DNA of 64,000 nucleotides from Rhodospirillales bacterium (GTDB lineage: Bacteria; Pseudomonadota; Alphaproteobacteria; Rhodospirillales; JASLLZ01). Below are positions 1 to 64,000 of this stretch, piece after piece. The notes beneath the pieces were generated by a model. That model worked only from the letters and a program-made list of their open reading frames with translations, had not been told where the DNA came from and did not search any database. The first letter of the stretch is position 1. Every line of letters begins with the position of its first letter. The stretch is taken from positions 1 to 64,000 of the forward strand of contig JASLLZ010000007.1 of NCBI GenBank assembly GCA_030746775.1, read 5' to 3'. The translations under genes and the position numbers were made by a program.

Positions 1-60
1 GGTGGCTGAGTTTTACTCCGCCCGCTGACGGGACATCCCCGCCGCTTCCGTGGTCTATTT

Positions 61-441
61 TTGCTCCGCCGTTCTCACCCCCATTGTTACGAGTTCTATA
101 CCGGCGTTGCCGACTTTCAGGCGTTGTCAGAGGCCGAGCCCGGAACCTTTTTCCTGACCGACTATCTGGTCCGGCATTTCGAGCGCCTGATCATCAAGGG
201 GCTGGGGCTCGATCGGCATCCGCATCTGCTTGGCGATTACTTCGGCAACTACCGGCGCCTGGTGCATCTGGCGCAGACCGAGGACGCGGCGCTGCGGACC
301 AAGGCGGAAGCGGCGGCGGAGCGGCTGGGACTTCACTTCGAGTATCGCTTCACCGGGTTGCAGGGTCTCGGCCGCTTTCTTGAGGGAGCCGCAGCATCGG
401 AGGACAAAGATGGCCAGCCTCAGCATCGTCTATTGGCGTGA
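61..441 (+). CDS. DUF1638 family protein, 5'-truncated or frameshifted
   Basis: Matches the C-terminal half of DUF1638 proteins, which accompany corrinoid methyl-transfer genes and have no settled reaction. Recognisable family sequence begins at the PHCYEF motif (about nt 85) and includes the conserved FFLTDY, GLDRHP, YFGNYR and LAQTED blocks. The family is normally about 200 residues or more; only 126 follow the TTG at 61. Frame 1 has TGA at 7-9 and frame 2 TGA at 26-28, and no frame of nt 1-80 encodes the expected glycine-rich N-terminal half. The gene is therefore truncated, frameshifted, or crosses an assembly junction. It overlaps the next gene by 32 nt, so the operon layout is intact. 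The start is a guess. Confidence 0.6.
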   Translation: MLRRSHPHCYEFYTGVADFQALSEAEPGTFFLTDYLVRHFERLIIKGLGLDRHPHLLGDYFGNYRRLVHLAQTEDAALRTKAEAAAERLGLHFEYRFTGLQGLGRFLEGAAASEDKDGQPQHRLLA

Positions 442-712
442 CATCCCGGCCCAGGTAACGGTGAAGGCGGGCCGCCGGTCGGCCAAACGGCAACTCGCGG
501 ATCGATTTCAGGAAGCGATCGACGAGGCGGCCATGCGCTCGGGGGCGCACAACTCCGACGCCTATTTGGAGGCGTGGCGAAGAAGCGATCCCGTACCCTG
601 CGGCGACGACCTGGAGGCAGCCGCCGAGGCCGCCCGGGCCCGCACCGAGCCCGAGTACGACGATGCGCGGCTGGCCCGCCTTGCCACCGCCGGCGGATCG
701 GAGGCCGGATAA
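410..712 (+). CDS. Virulence-factor-like small protein (PF13769 type)
   Basis: A 100-residue protein beginning MASLSIVYWRDIPAQV, the hallmark start of the small 'virulence factor' family. In Alphaproteobacteria this gene is regularly embedded in the DUF1638/methyl-THF operon seen here. The biochemical role is unknown and the family name is historical. Residues 10-45 carry the conserved YWRDIPAQV segment followed by a basic stretch; the C-terminus is acidic and Ala-rich. It starts inside the end of the DUF1638 gene (32-nt overlap) and is followed 55 nt later by the MTHFR partner gene. There is no signal peptide or membrane segment, so a cytoplasmic role in the one-carbon operon is inferred from context only. 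Confidence 0.8.
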   Translation: MASLSIVYWRDIPAQVTVKAGRRSAKRQLADRFQEAIDEAAMRSGAHNSDAYLEAWRRSDPVPCGDDLEAAAEAARARTEPEYDDARLARLATAGGSEAG

Positions 713-767
713 CGTGGACCGCCCAGAGCCACCATGCGGATGGCCGGCGCAATCGTGAGGAGCGGGG

Positions 768-1247
768 ATGTATGCAGTCCGCAGATGGTCGGTACGCCAT
801 TCGGCGTTCATGGAGAGGTTCTACGAAGGCTTCGCGCGGCTGTTTCTGGGGCTTGGCCCTCTGTGGCGCTTGATCGGACATCGGCGTCTGGAAGCGCCCC
901 TTGCGGCGGTCGAGCGGCGGGCCAAGGGGTTCTTCTTCGACTGCCGCATGTGCGGCCAATGCGTGCTGTCGTCGACTGGCATGGCCTGTCCGATGAACTG
1001 TCCCAAGGCCCTGCGCAACGGCCCCTGCGGCGGTGTCGCCCCGGACGGCGGTTGCGAGATCGACCCCACCATGCGCTGCGTCTGGGTCGAGGCCTGGGAA
1101 GGCAGCCGGGCCATGCGGCGCGGTGACGCCATCACCGCCCTCGGCGCGACGCCCCTGGACAACCGCCTGGAGGGCACGTCGTCGTGGCTGAGAGAGGTCC
1201 GCCAGGCGCAATCGCCGCCCGAAGACGATCCCGGGACGCCAGGCTGA
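768..1247 (+). CDS. Methylenetetrahydrofolate reductase C-terminal (MTHFR_C) cysteine-rich partner protein
   Basis: A 159-residue stand-alone MTHFR_C (PF12225-type) protein. The diagnostic metal or Fe-S ligands are visible: CRMCGQC, CPMNCPK, NGPCGG and MRCVW. In related systems this domain is a small partner of MetF-type reductases lacking their own electron input; a role in coupling methyl-THF oxidation to a redox carrier is inferred. ATG 768 is preceded by GAGGAGCGGGG. The TGA stop (1245-1247) overlaps the ATG of the metF-like gene (1247) as TGATG, indicating translational coupling. It is soluble, with no signal peptide. Confidence 0.88.
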   Translation: MYAVRRWSVRHSAFMERFYEGFARLFLGLGPLWRLIGHRRLEAPLAAVERRAKGFFFDCRMCGQCVLSSTGMACPMNCPKALRNGPCGGVAPDGGCEIDPTMRCVWVEAWEGSRAMRRGDAITALGATPLDNRLEGTSSWLREVRQAQSPPEDDPGTPG

Positions 1248-2242
1248 TGGTGGAGTCGACGGCCTTGACGGTGCCGCCCGGCCACTCCTCGCCCGGCCGG
1301 CTAGAACGCGTGCTGAGGGCCGGACGGTTCGCCGTTACCGCCGAGCTCAACCCGCCCGACTCGGCGGACCCCAACGCCGTCTACGAGCGCGCCCTGGTGC
1401 TGTCCGAGGTCTGCGACGCGATCAACGCCACCGATGCCTCGGGCGCCAACGTGCACATGTCGAGCATCGCCATCTGCGCCCTTCTCAGCCACGCCGGCTA
1501 CGCGCCCGTATTGCAGATCTCGTGTCGCGACCGCAACCGCATCGCCATCCAGGGCGACGTTCTGGGGGCGGCGGCGATGAAGGTGGCGAACATCTTGTGC
1601 CTGACCGGCGACGGGGTCGAGGTCGGCGACCAACCCGAGGCCAAGCCGGTCTTCGACCTGGGCTCGATTTCGCTCTTGCAGACGATCCGCACCATGCGCG
1701 ACGAGGGCCGCTTTCTCTCGGGCCGGCCGATCACGATGCCACCCCAGGTCTTTCTCGGCGCCGCCGCCAATCCCTTCGCGCCGCCCTTGGACTTCCGGCC
1801 GCTGAGGCTGGCCAAGAAGATCGAGGCCGGGGCCCAGTTCATCCAGACCCAATACTGCTTCGACCTTCCCATGCTCGAGCGCTACATGGACCGCGTGCGC
1901 GAACTGGGCCTTCACCAGCGTTGCTTCATCCTGGCCGGCGTCGGTCCGCTGGCCTCGGCCCGGGCGGCGCGCTGGATCCGCGCCCGGGTTCCGGGGGTGC
2001 ATATCCCCGACGCCCTCATCGCCCGCCTCGAAGGGGCCGAGGATCAAAAGCGCGAGGGACGCGACATCTGCATCGAGATCATCCAACGGGTGCGCGAGAT
2101 CCCCGGCATTGCGGGGGTCCACGTGATGGCCTACCGCCAGGAGGAGTTGGTCTCCGACATCATCACGGCGTCGGGGGTGCTCAAGGGCCGGCGCCGGCGC
2201 CAGGCCACCGCGAAGAATTCAAGGGAAAGGACACCTTCATGA
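1247..2242 (+). CDS. metF: Methylenetetrahydrofolate reductase
   Basis: A 331-residue MTHFR TIM barrel interconverting 5,10-methylene-THF and 5-methyl-THF. The AELNPP motif places the family catalytic Glu at residue 33; LTGDG and the QTQYCFD segment form the flavin/folate site. An in-frame ATG at 1184 lies inside the previous gene; ATG 1247 is chosen because it overlaps the upstream stop as TGATG and the protein then has normal length. The 3' end overlaps the next gene by ATGA (2239-2242). Next to a methyl-THF:corrinoid methyltransferase, it probably works in the oxidising direction on methyl groups taken from methylated amines or betaines, rather than (or besides) feeding methionine synthesis. 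That direction is an inference. Confidence 0.9.
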   Translation: MVESTALTVPPGHSSPGRLERVLRAGRFAVTAELNPPDSADPNAVYERALVLSEVCDAINATDASGANVHMSSIAICALLSHAGYAPVLQISCRDRNRIAIQGDVLGAAAMKVANILCLTGDGVEVGDQPEAKPVFDLGSISLLQTIRTMRDEGRFLSGRPITMPPQVFLGAAANPFAPPLDFRPLRLAKKIEAGAQFIQTQYCFDLPMLERYMDRVRELGLHQRCFILAGVGPLASARAARWIRARVPGVHIPDALIARLEGAEDQKREGRDICIEIIQRVREIPGIAGVHVMAYRQEELVSDIITASGVLKGRRRRQATAKNSRERTPS

Positions 2243-3147
2243 CGGACACCGTCGTCGCTTCGGCCAGCCGCGAGGTGGTGATCGGGTTCGAACGCCCGTT
2301 CGTCATCATCGGCGAGCGCATAAACCCGACGGGGCGCAAGCTTCTGGCCGCCGAGATGGCGGCCGGCGACTACAGCCGCGTCGAAAGCGACGCCGTCGCC
2401 CAGGTCGAGGCCGGGGCCCACATGCTCGACGTCAACGCCGGCATTCCCCTGGCCGACGAGCCGGCGATCCTGGCCGAGACGGTACGCCGGGTGCAGGCCC
2501 TGACCGAGGTGCCCCTGTCGATCGATTCGTCGATCGTCGCGGCCCTGGAAGCGGGACTTTCGGCTTACCAGGGCAAGGCTCTGGTCAACTCGGTGACCGG
2601 CGAGGAGGAACGCCTGGAAGCGGTGTTGCCGCTGGTCAAGAAGCACGGCGCCGCGGTGATCGCCATCTCCAACGACGAGACGGGGATCTCGGAGGACCCC
2701 GACCTGCGTTTCGGTGTGGCCAAGAAAATCGTCGAGCGCGCCGCCGACCACGGCATTGTGGCCAGCGACGTGGTGGTCGATCCCCTGATCATGCCCATCG
2801 GCGCCGTCGCCGTCGCCGGCACCACGGCCTTTCGCCTCATCCGCCGCCTGCGCGACGAGCTCAAGGTCAACACCACCGGCGGCGCATCGAACGTCAGCTT
2901 CGGACTGCCCCACCGCGAGGGACTGAACGCCGCCTTCCTCTCCATGGCCATCGGCGCCGGCATGACGTCGGCGATCACCAACCCGCTCAAGACCGAGATC
3001 ATGGCCGCCGTCATGGGCGCCGACGTGATGATGGGACGCGACCCCAACTGTGCCGCTTGGATCGGAAGATTTCGCGACCCCGGTTCGGGCGGCGGTGAGG
3101 GCCGGCGCCGAGGCCGCCGGCGCCGCGAAGGACGCGGCCTTGGCTGA
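2239..3147 (+). CDS. Methyltetrahydrofolate:corrinoid methyltransferase (MtgA/AcsE-like)
   Basis: A 302-residue pterin-binding TIM-barrel enzyme that moves a methyl group between a corrinoid protein and tetrahydrofolate. Signature segments are the GERINPTGRK start, MLDVNAGIP (pterin pocket Asp/Asn), SIDSS, and a glycine-rich NTTGGASNVSFG loop. The C-terminus is a short Arg/Gly-rich tail typical of this operon type. It overlaps metF by 4 nt (ATGA) and its TGA (3145-3147) overlaps the next gene's probable start, so the operon is tightly coupled. It lacks the cobalamin- and homocysteine-binding modules of MetH. With MetF and the corrinoid reactivase it defines a catabolic demethylation branch. 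The matching corrinoid protein and substrate methyltransferase are not in the window. Confidence 0.88.
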   Translation: MTDTVVASASREVVIGFERPFVIIGERINPTGRKLLAAEMAAGDYSRVESDAVAQVEAGAHMLDVNAGIPLADEPAILAETVRRVQALTEVPLSIDSSIVAALEAGLSAYQGKALVNSVTGEEERLEAVLPLVKKHGAAVIAISNDETGISEDPDLRFGVAKKIVERAADHGIVASDVVVDPLIMPIGAVAVAGTTAFRLIRRLRDELKVNTTGGASNVSFGLPHREGLNAAFLSMAIGAGMTSAITNPLKTEIMAAVMGADVMMGRDPNCAAWIGRFRDPGSGGGEGRRRGRRRREGRGLG

Positions 3148-5215
3148 CCCGGCGCGGGACGAGGCCGTCGTCGTTTTCACGCCGAGCGGCAAGCGCGGCC
3201 AATTTGCCGTCGGCACGCCGCTTCTCGACGCGGCGCGGAGCCTTGGCGTCGATGTGGACTCGGTCTGCGGCGGGCGGGGTTTGTGCGGTCGCTGCCAGAT
3301 CACCCCCAGCGCTGGGGTCTTCGCCAAACACGCCATCGAGTCCCGCGCCCGGCACCTGAGCCCGTTGGACGCCACCGAAAAACGCTATGCCGAAAAACGC
3401 GGTCTGGCCGCCGATCGGCGCCTCGGCTGCGCGGCGCGACTGCTGGGCGATGTCGTCATCGACGTGCCGGCGGAAAGCCAGGTCCACAGGCAGGTGGTTC
3501 GCAAGCGCGCCGAGGCGCGCGCCATCGAGATCGACCCGGTGGTGCGCCTGCACTATGTCGAAGTGGCGCCGCCCGACTTGGCACGCCCGAGCGGGGATGC
3601 CGAACGCCTGTGCGATGCTCTTGAGGCACAATGGGAAATTACCGTCGACAAGGTGAATTTTCCGGTCCTCGGCGCGCTTCAGAAGACCTTGAGGGAGGGC
3701 CAGTGGACGGTGACGGCGGCGATCCGCGAGGGGCGTGATGTGGTCGGCCTGTGGCCGGGTTTCCGCGAAACCCTCTACGGCATCGCCGTCGACGTTGGCT
3801 CGACGACGGTGGCTTGCCATTTGTGCGATCTGACCACCGGCACGGTTGTGGCGGCGGCCGGGGCGATGAACCCGCAAATCCGCTTCGGCGAAGACCTGAT
3901 GAGCCGCGTCTCCTATGCCACCATGCACCCGGGCGGCGTTGACGAAATGGCGACGGCGGTATGCCGCACCATCGACGAACTAGCCGCCGAGACCGCCGCC
4001 GAAGCGGGCATCGAGACCACCGACATCATCGAGGCGACGGTGGTCGGCAACCCGATCATGATCCACTTGGTGCTCGGGCTCGATCCCAAGGAGCTGGGCT
4101 TCGCGCCCTTTGCCCTGACCACGGATCAAGCGGTGACCGTGGACGCCGGTGACCTGAACCTTGGCCTGCACCCGGGGGCCCGCGTTTACGTGCTGCCCTG
4201 TATCGCCGGTCACGTCGGAGCCGACGCCGCCGCCGTGATGCTGTCGCAGGCGCCCCACCTATCCGACGACCTTACCCTCATCGTCGACGTCGGCACCAAC
4301 GCCGAAATCGTGCTCGGCGACCGGCACCGCCTGTTGGCCTGCTCCAGCCCCACCGGGCCCGCCTTCGAGGGCGCCCAGATCAGCTGTGGCCAACGGGCGG
4401 CGCCGGGCGCCATCGAACGGGTGCGCATCGACCGCGAAACCCTGGAGCCCAGGATCAAGGTGATCGGTTGCGATCGGTGGTCGGACGAGGCGGGCTTCGA
4501 CGAAGCCGTGGCCGGCATCGGCGTCACCGGCATCTGCGGCTCGGGCATCATCGAGGCCATCGCGGAAATGGTCCTGGCGGACATCGTTACCGCCGAGGGC
4601 CTGATTGACGGGGCACTGGCCGGCCGCAGTCCGCGGGTGGCGTCGGCAAACGGCCGCGTGTTTTCGTACCGGTTGTGGGACGGGCCGCCGGAATTGACGG
4701 TGACCCAGAACGACGTTCGCGCCATCCAGCTGGCCAAGGGGGCGCTCTATGCCGGGGCCCGTCTCTTGATGGACCGCATCGGCGTCGACACGGTCGAGCG
4801 TATCATCCTGGCCGGCGCCTTCGGCAGCCACATCGACCCAAAGTACGCCATGATCCTGGGCCTCATCCCGGACTGCGACCTGGCGCGGGTACAAGCGGCG
4901 GGCAACGCCGCCGGCACCGGCGCCCGCATCGCGCTTCTCAATCACGGAGCGCGCGGCGAGGTCGAGGACTTGGTGCGCCAGGTCGAGAAAGTGGAGACGG
5001 CGATCGAGGATGGCTTCCAGGCCCACTTCGTCGGCGCCATGGCCTTTCCTCACGCCACCCATCCCTTCCCCAACCTGGCGCGCGCCGTCAAGCTGCCGCA
5101 ACGCCAAGCCAAGGCGCCGAGGCGCAGAAAGGGCGGCAGGAACACCACGCCCGCCAAGGGCTCGATCGGGCAGGATCGACCCGGGGGACGCGGACGGCTG
5201 TCACCATCGAAATGA
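3140..5215 (+). CDS. Corrinoid-activating ferredoxin/ASKHA protein (RACo/RamA-like, DUF4445)
   Basis: From the TTG at 3140 this is a 691-residue reductive activator of corrinoid proteins. Residues about 10-105 form a [2Fe-2S] ferredoxin domain with Cys43, Cys49, Cys52 and Cys97 (VCGGRGLCGRC and LGCAA). A linker follows, then from about residue 213 an actin-like ATPase (ASKHA) domain with the phosphate-binding DVGSTTVA and a second IVDVGTNAE motif. It uses ATP and low-potential electrons to return inactive Co(II) to Co(I). An ATG at 3050 and GTG at 3095 are in frame upstream, but family similarity begins after the TTG, which overlaps the previous stop. The C-terminal 40 residues are basic and low-complexity. 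Confidence 0.88.
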   Translation: MADPARDEAVVVFTPSGKRGQFAVGTPLLDAARSLGVDVDSVCGGRGLCGRCQITPSAGVFAKHAIESRARHLSPLDATEKRYAEKRGLAADRRLGCAARLLGDVVIDVPAESQVHRQVVRKRAEARAIEIDPVVRLHYVEVAPPDLARPSGDAERLCDALEAQWEITVDKVNFPVLGALQKTLREGQWTVTAAIREGRDVVGLWPGFRETLYGIAVDVGSTTVACHLCDLTTGTVVAAAGAMNPQIRFGEDLMSRVSYATMHPGGVDEMATAVCRTIDELAAETAAEAGIETTDIIEATVVGNPIMIHLVLGLDPKELGFAPFALTTDQAVTVDAGDLNLGLHPGARVYVLPCIAGHVGADAAAVMLSQAPHLSDDLTLIVDVGTNAEIVLGDRHRLLACSSPTGPAFEGAQISCGQRAAPGAIERVRIDRETLEPRIKVIGCDRWSDEAGFDEAVAGIGVTGICGSGIIEAIAEMVLADIVTAEGLIDGALAGRSPRVASANGRVFSYRLWDGPPELTVTQNDVRAIQLAKGALYAGARLLMDRIGVDTVERIILAGAFGSHIDPKYAMILGLIPDCDLARVQAAGNAAGTGARIALLNHGARGEVEDLVRQVEKVETAIEDGFQAHFVGAMAFPHATHPFPNLARAVKLPQRQAKAPRRRKGGRNTTPAKGSIGQDRPGGRGRLSPSK

Positions 5216-5493
5216 TCGACGGTGGCACCATGCCAAAGCAGGATGGTTTGAGGCACGGCGGCGCCATCGACGATCGTTACAGGTTCCAAGAACCGTGATA
5301 AGTTGTGATGAATCGCCCATTGTAAGAACTGCTTGGCTCCTCTGATGTCGGCCCTGGTCAATCTAGTCACGCTCGCGGGATCGGGCATGTTGGCGGACGG
5401 GACCGGGGACGCAGTGAAACCGGCAACGCGGGAACGGTGAAATTGGCCCGAATTCGACGTCCCTTCCCCCTGGTGACCCGGTCCGTGCCGCGC

Positions 5494-6135
5494 ATGAGCG
5501 TCAGGCCGGGGAACACCGTCCTGCTGATCCAGGACATGCAGCGCTTCCTGGCCGATGCCCAGGCCGGCATGGCCGACGTCGCGCGCCACCGCGGCGTCTC
5601 CACCGAGTTCGACGAGTACTACCAACAGGTGGCGGCGGCGATCGGCAACATCGCCGACCTGCGCGACCACCTGGCGGGCCTCGGCATTACGTCATGCCAT
5701 ACCCGTTGGGTCGGCGAGCGTCCGGCATTGATGACGTCCCTTCAACGGGCCCTCGACATCCTACCCCGGGCCGACGACGCGGCGGCACAGATCGTCGCGC
5801 CCCTGGCCCCGGCCGACGGGACGGACGTCTTCCTCAAGGGGGGCCTGAGCGCCTTTTCGTCGTCCACCCTGAGCGCCGCGCTGGCCGAACGGCGCATCGA
5901 GAACATCATCGTTTGCGGTGTCATTGCCGAGTTCGGGATTCAGGCCACGGCCCTGCAGGCCATGGATTTAGGATACCGGCCGCTGATCGTCGGCGACTGT
6001 TGCGCGGCGATGACCCACGCGGCCAGGGAGGCAACCCTCGACGGCCTGAGCTTCGGCGTCGCCAAGGTGCGGCCGTGGCGCGAGCTGTGTTACAACCTGG
6101 ACGCCTTGAAACATGACGACGTGGCTGTTCTTTAA
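5494..6135 (+). CDS. Isochorismatase-fold cysteine hydrolase
   Basis: A 213-residue isochorismatase-like hydrolase. The catalytic triad is visible as Asp14 (LLIQDMQ), the Lys of FLKGGLSAF and the Cys of IVCGVIAEF. Members hydrolyse small amides or isochorismate; with Cys present an amidase-type reaction is more likely than isochorismatase. ATG 5494 puts the first beta strand at the family-typical position; an in-frame GTG at 5437 would add 19 residues without homology. About 280 nt of non-coding sequence separates it from the corrinoid operon. The phosphotriesterase-fold gene starts 45 nt downstream on the same strand, so the two hydrolases may be cotranscribed. The substrate is unknown. Confidence 0.82.
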   Translation: MSVRPGNTVLLIQDMQRFLADAQAGMADVARHRGVSTEFDEYYQQVAAAIGNIADLRDHLAGLGITSCHTRWVGERPALMTSLQRALDILPRADDAAAQIVAPLAPADGTDVFLKGGLSAFSSSTLSAALAERRIENIIVCGVIAEFGIQATALQAMDLGYRPLIVGDCCAAMTHAAREATLDGLSFGVAKVRPWRELCYNLDALKHDDVAVL

Positions 6136-6180
6136 GCGCCGCGCGCGGCGAACGAGGGTGCCTTGGCAAGGAGGGGACCG

Positions 6181-7137
6181 GTGAAAAAAGTGCATACGGT
6201 CCAGGGCCCCATCGATCCCGACCAGTTGGGCTTTACCCACACCCACGAGCACATTCTGTGCGACGCGCGGATGACCCATCGCACCGACCCGCCGACGCGG
6301 GGCGCCTACATGCTGCTCGACGATCGCGAGCGGGCCGTGAGCGAGCTCAAGAAATTCAAGGACCTGGGCGGCGGCGCCATGGTCGAATTGACGACCGCCG
6401 CCTGGGGCCGCGACATCAAGGTCTTGCAGCGCATCTCCGAGGAAAGCGGCGTCCACATCGTCGCCACGGCGGGCTTCTATACCTGGCCCTATATTCCGCG
6501 CCACGTCGATGAGCGTTCGATCGCCCGCCTGGCCGACGATCTGATCGTCGAATTGACCGAGGGCGCCGACGGCGCCGAGGCGACGGCGGGAATATTGAAG
6601 TCGGCGATCCATTTCGACCGCATCGGCGGGGTCGAGGAGAAGTGCCTGCGCGCCGTGGCGCGGGCCTCGATCGCCACCGGGGCGGCGATCACCACCCATA
6701 CCCCGGGCACCAGGCGCCAGGAGATCCCTGGCGCCAACGTCGGCATGCAGCACGTCAGAATCCTACGCGAAGAAGGGGTGCCGCTGGACCGGCTTGTGGT
6801 CGGCCACACCGACGAGCACGCCGACATCAACGTCCTGGCGGAGCTTGCCGAGTTCGGCTGTTACGTCCAGTTCGATGTCCTGGGCAAGACCCACTACATG
6901 CTCGATCTGACCCGGGCCAAGCTGACCCGCGAGATGATTCGCCGGGGCCACCTGAAAAAAATCCTGCTTGGCACCGATCGCTGCCGGCGCACGGAACTCT
7001 ATGAGGAGCACGGCGGCGTCGGCTACACCTTCATCCTGGACACCTTCGTCGGCATGTTGGAGGCGGAGGGCGTCTCAACCTCCGAGATCGACCGCATCTG
7101 CCGCGTCAATCCGGGAGAAATGCTCGCCTATGGGTGA
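6181..7137 (+). CDS. Phosphotriesterase-family (amidohydrolase superfamily) metal hydrolase
   Basis: A 318-residue phosphotriesterase-family protein. The binuclear-metal ligands are visible: HTHEH near the N-terminus, the bridging Lys of GILKSAI, His in TTHTPG, His in VGHTDEH and Asp in LLGTDR. These enzymes mostly hydrolyse lactones, carboxylate esters or amides rather than organophosphates. GTG 6181 is chosen over TTG 6163 because AAGGAGG sits at a good distance upstream of the GTG and the protein then begins at the family N-terminus. Pairing with the preceding cysteine hydrolase suggests two-step hydrolysis of a cyclic amide or lactone; this is contextual inference only. Confidence 0.85.
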   Translation: MKKVHTVQGPIDPDQLGFTHTHEHILCDARMTHRTDPPTRGAYMLLDDRERAVSELKKFKDLGGGAMVELTTAAWGRDIKVLQRISEESGVHIVATAGFYTWPYIPRHVDERSIARLADDLIVELTEGADGAEATAGILKSAIHFDRIGGVEEKCLRAVARASIATGAAITTHTPGTRRQEIPGANVGMQHVRILREEGVPLDRLVVGHTDEHADINVLAELAEFGCYVQFDVLGKTHYMLDLTRAKLTREMIRRGHLKKILLGTDRCRRTELYEEHGGVGYTFILDTFVGMLEAEGVSTSEIDRICRVNPGEMLAYG

Positions 7138-7157
7138 AGCGCCGTGGACCGCGCGGG

Positions 7158-8201
7158 CTACAGCCAGGCCGGCGTCGGCAGGCCCTTTTCCTTCAGGAAT
7201 TCGGGATTGAACATCTTGCTCTGATAGCGCTGGCCGCCGTCGGCAAGGATGGTGACGATGGTGTGTCCGGGGCCAAGCTCGCGGGCGAGGCGGATGGCGC
7301 CGGCGACGTTGATGCCGCTCGATCCGCCGAGGCATAGCCCCTCCCCGATCAACAGGTCGAACACGACGGGCAGCATTTCCTCGTCGGGGATCCGGAACGG
7401 CAGATCGATTTTGGCTTCCGCCACGTTGCCGGTCACGCGCCCCTGGCCGATGCCCTCGGTGATCGAACTGCCCTCGGATTTCAGCTCGCCGTTCTTGAAA
7501 TACTCGTACATCGCCGCTCCCATCGGATCGGCAAGGCCGATGACGATGTCGGGGCGCTGCTGCTTGAGGAACTTGCTGACGCCGGCCAGGGTGCCGCCGG
7601 TGCCGATGGCGCAGATGAAACCATCGATCGTGCCGCCGGTCTGGCGCCAGATCTCGGGGCCCGTGCCTTCGTAATGGGCGCGGCAGTTGGCCAGATTGTC
7701 CCACTGGTTGGCCCATAGGGCGCCTTCGGGCTCGGTTTCGGCGTACTCGGCGGCGACGCGCTCCGAGACGTGGACGTAATGTTCCGGGTCGCGGTAGGGC
7801 ACCGCGGGCACCGCCATGAGCTCGGCACCGCACAGGCGCAGCATGTCCATCTTTTCCCGGCTCTGGGTCTCGGGAATGACGATGACGGTGCGGTAGCCGC
7901 GCGCGTTTCCGACCAGGGCAAGGCCGATGCCGGTGTTGCCCGCCGTGCCCTCGACCACGACACCGCCCGGCTTCAGGGCGCCGCGTTCCTCCGCGTCCTT
8001 GATGATGAACAGCGCTGCCCGGTCCTTGACCGATCCGCCGGGGTTGAGGAATTCGGCCTTGCCCAGGATCTCGCAGCCGGTGGCCCGAGAGACTTTGTCG
8101 AGGCGGATCAGCGGCGTGTTGCCGACGGCGCCGACGAAACCGTCGCCATCGTCCCCGTCGCCGACGACCCCAAGATCGCTTTCCCCCAGGCTTGCCGTCA
8201 T
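7158..8201 (-). CDS. cysK: Cysteine synthase (O-acetylserine sulfhydrylase)
   Basis: A 347-residue fold-type II PLP enzyme that replaces the acetyl group of O-acetylserine with sulfide to give cysteine. [11 protein letters not shown] carries the PLP lysine; TAGNTGIG is the phosphate/substrate loop and GTGGTLAG the glycine-rich PLP-phosphate loop. ATG 8201 is used because sequence upstream of it lacks homology. The N-terminal 22 residues are acidic and Gly-rich. The next gene (serine acetyltransferase) lies 16 nt away on the same strand, so acetylation and sulfhydrylation of serine are encoded together. No T-box or S-box leader was recognised. A related cystathionine beta-synthase-type function is possible but less likely given the partner. 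Confidence 0.9.
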
Positions 8202-8217
8202 CGCGATGGTCTCCCGT

Positions 8218-8940
8218 TCAGCTCGGCTTGCGGGCGCCTCGATGCGGTGGCTTGGCCGGCGGAGAGGGCTCGTTCGCATCGTCGCGCTCCACCTCTTCGA
8301 TGCGCTTGCGCAAGCTTTCCAACTCACCCATCAGACCGTCGAGGGCGGCGGCGACGGGATCGGGGATATCACCCCGTGGCGTACCGTAGGCGCGGAAGCC
8401 CTCGGACGCCTCGCGTGGGCTCGCCCGCACCTGCCGAGCCGGGCTGCCGACCATGGTGACGCCGGCCGGCACGTCTTTCAGAACGACCGTGTTGGCGCCG
8501 ATGCGCGCGTCTTCGCCGACCGTGATGGGGCCCAAAACCTGGGCGCTGGAGCCGATGATGGCCCGGTCGCCGATGGTCGGGTGGCGTTTCTTTTTTTGCG
8601 ATGAAACGCCGCCCAGGGTGACGCCTTGATAGAGGGTCACGTCGTCGCCGATTTCCGTCGTCTCGCCGATCACGCAGCCCATGCCGTGATCGATGAAAAA
8701 GCGCCGCCCGATGGTAGCGCCGGGGTGAATTTCGATCCCCGTCAGCATGCGCCCGATATGGGACAACAGGCGGCCGAGGAAATACCACTTCGCCTTCCAG
8801 GCGCCATGCGCCAGGCGATGAAAAATCTGCGCGTGGAAGCCGGGATAGCAGAACACGACCTCAAGGCGCGAGCGCGCCGCGGGGTCGCGTTCCATGATCA
8901 CGTCGATTTCCTGGCGCAGGCGGGCGATAATCGCTGCCAT
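8218..8940 (-). CDS. cysE: Serine O-acetyltransferase
   Basis: A left-handed beta-helix (hexapeptide) acetyltransferase of the short CysE/EpsC type, about 240 residues, making O-acetylserine from serine and acetyl-CoA. Visible motifs are [28 protein letters not shown] with the catalytic Asp-His, GVTLGG and the terminal VGSPAR. The last 60 residues form a charged, probably coiled tail ([17 protein letters not shown]). ATG 8940 is preferred over ATG 8952 since AAGGATGGA lies at better spacing from it; the difference is four residues. It lies directly upstream of cysK on the minus strand, and a bi-enzyme cysteine synthase complex is expected. Confidence 0.9.
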
Positions 8941-9027
8941 CGAACATTCCATCCTTCAATTCAACGCGTTACTTCAAAACTGGGGAAGGCGACCGCCCAG
9001 ATCAAGGTCATGGCGCCCAAAGGAAGA

Positions 9028-10452
9028 TTACGCGGGGCGCAGGTGGACCAGTTGGTCGGCGAAGGCGGCTTCGTCTTCCAGGCAGCGCAGGTCGAGGACG
9101 CAGGCGCCGTCGTGTATCCGCCCGATGACCGGAACCGGCAGCCCCCTGAGCGCCCGGGCGATCCTTTTGAGGGCGGCGCCGGAGCCGCGTTTGCCGGTCG
9201 CCGGGCGGATCACCAGGGCGGCGCTGGGCAGCCGTTCGACGGGCAGGGCGCCGCTGCCGATCTGGCTTTGGCAGGGCGCCACCGCAATCGTCGCCTTTTC
9301 CGCCAGGCAGCCGGCGAGGGCCGGCGCCAAGCGCCGTGCCTGGGCCTCGATCTCCTCGGCCGGCCGGCTCAGGTGGCGCAGGGTCGGCAGTCGCTCGGCC
9401 AATCTGTCGGGATCGCCATGCAGGCGCAGCACCTGGGCCAGGGCCGCGATGGTCATCTTGTCGCAACGCATGGCCCGCTTCATGGGATTGCGGCGGATGC
9501 GCCGGACCAGATCGGCGCGCCCGGCAATGACGCCGGCCTGCGGGCCGCCGAGCAGCTTGTCGCAGCTGAAGGTGACCAGATCGGCGCCCTGGGCCAGGGT
9601 TTCGGCCACCGTCGGCTCATGGGCAAGGCCGTAACGGGCGAGGTCGATCAGCGTGCCGCTGCCCAAATCGACGACCAACGCCACGCCGTGGTCGCGGGCC
9701 AGGGCCGCCAGCTCGCCGACCGGGACGGCGGCACTGAAACCCTCGACGGTGTAGTTGGACGTGTGCACCTTCATGAAAAGTGCCGTCCGGGGACCGACGG
9801 CGGCGGTGTAATCCTTGGCGTGAGTGCGGTTGGTGGCTCCCACCTCGCGCAAACGACAGCCCGCCCGCGCCATGATGTCGGGCATGCGGAACGAGCCGCC
9901 GATCTCGATCAGCTCGCCGCGCGACACCGCGACCTCCTTGCGCAGAGCCAGGGTATTGAGGGTCACCAGGACGGCGGCGGCGTTGTTGTTGACGGCGCAG
10001 GCCGCCTCGGCACCGCTCAGGCGCACAAGCAAGTCCTCGACGTGGCCGTCGCGTTCGCCCCGGCGCCCGGCGTCAAGGTCGTATTCCAGGTTGCAAGGCG
10101 CGCCGGCCGCCGCCGCCACCGCGGCGATGGCCTCGGGCGGCAGGACGGCGCGGCCCAGGTTGGTGTGCAACACGGTTCCGGTCAGGTTGAAGACCGCGCC
10201 GAGCGACGGCGCCGAGCGCGCCTCGATCGTCTCCCGAACCCTGTCCGCGATGGCCTCTTGGGTGGTCAGGGGCCGTGCCGCCTCGCCCTCAACGGAAAGG
10301 CGGCGGCGCAGATCGTCAAGGACCGCGCGCACCGCCTCGGTGGCGACCCGGCGCCCGTGGGTCTCAATCAGGGATTGGACGGCAGTCAGGCGCAGCACGC
10401 GGTCCACCGACGGAACGGCGGCCTGGATGGATGGCGCGTCGCGGGACCCCAT
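9028..10452 (-). CDS. selA: L-seryl-tRNA(Sec) selenium transferase
   Basis: A 474-residue PLP enzyme that converts Ser-tRNA(Sec) to Sec-tRNA(Sec) with selenophosphate. It covers the full SelA length: N-terminal SelA domain with LPSVDRVL-like start (PSVDRVL), NLTGTVLHTNLGR, EYDLDAGRRGERDGH, and the PLP lysine at K299 in FSCDKLLGGPQAG. Usually selA is followed by selB; here the next genes on the strand are cysE and cysK, and no selB, selD or selC was found in the window. A seleno-protein such as formate dehydrogenase would have to be elsewhere. All key residues appear intact, so the gene is probably functional. Confidence 0.92.
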   Translation of the reverse strand: MGSRDAPSIQAAVPSVDRVLRLTAVQSLIETHGRRVATEAVRAVLDDLRRRLSVEGEAARPLTTQEAIADRVRETIEARSAPSLGAVFNLTGTVLHTNLGRAVLPPEAIAAVAAAAGAPCNLEYDLDAGRRGERDGHVEDLLVRLSGAEAACAVNNNAAAVLVTLNTLALRKEVAVSRGELIEIGGSFRMPDIMARAGCRLREVGATNRTHAKDYTAAVGPRTALFMKVHTSNYTVEGFSAAVPVGELAALARDHGVALVVDLGSGTLIDLARYGLAHEPTVAETLAQGADLVTFSCDKLLGGPQAGVIAGRADLVRRIRRNPMKRAMRCDKMTIAALAQVLRLHGDPDRLAERLPTLRHLSRPAEEIEAQARRLAPALAGCLAEKATIAVAPCQSQIGSGALPVERLPSAALVIRPATGKRGSGAALKRIARALRGLPVPVIGRIHDGACVLDLRCLEDEAAFADQLVHLRPA

Positions 10453-10493
10453 GGAAAGTGCTCGGCGGATCCCGGCTCAGCCGTCCGAGGGTG

Positions 10494-10970
10494 TTACTGG
10501 ACGATCTTCCAGGTCCCGTCCGCTTGCCGGCAGGCGCGCCCCACGGCCCTTTCCTGGCGTCCGTCGATGGTGACGGTGGTCTCGTACTCGCGGCAGTTCT
10601 GGTTGGACGCGGTCTGATAGGTGCGGATAGGCGTGACCGTTCCCTCATGGCCGGAATCGGGGTTCCTCCACGTCGAGGTCTGGCCGGCCCTGCTGGTTTC
10701 CAGGGCATTCTGGGCGGTGCGCTCGGCATACATGCGATCGGCCTTGTCGAGGGACTTGCCGGCCTCGCTGCCCAGCCAGGCGCCGCCCAGCGCGCCGATG
10801 GCAACGGCCGCCAGCTGGCCCTTGCCGCTGCCCATCTGGGACCCCGCCAGGGCGCCCAGGCCGGCGCCGATGAGGGTGCCGCCGGTCTGTTTCGGGTTGT
10901 CCTGCATGCTCTGGCAGGCGCCAAGCGAAACGGCGACCACGGCGGCGATGGCGATGCGCGCGATTGTCAT
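10494..10970 (-). CDS. 17-kDa surface-antigen-like lipoprotein with glycine zipper
   Basis: A 158-residue lipoprotein. Residues 1-19 form a signal peptide ending in the lipobox LGAC (lipidated Cys19). A glycine-zipper segment rich in GxxxG (about 33-66: GGTLIGAGLGALAG and GALGGAWLGSEAG) follows, then a beta-rich C-terminal domain typical of rickettsial 17-kDa antigen/RT0821-type proteins with a CREYETTVTIDG strand. It is probably an outer-membrane lipoprotein of structural function. ATG 10970 is selected because TTTGGAGGT is nine bases upstream; ATG 10979 directly abuts that SD and is too close. It sits about 40 nt upstream of selA on the same strand, with no functional link evident. Confidence 0.85.
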   Translation of the reverse strand: MTIARIAIAAVVAVSLGACQSMQDNPKQTGGTLIGAGLGALAGSQMGSGKGQLAAVAIGALGGAWLGSEAGKSLDKADRMYAERTAQNALETSRAGQTSTWRNPDSGHEGTVTPIRTYQTASNQNCREYETTVTIDGRQERAVGRACRQADGTWKIVQ

Positions 10971-11101
10971 GATGAGCATACCTCCAAACATCTGTTGCAC
11001 GGCAATTCGGATGCCGCCCGAGGGGTTCCATTCTATAGCAAAAGCGCGGATTCCGCCACTGTCCCGATTAGCGGATGACAATGCCGGTCGCAAGCGGATG
11101 C

Positions 11102-12019
11102 TCAATCGACGGGCGTCGTCCAGGCGGGATCGTCGTGCTTTTGCCAATAGAGATCGGTGAGGCGGGCCGTGACCGGGCCCGGTTTGCCGTCGCCGAGGGG
11201 GGTTCCGTCGATCCGCGTCACCGCCATGATGCCGCCCGCCGTCGAGGTGATGAAGGCCTCGTCGGCGGCGCCCAGCCGGTCGGCCGACAACGCGCCCTCG
11301 CCGGCCTCAATGCCAAGCTCGGCGCACAGCTCCAAAGTCGTGCGGCGCGTGATTCCCTTGATGGTCCCCTGCCCGGGCGTGGTCACCCGACCGCCCGAGA
11401 CGGCGAACAGGTTGAAACCGGGACCTTCGGTGATGTTGGCGTCCTCGTCGACCAGGACCACGGTCTCGGCGTCGTGCTCATAGGCCTCGAAGGTGCCCTT
11501 GATGAAATCCAGCCAATGATAATTCTTGATCGTCGGATCGACGGAACGGCTGGGAATGCGGTTGACGGTGCTGATGAACAGGTTGAGGCCCTGGCTGCGT
11601 TGCTCCTCGTTGGCCACCCAACTGAACGGGATGGCGAAGGCGATGAACCGATTATTGGCCTGGCGCGGGTCGCGGCTGTAACCGGGCGCGGTGCCGCGGG
11701 TGCAGATCATTTCGACATAGGCGTCGTCAAGGCCGCTTCGGCGCACGCATTCGGTGAGGGTTTGGGCCACGGTCCGGCGGTCGAACGGCAGCGCCAGTTG
11801 CAGCTTGGCAACGTTGTCGAGAAAGCGATCGAGGTGACGGTCGAGGCGGAAGAAGCGACGGCGCCACACGTGCACCACATCGTAGGTGGCATCGGAATGC
11901 AAAAAACCGAAATCTAGGATCGAAATTCGGGCCTCCGAAATGTCGCAAAAGTCGCCGTCGATGAAGGCGACCCCGGGCGGAAAGCCGGCGTCGGGCTCGG
12001 TTTTCTTCTCCGTCCGCAT
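11102..12019 (-). CDS. Class IV PLP aminotransferase (branched-chain/D-amino acid type)
   Basis: A 305-residue fold-type IV aminotransferase. The PLP lysine is K165 in TIKNYHWLDF and the pyridine-nitrogen Glu is E198 in ITEGPGFN; the early SILDFGFLHSD block is typical. Family members transaminate branched-chain or D-amino acids, or act as aminodeoxychorismate lyase. The Tyr-rich entry region (SDATYDVVHVW) resembles D-amino acid/R-selective transaminases more than IlvE, but substrate assignment is not possible by eye. The upstream intergenic region (12020-12390) separates it from a divergent enolase-superfamily gene. A second, more divergent class IV enzyme lies at 25067-25933. Confidence 0.85.
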   Translation of the reverse strand: MRTEKKTEPDAGFPPGVAFIDGDFCDISEARISILDFGFLHSDATYDVVHVWRRRFFRLDRHLDRFLDNVAKLQLALPFDRRTVAQTLTECVRRSGLDDAYVEMICTRGTAPGYSRDPRQANNRFIAFAIPFSWVANEEQRSQGLNLFISTVNRIPSRSVDPTIKNYHWLDFIKGTFEAYEHDAETVVLVDEDANITEGPGFNLFAVSGGRVTTPGQGTIKGITRRTTLELCAELGIEAGEGALSADRLGAADEAFITSTAGGIMAVTRIDGTPLGDGKPGPVTARLTDLYWQKHDDPAWTTPVD

Positions 12020-12390
12020 TTCTCAATCCCCTTTCGATCGGTCGAGCGCAGCCCATGTTAGCACGGCACCGTTTTGCCACCCGCGAAAGAAAATTTCCCG
12101 TTCCTTCGGTTATCCCCGGGTTCCACAGGGCTGTGGATCGAATCCGGGTATTTTTCGCAAAATTTATTGGATAGAGTTTCAATCGAGTTCGGGGCCTTGG
12201 TTGGTCCGCAAGGAACGGTCGGAGTTCCGGACTCATAATTCGAATATCCCAGGGGCCCTTCGGGGTTTTAAGGATCTTTGAATTGGGGATGGCCCGTTCG
12301 AGCAATCGGACGGGCCATTCTTTTTTTACCGCCGTTCATGACGCATAATGGTCCGCCGAGAGGGAGAACGGTCGAAGCGGGGACGCAACC
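12020..12390. other. Structured intergenic region, possible small RNA locus
   Basis: A 371-bp gap without a plausible ORF. It contains an AT-rich tract (about 12147-12180), a GC-rich dyad CCACAG-gg-CTGTGG (12123-12136) nested in a longer imperfect hairpin and followed by TATTTTT, a second dyad GGAAC/GTTCC nested in GGTCC/GGACT (about 12201-12233), and a strong intrinsic terminator at 12289-12327 on the plus strand. A plus-strand terminator with no plus-strand gene upstream suggests a short transcript. One DnaA-box-like TGTGGATCG is present (12132-12140) but not a cluster. Confidence 0.4.
12289..12327 (+). terminator. Strong Rho-independent terminator without an upstream gene
   Basis: Arms ATGGCCCGT (12289-12297) and ACGGGCCAT (12310-12318) pair perfectly and extend inward through T-G, C-G and G-C pairs to leave a loop of about six bases. 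They are followed by TCTTTTTTT. The hairpin lies 64 nt before the start of the plus-strand dehydratase gene and points away from the minus-strand aminotransferase, so it terminates either an unannotated plus-strand RNA or leader transcripts of the dehydratase gene. Confidence 0.75.
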
Positions 12391-13542
<1,152 letters not shown>

Positions 13543-13712
13543 GGAATCAAGAGTCTGATTCGAAATGACGGCCGCGATACCAGTGTGTTCTCATAAACGA
13601 GGGTCTGCTTTTGGCCACATTGCGGATCTTTGGAGACCCCGCCACGGCGTGCCGGGTACGACCCAATCCCGACCTTTCGCGCCAAAACCAGTCAGTGAAA
13701 TGGTGAGCACTT

Positions 13713-14291
13713 TCAGTAGGGGTTGATGGTGCGTTTCGGTGGAAAGCGGAGGGTGACCGTCGTGCCTTTTCCCGTTTCGCTTTCGATCTCAAGAGTGCCA
13801 TCGAACAACTTCATGAATTCGGCGCACAGGTGGAGGCCGAGGCCCGTCCCCTCGCCCCTTGCCGGACGGGTGGAGTCCGCCTGCTCGAAAGGTTTCAATG
13901 CCTTGGCGATGTCATCGTGGGACATCCCCTCGCCTGTATCCGAAACCCCGAGGACGATACAGTTCTGCCTATCCACCTCGGCGAACACATCGACCCGGCC
14001 GCCATGGCTCGTGAACTGTACGGCGTTGGAGAGAAGGTTGTTGAGTATCTGAATTAGGACCCTTTTATCGCCCCGCATCATCGGCATTTCAGGCGCCACA
14101 TGGACAAGTATGGAAATATCGGAGGCTTTGGCGATGACATCGAGTTGACGGATGGAGGATTGAATCAGTAGGGAAATATCCACCGACTCCTCGGTCAGTT
14201 CGTATTTACCGGCTTCGACCTTGGAGATATCAAGAATATCGTTGATCAGGCTGACGAGAAAGGAACCGCTATTGTGTATGTCATCGGCGTA
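13713..14291 (-). pseudogene. 3' part of the split sensor kinase: end of HisKA and HATPase domain
   Basis: In the same frame as the kinase ORF to its right and separated from it only by the TAG at 14292-14294. The first residues after the stop (YADDIHNSGSFLVSLINDIL) are the canonical continuation of the HisKA dimerisation helix. The ATPase domain follows with N box (LNNLLSNAVQFT), G1 (DTGEGM) and G2 (GEGTGLGLHLC). An internal ATG at 14183 gives a 156-residue ORF starting within the linker, but it lacks the phospho-acceptor helix and has no good RBS. Without readthrough the ATPase is disconnected from its sensor. The stop lies 170 nt from the convergent dehydratase gene. Confidence 0.75.
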
Positions 14292-16121
14292 CTACTCGTA
14301 ACGCGGGTGGCCCAATTCGCCGAATACCTTCCTTCGCATTACGTCGCTGAAGCCCATGATGGCGTTGAGCGGGGTACGGAGATCGTGGCTCATCGACGAT
14401 AGAAATTCAGATTTCGCGCGATTGGCGTTTTCGGCTTCTGTTTTTGCCTGTTCTAGAAGGGCGGTTTTGTCAATTAATTCCCTCGTCCGTTGATTAACGA
14501 GTTCCTCGATCATGCGCCGTCGCCCCGTGACGATCAGAGCAAGAATGCTGACCAACCCGGCGATACCGACGCCACCGGCAAGTATGAACCAAGCCGTCGA
14601 GGAGCGGGTCGCGGCGATAAATTCCGGCGTCGGCCTTACGATGATCCGCCATTCCCGACCCGGAACCGGCAAGGACGCCTCCCACGTTCTCACCGCCATG
14701 TCCGCGGTACTCGCCTCAAGACGCTGTATCCGCGCCCGGTGCTCATTCGCCGTCAGTTTCGGATAAAGAAGTCGCGTTTCCTCCGGTGCCGACATGTCCA
14801 GCACAACAATGTCGATATCTTCGATTGTTATGCCTGAGATCGCGGCCTCAATGATATTGCCCAGGCGAAACACGCCGGTGACGTAGCCGACGAGTGCGGC
14901 CCGCCGCGCCTCCACGGTCTCTGGCCTTGTTTCCGTTCCGTAGTGGGGTAGGAACACCAGGACGCCGTATTGCCGCCTGGTTTCCTGGACCAGTGAGATG
15001 CGTTCCGTCGTGATCGGGTTACCCGAATCTCTTGCGACATCCAGCGCCGCGCGCCGGGCCGCATTGGACCCCACGTCGAAGCCCAACGCGGCCAGGTTGG
15101 CGGCCAGGGGTTCTATGTAGGAAACGACGATATGATCGGCCCTGGGGGACGCGGGCACGAGCTTGCCATCCGAAGAACGTTCCATGATGCGGAATCCGGG
15201 GGCCTTGGCGTCCCGCATCCGTCGTTCGAACTCGTCCTTCCCCTGGGCCGGGATCCGCACGTTCCAGGAAATCGCCTGGAGACCGCCATGCGCTTCCAGG
15301 AGGCTTTTCGTGAAGACCTTGAATTGGTCGCGTGAGACCTGTCCCATCAGGAGGAAAAAGTCATCCACGCGGGTGAGGCCGTTCAAGGGTTCCCTGATGG
15401 AGCGCGAGATCAATGAGAAGGCGACTTGGGCCTTGTTTTGGAAAGCGAGCACGGCACGGTCGTGTTCCAGGCTCTTGGCGGACTGAAACACCATCACAGC
15501 CAATCCAAGCGTTACGATCGAGGAGAGGGAGATGGGGATCCGGCGTCGCGTCCAAAACGCCTTTTCCTTCATGCCGAGCGCCAGCACGACGGGCGTGAAG
15601 ACGACGACGCCTAGCGCGTCGCCCACCCACCATACCGCCCAGGTTTGCGGCGCTTGCGCCGCGCTGATGACGCCTTGCGCCCAGAGAGCTCCTGTCCCCA
15701 TGACTGAATTGACGATACTGGCGACTGCGGCGCCCAGAATGAAGAAACGACTGATCGTGCCCCCGTCGTCCAAGGGGGTCGGAAAGCCGACGAAGCGTCG
15801 GATCAGGGAGGCCCCCCACAGCGCCTGCATGGCCCCGCCCACGCCAATGCTCAAGCTAAGAACATGGTTTGACACGGCAAAGAGGTCGCCTAGGAACAAG
15901 TTGTTCACGTAGGACCCCAGCAAGACCCCGAGACAGGCCCAGTTTCCCCAAATCAGCGCGGCTGCCAAGGCCAACCCGGCGGACGGCCACAATGGCGATG
16001 CATAGCCGGCGCCCGTTGCCAATTGCAGCGCGAGTTTACCCAGAACCGCGTACCCGATGGCGAGCGCGACAACGATCACGCCTTTTTGCGCCAGGGATGG
16101 TGTGGTTGCGGTTAACGGCAA
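14292..16121 (-). CDS. MASE1-CHASE membrane sensor histidine kinase, truncated by an amber codon
   Basis: A 609-residue N-terminal part of a hybrid-less sensor kinase. Residues about 10-215 form a multi-spanning MASE1 membrane sensor, 240-500 a periplasmic CHASE-like domain ([15 protein letters not shown]), about 505-530 a TM helix, then a coiled coil and HisKA with the phospho-acceptor His578 or so ([13 protein letters not shown]). Translation stops at TAG after RYE, where the consensus continues with E-Y-A-D-D-I. One base change (GAG to TAG, plus-strand C to A at 14294) explains it. The full gene would span 13713-16121 (about 802 residues). No response regulator gene is adjacent. It is best regarded as a recently disrupted kinase unless suppressed or a sequencing error. 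Confidence 0.8.
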
Positions 16122-16307
16122 TTGGGAAGCTTTCGTCTAACTAATCATTTGCGAATTCGCGCTCAAACCATTCCCGAGTATATCCAAGCTTCACCGCCAT
16201 TAAGAGGGGATTCCATCACAACGGTCTCAACGCAAGGTATTTGTGATTCGGGCGTATTCGGAAACCCGTTCGGCCCGGTAATTCCTCACCCAGACCCACT
16301 TCTTCCG

Positions 16308-16511
16308 TCAAACAACATAATTCCGATCTCCCGTTCGGCATCGTATAAGTGGTCTTGGCCCGAGATCAATATTCAACCATGAGATTATTTGGAACAAGTT
16401 CCGGGCTACGGCAAACTCAACCACCCCAAGTGTGAGGTGACGGCCATGGTCAATGACCTTGGCACCAATCTTAATCAGCGTCTCGCGTAGAGTGGTCGGC
16501 GACTGGTGCGT
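16308..16511 (-). mobile_element. C-terminal remnant of an IS1380-like transposase
   Basis: The minus-strand frame reads SPTTLRETLIKIGAKVIDHG and continues with a VVEFAVARNLFQIISWLN helix, which resembles the extreme C-terminus of IS1380-family DDE transposases (…RLIKIGAKVVRHGRY…, then an AEVAVPR…FAEIL… helix). Nothing upstream of about 16511 belongs to a transposase: the same DNA reads into the nuclease gene in another frame. This is therefore a junction between a decayed insertion sequence and the nuclease gene. No terminal inverted repeat was identified in 16122-16307, which otherwise holds nothing recognisable. The family assignment is from memory of the motif. Confidence 0.5.
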
Positions 16512-16714
16512 GACACCTTCCCGCAATCGATGGTCTTGGCGGGCCACTCGCAGGTCTGCTCCAATTCCGGCGCATCGATGCCGAAGAGGTGGATGCGGCG
16601 CCCGCCGATCTCGATCGTGTCGCCGTCGATAACGCGCACCGGACCGGAAAGGTCCTCGGCCGACGCCGGCCCCGCCACCATCAGAACTAGGACGAGGAGA
16701 AGCACAAGCCTCAC
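16475..16714 (-). pseudogene. Truncated thermonuclease (staphylococcal-nuclease-like) gene
   Basis: From GTG 16714 the product has a signal peptide (MRLVLLLVLVLMVAGPASAE) and the first third of an SNase domain: VRVIDGDTIEIGGRRIHLFG, then IDAPELEQTC including the metal-site Asp and catalytic Glu. After about TIDCGK the family sequence ends and unrelated codons follow to the stop at 16475, where the other frame is a transposase end. The second Arg and the rest of the OB fold are absent, so it cannot be an active nuclease. The GTG overlaps the TGA of the HD-GYP gene (16711-16714), so it was once coupled to it. Confidence 0.7.
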
Positions 16715-18495
16715 AGGTACTCAGACACGTTCACTTCGTCGATCTGCTCGGGCTTGAGGAAGCGGTCGGCATATTCCTTGAAGACTCCGGATTCGAGGAA
16801 CAGACGGAAAAGATCGGAGTCTATGTGCTGGTCCTTCTTCATGAACGACATGATGCGGATGCTCTCGCCCAGCGTCTTGGGCGCCTTATAGGGGCGGTCG
16901 GCGGCGGTGAGCGCCTCGAAGATGTCGGCGATGGCCATGATGCGCGCCGGGATGGACATGTCTTCCTGGGTCAACTTGCGCGGATAGCCGGTGCCGATCA
17001 TGGTTTCGTGGTGGCCGCCGGCATATTCCGGTACCCGGCGCAGATGCTTGGGAAAGGGCAGCTGCTCGAGCATCACGATGGTCTGCACCATATGGTCGTT
17101 GATCTTGAAGCGTTCCTCGGGCGTAAGGGTGCCGCGTGGAATGCACAGGTTGTAGATTTCGCCCAGGTTATATTTATGTTCCGGCACGTCGAGGCGGAAG
17201 CCGAAGGGGTTGTCGTCCGTCATTGCATCGCCGGGATCGCGGTGGATGACGTGCTCCGCCTTGTCGGCGAGCAGGCTTTCTAGCGCCGCCACGGGCCCAT
17301 CCGACGCCCCGACCCTTCGTTTCGCTTCGTCCTGGGAGATGCCGAGACTGTCATCGAGGGTGCGGGTCCAGGTCCGCCCGGCGATCTCCTTGATGCGCTC
17401 GACTTTTTCCGGTGCCATGAACTCGCCGCCGATGTTGCATTCGGCGACGAAGGCAAAGTCGTCGTCGAGCCGGGCCAGGCTTTTGTCGCGCTTCTTCTTC
17501 AGCTTCTTGGCGTCCCCCTTGCCGTCGAGCATCGCCTTGAGATAGTCGATCTCGACATCGCGCTTCGCCACCTCGAAACGGGTCCGGATCTCGTGGATGC
17601 GGTTGTAGATTGTTTCCAGCTTGGTCGCCTTGTCGACCACGTATTCCGGGGTCGTTACCTTGCCGCAGTCGTGCAGCCACGCCGCGATGTGCAGTTCGTA
17701 CCATTGGTCCTCGGTGAGATCGAAGTCGCCATACAGCGGCGAATCCGAATCGCAAGCCGCGCGGGCCAGCATTTTGGTCAGCTCGGGCACGCGCTGACAA
17801 TGGCCGCCGGTGTAGGGCGATTTGGCGTCAATCGCGCTGGCGATTAATTCGATGAAGGCATCGAGGAGCTGTTTCTGGGCATCGATGAGATGCTGGTTGT
17901 CGAGCGCCACCGCGGCCTGGGAAGTCAGGGCCTCGACCAGGGGCTGAATGTCTTCGCCAAACGAAATCACCTCGCCCGTATCCCTGTCCTGGGCGTTAAG
18001 CAGTTGCAGGACGCCGATGACATCGCCTTCGTGGTTCTTGAGCGGCACGGTGAGGAAGGACCGGGACCGATAACCGGTGCCTTCGTCGAACTTCTTGGTG
18101 CCGGAAAAATCGAAGTCCTTGGCTTTGTAGGCGTCGGGAATGTTGATCGATTCGCCTGACAGCGCGACATGGGTGGCGACGTTCTTGTGATTGGGCTCAC
18201 CCGTTTCGGGATCGTACAGGCGCACCGGGGGAAAGGTAATTTCCTTGCCCGTCGTGCCGCCAAGCGCAATCTTGAGCGAGTCCGTGCGCATGATCTCAAA
18301 CTTGAGGCCCTCGTCCTCGGCAACCAGGTAAAGGGTGCCACCGTCGGCGTTGCAAAGGTCCTTGGCCTCAAGCAGGATGCGTTCCATGAGGCGGTCGTTT
18401 TCGCGCTCCGCCGACAGGGCGATGCCGATCTCGATAAGCCTCAGGTACGCGTCGGCCCCCTTGCCCTTCGCGCTTTTTCGTCGTTTCGCGGCCAT
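16711..18495 (-). CDS. GAF-HD-GYP cyclic-di-GMP phosphodiesterase
   Basis: A 594-residue cytoplasmic protein. Residues about 15-190 form a GAF sensor domain; about 205-590 carry an HD-GYP domain with the HD motif in AAWLHDCGKV, HCQRVPELT before it, and HHETMIGTGYP as the GYP element. A roughly 170-residue insertion rich in Lys and Glu separates HD from GYP, as in a subset of this family. The predicted reaction is hydrolysis of c-di-GMP to pGpG/GMP. ATG 18495 follows AGAGGAGCGGGTG; further upstream residues have no homology. It overlaps the truncated nuclease gene by GTGA. The 239 nt between it and the MITE contain no gene. Confidence 0.87.
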   Translation of the reverse strand: MAAKRRKSAKGKGADAYLRLIEIGIALSAERENDRLMERILLEAKDLCNADGGTLYLVAEDEGLKFEIMRTDSLKIALGGTTGKEITFPPVRLYDPETGEPNHKNVATHVALSGESINIPDAYKAKDFDFSGTKKFDEGTGYRSRSFLTVPLKNHEGDVIGVLQLLNAQDRDTGEVISFGEDIQPLVEALTSQAAVALDNQHLIDAQKQLLDAFIELIASAIDAKSPYTGGHCQRVPELTKMLARAACDSDSPLYGDFDLTEDQWYELHIAAWLHDCGKVTTPEYVVDKATKLETIYNRIHEIRTRFEVAKRDVEIDYLKAMLDGKGDAKKLKKKRDKSLARLDDDFAFVAECNIGGEFMAPEKVERIKEIAGRTWTRTLDDSLGISQDEAKRRVGASDGPVAALESLLADKAEHVIHRDPGDAMTDDNPFGFRLDVPEHKYNLGEIYNLCIPRGTLTPEERFKINDHMVQTIVMLEQLPFPKHLRRVPEYAGGHHETMIGTGYPRKLTQEDMSIPARIMAIADIFEALTAADRPYKAPKTLGESIRIMSFMKKDQHIDSDLFRLFLESGVFKEYADRFLKPEQIDEVNVSEYL

Positions 18496-18734
18496 CACCC
18501 GCTCCTCTGTCAAGGCCCGCAAGTTGTTAAGGCCAGCAAGCTCGTTGCGCCGTGGGACGCGTGGTTCATAGTTGGGTATTGTTTCCGAAAGTAGTGAACG
18601 AAATCTTGCTTTCGGCTCCCTCTTCTTTGTGCCCCGCCCCCGGCGATTATCGCGCCTTGCACAATGACGCGGGCAAAGGGTATCGACCTTCGGCGACACG
18701 CGCAACGGACTGTGTATTGGGCGCGCTTTCCTAA

Positions 18735-18997
18735 GAGCCTATCCGAATAACTGGAGGCGGTTGTGATGAGATCAAATCAGGAAGGCCGCAAGGCGCCGCT
18801 TCGCCGGCGATGCCCGCCCATCGCCAAGAGGCGGCAACGCGGCGGAGGCCTGATTTGGTCCACCCTTCGGGCGTCCCTCCTTGACCTGTGGTCGGCGTCG
18901 GATGATGCTTGTGATGCGCAGCATCACTGCGCACCATCCTCCTAGCCACGGGACAAGGAGAGACGTCACAACCGCCTCCAGTTATTCGGATAGGCTC
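18735..18997. mobile_element. MITE-like element with perfect 32-bp terminal inverted repeats
   Basis: Left end 18735-18766 and right end 18966-18997 are perfect 32-bp inverted copies starting GAGCCTATCCGAATAACTGG. Direct repeats TAA (18732-18734 and 18998-19000) flank the element and look like a 3-bp target duplication. The 199-bp interior has no plausible transposase ORF. It has its own imperfect inverted repeat (GATCAAATCAGG … CCTGATTTGGTC) and a perfect GTGATGC-gca-GCATCAC hairpin. This is the anatomy of a non-autonomous transposon, probably mobilised by an IS5-like enzyme given the TNA target; the parent family is an inference. It sits between divergent genes and may carry promoters or a terminator for either. 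Confidence 0.85.
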
Positions 18998-19068
18998 TAA
19001 GTCCGTCCTTGACGCTGGGCGCCGGCTGCGCTGTCAATAGGCGAGCGGCGGCGAGAAGGTGCGAAATC

Positions 19069-20580
19069 ATGTCCTATGCAAGCCTCAGGGACTTCATCGA
19101 ACGCTTGGAAAAAGCGGGCCAACTGGTGCGTGTCGCCGAGGCGGTCTCGCCCGAGCTTGAGATGACCGAGATCCAGACTCGGCTTCTGGCCGAGGGCGGC
19201 CCGGCCGTCCTGTTCGAAAACGTGGTCGGGGCCGGCGAACGGAATTTCGACATGCCCGTCCTGGTCAATCTTTTCGGCACCGTCGAACGGGTCGCCATGG
19301 GCATGAACCGGGAACCGGGCGATTTACGCCGACTGGGCGACATGCTGGCCTTTCTCAAGCAACCGGAACCGCCGGGCGGCTGGCGCCAGGCGATGGACAT
19401 GTGGCCGATGCTCAAAACGGCGCTCGCGATGAAGCTCAAGACCACGGCCCGGGCGCCGTGCCAAGAGGTGGTGGTGGAAGGCGAGGAGGTCGATCTGGGC
19501 CGCTTGCCGGTCCAGATCTGCTGGCCGGGCGAGCCGGCGCCCCTTATCACCTGGCCCCTCGTGGTAACGCGGGGCGCCGAGGAAAAGGATGGGGATGACG
19601 CCTACAATCTTGGCATCTATCGCATGCAGGTAACGGGTCGCAACACGACGCTGATGCGCTGGCTGAGGCACCGCGGCGGCGCCCAGCATGCCCGGCGGTG
19701 GAAGGAACGCAGCAACGAGCCGATGCCGGTGGCGGCCGTCATCGGCGCCGATCCGGGTACTATCCTGGCCGCCGTGACGCCGGTCCCCGACACCCTTTCG
19801 GAATACCAATTCGCCGGCATTCTGCGCGGCCGCCGGGTTGACCTGGCGGACTGCAAGACCATCCCGCTCAAGGTTCCGGCCTCGGCCGAGATCGTTCTCG
19901 AGGGCCACGTTGCCCTTGACGCGCTTGCCGACGAAGGACCCTACGGCGACCACACGGGCTATTACAATGCCGTCGAGCAATTCCCCGTGTTCACGATTTC
20001 GGCCATCACCATGCGCCGTGATCCGATCTATCTATCGACCTTCACCGGCCGCCCGCCCGACGAACCCTCGGTACTGGGCGAGGCCCTGAACGAGGTCTTC
20101 ATCCCGCTTTTCATCCAGCAATTCCCCGAGGTCGTGGATTTCTGGCTGCCGCCCGAGGGCTGTTCCTACCGCGTTGCCGTGGTGTCGATGAAGAAGGCCT
20201 ATCCCGGCCACGCCAAGCGCATCATGATGGGTGTGTGGTCCTATCTGCGCCAATTCATGTATACCAAGTTCGTCATCGTCGTCGACGACGACGTCGACGC
20301 GCGCGATTGGAAGGACGTGATCTGGGCGGTTTCGACCAACGTCGACCCCGGCCGCGACATCACGGTGATTGAGAACACCCCGATCGACTATCTCGATTTC
20401 GCCTCGCCCGAAACGGGACTTGGCGGCAAGCTCGGCATCGACGCCACGGCCAAGATACCACCCGAGACCAAGCGCCCATGGGGCCGCAAGATCCGCATGA
20501 CCGACGACATCATCGAAGACGTGACGAAGAAGTGGGAAAAATACGGCCTGCCGGGCTCGGGCAAGCCGATCTGGAAATAG
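19069..20580 (+). CDS. UbiD-family decarboxylase (prenylated-FMN dependent)
   Basis: A 503-residue UbiD-fold enzyme. It shows the N-terminal [20 protein letters not shown], the [10 protein letters not shown] strand, the [11 protein letters not shown] loop, the [16 protein letters not shown] segment and the C-terminal [11 protein letters not shown] hinge, all diagnostic. Members reversibly decarboxylate aromatic or alpha,beta-unsaturated acids; 3-polyprenyl-4-hydroxybenzoate decarboxylation in ubiquinone synthesis is the best-known role. No ubiX gene is adjacent. ATG 19069 is preceded by GAGAAGG; the upstream in-frame codons from 19009 are not conserved. The stop is 11 nt before lysK, suggesting cotranscription. 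Confidence 0.88.
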
Positions 20581-20591
20581 GACGACCGTCA

Positions 20592-22181
20592 ATGACCGCC
20601 GCACAGCCCGCCACTCTGGCCGCCGCCGCCGAGGCCAATGCCTGGCCCTTCGCCGAGGCGCGGGCGCTCCTCAAACGCCTGGGCGCGGCGCCGCCGGCCA
20701 AGGGTCACGTGCTGTTCCAGACCGGCTATGGCCCGTCGGGCCTTCCCCACATCGGCACCTTCGGCGAGGTCGCGCGCACATCGATGGTGCGCCATGCGTT
20801 TTCGGCTCTGTCCGATCTGCCGACGCGGCTTTTCGCCTTCTCCGACGACATGGACGGCTTGCGCAAGGTGCCGGATAATATTCCCAACCGCGAGGAGATG
20901 TCCGAACACCTGGGCAAGCCCCTGACCGCCGTGCCCGACCCCTTCGGCACCCACGAAAGCTTCGGCCACCACAACAACGCCCGGCTCAAGGCGTTCCTCG
21001 ATGACTTCGGATTCGATTACGAGTTCCAAAGCGCCACCGAGTGCTATCGCGAAGGGCGCTTCGATGACGTCCTCAAACGTGTGTTGGAGCGCTACGACGC
21101 CGTCACCGAGGTCATCTTGCCGACGCTGGGGCCCGAGCGCCGCGCCACCTACAGCCCCTTCCTGCCCGTTTGCCCGCGCACCGGGCGGGTGTTGCAGGTG
21201 CCGGTGGTCGGGCGCGACACCGACGCCGGCACCATAATCTACGAAGACGGGCGCCACGTCGAGACCCCGGTTACCGGCGGCCATTGCAAGTTGCAGTGGA
21301 AGGCCGACTGGGCCATGCGCTGGGTGGCGCTGGGCGTCGATTATGAGATGTCGGGCAAGGACCTGATCGATTCGGTGCGCCTGTCGGGGCGCATCTGCCG
21401 CATCCTCGGCGGCACGCCGCCGGCCGGCTTTACCTACGAGCTGTTTTTGGACGAGAACGGGGAGAAGATTTCCAAATCGCGTGGCAACGGCCTGACGGCC
21501 GAGGAATGGCTGCGTTACGCGCCGCCCGACAGCCTGTCGCTTTTCATGTACCAAAAGCCGAAGGCGGCCAAGCGGCTTTTCTTCGACGTCATTCCGCGCA
21601 CGGTCGATGATTACCTGGCCTATCTGGTCCGCTTTGCGGACGAGGACGAGGCCAAGCGCCTGAACAACCCGGCGTGGCACATCCACCAGGGACAGCCGCC
21701 CCACGAGGACGCCGGGCCGGGCTTCAACGTGCTCCTCAATCTGGCCGGGGTCTGTCACACCGAGGACAAGGCGGTGCTGTGGCACTACATCTCGCGCATC
21801 CACGCGGAAGCGACGGCCGAGAACGCCCCCATCCTGGACCAACTGGTGGAAGGCGCCATCAACTATTACCGCGATTTCGTCAAGCCGACCAAGCAAACCC
21901 GGCCGCCCACCGACATGGAGAAGGCGGCGCTCGAAGACCTGGCGGCGGTCCTCGAGGCCCTGCCCGACGACGCCCAGGCCAAGGATATTCAGACGGAGGT
22001 CTACGAAGTCGGCAAGCGCCACCCGTTTGCCGACCTCAAGGCTTGGTTCCGGGCGCTTTACGAAATTCTCCTCGGCCAAACCCAGGGACCGCGCATGGGC
22101 TCGTTCATCGCCCTTTATGGACTGGCCGAGTCGATCACCCTGATCCGCCGCGCCATCGCCGGCGACGAACCGGCGCCTTGA
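20592..22181 (+). CDS. lysK: Class I lysyl-tRNA synthetase
   Basis: A 529-residue class I LysRS (archaeal type) rather than the usual bacterial class II enzyme. The Rossmann signature appears as [12 protein letters not shown] (HIGH variant) and KISKSRGN (KMSKS variant), with the C-terminal alpha-helical cage typical of this family ([10 protein letters not shown]-like [10 protein letters not shown]). It charges tRNA-Lys in the cytoplasm. Class I LysRS is common in Alphaproteobacteria, which supports the taxonomic call. ATG 20592 lies 11 nt after the UbiD stop. No class II lysS is present in the window. Confidence 0.93.
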
Positions 22182-22310
22182 GGGGGGCCATCCTCGCCAG
22201 GCCTTCGATCAAAAATAGTCGGTTTCAATGACCCCCAAGATTGGCTAATGTCACCGCCGATCAGAAGGATTTTCCGACAATTTCAGCTTGATTAAACGGG
22301 GGGAAGACCC

Positions 22311-23618
22311 ATGTCCGATAACTTCGTCAATCCGGAAACCATCGTTCTCCACGGTGGCGATTACCGCAGCGATCCGGCGACGACGGCGGTTGCGGTGCCG
22401 ATCTATCAAACGACGTCCTATCAGTTCAACAGCACCGAACACGCGGCCAACCTTTTCGCGCTGGCGGAGCTCGGCAATATCTACACGCGGATCATGAATC
22501 CGACATGCGATGTTCTTGAAAATCGCATCGCCGCCCTGGAAGGCGGGGCGGCCGCCCTTGCCTTGAGTTCCGGTCAGGCCGCGTCCACGTTCAGCATCCA
22601 GAACCTGGCCCAGGCCGGCGACAACTTCGTCAGCTCGACCGATCTGTACGGCGGTACATGGAACCTGTTCGCCAACACCTTCAAGATGATGGGTATCGAA
22701 GTCCGTTTCGTCGATCCGAGCGACCCGGAGAACTTCCGCCGCGCCACCGACGACAAGACCCGGGCCTATTACGCCGAAACCCTGCCCAATCCCAAACTGG
22801 ACGTGTTTCCGATCAAGGAAGTATCGGACATCGGCCGCGAATTCGGCGTTCCCCTTATCATGGACAACACGGCGTGCCCGGTCCTGTGCAAGCCGTTCGA
22901 ACATGGCGCGGCCGTCATCGTTTATTCGACCACCAAGTATATCGGCGGGCACGGCACGTCCATCGGCGGCATGGTCGTTGACGGCGGAAACTTCGATTGG
23001 ACGACGAAGCCCGAACGCCAACCGCTGATGAATGAACCGGATCCCAGCTATCACGGCGCCGTGTGGGGCACCCTGATCCCGGAAGCCCTTGGCGCGCCGA
23101 TCGCCTATATCATCAGGGCCCGCGTCGTGCTGCTGCGCGACCTGGGTTCGTGCATGAGTCCGTTCAACGCCCACAGTTTCATCCAAGGGCTGGAAACGCT
23201 GCCGTTGCGGATGCGCCAACACTGCTCCAACACCCAAATCGTCGCCGACTTTCTGAAGAACCACCCCGCCGTCGACAAGGTCATTTTCGCCGGTCACAAG
23301 GATGGCGAGTCGGGCCGCCGCGCCAAAACCTATTTGAAGGGTGGCTTCGGCGCCCTGGTCGGGTTCGAGTTGAAAGGCGGCAAGGACGCGGGCCGACGGT
23401 TCATCGACTCGCTCAAGATGCTTTACCATGTCGCCAATATCGGCGATGCGCGAAGCCTGGCCATTCATCCGGCAACCACCACGCACTCTCAATTGTCGGC
23501 TGACGACCTGGCGGCAACCGGTGTCACCGACGGATACGTCAGGCTTTCGATCGGCATCGAACATCCCGACGATATTCTGGCCGATATTGAACAGGCGTTG
23601 GACGCCTGTGGATCATAG
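22311..23618 (+). CDS. O-acetylhomoserine/cystathionine-type PLP sulfhydrylase
   Basis: A 435-residue Cys/Met-metabolism PLP enzyme (fold type I). The PLP lysine is K209 in YSTTKYIGGHG; ALSSGQAA is the phosphate loop and the NPT…LE segment near residue 63 and the C-terminal RLSIGIEHPDDI are family hallmarks. Length and the long middle domain fit O-acetylhomoserine sulfhydrylase (direct methionine route) better than cystathionine gamma-synthase. An AACGGGGGGAAG RBS precedes ATG 22311. The 129-nt leader contains TTGATTAAACGG but not the full SAM-II riboswitch consensus, so no riboswitch is claimed. It appears monocistronic. Confidence 0.87.
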   Translation: MSDNFVNPETIVLHGGDYRSDPATTAVAVPIYQTTSYQFNSTEHAANLFALAELGNIYTRIMNPTCDVLENRIAALEGGAAALALSSGQAASTFSIQNLAQAGDNFVSSTDLYGGTWNLFANTFKMMGIEVRFVDPSDPENFRRATDDKTRAYYAETLPNPKLDVFPIKEVSDIGREFGVPLIMDNTACPVLCKPFEHGAAVIVYSTTKYIGGHGTSIGGMVVDGGNFDWTTKPERQPLMNEPDPSYHGAVWGTLIPEALGAPIAYIIRARVVLLRDLGSCMSPFNAHSFIQGLETLPLRMRQHCSNTQIVADFLKNHPAVDKVIFAGHKDGESGRRAKTYLKGGFGALVGFELKGGKDAGRRFIDSLKMLYHVANIGDARSLAIHPATTTHSQLSADDLAATGVTDGYVRLSIGIEHPDDILADIEQALDACGS

Positions 23619-23745
23619 GTATTTTTCGCATGCGGCGGGCTAAATTCGAACGACCGGTTTACGCCCTGGGATGCAAACCCAGAAACCATGGGTCTGCTTG
23701 CCACCCTGTCTGGTGGGCCCTTAGGCCTCACGGGCCGTCACCGGC

Positions 23746-24951
23746 TTACGCGACGCGGATGCCCCCTGTTCTGTCTCGGCGGAGGAACAGCAGGCCGGCG
23801 ATCAGCGCCGGAACCGCGCCCAGGAAAAAGCCGTAGGCATAACTGTCGGTGACCCCGAGGATGGCGCCGAAAACCGCCGGGTACACCGTCATCGCCACGA
23901 AGACGAAGAAAAGGACTCCGCCGGTCATGGTGCCAACCTCCGCGGCCGGGGTCAGGCGTGCGATCTCGGCGAAAATCACCCCATGCCAGCTAACCGCCGT
24001 CGCATTGAAGAAAACGGCCACCGCCGTGAGCCCCAACAGGGACCACTCGGGCGTATACAACCCGGTGGCCACGGATGCTAACGCCATGGCGACTCCGAGG
24101 CCCGCCAGCACCGTTCGCGGCGCTAAGAAGCGGCCGGCAATCCAGCCCCAAAGAACGCGCGTAAATAGGGTAATGCCTTGGGAAGCGGCGAACGCATACC
24201 CAGCCGTCGCCAGCGGCCAACCCAGGCCCTTCACCAGATAGGTCACGAAGAAGGAGTGAAAGCAGACCTGAAGACCGACAAAAGTGGATGCGGCAAAAGC
24301 GATTTCCCGCAAGCCGGGGTCGGTGATTACCGCCTTGAGGGTTGCCTTCGCGTCGGCCGGCGACACCCTGCGCCCGGGCTGCCGGGCGTTGTCGAATTCG
24401 GCGCGTAAAGGCTGCAGAATAACGGCGAATGCCAAGATCACGGCAGCGGTTGCCAAGAATGCGCCCCGCCATCCGACCAGCGTGACCAGGTACGGCAGCA
24501 GGAGGCCCGCCAACAGGCCACCGATGGGAACGCCGGTCTGCTTGATGGAAAATACCAGGGGCGCCAGTCGCGGCGGACAGTAGCGGGCCAGGATTTGGGA
24601 ACCGGCCGGCGTCGAGCAACCGGGCCCGGTGGCGACCAGCACCGCGGCAACGGCGAATAGCGCGAGCGTGCCCGGTATCGTGATGGCGAGGCCGGCCGCC
24701 ATCAGGACAAGCACGGCTTGGCTCAAGCGCAAGGGGCCGAAGCGCTGGATGAGGCTGCCGCAAATCGTGACGGAGACCATGGACGACAAATAGAGAACGG
24801 CGGAATAGGCGCCGATCAATTCCGGGCCGACATCAAGTTCCTCGGCAATAACCGGGGCGAGGACGGGCACCACCAATGAAACCATGTAGGCGAAGCACTG
24901 GTGCACGGTCATGACTCCGGTGGCGAGGTACAGAAGCTTCGAACCGCGCAT
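23746..24951 (-). CDS. Major facilitator superfamily transporter
   Basis: A 401-residue MFS protein with about 12 hydrophobic segments. The loop 2-3 motif reads GSLIQRFGPLRLS, and loop 8-9 has a weaker copy (GWIAGRFLAPR). There is a central cytoplasmic loop around residues 190-210 (RAEFDNARQPGRR). The CynX/nitrate-type topology suggests import or export of a small anion or sugar acid, but specificity cannot be read. ATG 24951 is preferred because AGAGGATGGC precedes it and the 18 residues upstream are polar and non-conserved. The 116 nt to the next gene on the right contain no clear element. A 6-bp dyad CCACC/GGTGG lies just past its stop. Confidence 0.82.
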   Translation of the reverse strand: MRGSKLLYLATGVMTVHQCFAYMVSLVVPVLAPVIAEELDVGPELIGAYSAVLYLSSMVSVTICGSLIQRFGPLRLSQAVLVLMAAGLAITIPGTLALFAVAAVLVATGPGCSTPAGSQILARYCPPRLAPLVFSIKQTGVPIGGLLAGLLLPYLVTLVGWRGAFLATAAVILAFAVILQPLRAEFDNARQPGRRVSPADAKATLKAVITDPGLREIAFAASTFVGLQVCFHSFFVTYLVKGLGWPLATAGYAFAASQGITLFTRVLWGWIAGRFLAPRTVLAGLGVAMALASVATGLYTPEWSLLGLTAVAVFFNATAVSWHGVIFAEIARLTPAAEVGTMTGGVLFFVFVAMTVYPAVFGAILGVTDSYAYGFFLGAVPALIAGLLFLRRDRTGGIRVA

Positions 24952-25066
24952 GCCATCCTCTTTGAAAATGCCGGATGCTCCGCCGGAGGTTTGCTTTTGG
25001 GGCACCTAGTGGTCTTCGGCGCGCCAGGCTATCACCAAACTACGGCCTCTTTCACGAGTCCGTCGA

Positions 25067-25933
25067 TTACACCGCCGCCTCGCCGGCGAAGCGGAAATAA
25101 AGCTCGCGCGCACGGCGTGTCATCGGCCCGGCCTGCAGGTCGCGGTCTTCGATGCGCGTGCAGGGCACCACCTTGGCGTAGTTGCCGGTGCCGAACAGTT
25201 CGTCGGCCGCCAATACCTCGGCGAAATCGATCGAACGCTCCATGACTTCGACGCCATCGCCGCGCAACAGGGCGATGACGCGCTGGCGGGTGATGCCGTT
25301 GAGGAAGGTGCCGTTATGCACCGGCGTCGCCACGACGCCGTCCTTGACCGCGAACAGGTTTGCATAGGCAAACTCGGCGACGTTGCCGGCCGGGTCCAGC
25401 ACCACGGCGGTCTCGAAGCCCTTGGCCTGGGCTTCGCGCAAACAGCGCGCCACGTTGGGATAGAGACAGGCCGCCTTGGCCTCGGTCGGCGCCATGTCGC
25501 GCGCCGGACGGCGAAAACTGGACAGACAGGCGCTGATCCCGCTGCCCTCGGGCAAGGGCGATTCGTGGATGGTGAGGATGAAGCGCGTGCTCGCCGGGTC
25601 GGGCACGATAAAGCCGTCCTCGGGATAAAACATGGGACAGATGTAAAGGTCCTGATCGCCGCCGAAGCGCCCGATGCCGTCGCGTGCCAGATCCTCGATC
25701 TCCGCCCCGCTGAGCATCGGCTCAAGGCCCATCAGGCTGGCCGATTTCACCACTCGTGCGCAATGGCGGTCCAAATCGGGCGCCCGGCCCTTGATCGCAC
25801 GGGCCCCATCGAACACCGCCGAGCCGAGCCACACGGCATGGCTCCTGGGTCCCAGAACCCGGGGGTTGCCGTCTTGCCAGGCACCGTCAACGTAGGTCAG
25901 GGTGCGCCCCGCCCAATCCGTGTCTTTGGCCAT
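25067..25933 (-). CDS. Class IV aminotransferase (branched-chain-type)
   Basis: A 288-residue fold-type IV aminotransferase. Landmarks are the GSAVFDGARAI block, RHCARVVKSASLMG, the Lys/Tyr pair within PTEAKAACLYPN, and VAEFAYANLFAV supplying the pyridine-contact Glu. A short length and the 'EAKAACLYPN' PLP-lysine block place it near IlvE-like/D-alanine-type transaminases, but it is only distantly like the enzyme at 11102. ATG 25933 has a GGGAGGG SD. It lies 13 nt downstream of a LexA-like repressor gene on the same strand, so both are probably cotranscribed and the repressor may control it. Confidence 0.85.
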   Translation of the reverse strand: MAKDTDWAGRTLTYVDGAWQDGNPRVLGPRSHAVWLGSAVFDGARAIKGRAPDLDRHCARVVKSASLMGLEPMLSGAEIEDLARDGIGRFGGDQDLYICPMFYPEDGFIVPDPASTRFILTIHESPLPEGSGISACLSSFRRPARDMAPTEAKAACLYPNVARCLREAQAKGFETAVVLDPAGNVAEFAYANLFAVKDGVVATPVHNGTFLNGITRQRVIALLRGDGVEVMERSIDFAEVLAADELFGTGNYAKVVPCTRIEDRDLQAGPMTRRARELYFRFAGEAAV

Positions 25934-25946
25934 GGCCAATCCCTCC

Positions 25947-26579
25947 CTACTGAGTGCTCCAGATGACGCGGGCGATCCAGTCAATGTCGTCGACCCCGAA
26001 CGTGCGATCATCGTGCTCGGCGTTGAAGGACGCAAGGTCGACGCGGCGCGCCGAACGGCGGCGCAACTGCTTGACCATCACCTCGCCGGCCTTGGTCCTG
26101 ACCACCACCCGGTCACCGCGCCGGATGCTGGCGTTGGGCGAAACGATGACGACGTCGCCGTCGCGGTACACGGGCTCCATACTGTCGCCGCTGATCTCCA
26201 GGGCATAGGCATGGGGATCGCCGAGGTCGGGAAAGGGAATTTCGTCCCAGGCGCCGCCGGTCGGATAGCCGGCGTCGTCGAAGAATCCGTGCCCTCCGGC
26301 CTGGGCGAAGCCGATCAGGGGCACGGTGCCGAAGACGACACTGCCCGAACCCCGGTCTACATAGGTAACGAACTCGCCCAGGCTGGCGCCTGTCGCGTGC
26401 AGGACCTTGGCGATGCTTTCGGTGCTTGGCCAGCGCGGCTTGCCGTCACGCGTGATGCGCTTGCTTTTGTTGAACGTGGTGGCATCGAGACCGGCGCGCC
26501 GCGCCAGCCCGGAGGCCGAAAGACCTTTTTCCCGGGCCAGGCGGTCGATGGCCCGCCAGATGTCTGAATGCCTAAGCAT
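25947..26579 (-). CDS. HTH-S24 (LexA/CI-like) transcriptional repressor
   Basis: A 210-residue regulator. The N-terminus (about 5-65) is an XRE-like helix-turn-helix (SASGLARRAGLDATTFNKSKR). Residues 85-205 are a peptidase S24 domain with the autocleavage Ala94-Gly95, nucleophile Ser133 in SGDSMEP and Lys170 in MVKQLRRR. Such proteins repress until self-cleavage, or act as non-cleaving repressors of prophage or metabolic genes; no phage genes are nearby. ATG 26579 is the first residue of a conserved MLRHSDIW start. It leads a two-gene unit with the class IV aminotransferase. A damage-induced role cannot be assumed. Confidence 0.87.
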   Translation of the reverse strand: MLRHSDIWRAIDRLAREKGLSASGLARRAGLDATTFNKSKRITRDGKPRWPSTESIAKVLHATGASLGEFVTYVDRGSGSVVFGTVPLIGFAQAGGHGFFDDAGYPTGGAWDEIPFPDLGDPHAYALEISGDSMEPVYRDGDVVIVSPNASIRRGDRVVVRTKAGEVMVKQLRRRSARRVDLASFNAEHDDRTFGVDDIDWIARVIWSTQ

Positions 26580-26639
26580 GGGAACATTGTCTTATAAAGC
26601 GGGCCCGGTGGCACTAGGAAAATATTGCTCTTTCGTTCT

Positions 26640-28802
26640 TTACGCCGACGCGCCGCGTCCCGCCCGGCGCCGGCCGATAATCTCCATAACCTCGGCGGCG
26701 GCGCTCGGGATGTGGGTACCGGGTCCAAAGACGGCGGCGACACCGGCGGCGGCCAGGGTGTCGTGGTCGCGGGCCGGGATGACGCCGCCGCAGATCACCG
26801 CGATATCGTCGGCGTCGAGGGCGTCGAGGGCCTTGATCAAGGCCGGAACCAGGGTCTTGTGCCCGCCCGCCTGGGTCGAGACCCCGATCGCGTGGACGTC
26901 GTTCTCGACGGCCTGGCGGGCCGCCTCGTCGGGAGTCTGGAAAAGGGGACCCACGTCGACGTCGAAGCCGATATCGGCAAAGGCGGTGGCGATCACCCGA
27001 GCCCCCCGGTCGTGGCCGTCCTGGCCCATCTTGACCACCAAAAGGCGGGGTCGGCGCCCTTCGTCATCGGCGAAGGCCGCCACTTGGGCGCGGATCTCCT
27101 CGAAATCGCGATCGCCGGCAAAGGCGCCGCCATAAACGCCCGACACGGTGCGCGCCTGCACACGGTAACGGGTGAACACCGATTCCAGCGCTTGGCTGAC
27201 CTCGCCGACGGTGGCGCGGGCGCGCATCGCTTCGATGGCCAGGGCCAGAAGGTTGCCCTGCCCCGAACCGGCCGATGCCGTCAGGGCCTCCAACGCGGCC
27301 TGGCAAGCGGCTCCGTCGCGGTTATTGCGCAGGGTCTTGAGGCGCGCCACCTGGGTTTCGCGCACGCGGGTGTTGTCGACCTCCAGAATATCGAAATCTT
27401 CTTCGTCATCGGCTTGGTACTTGTTGGCCCCGACCATGACCTCCTCGCCACGGTCGATGCGCGCCTGGCGGCGCGCCGCGGCTTCCTCGATGCGCTGCTT
27501 GGGCAGGCCCTCCTCGACCGCCTTGGTCATGCCGCCCAGTTCCTCGACCTCGGCGATCAGCCGGCGCGCTTCGTCGGCCAGGCTCGCGGTCAGGCTTTCG
27601 ACGTAGTAGCTGCCGCCCAGGGGATCGACGACGTGGGGGATGCCGGTCTCCTCGGCCAGGATAAGCTGGGTGTTGCGCGCGATACGCGCCGAAAACGGCG
27701 TCGGCAAGGCGATCGCCTCGTCCAAGGCGTTGGTATGCAGGCTTTGGGTGCCGCCGAGAACCGCCGCCAGGGCCTCGACGGTGGTGCGGATGACGTTGTT
27801 GAAGGCATCCCTTTCGGCCAGCGAGACGCCCGAGGTCTGGCAATGGGTGCGCAGCATGGACGAACGGGCATCCCGGGGCTTGAAGGGCGCCATCAGTTCG
27901 GCCCACAGCAGACGCGCGGCGCGCAGCTTGGCGACCTCCATGAACAGGTTCATCCCGATGGCAAAGAAGAAACTGAGGCGCGGCGCGAATTCGTCGATGG
28001 CCAGTCCCTTGGCGAGAGCGGCGCGCACATATTCAAGGGCGTTGGCGAGGGTGTAGGCGAGCTCCTGAACGGCGGTCGCGCCGGCCTCGTGCATATGATA
28101 GCCCGACACCGAAATCGAATTGTAGCGCCCCATGTGGCGCGTCGCGTGTTCGATGATATCGGCGACGATGCGCATGCTGGGCCCGGGCGGATAGATATAG
28201 GTGTTGCGGACCATGAACTCCTTCAAGATGTCGTTCTGGATGGTGCCCGAAAGCCGCGCCACCTCGACGCCCTGCTCCTCGGCGGCAACGATATAGCCGG
28301 CCAGGACCGGCAGCACGGCGCCGTTCATGGTCATGGAAACGCTGATCTCGCCCAAGGGAATGCCGTCGAACAGAATTTTCATGTCCTCGACCGAATCGAT
28401 GGCGACGCCCGCCTTGCCGACGTCGCCCGTGACCCTGGGATGATCGGAATCGTAGCCCCGATGGGTGGCCAGGTCGAAAGCCACCGACAGCCCCTTTTGC
28501 CCAGCCGCCAGATTATCGCGGAAGAAGGTGTTGGACTCCTCGGCGGTCGAAAAGCCGGCGTACTGGCGCACCGTCCACGGCCGGTTGGCATACATGGTGG
28601 CCCTGGGGCCACGCACGTAGGGCGGCAGGCCGGGCAGCCCGCCCAGGTGCTCCAGCGCGTCGAGGTCATGAGCCGTATAGAGCGCCTTGACCGCGATCCC
28701 CTCGGACGTCATCCACGCCAACTCGTCGGGACTGCCGCCGCCGATTTCTTGCCTGGCCGCCTTTCGCCAGTCCGCCAAACCCTTGCCGGGAATCTTTGCC
28801 AA
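26640..28802 (-). CDS. scpA: Methylmalonyl-CoA mutase, single-chain (ScpA type)
   Basis: A 720-residue adenosylcobalamin enzyme rearranging methylmalonyl-CoA and succinyl-CoA. The substrate barrel (about 1-560) shows [18 protein letters not shown], the [13 protein letters not shown] block and [10 protein letters not shown]; the C-terminal B12 domain (about 590-710) has the cobalt-ligand motif GQDGHDRGA. It links propionyl-CoA, from odd-chain, branched-chain or beta-ketoadipate-unrelated routes, to the citrate cycle. No ATG exists near the start. TTG 28802 is selected because AAGGAGG sits 5-6 nt upstream and MAKIP-like codons follow; TTG 28841 lacks an SD. It is divergent from gcrA with a 227-bp intergenic region. 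Confidence 0.92.
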
Positions 28803-29029
28803 CCCCGCCTCCTTGGTCGCCGTGGCGCCGAGTATAGTCAAGCCGCTCAAGCGGGGGGAGGGATTATTCCCGGCCCCGCCCCGCCAACCCGGTAAATCCC
28901 ACAAAAATACTAAATACTGGGTTGAACCTTGCTGCGACCACCTAAATGTTGTAATTTTGGTGAAATTCCTTTCCCCAGGGATGGGGCGGTGGAATCGGCC
29001 TTCGACAGCAATCAGAATTGGAATCAAGC

Positions 29030-29386
29030 ATGGATTGGACCACGGAACGCATCGCCACTCTGAAAAAACTGTGGGAAGGGGGTCTTTCGACCCGCGAGAT
29101 CGGTCTGCGCCTCGGCGTGACCAAGAACGCGGTTGTCGGCAAGGTACACCGTCTTGGACTTTCGAAGCGCCAATCGCCGATTATCGAACGCCGCCGCGTC
29201 GCCGAGGTGATTCCCCTCGACAAATTGACGGCCGGCATGTGCAGTTGGCCGGACGGCGAACCGGGAACGCCGAGCTTGCGTTTTTGCGGCAAGCCATCGG
29301 TTCCCGACAAGCCTTATTGCGCCGAGCACTGCGCCCGCGCCTACGTGCGCGGTTCCAAGGATCGCGAGGCGAGCCAGGCGGCCTGA
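29030..29386 (+). CDS. gcrA: GcrA-family cell cycle regulator
   Basis: A 118-residue GcrA-type sigma70 cofactor restricted to Alphaproteobacteria. The N-terminal helix-turn-helix begins [18 protein letters not shown] and includes the [15 protein letters not shown] recognition helix. The C-terminal sigma-interaction domain has the Cys/His block CSWPDGEP … FCGKP … [12 protein letters not shown]. In Caulobacter it activates promoters carrying CcrM-methylated GANTC sites; GAATC occurs at about 28992 and 29021 just upstream of this gene, which allows but does not show autoregulation. ATG 29030 is used; four upstream codons (29018) are not conserved. The protein is shorter than Caulobacter GcrA because the linker is reduced. 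Confidence 0.92.
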
Positions 29387-29420
29387 TCGGGCTCTTTCCT
29401 ACGCCGGGATGAATCGGGTG

Positions 29421-29426
29421 TATAAT
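29421..29426 (+). promoter_or_regulatory. Candidate -10 box for a leaderless transcript
   Basis: A perfect TATAAT lies 9 bp before ATG 29435, within a CCGGGAT/ATCCCGG dyad (29404-29410 and 29425-29431). No Shine-Dalgarno occurs before that ATG. Transcription from this box would begin at or next to the start codon. The -35 region is poor (no TTGACA-like hexamer at 16-18 bp). Confidence 0.35.
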
Positions 29427-29434
29427 CCCGGCTC

Positions 29435-30019
29435 ATGAAGGAGCCGTTGAAAAACCGGGCGCTGCTGACGGCAATCGTTTCTCTTTTCCTGATCGCCGGC
29501 CTGGTGACGGCGTTCACCACCTTGGGACCGGCGGATGAATCCTGGCGGCGGCACCTTTCGGGCGTCGACCAGGCGTTGCGGACCGGCGACCAAGGGCAAT
29601 TTGAAATCAATCTCGAAGCGGCCGTCGCCGCGGCCGGCCAATCACCTGGGCAACGGCTTCGCCTGGCCGCCGTGCTTGACGCGCGGGCGGCGGACCTCGA
29701 TCAAGCCGCCATGGCGGAAACCCTTCGCCGCCATGCGGCGGATTTGCGCCAAGATATCTCCCGACAACCCGACGGCACCGACCCGACGGAACTCCTCGAC
29801 CACCTATTGCTGCTCTACGCCGACGGCCTGTTCCGGGTCGCCGGACACTACCTTCGCCGTGGAATGGCGAGTGAGGCCGAGGGCTTGTTGAAACGCGTCC
29901 TGTTCGTCCGCGAAAGCATCTTAGGACCCGGCCACGGCGACGTGGAACGGGCGGCGCGGGCCTATGCCGAGGCCCTGGCCCAACTGAACGGCACCGCCGG
30001 GGCCAAGGCGACCCCTTGA
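29435..30019 (+). CDS. Membrane-anchored hypothetical protein with helical repeat-like periplasmic domain
   Basis: A 194-residue protein not recognised as a named family. Residues about 9-29 form a single N-terminal TM helix (LLTAIVSLFLIAGLVTAF), leaving an alpha-helical Ala/Leu/Arg-rich domain outside. The 120-190 stretch (YADGLFRVAGHYLRRGMASEAEGLLKR …) has the heptad-like small/large alternation of TPR or Sel1 pairs, but no full consensus. ATG 29435 lacks an SD but lies just behind a TATAAT. It is 48 nt after gcrA, so it may alternatively be read from the gcrA transcript. Function is unknown. Confidence 0.65.
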   Translation: MKEPLKNRALLTAIVSLFLIAGLVTAFTTLGPADESWRRHLSGVDQALRTGDQGQFEINLEAAVAAAGQSPGQRLRLAAVLDARAADLDQAAMAETLRRHAADLRQDISRQPDGTDPTELLDHLLLLYADGLFRVAGHYLRRGMASEAEGLLKRVLFVRESILGPGHGDVERAARAYAEALAQLNGTAGAKATP

Positions 30020-30130
30020 ATCCAGGCCATTGTATCGCAACGCTTGCTCTCTTATCATCCTGCCTTCAAAGCACGCGATGCCAATATCTGCCGTTCGGTT
30101 TCAGGCGACCGCGAATCAGGGAGCTTCACG

Positions 30131-30493
30131 ATGACACAGACCTCACCCTTGGCCCGGGGACGCGCCAAGACATTCGTCGCCAGACTGGCGGCGGTCGCCT
30201 TATTTTCCGGCGTTACCCTGTTCGCCGCCGATGTCGGGGCGACAAAGCACGAGGCCATTTTCGCCGCCTTGACGGACAATGCCAAGCGCATCATAGAGTC
30301 GGCCAACAAGGCTTTCGGCGGCGGTTTTGAATCGGTGTGCGAGGCCGGAAGATCGAAGGTCAACCCCAAGGTCAGACTGATTACCAAGGAACTCATCGCG
30401 CAAAAGGTGCTGGTCGGCGGCGCCGGGTTTTTTCAGCTCGAGGTCGAAAACTACTACGCGCGCATCTGCGGCAGAAAATTCCGCCGGAAATAA
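30131..30493 (+). CDS. Small exported hypothetical protein
   Basis: A 120-residue protein with a long signal-type N-terminus (basic to residue 18, hydrophobic 19-33, AADVGA before a probable cleavage site near residue 37). The mature part is basic and has two Cys (SVCEAG and RICGRK) that could form one disulfide. No family was recognised. It sits 25 nt before the PhyH-type dioxygenase on the same strand, which may reflect cotranscription. An in-frame ATG at 30044 would add 29 residues without signal character, so 30131 is used. Confidence 0.6.
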   Translation: MTQTSPLARGRAKTFVARLAAVALFSGVTLFAADVGATKHEAIFAALTDNAKRIIESANKAFGGGFESVCEAGRSKVNPKVRLITKELIAQKVLVGGAGFFQLEVENYYARICGRKFRRK

Positions 30494-30518
30494 GCGCGCC
30501 AGGGGGTAAGGACGAGAA

Positions 30519-31376
30519 ATGAACCAAGCGGGCGAGGGGATCGTCACCGAACGCGATATCGAGGACTTTAACAAGGACGGCGTCGTCTGCCTGCGCCGCG
30601 TTCTCGATGACGGTTGGGTGGAGCGCATGCGGGGCGCGGTTGATCGCGTCACCGAAAATCCGGGTCCCATGCGCGAAAGCTATTACCCCGACAGGCCCGG
30701 CGACTTCTTCAGCGAAAAATTCTTGTGGACCGTGGATGAGGACTTCCGCTCCTATGTCTTCGACGCCCCCGTCGCCGCGTCCGTCGGCCGGGTCATGGGG
30801 ACGCGCCGGCTCAATTTTTTCTACGACCATCTCCTGGTCAAGGAGCCGGGCACCGATTCGGCGACGGAATGGCACCAGGATTCGAACTTCTGGCCCTTCT
30901 CGGGCTCCCAGATCGCGACGCTTTGGGCACCCCTGGACCGGGCGACGCGCGACAACGGGGTGCTTGAATTCGTGCGCGGCTCCCACCTTTGGCATGATCG
31001 TCCCATGTCCCGCCCGACCATCTTCGGCGACCGCGACGGAAAACCCCAGGACGTGACCGACGAGGGGGCCGGATCGGTGGACGACACGCCCGAGCAGCCC
31101 GACATTCAGAATAACCGCGACCAGTTCGACATCGTGACCTGGGACCTCGATCCCGGCGACGCGCTGGTCTTTACCGGTTTGACGCTGCATTACGCCAGCG
31201 GCAATCCGACCGAGGGACGCCGCCGCGGTCTGGCGACCCGCTGGCTGGGCGACGATATCCGATTCATGCGCAAGAAAAAGATGCTCCAATTGATTCGCGA
31301 CCCTGGCCTCGAGGACGGCAACCGCGTCGATTGCGACCTTTTTCCCGTTGTCTGGCGCGCCGACGAAGCCGCCTAG
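30519..31376 (+). CDS. Phytanoyl-CoA-dioxygenase (PhyH)-family 2-oxoglutarate oxygenase, copy A
   Basis: A 285-residue Fe(II)/2OG-dependent oxygenase. The facial triad is His119, Asp121 (EWHQDSNFW) and His224 (LTLHYASGN); the 2OG-binding Arg lies in the RRRGLATRW stretch. It shares length and gap-free alignment of these residues with the paralogue at 58042. Family members hydroxylate acyl-CoA, amino acids or compatible solutes (EctD is one). The convergent flavoprotein gene begins 4 nt past its stop, the same partner type that is cotranscribed with copy B. Substrate unknown; a small amino acid or betaine is suggested by context. Confidence 0.87.
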   Translation: MNQAGEGIVTERDIEDFNKDGVVCLRRVLDDGWVERMRGAVDRVTENPGPMRESYYPDRPGDFFSEKFLWTVDEDFRSYVFDAPVAASVGRVMGTRRLNFFYDHLLVKEPGTDSATEWHQDSNFWPFSGSQIATLWAPLDRATRDNGVLEFVRGSHLWHDRPMSRPTIFGDRDGKPQDVTDEGAGSVDDTPEQPDIQNNRDQFDIVTWDLDPGDALVFTGLTLHYASGNPTEGRRRGLATRWLGDDIRFMRKKKMLQLIRDPGLEDGNRVDCDLFPVVWRADEAA

Positions 31377-31380
31377 AATC

Positions 31381-32526
31381 TCACGGCGCGGCGCGTTCGA
31401 CAGAAAACATTCCGATATCGAAGGAAGGCTGCCTTCCCGTCATCTGCTCGGCCACCAGCCGGGCACAGATCGGCGCCGTGGTCAGGCCGGCGTCGGTGGG
31501 AACGGCGGCATAAAAGCCCGGCACCCCCGGGATCTCGCCCAGAAAAGGCTTGCCATCGGACCTGATGTTGACGCCGGCCCAACTGCGCAGCAGCCGCACG
31601 TTCCTCAGGCCGGGCACCACTTGGCAAGCCAGGGCCACGTTGGCCCGCACATTCTCGGCCATGACCGTCAGTCCGTTGGTCACCGGGTCGATGCTGGCCG
31701 GCCAGCCGCCGCCGATGATCAGGCCGCCGTTGGCGACCTGCTTCAGGCTCAGGATTTTCTCGGCATGACAGACCAGGTGATCGACCACCGGCTCCGTCCG
31801 CTCGGTGACGCCCGATTGCACGCAGTTGGGTTCCACCGCGAGGGAGACCCCGACCTTGGCGGCGATCCGGGCGGACCACGGTCCCGCCGCGTTGACGACC
31901 CTGCGGCAGCGTACGCGGCCACCGGCAAGGAGGGCGGTAAAGCCGGTGCGGCCGCGCTCCAGTTCCAGCAACTGGCGGCCCTCGAAGAAGCGCGCGCCGT
32001 GCCGTTTGGCACCCCGGACCAGGCCGGCGATGGCCTTGAGCGGATTAAGCTTACCCTCGCCCGGCGCGTACTCGGCGCCGATGACGGCTTCCGAGAGGTA
32101 GGGCGCGAGCGTGCGGAGTTCGTTCCCCGACACCATGTGAACGTCCAGCCCCTGGTCCTGCTCCAGGGCCGCCTTATCGGCCAGGAACGCCATCTGATCG
32201 TCCGTTTCCGCCACCATCAGGCCGCCGACGACGCGCAATTCGATATCGCCGTCCAACTCCCGGCTCAGCTCCTGCCAGACGCCTGACGCCGCCGCCATGA
32301 GGGGCAGGGTATCGACGCGCGCCTGGCGCTCCCGGGCACTTCCTTCCCTGAAGATAAAGGGCATCAGTTGTTGATGCAGGCTGCCGGCGTTGCGGCCCGA
32401 GGCCCCGCGGCCTACCTCGCCCTGGTCGATCAGCACCACCTCGACCCCGTCGCGTGCCAGATAGTAGGCGGCGGAGCAGCCGGCGATGCCGCCGCCGACG
32501 ATCAGGACGTCGGTTTCGATGTCCAT
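31381..32526 (-). CDS. D-amino-acid-oxidase/glycine-oxidase-like FAD oxidoreductase, copy 1
   Basis: A 381-residue DAO-fold flavoenzyme. The N-terminal FAD motif is VLIVGGGIAGCSAAYYLAR, followed by the RGASGRNAGSLH isoalloxazine loop; AAGPWSARIA and the C-terminal GVPGFYAAVPTDAGLTTAP segments complete the FAD domain. It oxidises a secondary or D-configured amine to an imine, with electrons passing to O2 or a quinone. Paralogues lie at 53441 and 58896 and end similarly (…FSVERF). It starts 9 nt after the convergent-side TIM-barrel gene, so the minus-strand genes 31381-34811 may form one operon. Confidence 0.87.
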   Translation of the reverse strand: MDIETDVLIVGGGIAGCSAAYYLARDGVEVVLIDQGEVGRGASGRNAGSLHQQLMPFIFREGSARERQARVDTLPLMAAASGVWQELSRELDGDIELRVVGGLMVAETDDQMAFLADKAALEQDQGLDVHMVSGNELRTLAPYLSEAVIGAEYAPGEGKLNPLKAIAGLVRGAKRHGARFFEGRQLLELERGRTGFTALLAGGRVRCRRVVNAAGPWSARIAAKVGVSLAVEPNCVQSGVTERTEPVVDHLVCHAEKILSLKQVANGGLIIGGGWPASIDPVTNGLTVMAENVRANVALACQVVPGLRNVRLLRSWAGVNIRSDGKPFLGEIPGVPGFYAAVPTDAGLTTAPICARLVAEQMTGRQPSFDIGMFSVERAAP

Positions 32527-32535
32527 GAAATCAGT

Positions 32536-33366
32536 TCACCCGCCGGCGGCTTCCCATCCCCATTGGGAGAGTACGCGGCAGCTTTCCTTGAGGCCGCCGT
32601 CGGGATCGTCGAGGGTGACGACTTCCAACATGGAGTACCCCTGATAGCCGATATCGCGCAGGGTCTCGGCAACCGGCTCGAAATCCACGATGCCGCCCCC
32701 GATGGGCTGTTTCTCGTGGTGCTCGGGCCCCCTATCGGCAAGGTGGACCAGTCCCAGCCTGTCCTTGACCCGGCGCAAGGCCTGGCAAGGGTCCTCGCCG
32801 GCGCTGACCGCGTTGCAAACATCGAGATTGATGCCGACGCTATCCTCCCCCGCCTTGTCCAGCGCCATCATCAGGTGTTGCGAGGTGGGAAGAAACGTCG
32901 ACGGCACGTTTTCCAGCAACAACTTGACGCCGGCCGCCTTGGCATGGGGCGCCAGTTCGCGGATCGCCCCGACCAGCCACTCCAGCATCGGCTCGAAAGG
33001 CGGCGGGAAGAACGGGTGCATCTTGCCCGGCAGAAGCAATAGATTGGGAACCCCCCATTCGCCGGCCAGATCGATTATCCGGCGGTACATATCAAGGGTC
33101 AGCGACCGCATCTCGGGCAGCAGGCTGTTGAGGTTGTTGTCGTCGAAGGGAAAGCAGAAAGAGCGCATAGCGACGCCCCGATCGGCCAGGCGCCGGGGGA
33201 TGTCGCGGCGCTCACCGGCATCGAGCTCGGTGGGCCACAAATGGGGCGGGAAGATGACCACCTCGGCATCGTTGAAGCCGAGATCGGCCAGATGCATCAC
33301 GGCGTCGAAGGCGGAGTGGGTATAGATATAGGAAAACGTGCTGGCGCCGAGGGGCAATCGCGTCAT
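32536..33366 (-). CDS. Xylose-isomerase-like TIM-barrel sugar phosphate isomerase/epimerase
   Basis: A 276-residue AP-endonuclease-2-fold protein. It has PLGASTFSYIYTHSAFDAVMHL at the start (strand 1, abbreviated here), LLLENVPSTFLPT and NLDVCNAVSAGED as metal-ligand strands, and MLEVVTLDDPDGGL at the end. The metal ligands (Glu, Asp, His, Glu) appear as E of LLLENV, D of NLDVCN, H of VHLADRG and E of MLEVV. Substrates range from ketoses to hydroxypyruvate and inosose. ATG 33366 is used; the longer frame upstream lacks homology. It sits between the flavoprotein and a decarboxylase-like gene on the minus strand. Confidence 0.82.
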   Translation of the reverse strand: MTRLPLGASTFSYIYTHSAFDAVMHLADLGFNDAEVVIFPPHLWPTELDAGERRDIPRRLADRGVAMRSFCFPFDDNNLNSLLPEMRSLTLDMYRRIIDLAGEWGVPNLLLLPGKMHPFFPPPFEPMLEWLVGAIRELAPHAKAAGVKLLLENVPSTFLPTSQHLMMALDKAGEDSVGINLDVCNAVSAGEDPCQALRRVKDRLGLVHLADRGPEHHEKQPIGGGIVDFEPVAETLRDIGYQGYSMLEVVTLDDPDGGLKESCRVLSQWGWEAAGG

Positions 33367-33377
33367 TCGTTGTATTC

Positions 33378-34811
33378 CTATTCGCCTTTGCCGAAGGATT
33401 GGGCGAGAAGATGGGGCGGCACCCTGAACCGTCCCATCACGTCTTCGAGACGCTCGCGCTCGGTGATGATGTCGGCCTTGTCGCCCGAGACCAGCACCGT
33501 CGCCGGGCGGCACTGGGCGTTGAAGTTGGCGGATTGCGACTCGGCGTATGCTCCGGTATCCAACAGCGCGATCAGGTCGCCGCGTACCAGCGACGGTACC
33601 TGGCGCGCACGCGCCATGATGTCATGGGTACACAACGGCCCGACGATGTCGACGGTCTCGACGGCCGGGGCATCGGCCTTGTTGACGGGAACCATGTGAT
33701 AGTGATGGGGGATCGTGATCCACGGCACATGGTTGCCGCTCAGGTTCACGTTGACCCACTTGCTGTCCTTTTCGGGCCATTCCTTGACCGCGCCGACGCG
33801 GCCGATGGAGATACCGGCCATTCCCGAGATCGAGCGCCCGGGCTCGATCCGCAACTTGGGCAGGGGCAAGTCGTGACCCTTGCATTCGTCCTTCACCGCC
33901 TGGCCCACGGCGGCGCCGTATTCCTCGAAGGTGGAGACGCGCTCGTCGTCGATGCCGCCCCGGGGACCGGTCTTTTCCTTTCGCCCGAACGTCCAGCCGC
34001 CGCCGAGGTCGAGACACGACGGGGTCCATCCGACGTCGTCGCGAAGGCGCGCCGACCAGCGCACCATGTCGCGCGCCATCTCGGCAAAATCACAGGCCTG
34101 GTTGTCGAGCCGGCTCAAGTGGAAGTTAAGCTCGGTCAGGTGCAGGTGAGGCATGTCGTCGCGGATACGCTTCGCCAGCTCCGCCGTCTGGGCATAGGAC
34201 ATGCCCCATTTTTCGCCCCACACGATTTCCGCCATGCTGCCGTGGTGAACGCCCGTGCTGTGGCGGTCGATCAGGCCCGGCAGCTCCAGCTTGACGCGGA
34301 TTCCAACCTCGGCATCGACGCCGAGGCGGCGCGCCGTCTCGTCGACCATGTCCAGTTCGTCCATGGCATCCAAGTTGACGCAGACCCCGTTGGCGATGGC
34401 CAACTCGATCTCGGCGGCCTCCTTGTTGGACCCGTTGAGGGCCATCTTGGCGGGGTCCGATCCGGCAAGGAGTGCCACGTACATCTCGTTGTAGCCGAAG
34501 CAGTCGCCGCCCGCCCCTTCCTGGTTCATGATGTGACGCATGGCGAGGCCGTTGTTCGACTTGTTGGCGAACAGGATCTCGACGTTCGGGTACTCGGCCT
34601 GAAAGGCGTCGCGGAAGCGGCGATAGGCGTGACGGAACTGGTTCTCGCTGATGACGTGGAGCGGCGTTCCGAAGGTATCGGCCAGTTCCTCGCAATCGCG
34701 GCCCTCGACCCACAGATGGCCGTTGTCGCCGATGCCGATGAACTCGGAAAAGTGGCGCTTGAAGCGCGGAACGGGCAACGCCCGGGGCGCGGCCGACGCC
34801 AAGTCGTCCAT
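33378..34811 (-). CDS. Group IV PLP decarboxylase-like protein (DapDC/ornithine decarboxylase fold)
   Basis: A 477-residue alanine-racemase-fold III enzyme. The PLP lysine is K84 in LFANKSNNGLA (where DapDC has YAxKAN), glycine-rich LDLGGGWTFG binds the phosphate, and IEPGRSISG and CTHDIMAR replace the usual EPGR and CxxxD motifs. The substitution of CESxD by CTHD suggests a non-standard substrate. It may decarboxylate a D-configured alpha-amino dicarboxylate or act as a racemase/lyase. It starts 12 nt before the TIM-barrel gene and probably leads the minus-strand operon. A palindromic repeat lies beyond its start at 34904-34982. Confidence 0.78.
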   Translation of the reverse strand: MDDLASAAPRALPVPRFKRHFSEFIGIGDNGHLWVEGRDCEELADTFGTPLHVISENQFRHAYRRFRDAFQAEYPNVEILFANKSNNGLAMRHIMNQEGAGGDCFGYNEMYVALLAGSDPAKMALNGSNKEAAEIELAIANGVCVNLDAMDELDMVDETARRLGVDAEVGIRVKLELPGLIDRHSTGVHHGSMAEIVWGEKWGMSYAQTAELAKRIRDDMPHLHLTELNFHLSRLDNQACDFAEMARDMVRWSARLRDDVGWTPSCLDLGGGWTFGRKEKTGPRGGIDDERVSTFEEYGAAVGQAVKDECKGHDLPLPKLRIEPGRSISGMAGISIGRVGAVKEWPEKDSKWVNVNLSGNHVPWITIPHHYHMVPVNKADAPAVETVDIVGPLCTHDIMARARQVPSLVRGDLIALLDTGAYAESQSANFNAQCRPATVLVSGDKADIITERERLEDVMGRFRVPPHLLAQSFGKGE

Positions 34812-34903
34812 ATCGGAACCTCCCGTAAATACCTTACCCTAACTTAACGACTTCGCCGGAGCGCGGTCAACGCGAACGCCGGCTGGCAGCTTATCGTTTG
34901 TAC

Positions 34904-34982
34904 GGCACCGGCCCGCACCCCCACCCGCCCACCCATGGCATTGTACGCTTGGGGTGGCCGGGTGTGGGTGCGGGCCGGTGCC
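34904..34982. repeat. GC-rich palindromic repeat, copy 1
   Basis: Arms 34904-34934 and 34951-34982 are near-perfect inverted copies: GGCACCGGCCCGCACC … GGTGCGGGCCGGTGCC. The loop is about 16 nt (ATGGCATTGTACGCTT). The reverse complement matches the element at 53338-53413 in arm composition, order and core (AGCRTACAATG then CATKGGGTGG), so this is a dispersed family. It lies between the 5' end of the decarboxylase gene and the 3' end of an SDR gene. Confidence 0.85.
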
Positions 34983-34991
34983 GCGGACAGG

Positions 34992-35777
34992 TCAAAGGCT
35001 TTTGGCGCCGCCGCCGTCGATGACCTGGGACGTGCCGTGGATGTGGCGCCCCGCAGGCGAGACCAGAAAGGCGACCAGCCCCGCCACTTCGTCGGGCCGG
35101 GCAAAACGGCGCACCCCGCTGGTCATCAGGCTTCTTTCCCGCATCTCCTCGCGGCCGATGCCCGCCAGCTTGGCCTGGGTGGTCAGAATTTCCTCGTATC
35201 GTTCGGTGGTGACGGGACCCGGATGGATGGCGTTGACGTTGACGTCGTCGATCAGCCCACGGTTGGCCAGGGCCTTGGAAAAGTTGGTGAGGGCGGCGTT
35301 GACGGCGCCGCCGATCATGAAGTTATGGTCGGGCGTGTGGGCAAAGCCGCCGCTGATGTTGACCACCGCGCCGTGGGCCTCGGCGAGCAGGGGCCAAAGC
35401 GCCCGGCTCATCCGAAGGGCGCCGTAAAACTTGAGCGCGAAGCCGTCCTCCCAGACCGCATCGTCCTGTTCCAGGAAATCACCGCCCTGGGTGGCGCCGG
35501 CGTTGTTGACCAGGATGTCGAGGCGGCCGAAGGCGGATTTCAACTCGCCCACCGCCGCTTCGATTCCGGCGGGCTGGCGCAGGTCGGCAGCACAGACCGC
35601 AACCCTCCGCCCGGTCTCGCCCGCGATTTCGCCGGCGGCTTGTTTCAGGTCGGCTTCGGTACGCGCCACGATCACGACATCGCAGCCGTCGGCCGCCAGC
35701 TTGCCCGCGATGGCGCGCCCGATACCCCGGCTGCCGCCGGTGACAAGCGCAACCTTGCCGTCCAGTTCCTTTGCGAT
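34992..35777 (-). CDS. Short-chain dehydrogenase-like protein with atypical start and no YxxxK
   Basis: A 261-residue Rossmann SDR if started at ATC 35777. LDGKVALVTGGSRGIGRA binds NAD(P) and VNNAG (residues about 89-93) is intact, but the usual YxxxK is replaced: the expected position reads NFMIGGAVNAAL (Phe and Gly). No ATG, GTG or TTG lies between the TGA of the upstream lyase frame and the Rossmann motif; a GGAGGAGGAGG SD sits at good spacing before ATC-GCA-AAG-GAA. The only standard start (GTG 35675) would delete the whole nucleotide-binding loop. ATC initiation, or a lost ATG, is therefore inferred. It lies 30 nt from the lyase stop on the same strand. Confidence 0.75.
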   Translation of the reverse strand: MAKELDGKVALVTGGSRGIGRAIAGKLAADGCDVVIVARTEADLKQAAGEIAGETGRRVAVCAADLRQPAGIEAAVGELKSAFGRLDILVNNAGATQGGDFLEQDDAVWEDGFALKFYGALRMSRALWPLLAEAHGAVVNISGGFAHTPDHNFMIGGAVNAALTNFSKALANRGLIDDVNVNAIHPGPVTTERYEEILTTQAKLAGIGREEMRERSLMTSGVRRFARPDEVAGLVAFLVSPAGRHIHGTSQVIDGGGAKSL

Positions 35778-35807
35778 CCTCGGTGCCCTCCTCCTCCCGG
35801 AACGGCC

Positions 35808-36752
35808 TCAGGCCCGTTTCGCCACCGGGCCCTCGAGGCAGCCGGCTTCGATCAGGATTTGGCGCAGGAGCTTCTGCTCGGCCGCCGTTAGCGGCGCGAT
35901 GTGCTCGCGCGGCTCGCCGCCGGGCAGGCCCAGCATCTTCATCGCCCCCTTGATGCCGGCCGGCGGCTTGCCGACGCTCCACATGAGGGCGTCGCTGACC
36001 ATGCCGTAACGGCAATGAGCATCCATGCGCTGGGCCGGCGTCATGGCGTGGACATCGAAGAACATGGCCCGGCACTCGGCGCCGAAGCACTCGGGCCCGG
36101 TTCCGACGAAACCGCCCGAACCCAGCAGCAGCGCCGGGATCAGCGTGTCCTTGTGGCCATAGAGGACGGGCGCGCGGTCGCCGACCTCGACGATCATGCG
36201 CTTGATGTGGTCGAAGTCGGTGGGCACATCCTTGATCACCTCGACCGGCACCACGTCGCAGATGGCGGCCATGATCTCGGGCGTGATGCTGAAATGCGAC
36301 AGGTGCGAAAGGTTATAGACCATCATCGGCAGGGGCACCGCCTTGTGGACGTCTTGGAAACGCCCGATAACCATCTCGGTCGTCGAATCGTAGATCTGGG
36401 GTTGGCCGAGCGCGATGCCGTAGGCCCCGGCCCGGGCGGCAATCTCGGCGCGGGCGATGCAGTTGCGCGTCGGCGTGCGGGTGACATGGACATAGAACGG
36501 GATGCGCCCGCCCACGGTCTTGGCCGCCACTTCGGTGACCAGGCCCAACTCGTCATCGGTAAGGGCGTAGCCTTCGCCGTTGCATCCGGCGATCAGCATA
36601 GTGTCGACCTTGACCACGTCGAGGTGGTAACGGAGTATCTCGGCGTAGGCGTCCAGCAGAAGCTCGCCCTTGGGGCTGAACGGCGTCACCGGCGCCGGGC
36701 AATGAATCTGGCCGCGAAAGCCGGACTGGGTATAGGTCTTGTCGATGGCCAT
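35808..36752 (-). CDS. DHDPS-fold lyase, type KTYT copy A
   Basis: A 314-residue dihydrodipicolinate-synthase/N-acetylneuraminate-lyase-fold enzyme. Schiff-base Lys174 (VIKDVP) and the triad Tyr146 (MMVYNLSH) are present, and the pyruvate-site loop reads GCNGEGY. The opening MAIDKTYTQSGFRGQIHCPA is shared with the copy at 60077, its obvious paralogue. Class members condense or cleave 2-keto acids or deaminate pyrroline-4-hydroxy-2-carboxylate. ATG 36752 has a GAGAGGAAAG SD. It is followed by the SDR with the ATC start; a separate divergent SDR (36882) is 129 nt away. Confidence 0.87.
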   Translation of the reverse strand: MAIDKTYTQSGFRGQIHCPAPVTPFSPKGELLLDAYAEILRYHLDVVKVDTMLIAGCNGEGYALTDDELGLVTEVAAKTVGGRIPFYVHVTRTPTRNCIARAEIAARAGAYGIALGQPQIYDSTTEMVIGRFQDVHKAVPLPMMVYNLSHLSHFSITPEIMAAICDVVPVEVIKDVPTDFDHIKRMIVEVGDRAPVLYGHKDTLIPALLLGSGGFVGTGPECFGAECRAMFFDVHAMTPAQRMDAHCRYGMVSDALMWSVGKPPAGIKGAMKMLGLPGGEPREHIAPLTAAEQKLLRQILIEAGCLEGPVAKRA

Positions 36753-36881
36753 GATCTTTCCTCTCCCACTTGTTCGAACCGTTCGTTGCCTTTGGCGACG
36801 AATGAACGGCGCCCTCAAGCATGCCTTGCCGGGGCGCGCCGGATCAACCGGATTCTTGTCCTCGCGCCCGGCGACAGCGCC

Positions 36882-37646
36882 GTGAGCGGCCTGCTCGACG
36901 GCAAAGTGGCAGTCGTTACCGGCGGCGGCGGCGGCATCGGCGAGGCGGTTGCCCGGCTTTTCGCCGCCGAGGGATGCCGTGTCGTGGTGGCGGGCCGCCG
37001 GCCGGCGCCCATCGAACGGGTGGCGGACGATATCGCCGGCCTGGCGGTGACCGCCGACGTCAGCCGGGAAGACGACGCGGCGACCCTCTTCGCGGCCTGT
37101 GAAGATACCTTCGGGCGCCTCGACATCTTGGTCAACAACGCCGGCATGGTGCCGCCCCGGGCCGGGGTCGAGGACCAGGACATGGCGCCGTGGGAGGCCA
37201 CATTCGCCGTCAACGTACGCGCCGTGATCTTGTGCATCAAACACGCGGCCCCGATGCTCAAGCGCCGCGGCGGCGCCATCGTCAACATGGCGTCGCGGGT
37301 GGCGCTGCACGGCTTTCCCGGTCAAATCCCCTACTCGGCCAGCAAGTTCGCGGTCCTCGGCATTACCCAGTCGGTGGCGCACGAACTCGGCCCCTTCGGC
37401 GTCCGCGTCAACGCGCTCTGCCCCAGCGCCACCTTGACCGACGAACAGCGCCGCCGCCTCGCCGAACGGGCGCACGACCAAGGCCACACCGTCGAAGAGC
37501 AGATGGAGGCCGAAATTCTCACCGCCGGCGCCCTCTACCGCGCCGTGATGCCGGGCGACGTGGCGGCGGCGGCCCTTTTTTTCGCCAGCGACAGGTCGAG
37601 CGCCATTACCGGCCAGCACCTGGTCATCGACGCCGGCCGGCCCTGA
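36882..37646 (+). CDS. SDR family oxidoreductase, copy A
   Basis: A 254-residue classical SDR. TGGGGGIGEAVARLF is the NAD(P) loop, LVNNAGM the structural motif, and YSASK carries catalytic Tyr and Lys (IPYSASKFAV). It is closely similar, at equal length, to the SDRs at 55642 and more distantly to 37681. ATG is absent; GTG 36882 starts the LLDGKVAVVTG core with a weak SD. It is followed 34 nt later by the second SDR and the enolase-superfamily gene, forming a plus-strand cluster. It probably oxidises a hydroxyl of a small acid, in either direction. Confidence 0.85.
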   Translation: MSGLLDGKVAVVTGGGGGIGEAVARLFAAEGCRVVVAGRRPAPIERVADDIAGLAVTADVSREDDAATLFAACEDTFGRLDILVNNAGMVPPRAGVEDQDMAPWEATFAVNVRAVILCIKHAAPMLKRRGGAIVNMASRVALHGFPGQIPYSASKFAVLGITQSVAHELGPFGVRVNALCPSATLTDEQRRRLAERAHDQGHTVEEQMEAEILTAGALYRAVMPGDVAAAALFFASDRSSAITGQHLVIDAGRP

Positions 37647-37680
37647 GCCAGGCCTGGCCCCACAATCGAAGGAGGGAAAC

Positions 37681-38445
37681 ATGGCGCGACAAATGAACGG
37701 CAAGGTCGCGGTGGTGACCGGCGGCGGCGCCGGTATCGGCGAGGCCATCTGCCGGGGCTTCGCCAGGGAAGGTTGCCGCGTCGTGGTCGCCGACCGCGAG
37801 GCCGACTGGGCGGCCAAGGTCGCCCAGGACATCCAGGGCCAGGCGGTAACCACCGACGTAACCTCGGAGAGCGAGGTCAAGGCGCTCTTCGAGGCCTGCG
37901 ACGAGGCCTATGGTCGGCTCGACGTTTTGGTCAACAACGCCGGCGTCGTGCCCAGCCAAGTCAGCGCCGAGGACATGGACATGGCCGAATGGGACCAGGT
38001 CATCGCCATCAACGTTCGCGGCGTCCTCTTGTGCACCAAGTATGGAATTCCGCTGTTGAAAAGGGGCGGCGGGGCAATCGTCAACATGTCGTCGAGAGTC
38101 GGCTATCACGGCACGCCCCTGCAAAGCCACTACGCGGCCAGCAAGTTCGCCGTCCGCGGCATCACCGAATCGGTGGCCCACGAGGTCGGTCCCCTGGGCA
38201 TCCGCGTCAACTCGCTATGCCCCGGAACCGTGGAGACCGAAAAACTGCACGAACGTGTCGCCAATCGCGCCAAAACGTCGGGGCGCACGGTCGAAGAGAT
38301 CATGGAAACCACCTTCATCAAGCCAGCCGCCCTGCGCCGCACCATCGCCCCCGATGAGATATCCCAGGCGGCAATTTTCCTCGCCACCGATGCGTCGAGC
38401 GCCATTACCGGCACCCACCTCAAGATCGACGCCGGGCGGCCATGA
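37681..38445 (+). CDS. SDR family oxidoreductase, copy B
   Basis: A 254-residue SDR with TGGGAGIGEAI, VNNAGVVPSQ and YAASK (HYAASKFAV), preceded by GAAGGAGGGAAAC at good spacing from ATG 37681. The tail (IEKLHERV … AITGTHLKIDAGRP) matches the other 254-residue SDRs of the island, which supports a local gene duplication. Its stop overlaps the following enolase-superfamily gene by 4 nt (ATGA at 38442-38445). The tight spacing predicts a common substrate pathway with that enzyme, for example oxidation of a hydroxy-acid intermediate. Confidence 0.87.
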   Translation: MARQMNGKVAVVTGGGAGIGEAICRGFAREGCRVVVADREADWAAKVAQDIQGQAVTTDVTSESEVKALFEACDEAYGRLDVLVNNAGVVPSQVSAEDMDMAEWDQVIAINVRGVLLCTKYGIPLLKRGGGAIVNMSSRVGYHGTPLQSHYAASKFAVRGITESVAHEVGPLGIRVNSLCPGTVETEKLHERVANRAKTSGRTVEEIMETTFIKPAALRRTIAPDEISQAAIFLATDASSAITGTHLKIDAGRP

Positions 38446-39542
38446 AGATCGTCCGCGTCGGCGCCTACCGGGTCGATCTGCCGCGCGAGCGCACCTACAG
38501 GCTGTCGGGCGGGCGGACCAGTTCGTCCTTCGACACCACCGTGGTCAGGGTGGAAAGCGATGCCGGCCTGGTCGGCCTTGGCGAAGTGTGCCCGTTCGGC
38601 GCCGCCTACCTGCCGGCCTATGCCGCCGGGGCAAGGACCGGCATCGCCGAGGTGGCGCCGCACCTGATCGGCGAGGACCCGCGCCAGGTGGAGCGCGTCA
38701 ACCAAACCATGGACATGGCGCTCAAGGGCCACCCTTACGTCAAGTCGGCCCTCGACATGGCGTGCTGGGACCTGCTGGGACAGGCGGCGGGGATGGCGCT
38801 CTCGACCTTGCTCGGCGGGCGATTCGGCGACGATGTGGAACTCTATCAGACCATCCCCCACGGCACGCCCGACGCCATGCGCGCCGGCCTCGTTGAGGCG
38901 CGGGCCGAGGGCTATCGCCGCTTTCAGCCCAAGGTGGGGGGCGAGCCCGATACCGATATCGAGCGTATCATCGCCCTGGCGGCGGAACGCCGGGACGGCG
39001 AAGTGGTGGTGGTCGACGCCAACGGCGGCTGGCTGGCCCACGAGGCGATGCGGGTGGTCGGCGCCGTTGGCGACCTCGACATCACCATCGAACAGCCCTG
39101 CGCCACCTATGAAGCCTGCCTGGCGGTGCGCCGGCTGACCGACCTGCCCCTGGTCCTCGACGAGGTGATCGATTCGGTGGAGGCCCTGTTGCACGCCCAC
39201 GCCGACGGCGCCATGGACGCCATCAACCTCAAGCTTTCCAAGCTCGGCGGGATGACCCGGGCGCGCCAGATACGCGACCTTTGCGTGGCTCTCGGCCTGC
39301 CCATGACGATCGAGGATTCGGGCGGCGGCGATATTATCGGCACAGCCGTCGCCCATCTTGCCCAGGCAACGCCCGAAAAATACCGCTTCGGCGTCTCGTC
39401 GGGCTTCTTCAAGGTCAAGCTGAACACCACCGAAGGCGCGCCCCGCATCGCCCAGGGCCGCGTCTCAGCCCCGATCGGGCCGGGCCTGGGGCTGCGACTC
39501 CGCGCCGAAACCCTGGGCGAGCCCGTCGTCGACGTGACCTGA
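38442..39542 (+). CDS. Enolase-superfamily enzyme, hydroxyproline-betaine-epimerase-like
   Basis: A 366-residue MR/MLE protein. Barrel residues are K164 (FQPKVGG, first Lys position is Pro/Gln, second kept), Asp192/Asn194 (DANGGW), Glu217 (IEQPC), Asp240-Glu241 (VLDEV) and K264 (NLKLSKLGG), then DSGGGDI and a GPGLG end. The IEQPC…YEAC block and the AVAHLAQATPEKY segment resemble 4-hydroxyproline betaine 2-epimerase and cis-3-hydroxyproline dehydratase relatives, with both catalytic Lys positions present. It overlaps the SDR by 4 nt. This assignment rests on recalled similarity, and the exact substrate is unproven. Confidence 0.82.
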   Translation: MKIVRVGAYRVDLPRERTYRLSGGRTSSSFDTTVVRVESDAGLVGLGEVCPFGAAYLPAYAAGARTGIAEVAPHLIGEDPRQVERVNQTMDMALKGHPYVKSALDMACWDLLGQAAGMALSTLLGGRFGDDVELYQTIPHGTPDAMRAGLVEARAEGYRRFQPKVGGEPDTDIERIIALAAERRDGEVVVVDANGGWLAHEAMRVVGAVGDLDITIEQPCATYEACLAVRRLTDLPLVLDEVIDSVEALLHAHADGAMDAINLKLSKLGGMTRARQIRDLCVALGLPMTIEDSGGGDIIGTAVAHLAQATPEKYRFGVSSGFFKVKLNTTEGAPRIAQGRVSAPIGPGLGLRLRAETLGEPVVDVT

Positions 39543-39547
39543 AGCCC

Positions 39548-40957
39548 TCAGATTGTCCCGTCGCGGGCCAGTTCGTCGGTCACCTTGGTAAGCGATTTTT
39601 CGGTGATCTCGACGATGCGGTCGACCTCGTCCGGGGTAATTACCAGGGGCGGCGCGTAGGCCAGGGCGTCGCCGCTCGGCATGGCGCGGACGATCATGCC
39701 GTTCTTGAGGCATTCTTCGGCGACCTTGGCGCTGACCCTGAGCGGCGCCTCGAACGCCTGTTTGGTTTTCTTGTCGGCAACGAACTCGATGGCGGCCAGC
39801 AGGCCGACACCCCTGACCTCGCCGACCAGGGGGTGGTCGGCGAAGACCTGGTTCATGCGTTTCAGCATGTAGCCGCCGGTGCGCTTGGCGTTACCGGCCA
39901 GGTCCTCGCCCTCGACGATATCGAGGTTGGCCATCGCCGCGGCGGCGCCGAGGGGATGGCCGGAATAGGTATAGCCGTGGGTGAAAATGCCGAACTGCTC
40001 CGAGCCCCGGCACAGGACCTCCCACACCCGCTCGCCGACGATGCTGCCCGACAACGGCACGTAACCGCTGGTCAGCCCCTTGGCGATGGTCATCAGGTCG
40101 GGCTTCATATCATAGGTCTGGGAACCGAAGTTGGAGCCCGTGCGCCCGAACCCGCAAACCACCTCGTCGGCGATCAGCAAAACGTCGTGCTTGTCGAGGA
40201 CCTTCTGGATTTCCCCCCAGTATCCCTCGGGCGGCGGCATGATGCCGCCCGTTCCCATTGCCGGTTCGCCGATGAAGGCGGCGACGGTTTCGGGGCCTTC
40301 TTCCTCTATCAGGGCGTCAAGATCGGCGGCGCACTTCCTGGCGAAGTCACGCTCGCTCATGCCCTCCTCGGCGTAGCGGTAATGGTGCGGCGTCGTCGTG
40401 TGGCGCACCATGGGAAGCGGCAGGTCGAAGGCTTGGTGGAACGACGGAATGCCGGTCATGCTGCCCGACAAGATGGTCAGCCCGTGATAGGCGAAGCGCC
40501 GGGCGATGATCTTCTTCTTGTTGGGCCGGCCGAGGACGTTGTTGTAGTACCAGACGATCTTGACCTGGGTCTCGTTGGCGTCCGATCCCGACATGCCGTA
40601 GTAGATCTTGCTCATGTTCTCGGGCGCCATGCGCAGGACACGGTCCGAGAGCCGGATGAGGGGTTCGTTGGAGGCACCCCGGTAGGTATGGAAGTAGGGC
40701 AGCTTCTTGGCCTGTTCGTAGATCGCCTCGGCGATCTCGGTGCGCCCGTAGCCGACGTTGACGCAATAAAGACCGGCGAAGGCGTCGATCAAATCCCGGC
40801 CCTGGCTGTCAACGATGTGGATGCCGTGGCCGGTCTCCATGATCTGGGGATCGCCGAGCGCGCCCGAGGCATAGGCCTTCAAATCGGTGTTGGGATGGAC
40901 GATGCTTTGGCGGTCCATCTCTTCCAGCGTCAGGTTGTGGGCGGTATCCAGGGTCAC
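39548..40957 (-). CDS. Class III (omega) aminotransferase
   Basis: A 469-residue fold-type I class III aminotransferase. The PLP lysine is in TIAKGLTSGYVPL, preceded by the DEVVCGFGRTG motif (Asp on pyridine N); MSGSDANETQVK is the phosphate-binding loop and THGYTYSGHPLG the family hallmark. Beta-alanine:pyruvate or other omega-amine specificities are typical. GTG 40957 is used with AAAAGGAAAATGCC upstream; the longer frame to 41089 lies inside the neighbouring dioxygenase. It is convergent with the enolase-superfamily gene (6 nt apart) and may share a transcript with the dioxygenase 26 nt upstream. Confidence 0.87.
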   Translation of the reverse strand: MTLDTAHNLTLEEMDRQSIVHPNTDLKAYASGALGDPQIMETGHGIHIVDSQGRDLIDAFAGLYCVNVGYGRTEIAEAIYEQAKKLPYFHTYRGASNEPLIRLSDRVLRMAPENMSKIYYGMSGSDANETQVKIVWYYNNVLGRPNKKKIIARRFAYHGLTILSGSMTGIPSFHQAFDLPLPMVRHTTTPHHYRYAEEGMSERDFARKCAADLDALIEEEGPETVAAFIGEPAMGTGGIMPPPEGYWGEIQKVLDKHDVLLIADEVVCGFGRTGSNFGSQTYDMKPDLMTIAKGLTSGYVPLSGSIVGERVWEVLCRGSEQFGIFTHGYTYSGHPLGAAAAMANLDIVEGEDLAGNAKRTGGYMLKRMNQVFADHPLVGEVRGVGLLAAIEFVADKKTKQAFEAPLRVSAKVAEECLKNGMIVRAMPSGDALAYAPPLVITPDEVDRIVEITEKSLTKVTDELARDGTI

Positions 40958-40983
40958 GGCATTTTCCTTTTCGACATTGGGGT

Positions 40984-41841
40984 TCAGACGGGCACCCGGT
41001 CGTCCATGATGGTGGTGCGGTGCATGTGACGCCGGTAACGGTTTTGATCGAAGGGCGTGGCCGCGTGGTAGGTACAGCGGTTGTCCCACAGCAATGCGTC
41101 GCCCGGCCGCCAGCGGTGAGTGTAGACGAAACGGGGCTGGATGGCGAACTCCCTCAGTTCGCGCAATAAGGCGTCGCCCTCGTCCTCGGGCAGGCCCTCG
41201 ACGGTGCCGGCCGTGACATCACCGATGAAAAGCGCTTTGCGCCCGGTTTCGGGGTGGGTGCGCACGAGGGGATGGAACACGTCCGCGTAGGCCGCCTTCT
41301 GGGCGTCGGTCAGGGGCGGCTTGTCGGGATAGTTGATGGGCCAGGACTTGACGCGGCTGACCCGGTTCGTCCGCCCGTCGACACGGCGCTTGGTATCCTT
41401 GGCCAAGGCCTCGTAGGCGGCGTACATGTTGGCGAACAGCGTGTCGCCGACGCCGGGCGCCGACGGCACCTCGATGGCGTGCAGAAAGCCCGCCATGGCG
41501 GGAATGCGCTCGAAATAAAGATCGACGTGCCAGAACTGGCCGCCGCCCGGATTGCCCACGAATTCGCCATTCTTCTTGAGGGTGGACAGCACCAAAATCT
41601 CGGGGTGGCCGTCGAGGGTCTTCTCGGCCTTGAGATCGGTGTTCAACCGCCCGAAGCGCCGGCTGATGGCAAGGTGCTGCTCGACGCTCATGCCATGGAG
41701 GTCGCGGAACACCAAAACCAGGGCTTCGAGCCATGCCGCGCGGAGGGTCTCAAACGTCTTATCGTCCAGGGGCCGGGAAAGATCGAGGCCGATGACCTCT
41801 GCTCCCAGGGCCGCCGACAGAGGCTTTATCTCGATGCCCAT
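40984..41841 (-). CDS. TauD/TfdA-family 2-oxoglutarate dioxygenase
   Basis: A 285-residue Fe(II)/2OG enzyme. The triad is His105-X-Asp107 (FWHVDLYF) and the His in CTYHAATPFD; R-rich RRHMHRTTI binds 2OG. Members cleave sulfonates, phenoxyacetates or hydroxylate carnitine/lysine derivatives. It is flanked by the aminotransferase and RidA genes on the same strand, and is unlike the PhyH-type oxygenases at 30519 and 58042. The minus-strand run 39548-43191 (aminotransferase, dioxygenase, RidA, DHDPS-fold lyase) is closely spaced (26, 3 and 36 nt) and looks like one operon. Confidence 0.87.
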   Translation of the reverse strand: MGIEIKPLSAALGAEVIGLDLSRPLDDKTFETLRAAWLEALVLVFRDLHGMSVEQHLAISRRFGRLNTDLKAEKTLDGHPEILVLSTLKKNGEFVGNPGGGQFWHVDLYFERIPAMAGFLHAIEVPSAPGVGDTLFANMYAAYEALAKDTKRRVDGRTNRVSRVKSWPINYPDKPPLTDAQKAAYADVFHPLVRTHPETGRKALFIGDVTAGTVEGLPEDEGDALLRELREFAIQPRFVYTHRWRPGDALLWDNRCTYHAATPFDQNRYRRHMHRTTIMDDRVPV

Positions 41842-41844
41842 CCC

Positions 41845-42231
41845 CTAGGTCGCCGCGGCGACGGCCTCGATCTCGACCAACATATCAGGACGCGCAAGGC
41901 CCTTGACGATAAGCAGGGTCGAGGCCGGCTTGACGCCGCTGAGGACCCGGTCGCGGACTTCGCGGAAGGTCAAGATATCTTCCTCGCAGGTCAGGAAAAT
42001 ACCGATCTTGACCAGGTTCTCGTATCCCATGCCGGCCGATTCCAAGATACACAGGATTTTCTTCCATATGTCTTCCATCTGAGCCTCTACGCCCTCGACA
42101 ACGGTGCCGTCGGGACGAACGGCGATCTGGCCCGAGATGTAGAGCCAGCGGGCGCCCGGGGCGACCTCTATGGCCTGGGAGATGAGGTTGCTCGGGGGCG
42201 GCAGATCCATGGGATTGTGGTATGTCAGCAT
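41845..42231 (-). CDS. RidA/YjgF-family imine deaminase
   Basis: A 128-residue RidA-family protein. Hydrophobic ISGQIAVRPDGTVV, LVKIGIFL and the C-terminal ARPDMLVEIEAVA with the carboxylate-binding Arg114 are present. RidA enzymes hydrolyse enamine/imine intermediates, for instance those released by amino-acid oxidases, to keto acids plus ammonia. This fits well in a cluster rich in D-amino-acid-oxidase-like flavoproteins, though the closest of those are on separate transcripts. It is 3 nt from the dioxygenase and 36 nt from the lyase upstream. Confidence 0.87.
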   Translation of the reverse strand: MLTYHNPMDLPPPSNLISQAIEVAPGARWLYISGQIAVRPDGTVVEGVEAQMEDIWKKILCILESAGMGYENLVKIGIFLTCEEDILTFREVRDRVLSGVKPASTLLIVKGLARPDMLVEIEAVAAAT

Positions 42232-42267
42232 GATTGTTTCCTCCCCGGCGCGGTGCGGTGCGCCGGA

Positions 42268-43191
42268 CTATTCCGCCGCCGCCCGCTCGGCAACGCTCAG
42301 TCCAAAGTCCCGAAAGCCCTGGCGCAATTCTTCCAGGTGGGGCTCGCCCAGGGGCTGCAAGGGCGGGCGCGGATAGCCGCCGGGCAAGCCGCGGACGTTC
42401 ATCGCCGCCTTGAAGGCGGCGTAGATGTTACGCCCGCTGCCGTCGATCAGTTGGCGCAGGAGAAGTCCCTTCTTCTGCAACTCCAGCGCCCGTTCCCGAT
42501 CCCCTTCCATGGTCGCGTAGTAGATGTCGTTACCATCCTTGCCCCAGTAGTTCTGGATGCCCTCCACGTAGCCGACGGCGCCGACCGTCAACGCCGCGAC
42601 CCCGAACAGACCGCCGGGGCCGATGAGCACCCGGATACGGTCGCCGGCAAGGACCAGGGTCTCGTAGAAGTTATTGAAATCGCGCGAACTTTCCTTGATC
42701 GCCACGACGTTTTTCACATCCGCCAGCCGGTCCACCATCCCCGGCGTCAGCCGATTGGCGGCCGACGGGATGTTGTAGAGCAAGATCGGCAAATCGGTGG
42801 CGTCGGAGACGGTCTCGTAAAACGTGATGATGTCGTCGGGACCCGGATGGACGAAATACGACGGCAGGACCATGGCGCCGTCGCAGCCGGCCTCCTTGGC
42901 CGCGTCGACAAGTTCGATGACCTCGCCCGGCGTGATCGCCCCGGCGCCGCCAATGACCGTCGCCCGTCCGTCCGCCGCATCGACGCAAAGGCGCATCACC
43001 GCCTTGCGTTCGTCCATGGATTGGGCCCAGAACTCGCCGGTGCAGCCGTTGGCGAGCAGGCCCGTGCAGCCGTAGCCGATGCACAGTTCGACGTTGCGCC
43101 GGTAGGCCGCCTCGTCGATCCGCCCCTCGGCATCGAAGGGCGTCACCAGGGCGACCCAGGGTCCGTGCCAGTCGACCGAATTCTTGTCCAT
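42268..43191 (-). CDS. DHDPS-fold lyase, type DKxxVDWHG copy A
   Basis: A 307-residue enzyme with Schiff-base Lys166 (AIKESSRD), Tyr139 (LLYNIPS) and pyruvate loop GCTGEFW. It begins MDKNSVDWHGPWVAL, the same start as the paralogue at 54689 (MDKSTVDWHG), and differs from the KTYT type at 35808/60077. Probable roles are keto-acid aldolase or pyrroline-4-hydroxy-2-carboxylate deaminase. It leads the 39548-43191 operon on the minus strand, 55 nt from the 3' end of the next minus-strand gene, without a clear promoter call. Confidence 0.87.
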   Translation of the reverse strand: MDKNSVDWHGPWVALVTPFDAEGRIDEAAYRRNVELCIGYGCTGLLANGCTGEFWAQSMDERKAVMRLCVDAADGRATVIGGAGAITPGEVIELVDAAKEAGCDGAMVLPSYFVHPGPDDIITFYETVSDATDLPILLYNIPSAANRLTPGMVDRLADVKNVVAIKESSRDFNNFYETLVLAGDRIRVLIGPGGLFGVAALTVGAVGYVEGIQNYWGKDGNDIYYATMEGDRERALELQKKGLLLRQLIDGSGRNIYAAFKAAMNVRGLPGGYPRPPLQPLGEPHLEELRQGFRDFGLSVAERAAAE

Positions 43192-43246
43192 GGCAACCTC
43201 TCTCGTGCTGGTTCGCTCCTGACCCGGGATGGGTTGGTACAGAGGA

Positions 43247-44347
43247 TCAGCGGCGCGGCAATATCACCTCGGCGGTGCCCTTGGTCGCCAGGTCGCCGAC
43301 CTGATTGGTGCCCGTGATTTCCAGGCTGACGGTGCCCGTCTCGTCTTCCTTTTCAGCCACCTTGCCGCGATAAATCACAACGTCGCCATAGATTCCGGCC
43401 TGGCGCACCTGTACGTCGAGTTTCTTGAGAAAGCCGTCGTCGCCCATCCAATTGGTGACCAGGGGGGCGACCCAGGCAAAACGCATGACGCCGTTGTCGA
43501 ACGGACCCGGCATGCCGCGGCCGGCGGCGAGGTTGATGTCTTCGTGCTGTTGCGAGTACTTAACCGGAAAATTGAGGGCCTTGTTGACGGCAACCGCGTG
43601 GGGCGCCTTCTCGAGATCGAGAAAGCCCCACCGCCCGGCCTTATACGACGGCCCGATGGCGGCGTTCCAGGCAACCATGTCGCCGATGGTCAGGGGCCCG
43701 CGTGTGATGGAGGGAATTTCGAGACCGATTTCCACGTCTTCGAAGGTGAGTGTATCGCCGCCGGTTCGCTTCTCGGCCTTGAAGGCGGCTTCCAATTGGG
43801 CCAGGTCGGCGTCCGAACATTGGTTGATGGGGCGCTCGAACATCACCGCGTCGCCGACCTGGGTCGCCATGATCATGGTGGCGGTTGCCGTGCCGACGAC
43901 CTTGTCGTCCTGGTCGAGATAGGAGACGGCGGAAATGACGAAGTTGAGCCGCCGGCCTTCCTTGTTGCGCTTCTCGAAGAACTTTTCCTGCTTGGAGACA
44001 GCGCGCAGACGGTCGCCGAGGCGGATCGGCCGCTCCCATTCATAGGCGACACCGCCGATGAGCGACGCCAGCGGCGCCTTCATGGGTGCCCCGTGCAACA
44101 TCGGATAGAGGACCGAGACGAGATAGGCGGGAGGCGCCAAGAGCGTCCCGTGGCTGGTTTTCGCCGCATAGTCGGCATCCAGCCACAGGGGATTGTCGTC
44201 GTCGGTGCCATAGGCGAAATGGCGGATCGAATCGGCCGTCACGTCGTAATTCCAGGTCTCGCGCTCGCGCACTTCCTTGCCGGTCAGCTTTTCGGTCTCG
44301 GCAATCCATTCGTCGATGCGCGCGTCGATTTCTTCCATCGATGTCAT
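43247..44347 (-). CDS. FAS1-like/MaoC-like double-hotdog dehydratase domain protein
   Basis: A 366-residue double-hotdog protein. An N-terminal FAS1-like dehydratase domain (residues 1-170, WLDADYAAKTSHGTLLAPP) and a C-terminal MaoC-like hotdog (about 200-366, with YKAGRWGFLDL and KYSQQHEDIN) are visible. Such proteins hydrate enoyl-CoA or dehydrate hydroxyacyl-CoA, and can act on mesaconyl- or 3-hydroxyacyl-type substrates. ATG 44347 (GAAGGAGACGGCT before it) is preferred to a TTG 15 nt upstream. It lies 11 nt from the quinone-oxidoreductase-like gene, same strand. Confidence 0.8.
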   Translation of the reverse strand: MTSMEEIDARIDEWIAETEKLTGKEVRERETWNYDVTADSIRHFAYGTDDDNPLWLDADYAAKTSHGTLLAPPAYLVSVLYPMLHGAPMKAPLASLIGGVAYEWERPIRLGDRLRAVSKQEKFFEKRNKEGRRLNFVISAVSYLDQDDKVVGTATATMIMATQVGDAVMFERPINQCSDADLAQLEAAFKAEKRTGGDTLTFEDVEIGLEIPSITRGPLTIGDMVAWNAAIGPSYKAGRWGFLDLEKAPHAVAVNKALNFPVKYSQQHEDINLAAGRGMPGPFDNGVMRFAWVAPLVTNWMGDDGFLKKLDVQVRQAGIYGDVVIYRGKVAEKEDETGTVSLEITGTNQVGDLATKGTAEVILPRR

Positions 44348-44358
44348 AGCCGTCTCCT

Positions 44359-45360
44359 TCAAACCTCAAGCATGATCTTGCCCACATGGGCTGAGCTTTC
44401 CATCAGCCGGTGGGCATCGGCCGCCTCGGCCAGGGGAAAGGTCTCGTGGACCAGGGGCTTGAGCCGGCCCGCGTCGAACAACGGCCAGACCTTTTCCTCC
44501 AGTTCCCGCGCCGTCGCAGTTTTGAAGGCATCGGTCTGCGAGCGCAGGGTGGAGCCGGTCAGGGTCAGACGCTTGAGCATCACCGACATCATATTGAGCT
44601 CGGCCTTCGGCCCCTTGTTGAAGGCAAGATGGATCATGCGCCCATCGAGGGCCAGGGCCTTGATGTTGCGCTGCATGTAATCGCCGCCGACGATGTCCAA
44701 GATGACATTGGCGCCGCGTGCCGGGGATTCGCCCTTGACCACCTCGACGAAGTCCTCGTTCTCGTAATTGATCACCCGATCGGCGCCAAGATCGGCGCAG
44801 GCGGCGCAGCGTGCATCCGGGCTGTCGGTGGCGAAGACCTTCGCGCCGAAGGCCTTGGCCAACTGGATGGCGGTGGTGCCGATGCCGCCGGCGCCGCCAT
44901 GAACAAGGAGCACCTCGCCCTCTTTCAGCCCGGCCCGGCGGAAGACGTTGCTCCACACGGTGAAATAGGTCTCGGGCAGGCCCGCCGCCTCGACTGGGCT
45001 CAGGCCGCCTGGGACGGCCAGGCAATGGTCGGCCAGCACGGCGCAAAAACCCGCGTAACCGCCGCCGTTGGTCAAGGCGCAAACCGCGTCGCCGTCGCGC
45101 CACCGCCCGGCCCCTTCGCCGACGGCGACGACGGTGCCGGCGATCTCCAGGCCAAGAAGGTCCGAAGCACCCTTGGGCGGCGGATAGAGGCCGCGGCGTT
45201 GCATCAAATCGGGTCCGTTAACCCCCGCCGCCGCGACCTTGACCAGAACCTCGCCGGGTCCGGGTTCGGGCACCGGTCTCTCGGCGGATTTCAGGACCTC
45301 GGGTCCACCGCTTTCGGCAATTTCGACGACCGGCATGGTGTCGGGCAATGCGGCACTCAT
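44359..45360 (-). CDS. Quinone oxidoreductase-like medium-chain dehydrogenase (PIG3 type)
   Basis: A 333-residue MDR protein without structural zinc. The N-terminal GroES-like domain has PEPGPGEVLVKVAAAGVNGPDL and the GLEIAGTVVAVG strand; the Rossmann NADPH motif is HGGAGGIGTTAIQLAK. The family reduces quinones or the C=C of enones and, in some cases, enoyl-CoA. It is likely cotranscribed with the hotdog dehydratase 11 nt downstream. ATG 45360 is supported by GAAACATTCAGCC spacing only weakly. The 215-nt region to the next plus-strand gene is divergent and probably carries both promoters. Confidence 0.85.
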   Translation of the reverse strand: MSAALPDTMPVVEIAESGGPEVLKSAERPVPEPGPGEVLVKVAAAGVNGPDLMQRRGLYPPPKGASDLLGLEIAGTVVAVGEGAGRWRDGDAVCALTNGGGYAGFCAVLADHCLAVPGGLSPVEAAGLPETYFTVWSNVFRRAGLKEGEVLLVHGGAGGIGTTAIQLAKAFGAKVFATDSPDARCAACADLGADRVINYENEDFVEVVKGESPARGANVILDIVGGDYMQRNIKALALDGRMIHLAFNKGPKAELNMMSVMLKRLTLTGSTLRSQTDAFKTATARELEEKVWPLFDAGRLKPLVHETFPLAEAADAHRLMESSAHVGKIMLEV

Positions 45361-45575
45361 GGCTGAATGTTTCCCTTTGATGAGATATCGGGGGCCGTTT
45401 CCGAATCCTGGGCCCAAGGATACTGGTACAGCAAGGCCTTTCGCGCTGTCAAACGCCGGTCCACCGTTAACGGCGTTGCCCGCCCAGTCTTTTTCGGCGT
45501 ATGTATCGGGTCGGCTATAGAGAGGAACGGTGCCCCGCGACGGACGTGGCGGGTAACGGGCGCCGGTGATCGCCG

Positions 45576-46247
45576 ATGAAAAACAAACGGGTCGACTCCC
45601 CAGCCGAAGCGGTTGCCGATATCGCCGACGGCGCGACGGTGATGGTTGCCGGTTTTGGACGGAGCGGCGTTCCGGAAGGCCTCACCGATGCCGTCTGCGA
45701 GCGTGGCGTCAAGGGACTGACCGTCATCAGCAACAACTCAGGCACGGCCAAGACCGGCGTCGCGCGCTTGCTGTTGGAAGGCTGCGTCGAAAAAATCATC
45801 TGCAGCTTTCCCCGGGCCAGCGAATCGGGTGTCTTCAAGGACATGTTCGACGCCGGCAAGGTTGACCTTGAGCTGGTTCCTCAAGGGATACTGGCCGAAA
45901 GAATCCGGGCTGGCGGCTCCGGCCTGGCGGGCTTCCTCACCCTCACCGGCGTCGGCACCGAACTGGCCGAAGGCAAGCCGACGATGGAGGTGGGCGGCGC
46001 CGAATATCTCCTGGAAATGGGGCTGCGCGCCGATGTCGCCCTGATCAAGGCGCGGCAGGTCGATGGGCGCGGCAACCTGACCTACCGCAAGGCGGCGCGC
46101 AACTTCAATCCGATCATGGCGACGGCGGCCGATATGGTCATCGTCCAGGCCCACGAGGAGGTCCCGATCGGTGCCCTGGACGGCGAACACGTCGTCACAC
46201 CGGGTATTTACGTCGATCGCTACTGCGTCTTCCAACAGGAACCCTAG
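45576..46247 (+). CDS. 3-oxoacid CoA-transferase, subunit A
   Basis: A 223-residue alpha subunit with the AGFGRSGVPEGL start and NNSGTAKTGVARLL, and the KIICSFPRA segment. It functions as a heteromer with the gene at 46256 to transfer CoA from succinyl-CoA to a 3-oxo acid (acetoacetate or beta-ketoadipate type). Family alpha subunits provide part of the CoA site but not the catalytic Glu. ATG 45576 overlaps nothing upstream; a TATAGA box at 45516-45521 may be a -10 element (weak). The thiolase and 3-hydroxyacyl-CoA dehydrogenase nearby fit a CoA thioester degradation branch. Confidence 0.87.
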   Translation: MKNKRVDSPAEAVADIADGATVMVAGFGRSGVPEGLTDAVCERGVKGLTVISNNSGTAKTGVARLLLEGCVEKIICSFPRASESGVFKDMFDAGKVDLELVPQGILAERIRAGGSGLAGFLTLTGVGTELAEGKPTMEVGGAEYLLEMGLRADVALIKARQVDGRGNLTYRKAARNFNPIMATAADMVIVQAHEEVPIGALDGEHVVTPGIYVDRYCVFQQEP

Positions 46248-46255
46248 GCGGAAAC

Positions 46256-46939
46256 ATGGCCAGCCAAACCAAGGACGAGAGGCTCCTGACCCGCGACCAG
46301 ATGGCCAAACGGGTTGCCTTCGAACTGAGCGACGGCTGGCTGGTCAACATTGGCATCGGCATGCCGACCCTGGTCCTGCCCCACGTGCCCTCCGACCGCG
46401 ACGTGATTTTTCACAGCGAGAACGGCATCGTCGGCATGGGGCCGGCGCCGGACGATCCGGCGGACTACGACCCCGACCTGTTGACGGCGGGCAAGCAGCC
46501 GGCCTCCTTGATCGCGGGCGGCGCCATCGTCAATCATGCAGAATCCTTCGCCATCGTGCGCGGCGGGCGCCTGGACGCGGCGGTCCTGGGCGCCTTCCAG
46601 GTGGCGGAGAACGGCGATCTCGCCAATTGGAAGCTGCTTGGCGCCAAGGGCGGAAGCGTCGGCGGGGCAATGGACATCGCGGTCGGCGCCAAGCAGGTCC
46701 TGGTCATGATGACCCATGCGACCAAGGATGGCGAGCCGAAGGTGGTGAAGGCGCTCACCTATCCCGTCACGGCGCGCAACTCCGTGACCAAGATATTCAC
46801 CGACATGGCCGTCATCGCCGTCACCGCCGACGGCCTGGTGCTCGACGAAGTGGCGCCCGGCATTACCCCCGACGAGGTCCAGGCGGCAACCGAACCCGAA
46901 TTGCGGATCTCAGATTCCCTCAAGGAGATTGAGGTTTAG
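46256..46939 (+). CDS. 3-oxoacid CoA-transferase, subunit B
   Basis: A 227-residue beta subunit with catalytic Glu55 in HSENGIVGMG. GIGMPTLV and the NHAESFAIVRGG block are conserved. It starts 8 nt after the alpha-subunit stop, so the two are coexpressed. Subunit type could be ScoB, PcaJ or AtoA; the sequence alone does not separate them. Downstream, a mandelate-racemase-family gene starts 5 nt after its stop and is probably in the same transcript. Confidence 0.87.
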   Translation: MASQTKDERLLTRDQMAKRVAFELSDGWLVNIGIGMPTLVLPHVPSDRDVIFHSENGIVGMGPAPDDPADYDPDLLTAGKQPASLIAGGAIVNHAESFAIVRGGRLDAAVLGAFQVAENGDLANWKLLGAKGGSVGGAMDIAVGAKQVLVMMTHATKDGEPKVVKALTYPVTARNSVTKIFTDMAVIAVTADGLVLDEVAPGITPDEVQAATEPELRISDSLKEIEV

Positions 46940-46944
46940 GGATC

Positions 46945-48090
46945 ATGATCGTCACCGGCCTTGAGACCTTTATCGTCAATGTCCCCTTCACCGACCCAAT
47001 GGCGGGCAGCGGGCGCGGCGGCACCACCCAGGTCCTCGTCAAACTGACCTCGGACAACGGGCTGGTGGGCTGGGGAGAGAGCGCCGGGCAACTTTCCAAC
47101 GCGACCGCCGTCGAAGGCATGATCCGCCACGCCGCGCCGCTCGTCATCGGCCGCGATCCGTGGGACAAGGAGGCGATCGCCGCCAGTTTCTTCCGCCGCG
47201 GCACCGCCCACCGCTGGACCCAGCACGCCAACTTCGCCTATATCGGCATCGACCACGCGCTGTGGGACCTGTGCGGCAAGGACTGCTCCAAGCCGGTCTA
47301 TCAGCTTCTCGGCGGGGCGCTGCGCGACGAGGTCGACCACTGCTACCTGCTCAACCCGGGCACGCCGAAGTCCATCGAGCGCCAGGCGAAAAAGGCGCTC
47401 AAGCGCGGCTACGGCGTCTTCTACCTGCCCTGCGGCCGCGACGAGATAAAGGAACAGCGCATGCTGGAGGCCCTGCGCTCCACCCTCGGCCCCGAGGGGC
47501 GCATCCGCATCGACGTCAACGAACGCTGGGCGGTCAACGATGCGATCCGGTTTCTCGTCGCCTGGGACCGGGAGTTCGGCATCGAAATTTGCGAGGCGCC
47601 GGTGCCCCACGACCGGCCCGAGGCCACCAAGGAGATACGCCAGCGCGTGCCCTGCGCCATCGGCGTCAACGAATGCCTGGACAGCGAGACCCAGGTGCTG
47701 GAACTGCTGCGCGCCCGCTCGGCCGACGTCTACTGCTTCGCCCCCTACTGGGTCGGTACCCTGCGCCGCTTCGTCACCCTCAGCCACCTGGTCGCCCTGG
47801 AAGGACTGCACGTCGTCAAGCACACGTCGGGCGAACTGGGACTGAGCGCGGCGGCGGGACAGCACGCGGCGCTGTGCGCCCCCGGCCTCATCGACGGCAA
47901 CCAGCAACAGGCGGTGGACCTTGCCGACGACATCCTGACCGAGCCCATTCCCATTACTTCGGGACCCAAGTGGGGGCGCATCGAAAAACCCGGCCTCGGC
48001 GTCGAGGTGGACGAGGAAAAAGTGGCCCGCTTCCACGAGGCGTTCGAGCGCGACGGCCAATACCTGATGCCCGAGTTCCGCCGGCAGTAA
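46945..48090 (+). CDS. Enolase-superfamily protein lacking the KxK motif
   Basis: A 381-residue MR/MLE-like protein. The N-terminal cap (VGWGESAG) and barrel are intact, with metal ligands in DVNERW, CEAPVPH and GVNECL. At the position of the usual K-x-K (end of strand 2) it reads GVFYLPCGRDE, so both lysines are missing. The second-Lys/His region reads HVVKHTSGELG, where a Lys and a His occur close together. Catalysis would therefore differ from racemase/MLE chemistry, possibly using the His/Lys pair. It is 5 nt after the CoA-transferase B gene and 7 nt before the convergent thiolase. Confidence 0.8.
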   Translation: MIVTGLETFIVNVPFTDPMAGSGRGGTTQVLVKLTSDNGLVGWGESAGQLSNATAVEGMIRHAAPLVIGRDPWDKEAIAASFFRRGTAHRWTQHANFAYIGIDHALWDLCGKDCSKPVYQLLGGALRDEVDHCYLLNPGTPKSIERQAKKALKRGYGVFYLPCGRDEIKEQRMLEALRSTLGPEGRIRIDVNERWAVNDAIRFLVAWDREFGIEICEAPVPHDRPEATKEIRQRVPCAIGVNECLDSETQVLELLRARSADVYCFAPYWVGTLRRFVTLSHLVALEGLHVVKHTSGELGLSAAAGQHAALCAPGLIDGNQQQAVDLADDILTEPIPITSGPKWGRIEKPGLGVEVDEEKVARFHEAFERDGQYLMPEFRRQ

Positions 48091-48097
48091 GCGGCCC

Positions 48098-49303
48098 TTA
48101 GACCTTCTCCAAAACGGCGGCGATGCCCTGGCCGACGCCGACGCAGAGCGTCACCAGGGCATGGCGGCCGCCCGAGCGGTGCAGCTGGTTGAGCGCCGTC
48201 AGGGCCAGGCGCGCCCCCGATGCGCCGAGGGGATGGCCGATGGCGATGGCGCCGCCGTTGGGGTTGAGGCGGCTGTCGTCGGCCGCCAGGTCCATCAGCT
48301 TGAGGCAGCCCAGGACCTGGGTGGCGAAGGCCTCGTTGATCTCGATCACGTCCATGTCGGCCAGCGTCAGCCCGGCCCTTTCTAGGACCTTCTTGGTGGC
48401 CGGAACGGGTCCCAGGCCCATGACCCGGGGCTCGACCCCGGCCACGGCCCCGGCGACGACGCGGGCCAGGGGCTTGATGCCGCCGACCCTGTCGCCGGCT
48501 TGCCGGGTGCCGACCATGAGCGCGCAGGCGCCGTCGTTGATGCCCGACGCATTGCCGGCGGTGACGACGCCGTCGTCGTAGATCGGCTTGAGCCTGGCCA
48601 GCCCCTCGGGCGTGCTGTCGGGCCTCGGGTGTTCGTCTTCCTCGATGGTCCTGGTCTCGCCCCGCTTGGCGCCCGCCACTACCACCGGGCGCAACTCCTC
48701 GGCGTAGAAGCCGTCCGCCTTGGCGGCAGCGTATTTCATTTGCGAGGCAAGGGCGAAGGCGTCGCTCTCGTCGCGTCCGATGGCGTGTTCCCGGCCCACG
48801 ATCTCGGCCGTCTCGGGCATTTCGTGATCGCCGAACTGCTCGACGATCTTGCGGTTCGGAAAGCGGCTGCCACGGCTTGAATCGTAGACCTTGACCCGCG
48901 GGCTGAAGGCCTTTTCCGCTTTGGCCATGACGAAGGGGCCGCGGCTCATGGACTCGACGCCGCCGGCGACAAACAACTCGCCCATGCCGAGCTCGGCCGC
49001 GCGCGCCGCGTCAAGGATGGCGTTGAGGCCGCTGCCGCACTGTCGGTGCACCGTCGCCCCGGCAACCTCGACCGGCAAACCGCCAAGCAGCGCCGCCCTC
49101 CGCGCCACGTTGCGCGAATCCTCGCCAGCTTGGTTGGAGCACCCGATGATCACGTCTTCGACGTCGGCGCCCGGGAAGGGAACGCGTTGCAACAGGGCGG
49201 CGATGGTATCGCCCATCAGGTCGTCGGGCCGCACCCCGGCCAGGCAGCCGCCATGGCGTCCGAAGGGTGTACGGATGCCGCCGTAGAGGTATGCGTTGTC
49301 CAT
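48098..49303 (-). CDS. Acetyl-CoA acetyltransferase/thiolase
   Basis: A 401-residue thiolase II. Catalytic residues are Cys89 (VHRQCGSG), His in GHPLGASG and Cys in CVGVGQG; NEAFA is the conserved Asn-Glu loop. The beta-ketoadipyl-CoA thiolase (PcaF) group has similar length and a GLGPVPATKKVLERAGLTL block, and the adjacent CoA transferase fits such a role, but acetoacetyl-CoA thiolase cannot be ruled out. ATG 49303 has GAAGGAATCGCC upstream. It is 16 nt from the 3-hydroxyacyl-CoA dehydrogenase and shares its strand. Confidence 0.88.
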   Translation of the reverse strand: MDNAYLYGGIRTPFGRHGGCLAGVRPDDLMGDTIAALLQRVPFPGADVEDVIIGCSNQAGEDSRNVARRAALLGGLPVEVAGATVHRQCGSGLNAILDAARAAELGMGELFVAGGVESMSRGPFVMAKAEKAFSPRVKVYDSSRGSRFPNRKIVEQFGDHEMPETAEIVGREHAIGRDESDAFALASQMKYAAAKADGFYAEELRPVVVAGAKRGETRTIEEDEHPRPDSTPEGLARLKPIYDDGVVTAGNASGINDGACALMVGTRQAGDRVGGIKPLARVVAGAVAGVEPRVMGLGPVPATKKVLERAGLTLADMDVIEINEAFATQVLGCLKLMDLAADDSRLNPNGGAIAIGHPLGASGARLALTALNQLHRSGGRHALVTLCVGVGQGIAAVLEKV

Positions 49304-49319
49304 GGCGATTCCTTCACTC

Positions 49320-50858
49320 TTATGGTGCGAGGTCGGGGGTCTTGAGGGAGACGCCAAGCTGAACCCGGCGCCGGAGCCACGGGCTGGCCCGATAGCGCGG
49401 ATCGCCGGTCAGGCGTTGCATGGCGTCGAGGATGGCCAGGATACGTTCGGCCCCCAGTTCATCGCCCAAGGAGAGGGGGCCTTGGGGATAGCCGCGTCCG
49501 ATGCGCACCGCCTCGTCGATCTCGTCGGGCGTAGAGATGCGCTGCTGGGCGATGGCACAGGCGATGTTGACGACGGCGGCCAGGATGCGCTGGGCGACGA
49601 AACCGGGGCTGTCGGCGATCAGGGTCACGGGCAGGCCGGCGGCCGCGAACAGTCCGTGCCCGGCCTCGCGGACCGCCGCCTCGGTCACCGGCGTCGCCAT
49701 CAATGTGACCCGGCGGTCAAGCGCGTAAAGGGTGTCCACCGCCAAGGTGCGCCGGGGATCGAGGCCCTGTTCGGTGGCCGCCGTCGTGGCGTCGACGCCG
49801 AACGGCGTGACCAGACACAGCGCGTCGGTCGAAGGGGTGTCGCCGGCTTCCATCTCGACGGCATCCGCAACCGCCTTCAGGCACGCGGCGACCCTCTCAC
49901 CGCCCCGCCCATCCGCCTGGCTGACCCAAACACGGGCCGGAAGCTTTTCCGGCGGCGGCGTTTCGCTGGGCCGGTCGATCTTGCCGTCGATGTAGCGATA
50001 GAACCCGGCTCCGCTCTTGCGCCCGAACAGCCCGGCCTCGTAACGCAGCCGGGTCTCGGGCGTCAGGCGCATGCGGGGTTCGGCGTAGAACTGATGGAAC
50101 CCCGATTCCAGCGACGGGTGTGAGACATTAAGGCCGGTAAGATCGAACAATTCGAACGGCCCCATGGGAAATCCCGCCGTCTCGCGCATGACGCGGTCGA
50201 TATCGACCGCCGTCGCCACCCCCTCGTCGAGCACCGCCAGGGCCTCGGTGCTGTAGCCGCGTCCGGCGTGGTTGACCAGGAAAAGAGGCACGTCCTTGAC
50301 GCGCACCGCCTTGTGGCCCATGCGTTCGACAAGGCCGACCAAAAAATCTTCGACCCTGGCGTCGGTGCGTTCGCCGGCCACCACCTCGACCAATTTCATC
50401 AATGGCACGGGGTTGAAGAAATGAGCACCCGCGACCCGCTCGGGCCGGGCGCAGGCGGCGGCAATGGCGCCGATCGAGAACGACGACGTGTTGGAGGCCA
50501 GAACGCAGGTTTCGGCCACCATCGTTTCAAGCTCGGCAAAAAGCCGTTGCTTGACTCCCAAGTCCTCGACCACGGCCTCGATGACGACGGTGCAATCCGC
50601 CAGGTCGCGCAACCCCGGCACCAGGACCACGCGGGCCACCGCCGCTTCGGCCTCGGCGCGGGTGATGCGGCCCTTTTCCGCCTGGCGCAAGAGCATGCGG
50701 GAGGCGAACGCCCGGGCGTCGCGGGCCGCATCCTCGGAGACGTCGGACAGGGACACCCGGCAACCGGCGGCCGCGGCGATCTGGGCGATGCCGCGTCCCA
50801 TCACCCCGGCGCCGATGACGCCGACGCTCAGGCTTGGATCGTTGGGATCGGGTTTCAT
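49320..50858 (-). CDS. 3-hydroxyacyl-CoA dehydrogenase (PaaH-like)
   Basis: A 512-residue protein with an NAD-binding GVIGAGVMGRGIAQIAA fold, ASNTSSFS, FFNPVPLMKLVEVV and two 3HCDH C-terminal domains (about 190-285, containing VKDVPLFLVNHAGRGY, and 400-505 with GFVAQRILAAVVN), the layout of PaaH/PcaH-type dehydrogenases. It oxidises 3-hydroxyacyl-CoA to 3-oxoacyl-CoA; together with the neighbouring thiolase this ends a beta-oxidation-like sequence. ATG 50858 is preferred; residues to 50939 are not conserved. The divergent SDR starts 142 nt away. Confidence 0.87.
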   Translation of the reverse strand: MKPDPNDPSLSVGVIGAGVMGRGIAQIAAAAGCRVSLSDVSEDAARDARAFASRMLLRQAEKGRITRAEAEAAVARVVLVPGLRDLADCTVVIEAVVEDLGVKQRLFAELETMVAETCVLASNTSSFSIGAIAAACARPERVAGAHFFNPVPLMKLVEVVAGERTDARVEDFLVGLVERMGHKAVRVKDVPLFLVNHAGRGYSTEALAVLDEGVATAVDIDRVMRETAGFPMGPFELFDLTGLNVSHPSLESGFHQFYAEPRMRLTPETRLRYEAGLFGRKSGAGFYRYIDGKIDRPSETPPPEKLPARVWVSQADGRGGERVAACLKAVADAVEMEAGDTPSTDALCLVTPFGVDATTAATEQGLDPRRTLAVDTLYALDRRVTLMATPVTEAAVREAGHGLFAAAGLPVTLIADSPGFVAQRILAAVVNIACAIAQQRISTPDEIDEAVRIGRGYPQGPLSLGDELGAERILAILDAMQRLTGDPRYRASPWLRRRVQLGVSLKTPDLAP

Positions 50859-51000
50859 GGAAGCGCCGTCTCCTGGCCCGGAGCCCTGCAACACCCGTTT
50901 GTAGCCGTGGCCGGCAGGTCTTGGCAAGGCGTGCGACATCGCCCTTTACTTGGCGCCGGCTTTGGCCGAATGATGACGCCGGACAGCGGGAGGGAAAATC

Positions 51001-51801
51001 ATGACGGGACGGTTAAACGACAAGGTGGCCCTGGTCACCGGCGCCGGTTCGATTGCGCCCGGGTGGGGCAACGGCAAGGCGACGGCGGTGCTGTTCGCGC
51101 GCGAGGGCGCCAAGGTCTTCGCCGTCGATAAGAACCCGGAGGCGGCCGAGGAGACCCAGGCCTTGATCGCCGGCGAGGGGGGAACGGGCACCGCCCACCA
51201 GACCGACGTGACCGAAAACGAACAGGTCGAGGCGATGGTCGAGGCCTGTCTAAAGGCATTCGGGCGCATCGACATCCTGCACAACAATGTCGGCGGCTCG
51301 GTGCCGGGCGGCCCGGTGGACATGCCCGAGGACGTCTGGGACGAACAGATCGCCTACAACCTGAAAAGCGTTTTTTTGACCTGCAAGCACGTCATCCCGG
51401 TGATGGAGCGCCAGGGCGGCGGCGCCATCGTCAACGTCTCGTCCCTGGCCGGGCTGCGCCACACCGGCCACTACCACGCCGCCTACGAAGCGGCCAAGGC
51501 CGGAATGATGCACTTCACGCGCACCCTGGCGGTCGAGTACGGACCCAAGAACATTCGCGCCAACACGGTGGTGCCGGGCCATGTCTTCACGCCCCTGGTC
51601 GAACACCGCCTGGCCAAGCAATACCGCGGCGGCGATCTGGACAACCTGATCGAGGAGCGCAGCCGCGATATTCCCATGGGCCGCATGGGGGACGCCTGGG
51701 ACGTGGCCTACGCGGCGCTTTATCTGGCCTCCGACGAAGCCAAGAACGCCACCGGCATCGAGATCATCGTCGACGGCGGCGTCACCGCCAAATGTGACTG
51801 A
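51001..51801 (+). CDS. SDR family oxidoreductase
   Basis: A 266-residue SDR with the Rossmann TGAGSIAPGWGNGKATA, HNNVGG in place of NNAG, and catalytic Y-E-A-A-K in YHAAYEAAKAGM. The N-terminal insert GSIAPGW marks it as a separate subgroup from the 254-residue SDRs of the island. It follows AGGGAAAATC before ATG 51001. It points away from the 3HCDH gene and may have its own promoter. Substrate unknown. Confidence 0.85.
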   Translation: MTGRLNDKVALVTGAGSIAPGWGNGKATAVLFAREGAKVFAVDKNPEAAEETQALIAGEGGTGTAHQTDVTENEQVEAMVEACLKAFGRIDILHNNVGGSVPGGPVDMPEDVWDEQIAYNLKSVFLTCKHVIPVMERQGGGAIVNVSSLAGLRHTGHYHAAYEAAKAGMMHFTRTLAVEYGPKNIRANTVVPGHVFTPLVEHRLAKQYRGGDLDNLIEERSRDIPMGRMGDAWDVAYAALYLASDEAKNATGIEIIVDGGVTAKCD

Positions 51802-51815
51802 ATACGGCGCGTGGT

Positions 51816-51843
51816 TTGCAAAACGCTAGCCAACCTCTAAAAT
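51816..51843 (+). promoter_or_regulatory. Candidate sigma70 promoter
   Basis: TTGCAA (51816-51821) and TAAAAT (51838-51843), 16 bp apart, lie 60 bp upstream of the exported protein gene at 51904. The -10 matches five of six consensus bases. It could serve that gene only; no dyad is evident. Confidence 0.4.
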
Positions 51844-51903
51844 TACATCCAATACGTCGCGCTCGATGGCGAAACGGAAAAACATCCAGGGAGAAACAAG
51901 TCA

Positions 51904-52287
51904 ATGGCTACAATAGGTAGGCTCGCCGTCGCGGCGTTCATGTTGGCGGCGGCGTCGATAACCATGACCATGGGCGGCGCCGATGCGGCCAACGTCAAGC
52001 TCACCAATCGGCTGGCCGTCGACTGCACCCTCGAGGCGCCCAACCTCTCCATCCCGATGAAGGCCAAGACGACCCAAACCGCCACAATCGACGACGCCGT
52101 CGGCGATAATCTGACGGCGGTATGCAAGAAGAGCGGCCTCGACAAGGACAAAGCCAAATGCAAATTGCTCACCGGCGGCCCGGGCGGCTCCGGCCACAGC
52201 GTCGACAAGGCTTACCCCTTCAAGTACGTCAACGAGATCCACGTTTTCGCCCAGATCGGCCAATGGCTGGTGTGCTCGTCGATCTGA
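51904..52287 (+). CDS. Small exported hypothetical protein with four cysteines
   Basis: A 127-residue protein with a signal peptide (MATIGRLAVAAFMLAAASIT … GGADA, cleavage near residue 28). The mature part has four Cys (VDCTLE, AVCKKS, AKCKLL, WLVCSS), suitable for two disulfides, and a short beta-rich pattern. No family was recognised. A GGGAGAAACAAG SD precedes ATG 51904. It stands alone between the SDR and the ABC binding protein, and a periplasmic structural or binding role is a guess. Confidence 0.6.
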   Translation: MATIGRLAVAAFMLAAASITMTMGGADAANVKLTNRLAVDCTLEAPNLSIPMKAKTTQTATIDDAVGDNLTAVCKKSGLDKDKAKCKLLTGGPGGSGHSVDKAYPFKYVNEIHVFAQIGQWLVCSSI

Positions 52288-52315
52288 TAACTTACCCGGC
52301 AATTCTGATTTTGAA

Positions 52316-52355
52316 TTGACAAGGCTACGACCTGACACGCATATCTGTACGTGTC
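52316..52355 (+). promoter_or_regulatory. Candidate promoter and operator for the ABC solute-binding protein
   Basis: TTGACA (52316-52321) is a consensus -35; an approximate -10 (CATATC, 52340-52345) follows after 18 bp. An inverted repeat GACACG/CGTGTC (52334-52339 and 52350-52355) overlaps the -10 and could bind a dimeric repressor or form a hairpin in the leader. Confidence 0.4.
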
Positions 52356-52445
52356 TGGAGGAAGGGGCGCCACAACCAACGATCATTAAACAGGCTGATA
52401 AACGCCCTGAACGCCGGGTTTGGTTTTCCTCAAAGGGAGGTCTCT

Positions 52446-53261
52446 ATGTTGAAGAAAATTTTCACGACCGGCCTTGTTGCGATGGCCGGAATCCTCTTGT
52501 TGGCAACGGCCGGCGAGGCCCGCACCCTTGATGAAATCATCAAGGCCGGCGTGATTCGGATCGGCGTCCAGCCCAATCTGCCGGGCAACAGCGTTCTGAA
52601 GCCGGACGGCTCTTGGGAAGGCATGGACATCGATATGGGAGGGGCTATCGCCAAGTCGCTTGGCGTCAAGGCGGAGTTCGTGCCCTCCAAGTCGCCGCAG
52701 CGCGTTCCCATCCTGGTTTCCGATCAGGCGGACATCATGCTGGGTGGTCTGACCCGCAACTCGCGGCGTGCCAAGCTGATCGACTATTCCCTGCCCACCT
52801 TCACCGAATCCCAGGTCGTTTTGACGACGTCGAAGTGGGCGAGCCTGAAGAGCTGGAAGGACTTCAACCGCTCGGACATCACCCTGGCCAACGTGCGCGG
52901 CACCGTTCCCGCCCAATGGACCCGTAAGAACGCGCCCAAGGCAAAGGAAATCCTGTTTGACAGCGGCGCCGACGTGGTCCGGGCCATCGGCCAGGGGCGT
53001 GCCGACGGCACCATCGCCATCATCGATAATTGGCTCAAGTTCACCAAGAACTACGCCAACGTGAAGTGGCACGTGTTGCCCGATACCATCTATCTCGGCT
53101 ACTGGGGTATCGGCATGCAGAAGGGCAACAACGAACTGCGCCGTTGGCTCAACATCTGGCTTTACGACTTCCAGAGCAAGAACAAGCACAATGCGCTGTG
53201 GGAGAAGTGGTACGGATCGCCGCCGGCCTTCCCGGTCGTCCCGACGTATTACTTTCCGTAA
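52446..53261 (+). CDS. Polar amino acid ABC transporter substrate-binding protein
   Basis: A 271-residue SBP-bac-3-type periplasmic protein. The signal peptide ends about residue 25 (ATAGEA/RT). The start IIKAGVIRIGVQPNLPGN, GMDIDMGGAIAKSLG and YFP C-terminus are typical of amino-acid binding proteins. The SD is AAAGGGAGG. A perfect terminator follows within 15 nt, so it is a single-gene transcript. The permeases probably using it (56435-57849) are 3 kb away on the other strand, and no ATPase is in the window. Ligand: probably an amino acid or betaine, unproven. Confidence 0.88.
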   Translation: MLKKIFTTGLVAMAGILLLATAGEARTLDEIIKAGVIRIGVQPNLPGNSVLKPDGSWEGMDIDMGGAIAKSLGVKAEFVPSKSPQRVPILVSDQADIMLGGLTRNSRRAKLIDYSLPTFTESQVVLTTSKWASLKSWKDFNRSDITLANVRGTVPAQWTRKNAPKAKEILFDSGADVVRAIGQGRADGTIAIIDNWLKFTKNYANVKWHVLPDTIYLGYWGIGMQKGNNELRRWLNIWLYDFQSKNKHNALWEKWYGSPPAFPVVPTYYFP

Positions 53262-53274
53262 GGCGTAAACAATC

Positions 53275-53311
53275 AGGCCGCTGTCCGACATTGCCGGGCA
53301 GCGGCCTTTGC
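53275..53311 (+). terminator. Rho-independent terminator
   Basis: AGGCCGCTG (53275-53283) pairs with CAGCGGCCT (53299-53307), extended inward by further G-C pairs around the loop ACATTGCC, then TTTG. It ends the SBP transcript at 14 nt after the stop and precedes the second palindromic repeat. Confidence 0.75.
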
Positions 53312-53337
53312 TTGTCCGCCCCTCTTTAAGATTGTTC

Positions 53338-53413
53338 GGCGCCGGCCCCCGCCCCCCCCCCCCACCCACAGCATACAATGGCATTGGGTGGCCGGGTGGG
53401 GGAGCGGGCCGGC
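53338..53413. repeat. GC-rich palindromic repeat, copy 2
   Basis: Arms about 53338-53366 (GGCGCCGGCCCCCGCC …) and 53386-53413 (… GGGAGCGGGCCGGC) flank the core ACAGCATACAATGGCATT. The left arm contains a run of 12 C (53352-53363). It matches the reverse complement of copy 1 (34904-34982) in order and core, so the two copies are in opposite orientation. It lies between the SBP terminator and the stop of the flavoprotein gene at 53441. Confidence 0.83.
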
Positions 53414-53440
53414 AGCGTAACTTAGCAACATGGAAACGCC

Positions 53441-54607
53441 CTAGAAGCGCTCGACCGAAAAGGCTTCAAGGTCGAACGTGGTTGATTTGCCGGCAATCCG
53501 TTCGGCCAGCAATCGGCCGCAAATCGGTGCCCCGGTAAAGCCCGGGTTGGGCGGCACGGCGAGATAGAACCCGGGTACGCCCGGAACTTCGCCCAGGATG
53601 GCATCGCCGTCGGGGGTAAGGGTCAGCATGCCAGCCCAGGTGCGTAAAAGGCGCAGCGGCCCCAGGCCGGGCACGACGCTCCTGGCGACGCCAAGGTTTC
53701 CCTTGATGCTTTTCTTGATCACGTCGGGCCGGCCCGTCGCGGTGTCGAAGGCCGCCGGCCAACCGCCGCCGATCACCACATTGCCGCGCGCCGCCTGCTT
53801 CATCGACAACATGCGGTCGCTATGCTGCACCAAGTGCTTGATCAGGGGCGGCGCGGCCTCGGTCACATTCATGTGGCGGGCATGGGATTCGATGGGCAGG
53901 CGAACCCCGACCATGGCGGCCACGGCCCCGGCCCCGGCCCCCGCCGCGTCGATTACCCTGTGGCAGCGAATGTCGCCGCGACTTGTCCTCGCCTCGAAAC
54001 CGGCGCCGTCGGTCTCGAGGGCCAGGAGTTCGGTGCCCTGCAAGAAGCGGGCTCCCGCCCGCTCGGCGCCCCTGGCCACGGCGCCGGTCGCCAGGATCGG
54101 ATTGACCTTGCCCTCCTTGGCGCAAAACGCGGCGCCGATGACGCTGTCGGAGACATAGGGCGCGATGGTCCCGAGATCGGAGCCGGTTACCACGTCAACG
54201 TTCAAGCCGTGGCTCCTTTCTTCCTCCGCCTTTTCTTCGAGCATGCGCAATTGCCCCTCGGTTTCGGCCACCATGAGGCCGCCGTCGAGGACCAGTTCGA
54301 TATCGCGGTCCACCTCGCCGGCCAGTTCCCGCCACGTCTCGACCGCCGCCTTGACCAGCGGCAGAAGCCTGTTTCGCCCCGCCACCCAAAGCGGATCACG
54401 GCTTTTGAAAAATCGCGAGACGGTCATGAGATGAAGGCTTCCGGCATTGACGCCCGAGGCCTGCCCGTTGATCCCGTCGCGGTCGATGACCGCCACGTCG
54501 ACGCCCCAGCGGGCCAGGTAATAGGCGGCGCAACAGCCGACCACGCCGCCGCCCACGACCAGGACGTCGGTCTCCGTCAATCGATCGCCTTCATCGCGTT
54601 CGGTCAC
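53441..54607 (-). CDS. D-amino-acid-oxidase-like FAD oxidoreductase, copy 2
   Basis: A 388-residue DAO-fold flavoenzyme with VLVVGGGVVGCCAAYYLAR, NGQASGVNAGSLH, and the C-terminal LLRTWAGMLTLTPDGDAILG and FSVERF. It is a paralogue of 31381 and 58896. The early RFFKSRDP and ERSHGLNVDV segments differ from copy 1, so substrates may differ. It diverges from the DHDPS-fold gene at 54689 by 81 nt, which should hold both promoters. The next gene towards the left ends at the palindromic repeat. Confidence 0.87.
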   Translation of the reverse strand: MTERDEGDRLTETDVLVVGGGVVGCCAAYYLARWGVDVAVIDRDGINGQASGVNAGSLHLMTVSRFFKSRDPLWVAGRNRLLPLVKAAVETWRELAGEVDRDIELVLDGGLMVAETEGQLRMLEEKAEEERSHGLNVDVVTGSDLGTIAPYVSDSVIGAAFCAKEGKVNPILATGAVARGAERAGARFLQGTELLALETDGAGFEARTSRGDIRCHRVIDAAGAGAGAVAAMVGVRLPIESHARHMNVTEAAPPLIKHLVQHSDRMLSMKQAARGNVVIGGGWPAAFDTATGRPDVIKKSIKGNLGVARSVVPGLGPLRLLRTWAGMLTLTPDGDAILGEVPGVPGFYLAVPPNPGFTGAPICGRLLAERIAGKSTTFDLEAFSVERF

Positions 54608-54688
54608 GCCGGCTCCCCTGTTCTCGCGGCATCGCTTGGTCTATAGTGCCGCCACAGGGTCAACCAAAGGACACCGGAGGAAACAGAC

Positions 54689-55615
54689 ATGGACAAATCA
54701 ACGGTGGACTGGCACGGCGTCATGCCGGCAATCGTGACGCCCTTCGACCGTCAAGGCAACATCGACGAAGCGGCATTCCGCCGCCATATCGACATCAACG
54801 TCGGCTACGGCGTGACCGGTGTCGTCATAACCGGCTGCGCGGGCGAGGCCTGGGCGCTTTCGATCGACGAGCGCAAGCATCTCTTCACCCTGGCCATGGA
54901 CGCCGCCCAGGGCAGGATCAAGGTCATTGCCGCGACGGGGGCAATCCGGGCCCAAGACGTGATCGACATGAACCGCCATGCCAAGGAAATCGGCTGCGAC
55001 GGCGCCATGGTCCTGGCCCCGTTCTTCCCCAAATTGCATTCGGCGGACGATCTGGTGGCCCATTACCAGATGATCTCCGACGCCGTAGACCTGCCGATCA
55101 TGCTCTACAACGTTCCCGGCTATAACGTGAACGAGATGACGCCCGAGATCATCTCGCGCCTGGCCGATATCGACGCCGTCGTCGCCATCAAGGAAAGCAC
55201 CACCGATTGGGAGAAGTTCTTCCGCGGCTACCACCTTGTCGGCGACCGCATCCATTATCTTACCGGTCAGCTCAGCCTCTATGGCCTGGCCGCCGTCGAG
55301 CACGGCGTGCGCGGCACGGTGACTGGCGCCACCAATTGCTGGGGCGCGGAATCGGTTGAGTTCTTCAACGCCTGCCTCGAAGGCGACAAGGAAAAGGCGC
55401 TCAGGCTGCAAAAGAAAGCCGTCGATCTGTGGGACCTGGCCATGGCCAACCACCGCAACCTCTATCCGGCGATCAAGGCCATGATGAACCTCCAGAGCCT
55501 GCCGGGAGGCCATGCGCGGCCGCCGCTGAGGTCCCTTGGCGAGCCCGATTTGACAGAGTTGCGCGACGGCTTGATCGGCCTCGGATTTACCGTCGTGGCC
55601 CAGGCGGCGGAATAA
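54689..55615 (+). CDS. DHDPS-fold lyase, type DKxxVDWHG copy B
   Basis: A 308-residue enzyme with Lys168 (AIKESTTD), Tyr140 (MLYNVPG) and pyruvate loop GCAGEAW. It is the paralogue of 42268, starting MDKSTVDWHGVMPAIV. GGAGGAAACAGAC precedes ATG 54689. The SDR gene starts 26 nt after its stop on the same strand, so lyase plus SDR form one unit, as also seen for SDRs near copy A of the KTYT type. Likely acts on a keto acid made by the flavoprotein/transaminase steps. Confidence 0.87.
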   Translation: MDKSTVDWHGVMPAIVTPFDRQGNIDEAAFRRHIDINVGYGVTGVVITGCAGEAWALSIDERKHLFTLAMDAAQGRIKVIAATGAIRAQDVIDMNRHAKEIGCDGAMVLAPFFPKLHSADDLVAHYQMISDAVDLPIMLYNVPGYNVNEMTPEIISRLADIDAVVAIKESTTDWEKFFRGYHLVGDRIHYLTGQLSLYGLAAVEHGVRGTVTGATNCWGAESVEFFNACLEGDKEKALRLQKKAVDLWDLAMANHRNLYPAIKAMMNLQSLPGGHARPPLRSLGEPDLTELRDGLIGLGFTVVAQAAE

Positions 55616-55641
55616 GGCGCGCGGCGACAGGACCCCCCCCC

Positions 55642-56406
55642 ATGACCGGGCTCTTGGACGGAAAGGTCGCCGTTATCACCGGCGGCGGCACCGGAATCGG
55701 CGAAGCGGCGGCAATTTTGCTGGCCGCCGAGGGCTGCCGGGTCGTGGTCTCGGGCCGGCGCGCCGATGTCATCGAAACGGTCGCCAAGGATATATCCGGC
55801 CTTGCCGTTGCCGCCGACGTGGCCGACGAAGGCGACGTTGCCGGCCTTTTCAAGGCCTGCGACGACGCGCATGGGCGTCTCGACATCCTGGTCAACAACG
55901 CGGGCTTCGGCGGCGGCGGCGTGATGGGCGCCGCCGACATGGACATGGACGCCTGGGAACGCACCTTCGCCGTCAACGTGCGCGGCGTAATGCTGTGCAT
56001 CAAGCACGCCATCCCGCTTCTCGAGCGCCAAGGAGGCACCATCGTCAACGTCGCCTCCATCGCCGGCATCAAACCCAATATGCGGCAAATCCCCTATGGC
56101 GCCAGCAAGGCCGCCGTCATCAGTCTCACGCGCGCGGTGGCCGACGAGGTGGGGGCGTTGGGAATTCGGGTCAACGCGATTTGTCCCGGCGCCGTGGATA
56201 CGCCTTTGTTCCGCGCCAACGCGGCCGAGCGCTCGGCGCGCACCGGCGGCAAGGTGGCCGACGATGTCAAACGAATTGCCGGGCTATCGTCTCTCGGCCG
56301 CCTGACGACCTGCGAGGAAGTGGCGTCGGGCATCCTTTTCCTTGCCACCGAGGCGTCGGGCAGCGTGACCGGCACACGCCTCGTCATGGATGCCGGCAAG
56401 GTCTAA
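55642..56406 (+). CDS. SDR family oxidoreductase, copy C
   Basis: A 254-residue SDR with TGGGTGIGEAAAILL, LVNNAGFGGGG, YGASK (IPYGASKAAV) and the DAGKV tail. It matches the SDR at 36882 at the same length and with long identical blocks (LLDGKVAV and AAEGCRVVV). An ATG at 55642 is preceded by a run of nine C and no clear SD; translation probably depends on coupling to the lyase 26 nt upstream. It is convergent with the permease operon. Confidence 0.86.
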   Translation: MTGLLDGKVAVITGGGTGIGEAAAILLAAEGCRVVVSGRRADVIETVAKDISGLAVAADVADEGDVAGLFKACDDAHGRLDILVNNAGFGGGGVMGAADMDMDAWERTFAVNVRGVMLCIKHAIPLLERQGGTIVNVASIAGIKPNMRQIPYGASKAAVISLTRAVADEVGALGIRVNAICPGAVDTPLFRANAAERSARTGGKVADDVKRIAGLSSLGRLTTCEEVASGILFLATEASGSVTGTRLVMDAGKV

Positions 56407-56434
56407 TACCAAGGACCGGTGGTATCACCCAAAT

Positions 56435-57175
56435 TCAGCCCTGGCGCAGATTGTAGGGTGTCGGCGCGAGATCGTCGGGACGCGTATCGATCGCCCGCGA
56501 CGCCTTGATGCGGGCCTCCATCCACCATCCGAAGCGGGTCAGGGGATAGGACAGCAGGAAATAGAGAATAAGGATGCTTCCGAATGACAGGATGGCGGAA
56601 AAACTGAAATTATTGAAGTACTTGCCAACCGCCGTCAGTTCCATCACGCCGACTTGGGAGGCCAGCGACGTGTCCTTGATGAAGACGACGAAAAAGGCAA
56701 AGGCGGGTGGCAGGATGACCTTCCAGGCCTGGGGCAGGACGACGTGTCTCAGGATCTGAATGCGGTTGAAATTCATGGCCGTGGCGGTATCCCACTGGTT
56801 GGCGTGGACGGATTCGAGCCCGGCGCGGATGATCTCGCCGATAAAAGCGGTGGAAATGATGACAATCGAGATACAGGCGATAGTGAACAGCGAATAACTC
56901 TGACCCAGTCCCTTGGAGACGAAGAGGACGAGGAACAGGAGAACCAGGAAGGGAACGCGGCGGAAGAACTCGACATAGGAAATCATGAACAGGCGGAGGG
57001 GAACGAACAGCCAGCCCGGCGTCGTGCGCAGATAGACCAGGACAAAGCCGAACAGAAAGCCGAGGCCGCAGCCGATGACGGTCATCATCAACGTCCGCGT
57101 CATCGCCCAGAACAGATAGCCCGCATTCTCCAGGGTCAAAAACCGGGGCAATTGTTCCAAGAACAGATCGAACAT
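56435..57175 (-). CDS. Amino acid ABC transporter permease, subunit 2
   Basis: A 246-residue His/Glu/Gln/Arg-type permease with 5-6 TM helices. The EAA-like loop for ATPase contact is visible as ANQWDTATAMNFNRIQIL followed by LPQAWKVILPP. Its ATG (57175) overlaps the previous gene's TGA (TGATG), so the two permeases are translationally coupled. The tail ILSFGSILILYFLLSYPLTRFG is hydrophobic to the end. It matches the SBP at 52446 in kind. No ATPase is near, so a shared or remote ATPase would be needed. Confidence 0.87.
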   Translation of the reverse strand: MFDLFLEQLPRFLTLENAGYLFWAMTRTLMMTVIGCGLGFLFGFVLVYLRTTPGWLFVPLRLFMISYVEFFRRVPFLVLLFLVLFVSKGLGQSYSLFTIACISIVIISTAFIGEIIRAGLESVHANQWDTATAMNFNRIQILRHVVLPQAWKVILPPAFAFFVVFIKDTSLASQVGVMELTAVGKYFNNFSFSAILSFGSILILYFLLSYPLTRFGWWMEARIKASRAIDTRPDDLAPTPYNLRQG

Positions 57176-57849
57176 CAGAACACCTTCGTCTTGACCCGGA
57201 AAACCCGGCGCCCGATATAGGCCAGAAGCGCGCTGGCAAGGATGGTGATCGCGACGTAGATAAAGGCGACGATGATGTAGACTTCGATGGAGCGGAAGGT
57301 GTCGGATGCCACGTTGAAGGCCCGCCCGGTCAGCTCTTCGACACCCAGGATAGAGGCCGCCGCCGTGCCCAGGATCATCCAGATGTACCAATTTGACAGC
57401 GGCGCGAAGAGCACCTTGGCGATATGCGGCACGATGACGTAGCGTACCGATTGCATCAGGCTGAAACCAAGGGACTCGGCGGCTTCCATTTCCATCTTGC
57501 GGACCGAGGCGAAGCCGCCGCGCATGATCTCGGTGATATAGGCGCCGGAATTGAGGGCGATGTTGAGCAGCATGGTCTTGTACGGCGACAGCACGATGCC
57601 GAACTCGGGCAACCCGAAAAAGATGAAAAATGCCGTCACCAGGCCCGGCGTGTTGGTGAAGAAGACGACGTAGACGTTGACCAGGTTGACAAGCCACTTG
57701 GGTCCGTAAGACTTGGCCACGGCGCCGAAAAGACCGATGGTGCAGCCGCACCAGAATCCGAGGAAGGAAAGATGAAGGGTGATCCAGGCGCCACCCATCA
57801 AATAGGGAAATTCCCGGAACGCCTCGCCCCATTGGAAGACGTATTCCAT
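57175..57849 (-). CDS. Amino acid ABC transporter permease, subunit 1
   Basis: A 224-residue permease of the HisM/GlnP type. The ATPase-contact loop reads EMEAAESLGFSLMQSVRYVIVPH. It begins the two-gene permease operon on the minus strand, coupled to the second permease by TGATG. Helices are predictable at residues about 20-45, 55-80, 88-110, 140-165 and 185-215. A perfect 7-bp dyad (57915-57930) lies about 65 bp upstream and could be an operator. The inner membrane location is evident from composition. Confidence 0.87.
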   Translation of the reverse strand: MEYVFQWGEAFREFPYLMGGAWITLHLSFLGFWCGCTIGLFGAVAKSYGPKWLVNLVNVYVVFFTNTPGLVTAFFIFFGLPEFGIVLSPYKTMLLNIALNSGAYITEIMRGGFASVRKMEMEAAESLGFSLMQSVRYVIVPHIAKVLFAPLSNWYIWMILGTAAASILGVEELTGRAFNVASDTFRSIEVYIIVAFIYVAITILASALLAYIGRRVFRVKTKVF

Positions 57850-57914
57850 GGCCTCAATCGACCATCGGACCCGCTGCCTGTCAAGGGCCGGGGGTCGGCG
57901 CCTTGACGCGTAAC

Positions 57915-57930
57915 GGAGTCCTGGGACTCC
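57915..57930. promoter_or_regulatory. Perfect 16-bp palindrome in a divergent promoter region
   Basis: GGAGTCC-tg-GGACTCC, between the start of the permease operon and the PhyH gene at 58042. The size and symmetry suit a dimeric regulator or a small hairpin. No copy was seen elsewhere in the window. Confidence 0.3.
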
Positions 57931-58041
57931 TTTCGGCCTTGAAACTTCGGGCCGGGGCCCGACGCCGGAGCGAGTCGATTCCTTGACCCTAGACGCAACG
58001 CCGATCTACCCTTTTGACGGTGAAGGCGGAGGAAAGGCGGC

Positions 58042-58899
58042 ATGACCCGATCAGCCCCCGGCGACGTCAATCAAGGAGACGTCGAGGCATTCGAGCGCGA
58101 CGGCGCCGTCTGCCTGCGCGGCGTCTTCGACCGCGGCTGGATCGAGCGTATGTGCGGCGCCGTCGATCGCCTCAAGTCCGAGCCCGGTCCGATGCGCCAG
58201 AAGTTCCGGCCCGACGATCCTGGCGAGTTCTTCAGCGACAAGTTCATGTGGACCCACGACCCCGATTTTCGCGACTACGTCATGCGCTCCCCCGCCGCGG
58301 CACTCGCCGCCCGCCTGATGGGCTCGGCCAAGATCAACGTCTTCTTCGACCAACTATTGGTCAAGGAACCCCGCACCCTGGCCCCCAGCCCCTGGCATCA
58401 GGACCTCAATTTCTGGCCCTTCACGGGGCGCCAGGTGTGCACTGTTTGGATGCCCCTCGACCTTGCCGACCGCGAAAGCGGTGTTCTCGAATTCGTGCGC
58501 GGCTCGCACCTGTGGAAGGAGCGGCCGTTTTCCCGTGAGCTGGTCTTCGCCAACGACGACAAGCAGCCCCAGGACGTGGCGGGGGACAACATCCCCGAAA
58601 CCGACGATCCCCAAACCCTGCCCGATATCGAAGCCGACCGGGACGCCTACGACATCATCTCGTGGGACCTTGAACCGGGGGATGCCCTGGCCTTCACCGC
58701 GCTCACGCTGCACGCGGCGCCGGGTAATGCCTCGAACCGCCGGCGCCGCGCCCTTGCCACGCGCTGGACGGGTGACGACATCCGCTATGCGCTAAAGCGC
58801 AAGCTGGCGACCCTGCTGCGCGACCCCGGCTTGGTGCCTGGCGACACCATGGATTGCGACCTTTTTCCCGTTGTCTGGCGGGCGGCCCAAGACACTTGA
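58042..58899 (+). CDS. Phytanoyl-CoA-dioxygenase (PhyH)-family 2-oxoglutarate oxygenase, copy B
   Basis: A 285-residue Fe(II)/2OG oxygenase with the triad at His119, Asp121 and His224 (PWHQDLNFW, LTLHAAPGN), at exactly the same numbers as in copy A at 30519. The shared length and motif numbering argue for duplication with little insertion or deletion. GGAGGAAAGGCGG precedes ATG 58042. Its TGA overlaps the TTG of the flavoprotein gene (TTGA, 58896-58899). It probably hydroxylates a substrate that the flavoenzyme then oxidises, or removes an N-methyl group; which is not shown by the sequence. Confidence 0.87.
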   Translation: MTRSAPGDVNQGDVEAFERDGAVCLRGVFDRGWIERMCGAVDRLKSEPGPMRQKFRPDDPGEFFSDKFMWTHDPDFRDYVMRSPAAALAARLMGSAKINVFFDQLLVKEPRTLAPSPWHQDLNFWPFTGRQVCTVWMPLDLADRESGVLEFVRGSHLWKERPFSRELVFANDDKQPQDVAGDNIPETDDPQTLPDIEADRDAYDIISWDLEPGDALAFTALTLHAAPGNASNRRRRALATRWTGDDIRYALKRKLATLLRDPGLVPGDTMDCDLFPVVWRAAQDT

Positions 58900-60080
58900 G
58901 CGCCCCTTCGTCGACAGGCAATCACGGATCGGGCGCGGTTTTGGACGACACCGACGTACTGGTGGTGGGGGGCGGCATCGTCGGCTGTTCCGCCGCTTAC
59001 TATCTGGCCCGCTTTGGCATCGACGTGGCGCTCGTCGAACGCGACGACCTCAATACCGGCGCCTCGGGCGCCAACGCGGGAAGCCTGCACGCTCAATTGA
59101 CGTCGCGCTATTTCACCGAGGGACCGCCGGCACGCATCGAAGCGGCGGCGCGCGCCCTCATCCCCCTGTCGCGCCAGGCGGTGGATACCTGGGGGGAACT
59201 GGCCCGCGAGCTGGACCGCGACATCGAGTTCAAGACGAACGGCGGCCTCATGGCGGCCGAGAGTCCGGCCGAAATGGAAGTCTTGCGCCGCAAGGCTACC
59301 CTTGAACAAGCCGCCGGGCTCGATGTTCATGTCCTGGCGCGCTCGGAGGCGAGGTCCTTCGCGCCCTACCTTGCCGAGACGGTACTCGGCATCGAAGTCT
59401 GTCCCATCGAGGGCAAGATCAACCCGCTCCTGGCGACACCGGCCCTGGCCCGGGGCGCGGCGCGGGCCGGCGCCCGTATCCACCGCCACGCCGGACTCCT
59501 CGCTCTCGAACGGGAAAAGGGGACGTTCGTGGCAAAGACGCCCCGCGGCGCCGTCCGTTGCCGCCGTGTCGTCGATGCCGCCGGCGTCGGGGCGGCGAAG
59601 GTCGCCGCCATGGTCGGTCTGCATCTCCCCGGCGAGGCGCGGCTTCAGCACATGAACGTCACGGCGCGAACGGAACCGTTTCTCCCCCACCTTGTCCAGC
59701 ACGCCGGCAAACGGCTGACCATGAAGCAGAGCGCCACCGGCACGGTTATCATCGGCGGCGGGCTGCCGGCCCGGCGCGATCCGGCGACCGGCGAGATCGG
59801 AGTGCTGCGCGACAGCATCGCGATCAATCTTGGGACGGCCCGGAACCTGGTTCCCGCCGTAGCGCGCCTCCAACTGCTGCGCACCTGGGGCGGCGAGAGC
59901 CTGATGACCGACGGCAACCCGGTCCTGGGCGCGGTTCCTTCGGTGGCGGGCTTTCATCTGGCAATTCCGGCCAACTCGGGCATCACCAGCGGACCCCTTT
60001 GCGCCCGGCTGGTGGCGGAATCCCTGTCGGGCCGGCGCCCGTCCCTCGATCTCGACGCGTTTTCTATCGAACGGTTCTAG
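58896..60080 (+). CDS. D-amino-acid-oxidase-like FAD oxidoreductase, copy 3
   Basis: A 394-residue DAO-fold flavoenzyme from TTG 58896. The FAD motif is VLVVGGGIVGCSAAYYLAR, then TGASGANAGSLH and DAAGVGAAKVAAMVG, ending FSIERF. The TTG overlaps the PhyH stop (TTGA); a second TTG at 58941 would shorten it by 15 residues. It is the third paralogue with 31381 and 53441. Its TAG and the stop of the convergent DHDPS-fold gene use the same CTAG (60077-60080). Pairing with PhyH copy B mirrors PhyH copy A with flavoprotein copy 1. Confidence 0.86.
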   Translation: MSAPSSTGNHGSGAVLDDTDVLVVGGGIVGCSAAYYLARFGIDVALVERDDLNTGASGANAGSLHAQLTSRYFTEGPPARIEAAARALIPLSRQAVDTWGELARELDRDIEFKTNGGLMAAESPAEMEVLRRKATLEQAAGLDVHVLARSEARSFAPYLAETVLGIEVCPIEGKINPLLATPALARGAARAGARIHRHAGLLALEREKGTFVAKTPRGAVRCRRVVDAAGVGAAKVAAMVGLHLPGEARLQHMNVTARTEPFLPHLVQHAGKRLTMKQSATGTVIIGGGLPARRDPATGEIGVLRDSIAINLGTARNLVPAVARLQLLRTWGGESLMTDGNPVLGAVPSVAGFHLAIPANSGITSGPLCARLVAESLSGRRPSLDLDAFSIERF

Positions 60081-61015
60081 CCTGTCCGGGCGACGCGTTC
60101 CTCGAGGATACCGACGCGGATCAGGATGGCGCGAAGTTCGTCTTCCTCGGCCGGCGTCAGGGCCGAAACGTGATCGCGGGGCACGCCCGCCGGCAGGCCA
60201 ATCATGTTAAGCGCCGCCTTCAATCCCGCCGGCGGCTTGCCCACGGTGTGCAAAAGCGCCTGGTTCACCAAGCCGTAGCGGTAGTGAAGATCGAACCGCT
60301 CGGCCGGCGTCATGTCATGGATGTCCAGGAACTTCCGGCAATCGGCGCCGAACATTTCGGGCCCGGTGCCGACGAAACCGCCGGAACCCAGTAAAAGGGC
60401 CGGTATCATGGTCAGGCGCTGACCGTAGAGAAAGGGGAAGCGCCCGCCCATCTCGGCCAACATGGTGGTGATGTGGTCCATGTCCGGCGGCGCGTCCTTG
60501 ACCACGTCCACCGGCGCCACGTCGCAGATCGAGCGCAGCACGCCGGCGTCGATGTTGAAGTGCGAGATAAGCGGCAGGTTGTAGACCATCATGCGCAGCG
60601 GCACGGCCTTGGCCACCTGGGCGTAGCGCTCGACGATCTTGTCGGCCGAGGCGTCGTAGATGGGAGGCTGGCACAGGCCGATGCCGGGCGCCCCGGCGGC
60701 GGCCGCGATCTCGGCCCGTTCGATGCAGCGCCGGTTGGATGTCCGCGTCACGTTGACGTAAAACGGAACGCGCCCGGCGATTGTCTTGGCCGCCGTTTCC
60801 GTCACCTGGCGCAGTTCGTCGTCGCTCAGGGCGTAGCCCTCGCCGTTGTCGCCGGCGATCAGCATGGTGTCGGCCCGTACCACGTCGAGATAGTAGCGCA
60901 GAACCTCGCCATAGGCGTCCGTCATCAACTCGCCCTTGGGGCTGAACGGCGTGACCGGTGCCGGGCAGTGAATCTGCCCGCGAAACGGGGAATGGGTATA
61001 GGTCTTGTCCATCAT
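60077..61015 (-). CDS. DHDPS-fold lyase, type KTYT copy B
   Basis: A 312-residue enzyme with Lys173 (VVKDAPP), Tyr145 (MMVYNLPL) and pyruvate loop GDNGEGY. It opens MMDKTYTHSPFRGQIHCPA, the paralogue of 35808. GGGAGAGATTGCGCC precedes the ATG at 61015 (ATG 61012 next). The stop shares CTAG with the convergent flavoprotein gene. The Asp in GDNGE (Cys in copy A) is the clearest active-site difference. Its promoter region is the 101-bp gap to the divergent sulfite-oxidase-family gene. Confidence 0.87.
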   Translation of the reverse strand: MMDKTYTHSPFRGQIHCPAPVTPFSPKGELMTDAYGEVLRYYLDVVRADTMLIAGDNGEGYALSDDELRQVTETAAKTIAGRVPFYVNVTRTSNRRCIERAEIAAAAGAPGIGLCQPPIYDASADKIVERYAQVAKAVPLRMMVYNLPLISHFNIDAGVLRSICDVAPVDVVKDAPPDMDHITTMLAEMGGRFPFLYGQRLTMIPALLLGSGGFVGTGPEMFGADCRKFLDIHDMTPAERFDLHYRYGLVNQALLHTVGKPPAGLKAALNMIGLPAGVPRDHVSALTPAEEDELRAILIRVGILEERVARTG

Positions 61016-61116
61016 GGCGCAATCTCTCCCTGACAGGGTGCCGAGCCGACACGGGTTGGGTATAGCACAGATGAGACCTGACGCGTTATGATCCCCCGGC
61101 GAGGGGGAGGATGACC

Positions 61117-62370
61117 ATGGCAAAAAAGGAAATCGAGGGCGACTGGGTCCTCGGATGGCCCGACCGCAAGCGGCCCGTGCACAAGCAAAGCAAGGACGCC
61201 GAGGGCCGCGTCATCGGCGCCCGGACGCCGATCCTCGATCAAGAGGGCCTGATCACGCCGACCGACGCGTCCTACATCGTGGCGCAACTGAGGATGCCCG
61301 AGCCGGTACATCCGGACGACTACACGGTCGCCGTCTCGGGCTTGGTCGAGCGCCCGGCCGACTTCACCCTCGACGATCTGCGCAAGCTTCCCGGCCACAG
61401 CGTGCGCGCGGTCATCGAATGCGCCGGCAACGATGGCGATTTCTTCAACTACCTTGACGAGGGGAGCAACGCCAAGAAACCGTCCATGGTCCTCGACGAG
61501 GGCGACACCGTTCACTGGCGCCAGTCCTCGCCCGACGTCGATCCCGATGCGGTCGACGATTTTCTCGAAGGCCTGCCGACGACCTGTTTTCTCAGTTCCG
61601 GCGAATGGACGGGGGTACCCCTGGCCGAGGTCCTCAACCGCTGCGGGCTCAAATCCGACGCCGTCGCGGTGCGCGTCGAGGGCTGGGACGAGGGCCGGCC
61701 CGACCCGGTGGTCCAGTACCTGTCGGCGCGGCGCACCGATTTCGAGGTCGTCGATCCCGGCATCATCAACTTCGACAAGGGCCTGCCCCTGGAAAAAGCT
61801 CTCCACCCCGACACGATTCTGGCCTGGTCCCATAACGGCGAATACCTGCGCCACGTCCACGGCGCGCCCTTGCGCTTGGTGGTGCCGGGCTGGGCCGGCA
61901 ACTGGTGGATCAAGTGGATCCACAAGATCGAGGTCATGGACCACATGCCGGACTGTTATCACCAAACCCACTATTTCATCTTCGCCAAATCACCCGACGA
62001 CCCGGACAAAAAGATGATGACCGCCATGGGGGTCAAGACCCTGATCGTCGAGCCGAGGGATGAGGATTCACCCCTTTCGATCGGCTCCCACGCCGTGCGC
62101 GGCCTGGCTTGGAGCGGCGAGGGCGCCGTCACCGATGTCGAGGTCAGCACCGACGGCGGCGCGACCTGGGCCGAGGCCCACGTCGAGAAGACGGGCGACA
62201 AATGGCTGTGGGCGCGCTGGTCCTATGTGTGGGAAGTGGGCGAGCCCGGCACCTACGCCATCATGGCCCGGGCCACCGACGAGACGGGCCGGCGCCAGCC
62301 GCAAACCGAGTGGAATTTCCAGCGCAAGCACTTCGACGGCATCGTTCCCGTCGACGTCACCGTGGAATAA
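61117..62370 (+). CDS. Sulfite-oxidase-family molybdopterin enzyme
   Basis: A 417-residue protein. The molybdenum-ligand Cys is C102 in VIECAGND, the Moco pocket includes HVHGAPLRLVVPGWAGN, and the C-terminal Mo-co dimerisation domain has the DVEVSTDGGATWAEA block. There is no signal peptide or twin-arginine motif, unlike SoxC or periplasmic SorA, so a cytoplasmic or unusual location is suggested. The SD GGGAGG lies 6 nt before ATG 61117; ATG 61111 is too close to it. Sulfite or another oxyanion/sulfur substrate is likely. It precedes the etfB gene by 16 nt. Confidence 0.82.
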   Translation: MAKKEIEGDWVLGWPDRKRPVHKQSKDAEGRVIGARTPILDQEGLITPTDASYIVAQLRMPEPVHPDDYTVAVSGLVERPADFTLDDLRKLPGHSVRAVIECAGNDGDFFNYLDEGSNAKKPSMVLDEGDTVHWRQSSPDVDPDAVDDFLEGLPTTCFLSSGEWTGVPLAEVLNRCGLKSDAVAVRVEGWDEGRPDPVVQYLSARRTDFEVVDPGIINFDKGLPLEKALHPDTILAWSHNGEYLRHVHGAPLRLVVPGWAGNWWIKWIHKIEVMDHMPDCYHQTHYFIFAKSPDDPDKKMMTAMGVKTLIVEPRDEDSPLSIGSHAVRGLAWSGEGAVTDVEVSTDGGATWAEAHVEKTGDKWLWARWSYVWEVGEPGTYAIMARATDETGRRQPQTEWNFQRKHFDGIVPVDVTVE

Positions 62371-62386
62371 GGGCGCCGGGGCGTTC

Positions 62387-63190
62387 GTGCACATCGTCGT
62401 CTGCATAAAGCAGACCCCCGATCCGGAGATGGCGCCGAGCCAGTTCCGCGTCGACGAGGAAGCCGGGACGGCGATCCCCTGGCCCGGCTCGTCCCTGGTT
62501 CCGAGCCCCTTCGACGAACAGGCGGTGGAGGCCGCGCTCAGGATCCGCGATACTCTGGGCGAGGCCAGGATCACCCTCGTTTGTTTGGGCCCCGAACAGG
62601 CGCGCGCGACCCTCAAGGCGGGCCTGGCACTGGGCGCCGACCAAGGCGTGCTGCTCTCTGACGCGGCCTTCGAAGGCGGCGACGGCGCCACCACCGCCGT
62701 GGTGCTGGCACGCGCGATTGCCAAGTTGGCGCCCTTCGACCTGATCCTCGCCGGACGCCAGGCGGCGGACACCGACGCCGGGGTCGTCGGCTGCGGCGTG
62801 GCCGAACTGCTTGACCTCGCCGCCGTCACTTTGGCCAAGGACGTGGCGGTCGAAGACGGCGGGGCGCGCGTCGTCCGCGCCCTGGCCGACGGCACCGAGA
62901 CCGTCGAGGCGCCCCTGCCATTGGTCGTCACCGTCTCCCACGAATTGGGTGCGCCGCGCCACGCCAGCCTGCGCGAGACCATGCGGGCGGCGAAAAAGCC
63001 GATCGAGGCGTGGAGCGCCTCCGATCTCGACCTGCAACCGGCGGAGGTCGGCCGGGCCGGCGCCAGGTGTGTGGTCGAGCGTCTGTTTGTGCCCGCGAGC
63101 GACGTCACCTGCGAGTTCGTCGAAGGCGCCACCGCCCGGGACCAGGCCGCCGCCCTTGTCGAGCGGTTGCGCGCGGCCGAGGTCCTATGA
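62387..63190 (+). CDS. etfB: Electron transfer flavoprotein beta subunit
   Basis: A 267-residue EtfB with VVCIKQTPDPE at the start, LAGRQAADTDAG (AMP/FAD region) and the PLPLVVTVSHELGAPRHASL recognition segment. It forms an FAD/AMP heterodimer with EtfA (start 63330) and carries electrons from flavin dehydrogenases to the quinone pool. GTG 62387 is the only good start, with a poor SD (GGGCGCCGGGGCG). Unusually, 139 nt lie before etfA. The D-amino-acid-oxidase-like flavoproteins upstream are candidate electron donors; this is inference. Confidence 0.85.
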   Translation: MHIVVCIKQTPDPEMAPSQFRVDEEAGTAIPWPGSSLVPSPFDEQAVEAALRIRDTLGEARITLVCLGPEQARATLKAGLALGADQGVLLSDAAFEGGDGATTAVVLARAIAKLAPFDLILAGRQAADTDAGVVGCGVAELLDLAAVTLAKDVAVEDGGARVVRALADGTETVEAPLPLVVTVSHELGAPRHASLRETMRAAKKPIEAWSASDLDLQPAEVGRAGARCVVERLFVPASDVTCEFVEGATARDQAAALVERLRAAEVL

Positions 63191-63242
63191 GGCCGCGCCA
63201 TGGACGATAGAACAAATTCCCAGCGCGCCCAATCACCTTGCG

Positions 63243-63303
63243 GTCATCACCCCCACCCCAACCCACCCCCGTCGCAGGGGGAGGGATCTGGATGGGGGGT
63301 AGG
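63243..63303. repeat. GC-rich palindrome between etfB and etfA
   Basis: ACCCCCACCCCAACCCACCCCC-gtcgca-GGGGGAGGG … GGATGGGGGGT is an imperfect inverted repeat with a central CCCCC/GGGGG hairpin. It differs in core from the repeat at 34904/53338. It occupies the site where etfB and etfA normally abut, and is likely an inserted intergenic repeat. Confidence 0.65.
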
Positions 63304-63329
63304 CCCGCCACCCGGAAAATGGGGTCGAA

Positions 63330-64000
63330 TTGAACCGCCTTTGCTCTAGATCGGATATCGCGGTCCTTGCCGAGTTCGCGGACGGGGCGCCGCTGCCCCT
63401 GGCCACCGAAATGCTGGGCCTGGCCCGGCGCCTGGCCGACGAGACCGGCGGGGCGGTCACCGCCATGGCGCTCGGCACCGGCATGGCGGGCGCCGGGGAT
63501 GCCCTTCTCGCCCACGGCGCGGACCGGGTCTTCGTGGCCGACGATCCCGCCCTCGCGCCCTATCAGGCCGACGCCTGGATGGCCGTTCTTGTCGACACCC
63601 TGCGCGACCTGGCACCCGCCGCCGTCCTTGCCGGTCACGGCGCGGTCGGGGCCGACCTGGCGCCGCGCCTCGCCTTTCGCCTGGAGACCGCCGCCGTCAC
63701 CGATTGCATCGCGGTCAGCGCCGAGGACGGGGGACTTCGGTTCACCCGGCCCTGTTACGGCGGCAAGGCGCACGAGGTGATCTCCGTGAAGACGGCGCCG
63801 GCCGTCGTTACCCTGAGGGCCAAGTCCCACGCCCCGGCGGCGCCCGACGACAGCCGCCGGGGCGAGGTCGTCGCGCTCTCGCCCGACATCGATCCCGCGA
63901 AAGTCCGCACCCGCATCGTCGAGAAACGCCGCGATACCGACGACGGCCAGCGCCTGGATACGGCCCGCGTCGTCATCGCCGGCGGCCGCGGTCTCGACGG
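63330..64000 (+). CDS. etfA: Electron transfer flavoprotein alpha subunit, cut by window end
   Basis: The N-terminal 223 residues of EtfA: SDIAVLAEFADGAPLPLATE, then ADRVFVADD, APAAVLAGHGAVGADLAPRLA and the PCYGGKAHEVI strand, running open to 64000. The FAD-binding C-terminal domain begins at the end (VIAGGRGLDG). The start is unclear: the expected ATG before SDIAVLAE reads AGA, and TTG 63330 eight codons earlier has a poor SD. The palindrome just upstream may have disturbed the original start. Confidence 0.82.
   Translation, partial: MNRLCSRSDIAVLAEFADGAPLPLATEMLGLARRLADETGGAVTAMALGTGMAGAGDALLAHGADRVFVADDPALAPYQADAWMAVLVDTLRDLAPAAVLAGHGAVGADLAPRLAFRLETAAVTDCIAVSAEDGGLRFTRPCYGGKAHEVISVKTAPAVVTLRAKSHAPAAPDDSRRGEVVALSPDIDPAKVRTRIVEKRRDTDDGQRLDTARVVIAGGRGLD

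Follow-up and report, generated by a model that had tools for sequence, protein, structure and literature searches.

A rare enolase-superfamily branch with the metal-binding positions and one histidine kept and the usual catalytic lysines replaced

The locus and its product

Here we describe an enolase-superfamily gene that lies, in the window (the whole 64,000-nucleotide stretch of DNA analysed), directly behind a CoA-transferase pair and facing a thiolase-like gene. L001 denotes the corresponding locus in a second species of the same genus.

45576-46247, + strand: 3-oxoacid CoA-transferase subunit A (TIGR02429, 290.1 bits, cut-off 128.5)
46256-46939, + strand: 3-oxoacid CoA-transferase subunit B (TIGR02428, 269.6 bits, cut-off 243.55)
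46945-48090, + strand: enolase-superfamily (MR/MLE-type) protein, 381 aa, Pfam MR_MLE_N and MR_MLE_C
48098-49357, - strand: 3-oxoadipyl-CoA thiolase-like gene, convergent (NF006001, 620.8 bits, just below the cut-off of 622); kept in L001
49320-50939, - strand: 3-hydroxyacyl-CoA dehydrogenase (NF006124, 633.8 bits, cut-off 508); kept in L001

Both Pfam domains exceed their gathering scores in the 46945-48090 product (MR_MLE_N, 54.6 bits for a cut-off of 22; MR_MLE_C, 115.8 bits for 29.4), and by alignment the MR/MLE-type metal-ligand positions at the ends of strands 3, 4 and 5 are occupied by D190, E217 and N242/E243; judged from its sequence, it is a true enolase-superfamily (MR/MLE) protein. 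All 17 NCBIfam models listed score below their cut-offs on this protein, the best being the muconate cycloisomerase model TIGR02534 (130 bits against 334.95). The nearest solved relative, by sequence (E 8.9e-69 with profile A1) as well as by fold, is 2PGW, a putative muconate cycloisomerase of Sinorhizobium meliloti with 28-29% identity to the window protein. Foldseek matches the modelled fold to 2PGW at E 1e-26, and structure comparison gives Z 37.0 with an rmsd of 2.7 over 361 residues, for an AlphaFold2 model of middling quality (pLDDT 70, pTM 0.64) whose barrel strands are predicted to finish at 162, 190, 217, 241, 265 and 292, adjoining the active-site residues. A literature search on 2PGW listed a single paper, on structure comparison, and no functional study; other searches gave, among the matches listed, no paper on the subfamily of the window protein.

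The window holds three enolase-superfamily genes (12391-13542, 38442-39542 and 46945-48090), and its genome yields 10 PF13378 matches, the weakest at 31 bits. The gene at 38442-39542 (+ strand) is close to cis-3-hydroxy-L-proline dehydratase, scoring 469.3 bits with NF043002, below the cut-off of 500, and its product (L018) reads Q-P-K on strand 2.

Residues of the active site

The K-x-K motif of strand 2 was placed by alignments to 2PGW, gap-free at this place, and by a 95-row MAFFT alignment. Residue counts compare 13 rows of the window protein's own family with superfamily proteins outside it: the family profile matched 107 open frames, of which 99 exceeded 250 residues; removal of duplicates left 94, and 81 of these fall outside the family. 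This survey sample is the stronger part of a PF13378 search over 41 genomes and is non-random; it added 55 fetched places, all but one above about 100 bits, to the earlier loci and left out three places above 100 bits together with those below, so enolases proper are hardly represented among the 81 proteins.

47422-47424, + strand: Y160, where K-x-K has its first Lys; Y in 13/13 family rows, K in 62/81 other rows
47428-47430, + strand: P162, where K-x-K has its second Lys; P in 3/13 and K in 10/13 family rows
47512-47514, + strand: D190, metal-ligand position of strand 3; 13/13 family rows, D in 71/81 others
47593-47595, + strand: E217, metal-ligand position of strand 4; 13/13 family rows, 81/81 others
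47668-47673, + strand: N242-E243, third metal-ligand region, strand 5; invariant in 13/13 family rows
47740-47742, + strand: A266, strand 6, where Asp or Lys predominates in other proteins; family S 10, A 3; others D 45, K 15 of 81
47818-47823, + strand: K292-H293, candidate acid/base of strand 7; invariant in 13/13 family rows, H at 293 in 56/81 others
47899-47901, + strand: N319, aligned with the Glu of most relatives; family N 5, H 6, S 2; others E 54/81

An earlier note on this DNA had read the stretch GVFYLPCGRDE as a strand 2 from which both K-x-K lysines were lost, and the alignments bear this out: the motif has become Y160-L161-P162. The identical Y-x-P occurs in two further assemblies, L001 (90% identity) and L002 (66% identity), which together with the window make up the only Y-x-P sequences among those found. 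The closest lysines, K153 and K169, lie beyond strand 2 as modelled (158-162) and neither is conserved in L001 or L002, while R165 is the sole basic residue within 155-167. Lysines shifted into neighbouring strand-2 positions, the outcome that would have undone the claim, were looked for along the gap-free alignment to 2PGW and none was seen; with K153 and K169 outside the strand and not kept in L001 or L002, this explanation was rejected. It is scarcely credible that misalignment or sequencing error masks a normal K-x-K: the protein is divergent and the draft genome consists of 203 contigs, which favours such an artefact, but three assemblies carry the same residues, the 2PGW alignment has no gap here, and the nearby lysines are neither in the strand nor kept. 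A sequencing slip in particular is unlikely because the assemblies of L001 and L002 read the same Y-x-P.

The metal-ligand positions recognised earlier in DVNERW, CEAP and GVNECL are indeed preserved, with an N-E pair (N242, E243) at the third. Column 242 (G 49, D 19, N 3 in the 81 other rows) is where D-E-type relatives have their Asp, and column 243 (E in 67/81) is where G-E-type relatives have their Glu; the H293 column is that of the strand-7 His of MR-type relatives, and Q320 and Q321 are invariant in 13/13 family rows. Beyond the earlier note, two more losses came to light, with the strand-6 Asp/Lys replaced by A266 and the strand-8 Glu column holding N319. A figure legend in PMC9706016 gives the MR-type pocket as eight residues (Lys164, Lys166, Asp195, Glu221, Glu247, Asp270, His297 and a Glu, printed there as Glu307); by the list in that legend, four of the eight positions are kept (D190, E217, E243, H293) and four are changed (Y160, P162, A266, N319).

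Like the window protein, 2PGW has Tyr for the first K, the strand-7 His and, further on, GNQ, and its strand-6 column is Gly where the window protein has A266; it differs in reading Y-L-K, with the second Lys retained, and in having Asp at 242. With Tyr at the first K-x-K position and a strand-7 His, the window protein falls in this Y-first (2PGW-like) group. Mandelate racemase (1mns, 1dtn) has the fold (Z about 35) and the D, E, E and His positions in common with it; where mandelate racemase has K164, K166, D270 and the final Glu of the pocket (Glu317 in MR itself), the window protein has Y, P, A and N. Among the residues expected of the mandelate racemase subgroup (K-x-K, His, Asp and Glu, as listed in the PMC9706016 legend), H293 alone is present. 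Where the muconate lactonizing enzyme subgroup has K-x-K and a strand-6 Lys, the window protein has Y160, P162 and A266, and its score with the cis-3-hydroxy-L-proline dehydratase model NF043002 is 65.4 bits against a cut-off of 500. The D-glucarate dehydratase subgroup (1ec7, 3vdg, 4it1) resembles it in fold and in the Asn of the third metal-ligand column, presumably the metal ligand Asn289 of GlucD; GlucD has K-x-K and a His-Asp dyad, and in the window protein the Asn is present and K-x-K and the Asp are absent (TIGR03247, 52.1 bits against 828.7). In the mannonate dehydratase subgroup Arg/Tyr replace K-x-K; position 160 of the window protein is Tyr, not Arg, and NF043051 scores 92.4 bits for a cut-off of 550. 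Y-x-P was not seen in any solved relative whose alignment was examined.

Across the 81 superfamily proteins outside the family, Lys stands at both K-x-K positions in 27, at exactly one in 49 and at neither in 5. These five (L043, L087, L088, L093 and L096, presumably ManD/RspA-type) are Lys-free like the window protein, but all have Arg first (R-x-Q in four, R-x-Y in one), and a basic residue is missing at both positions in 0 of the 81. A separate oddity concerns L030, L034, L038 and L057, which have Gly in the strand-3 metal-ligand column (LLFGTHG) and K-x-D on strand 2, a group that seems to be without one metal ligand. Odd active sites are thus not rare across the superfamily. A passage in PMC3197473 describes enolase-superfamily families that differ in the third metal ligand and the acid/base residues, and a passage in PMC9795676 distinguishes seven subgroups by their catalytic residues; set against these passages, the window case is a variant within a known rule.

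Order of the losses, distribution and maintenance

In addition to the ten Y-x-K sisters of the alignment (L003-L010, L022, L024), two more were found in G1055 and G1060 (read as L122 and L120), bringing the total to 12 Y-x-K and 3 Y-x-P among 15 sequences, with the second Lys kept in all 12 sisters found. The sisters are 44.5-50% identical to the window protein (tblastn) and have the N-E and K-H motifs and, further on, QQ in common with it; unlike it, they have K162, S266 and G244 (10/10 for the last two). The Y-x-P clade is correspondingly marked, among other swaps, by A266 and C244, and R165 is found in all three of its sequences and in 0/8 sisters compared. In a 94-row tree, the Y-x-P rows form a single clade (support 100/99), as do the whole family of 13 rows (100/100) and the complete set of 17 Tyr-160 rows (99/92); 2PGW is absent from this tree, its residues being taken from pairwise alignments.

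Since the wider group and 2PGW carry it, the change from K to Y at the first position is old. The idea that the K-x-K loss is peculiar to the window protein and its Y-x-P relatives hence holds for the second lysine and fails for the first, whose replacement is common to the 17-row clade. The simplest reading is that K-x-K would have been lost stepwise, the first Lys early and once, the second later and once. The enolase superfamily is a standard example of a single fold gaining new reactions through acid/base swaps around a fixed metal site, and here the tree locates two loss steps (K-x-K to Y-x-K to Y-x-P); members of three or more phyla still carry the Y-x-K intermediate, so each loss could be studied for its effect by direct measurement. 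Practical importance is limited, given that the group is rare.

Ten family members come from named MAGs and the others from further genomes, their hosts belonging to Pseudomonadota, Chloroflexota (SAR202) and Verrucomicrobiota. Strong matches (E <= 1e-70) were found in 3/317 genomes of the order (own included), in 1/398 genomes of a phylum sample (own only) and in 4/385 genomes of a class sample (own included), one of the last being the more distant L025; around two sister genomes, 2/7 and 2/16 genomes match at E <= 1e-100, centres included. Viral contigs gave distant relatives only (6 loci, 24% identity), and the 74 plasmid records all lie below 60% identity, with 40 listed at ~30%. For SAR202 group I, PMC6946804 reports expansions of the enolase superfamily, with the suggestion that they help these bacteria to use chiral organic matter.

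Between the window and L001, dN/dS of the gene is 0.061 (YN00) or 0.186 (NG86), and seven neighbouring genes range over 0.038-0.085 (YN00) and 0.049-0.207 (NG86). Being like that of the neighbouring genes, this ratio indicates that the window protein is maintained; a pseudogene or relaxed selection is unsupported, with dN/dS inside the neighbour range. Together with the invariant metal columns, K292, H293, Q320 and Q321, it argues for a maintained function, which may or may not be catalysis. A non-catalytic or weakly active homologue (a pseudoenzyme, a partner subunit or a binding protein) is unlikely, though a contender to be taken seriously. The change of four of the eight MR-type pocket positions speaks for it; so, for a partner subunit, does a second enolase-superfamily gene directly downstream of the sister gene in L003, L006 and L007, and the solved GlucD/GlucDRP heterotetramer (4gyp) would be a precedent for unequal pairs. 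The invariance of the metal-ligand columns and H293 and a dN/dS like that of enzymatic neighbours point the other way, and the window gene has no adjoining enolase-superfamily gene (the nearest is at 38442-39542).

Gene neighbourhood and a proposed reaction

Only 5 nt (46940-46944) separate the stop codon of CoA-transferase B from the start of the enolase-superfamily gene in the window. The link to a CoA transferase that had been drawn from this spacing carries little weight as evidence: the pair is kept in L001, but there the distance is 120 nt, so tight coupling is not a fixed trait. A tblastn search (E 1e-3) for CoA-transferase A/B covered 14 loci (L001-L010, L119-L122) and matched in L001 alone, with none in L002 or the 12 sister loci, which span 3.9-13.1 kb and several of which reach contig ends. 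Linkage as a family trait was rejected on this count, the association being found in two species of one genus only. In these two, the common set comprises TauD, RidA, DHDPS, MaoC and a quinone oxidoreductase on one side, next CoA-transferase A/B with the gene itself, and beyond them the thiolase, the 3-hydroxyacyl-CoA dehydrogenase and an SDR.

Such neighbours would suit a cycloisomerase or lactone-forming step in a beta-ketoadipate-like route, ahead of the CoA-transferase and 3-oxoadipyl-CoA thiolase, and we regard that as quite improbable. The CoA-transferase, thiolase and 3-hydroxyacyl-CoA dehydrogenase adjoin the gene in the window and in L001, and muconate cycloisomerases are among the close folds of the model; against this, TIGR02534 stays at 130 bits for a cut-off of 334.95, the strand-2 and strand-6 lysine columns are lost, and the muconolactone isomerase/enol-lactonase family is absent among the neighbours scanned, which are part of the window's genes.

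In the other loci the surroundings differ. L002 has 375 bases upstream (to the contig end) and oligopeptide-type ABC genes downstream. L003, L006 and L007 have two permease-like ORFs upstream that resemble the window permease (Pfam was run on one of those in L003), with an ABC ATPase also upstream in L003 and a family-3 binding protein in L006. Single other loci carry an FAD oxidoreductase (L009), PhyH (L010) or a D-serine-dehydratase-domain protein (L007). The window itself has, within 12 kb downstream, a family-3 binding protein, an ABC permease, two FAD oxidoreductases and PhyH. These transport and oxidoreductase neighbours hint that an amino-acid-like substrate is as plausible as a plain dicarboxylate, and our best guess at the substrate type is an amino-acid-like or dicarboxylic acid. 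The second genes of the tandem loci (L003 7173-8306, L006 7202-8335, L007 7165-8292) are themselves Y-x-K enolase-superfamily genes, and the pairs might form a mixed oligomer.

The explanation that we tentatively prefer is an active metal-dependent enzyme of a rare 2PGW-related subfamily, with H293 as one base and the chemistry of a one-face lyase or dehydratase. D190, E217 and N242 or E243 would coordinate a divalent metal, which in turn would activate the carboxylate of the substrate, and H293, at the end of strand 7, would act on the alpha-proton from a single face, removing or returning it. In an ancestor that had Y-x-K as well as the His, each face could have had a base (K162, H293); the change of K162 to proline would leave H293 as the one conventional base, so that one-face chemistry (beta-elimination) fits better than racemisation. 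In the window genus the product would probably be a carboxylic acid, passed on to the CoA-transferase, dehydrogenase and thiolase encoded alongside. Counting for this explanation are both Pfam domains, the 2PGW-like modelled fold, the invariant metal positions and K292-H293, the dN/dS of 0.061, the single origin of Y-x-P within the Y-first clade, and the CoA-transferase pair upstream in the window and L001. Counting against it, H293 stands without a strand-6 Asp partner (A266), the strand-8 Glu column is N319, four of the eight MR-type pocket positions are changed, and only three Y-x-P sequences are among those found; Y-x-P is also missing from the solved relatives whose alignments were examined, L002 and the 12 sister loci lack the CoA-transferase link, and the structural model is of middling quality.

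If two bases act after all, the protein could be an epimerase or racemase in which H293 serves one face, the opposite face being served by Y160, or else by K292 or by R165, which belongs to the clade-specific P-C-x-R stretch. All 13 family rows have Y160 and K292, R165 is in 3/3 Y-x-P sequences and 0/8 sisters compared, and L-Ala-D/L-Glu epimerase is, in a passage of PMC5808125, an established two-base superfamily member. We nonetheless rate this possibility as rather low: all three residues are only candidates for a base, K292 comes just before H293 in the strand and is expected to face the other way, and the ordinary second base, K162, is gone.

Returning to the preferred one-face enzyme, the suggestion of a changed mechanism through other residues, made earlier for the stretch HVVKHTSG, gains ground in that the altered active site is real and maintained and the stretch holds the invariant K292-H293; dehydration would be one possible outcome. 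More doubtful is a bolder form of the proposal, in which a single unassisted strand-7 His carries out enolase-type chemistry in a site stripped down in two steps, yielding a new reaction that feeds CoA metabolism; the other acid/base columns of that site appear to hold no Lys, Arg or acidic residue.

Several smaller features of the two loci were recorded. In the window, 62357-63037 (- strand) is a 226-aa frame with no Pfam match, and 56435-57832 (- strand) has its ABC permease domain at residues 279-440 only of a 465-aa frame, which therefore either has a long N-terminal part without a Pfam match or starts further in. L001 has PrmA-like methyltransferase and TPR genes between the enolase-superfamily gene and the thiolase (7626-9454), absent in the window, and its 120-base gap (5881-6000) contains an inverted repeat spotted by eye, AGAGCATT ... 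AATGCTCT, which perhaps forms a hairpin.

Follow-up and report, generated by a model that had tools for sequence, protein, structure and literature searches.

Flavin oxidase and DHDPS-family lyase genes as recurrent neighbours in a Rhodospirillales catabolic island with MysH-like oxygenases

In the 64,000-nt stretch of Rhodospirillales DNA analysed here (the window), flavoenzymes of the DAO family lie beside PhyH oxygenases, and the recurrent gene partner of the flavoenzyme is a DHDPS-family lyase, not PhyH. It appears reasonably probable that the PhyH-DAO contacts reflect how this genus has placed catabolic enzymes of two types within one large island for the breakdown of imported amino-acid-like compounds, in which the DAO product would pass to a DHDPS-type lyase. 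This corrects a coupling that had been inferred from a four-base overlap, and points to a recurring link between a flavin oxidase and a DHDPS-family lyase.

Gene content and enzyme families of the island

The features discussed are listed in Table 1. The gene order is common to two species of the genus, that of the window and its sister species G001, with proteins 83-92% identical. Further along the island, SDR and CoA-related enzymes are encoded. A third oxygenase of the island, a TauD-family 2-oxoglutarate oxygenase (40984-41841) and hence of another family than PhyH, has genes for a class-III aminotransferase and a RidA-like protein next to it (39548-42210; RidA read from sequence).

Table 1. 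Features of the window and their family assignments
Feature	Position	Strand	Description
PhyH A	30519-31376	+	Second MysH-like oxygenase; PhyH (PF05721) E 2e-34; 57% identical to PhyH B
DAO A	31381-32526	-	Clade of DAO B, other lineage; last gene of minus-strand operon
Xylose-isomerase-like TIM barrel (AP_endonuc_2)	32536-33357	-	PF01261 E 1e-38; 9 nt from DAO A
LysA-like PLP decarboxylase	33378-34811	-	TIGR01048 253.7 bits, below the diaminopimelate decarboxylase cut-off of 297.9
DHDPS3	35808-36752	-	DHDPS2 paralogue, judged from its translation and from its orthologue in G001, a 65% match to DHDPS2
Solute-binding protein, polar amino-acid ABC transporter	52446-53261	+	PF00497 E 2e-24
DAO C	53441-54607	-	Third flavoenzyme, DAO A/B clade; PF01266 E 2e-59; divergent from DHDPS1
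DHDPS1	54689-55615	+	DHDPS-family lyase adjoining DAO C; PF00701 E 2e-62
Two ABC permease genes	56435-57175, 57175-57849	-	From ORF calls, identified by reading the sequence; divergent from PhyH B; conserved in G001
PhyH B	58042-58899	+	285 aa; MysH-like Fe(II)/2-oxoglutarate oxygenase; Pfam PF05721 E 3e-32; PDB MysH E 5e-50
TTGA	58896-58899	+	TTG overlapping the PhyH B stop; as DAO B start probably unused
DAO B	58941-60080 (alternative start TTG58896)	+	FAD-dependent glycine-oxidase/SoxB-like oxidoreductase; PF01266 E 1e-58
DHDPS2	60077-61015	-	DHDPS-family lyase; PF00701 E 3e-30; overlaps the end of the convergent DAO B by 4 nt
ETF subunits beta, alpha	62387-63190; 63330 to window edge	+	Read from translation; 80-83% in G001

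By their sequences, PhyH A and PhyH B are assigned to the subfamily of 2-oxoglutarate oxygenases that includes MysH. A profile search of solved proteins matched MysH over the full length (E 7e-72; next best SnoK, 1e-27), and the predicted metal ligands of PhyH B (H119-x-D121...H224) as well as R235 are invariant across 14 relatives. The two proteins are placed as ancient paralogues in the tree. MysH, which forms palythine in the synthesis of mycosporine-like amino acids, is predicted to hydroxylate the glycine substituent of a mycosporine and thereby release the substituent from the nitrogen (PMC10510106). PhyH A and B resemble it in subfamily over the full length and in the motifs for metal and 2-oxoglutarate ligands, whereas an insertion follows their SHLW motif and their genes lie alongside a transporter in a catabolic island. 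None of the mycosporine synthesis genes (mysA-D) was recognised among the window genes read.

The flavoenzymes are assigned, likewise by sequence, to a glycine-oxidase/sarcosine-oxidase-beta-like clade (PF01266 E 1e-58 to 3e-63 for the DAO family in the window, Pfam). The solved proteins nearest to this clade are glycine oxidase, the SoxB-like 1y56 of Pyrococcus, and sarcosine oxidase beta. By score, the closest named families are the beta subunit of heterotetrameric sarcosine oxidase (soxB, 109 bits against a cut-off of 529) and the glycine oxidase ThiO (112 against 251), and the DAO proteins fall below these and all other named NCBIfam cut-offs. The sequence-only reading had named a flavin amine oxidase as the partner of PhyH B; a DAO-like flavoprotein ending at 60080 is indeed present, while its type is given here as DAO/glycine-oxidase (PF01266). 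DAO C did not figure in that reading. Some members of the clade are fused to a SoxA-like alpha part with Fer2_4, Pyr_redox_2, and BFD domains, but an alpha-subunit gene is absent next to DAO A, B, and C. Such fusions occur at L014:108-3119 (G012:C2), L130, and L129, where the operons also contain DHDPS, hydantoinase-like, and transporter genes.

Contacts between the PhyH and DAO genes

PhyH B and DAO B had been read as translationally coupled through the TTGA that they share. In these letters a TTG does run into the PhyH stop codon; however, the use of TTG58896 as a real start is unsupported. Both in-frame TTGs, 58896 and 58941, are conserved in G001. Over the 15 codons from the first to the second, the two species differ by 2, 7, and 7 changes at codon positions 1, 2, and 3 (8 non-synonymous and 4 synonymous codons), compared with 2, 0, and 14 over the 45 codons after TTG58941, and second-position changes do not exceed 4 in any 15-codon bin of the DAO B gene. 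The N-terminus read from TTG58941, MDDTDVLVVGGG, matches MDIETDVLIVGGG of DAO A. Since the 42 nt between the two TTGs evolve unlike coding sequence, a 41-nt spacer is likelier than an overlap start, and TTG58941 is the likely start of DAO B. Stops of the form [AGT]TGA are found in 14 of the 57 window genes, i.e., NTGA at a stop is common; together with the disfavoured start, this makes the overlap weak evidence for coupling. Translational coupling through TTGA is thus unlikely, as the 15 codons from TTG58896 do not change in the manner of a constrained coding frame. Scans between PhyH B and DAO B for terminators and promoters gave nothing above chance. In this genus, the two genes are probably transcribed together, with 41 nt between them.

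With regard to the other pair, PhyH A and DAO A are convergent with 4 nt between their stops, just as had been described. This spacing is not conserved, being 21 nt in G001. DAO A belongs to its own minus-strand operon with the TIM-barrel protein and the LysA-like decarboxylase, with which it is contiguous, and pair A is therefore the end of the DAO A operon meeting another gene. The gene set of this operon recurs in other families, and relatives of the TIM-barrel protein (42-53%) lie near DAO genes in G012, G020, and G040, while relatives of the LysA-like protein (57-71%) occur on DAO-bearing loci.

A duplicated PhyH-DAO cassette was considered and rejected: trees put PhyH A and B, and also DAO A and B, in different lineages. 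The claim of two independent pairings is borne out in this sense, A and B not being one copied cassette. A third PhyH-DAO contact in the genome, also convergent (G000:C22:30282-32669), involves a distinct, larger, GlpD-like flavoprotein of 519 aa.

Three of the four PhyH genes of the genome touch some DAO-family gene, compared with an expectation of about 0.2 for four PhyH genes (estimate). This is above chance, fits a closer PhyH-DAO link, and counts against the genus-specific placement favoured here. It also counts against the quite unlikely reading that the juxtapositions are accidental, the abundance of DAO genes (61 in a genome of 3.6 Mb) and extensive islands for amine catabolism having put PhyH and DAO together without shared function. 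Such an accident would be in keeping with the number of full-length DAO genes, with the restriction of the adjacency to one genus, and with the unrelated GlpD-like partner in the C22 pair; however, the order is kept in two species at the protein identities given above, and PhyH B and DAO B are codirectional, with no terminator-like site between them on the plus strand.

From the two pairings, sequential action of the enzymes on one substrate had been proposed, with the frequency of the adjacency across genomes as a check. When carried out, this check came out against a general PhyH-DAO couple. A DAO gene was found within 3 genes of PhyH for 0 of 69 PhyH genes in named public genomes and 0 of 25 in the same order (about 94 elsewhere), counts in which a few genes are present twice across sets and many contigs are short; reciprocally, a PhyH gene was found within 3 genes for 0 of 31 DAO-clade genes. 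Strict neighbours occur in the two genomes of this genus only, and recurrence of the neighbourhood in unrelated genomes was not observed. Looser proximity, at 4-9 genes, was detected in L127, L014, L046, and L040, of which L127 and L014 belong to two other families. Among 317 genomes of the order, the PhyH subfamily is present in 66 and the DAO clade in 10, and nine of these 10 carry both. No PhyH-DAO couple was found described in the literature searched.

These results bear on a dedicated couple, in which PhyH would hydroxylate an amine-bearing substrate and DAO would oxidise the product, with translational linkage in pair B and repetition in pair A. We regard it as possible but doubtful. The lack of neighbouring pairs outside the genus, the disfavoured TTGA start, the location of DAO A in another operon that is convergent with PhyH A, and the occurrence of PhyH A orthologues in two families without a nearby DAO all speak against it, even though the genus brings together PhyH and DAO genes from two distinct lineages each, three of four PhyH genes touch DAO, the two groups co-occur at the genome level (9/10 versus 66/317), and cluster-level proximity is seen in G088 and G012. 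Sequential action on one substrate could hold in view of the three contacts, but the adjacency counts across genomes go against it. A couple of a 2-oxoglutarate hydroxylase and a flavoenzyme does exist in CsiD-LhgO, glutarate hydroxylase and L-2-hydroxyglutarate oxidase (PMC5974017, PMC6265302), and offers a precedent in kind by analogy, in that a DAO-fold flavoenzyme likewise adjoins a 2-oxoglutarate oxygenase. However, the PhyH proteins lie outside the CsiD family (Pfam matches PhyH only), and the LhgO score is 48.6 bits against a cut-off of 299.

Flavoenzymes and DHDPS-family lyases as gene partners

A DHDPS-family gene lies within 3 genes of 9 of the 31 DAO-clade genes. Within the genome, 8 of the 29 DHDPS genes listed are located within 400 nt of a DAO gene, compared with 1.3 expected and a maximum of 6 in 400 random placements, although the expansion of DAO to 61 copies makes such within-genome neighbour statistics noisy. 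The arrangement is also found in a gammaproteobacterium, where DAO is followed by DHDPS at a distance of about 100 nt, and in G040:C166, where relatives of DAO B and DHDPS2 are neighbours (54% each). In the tree, DAO B is the sister of this G040:C166 gene, and DAO A clusters with a gene that has DHDPS and TIM-barrel genes next to it, with modest support for both groupings (94/72 for DAO B and 95/60 for DAO A).

In hydroxyproline breakdown, an oxidase of the DAAO superfamily is followed by a deaminase of the DHDPS superfamily (PMC4113996). The island resembles trans-4-hydroxyproline breakdown (oxidase, then Pyr4H2C deaminase) in its repeated adjacency of DAO-family and DHDPS-family genes and, in a related family, in proline-racemase-family genes neighbouring the PhyH pair. 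It differs in the extra oxygenases and in the LysA-like decarboxylase and TIM barrel of the DAO A operon. A proline-racemase-family epimerase is absent from the window, the two copies of the genome being on C171 and C133, and genes of this family adjoin PhyH in G040 only. The DHDPS proteins do not reach the cut-off of any named NCBIfam member, so a deaminase role is proposed for them by analogy.

Both families are strongly expanded. In the genome of 3.6 Mb, full-length DAO genes number 61 and DHDPS-family genes 33; its relatives G001, G012, G020, and G040 have 23-43 DHDPS genes in 1.9-3.1 Mb, and G088 has 8. This parallel expansion suggests a specialist in the breakdown of amino compounds.

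Putative route and the wider setting of the oxygenases

The favoured account builds on the family identities, the gene order with its conservation, and the DAO-DHDPS recurrence; from these we infer the reactions, the substrate, the electron acceptor, and the co-transcription of PhyH B and DAO B. Briefly, the neighbouring ABC transporter would import an amino compound, and PhyH A and B would probably hydroxylate the carbon next to its nitrogen, or a ring position. For the DAO enzymes, the probable reaction is oxidation of an amino acid or imino acid to its imine, with electrons possibly passed to the ETF encoded from 62387 as a candidate acceptor. The product would most likely be taken by a Schiff-base lyase/deaminase of the DHDPS family (DHDPS1, 2, or 3), by analogy with hydroxyproline breakdown, while PhyH A would simply abut the end of the DAO A operon.

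A variant in which PhyH B and DAO B act as a couple of hydroxylase and flavoenzyme appears unlikely. In this scheme, an imported N-substituted amino acid would first be hydroxylated at its alpha carbon or N-dealkylated, and flavin oxidation and DHDPS-type cleavage would follow. If true, it would represent an undescribed catabolic route, with MysH-like chemistry employed for breakdown instead of sunscreen synthesis.

The history of the oxygenases extends beyond the genus. Orthologues of PhyH A occur in two other families, in one of which the gene has a tandem partner placed loosely near A and B in the tree; no DAO lies near these orthologues, and a solute-binding protein gene adjoins them. Relatives of the window solute-binding protein (47-51%) are found beside PhyH A/B relatives in L011 and L012 (two other families). 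In L011 (G040:C133, 9130-17585), tandem PhyH genes have as neighbours two proline-racemase-family genes (PF05544) and a gene for a solute-binding protein, which suggests a cyclic amino-acid substrate.

Among bacteria, the MysH-like subfamily is widely distributed, and it shows no evident link with sunscreen synthesis. A Pfam tally of immediate PhyH neighbours in the named loci (121 proteins) revealed no dominant partner and placed DAO outside the top 25, the commonest domains being the glyoxalase fold and ABM (6 each). In L128 (G088:C163) and L144 (G104:C93), a further MysH-like PhyH gene shares its operon with M20-type hydrolases and a phosphonate-type ABC transporter (the latter read from sequence).
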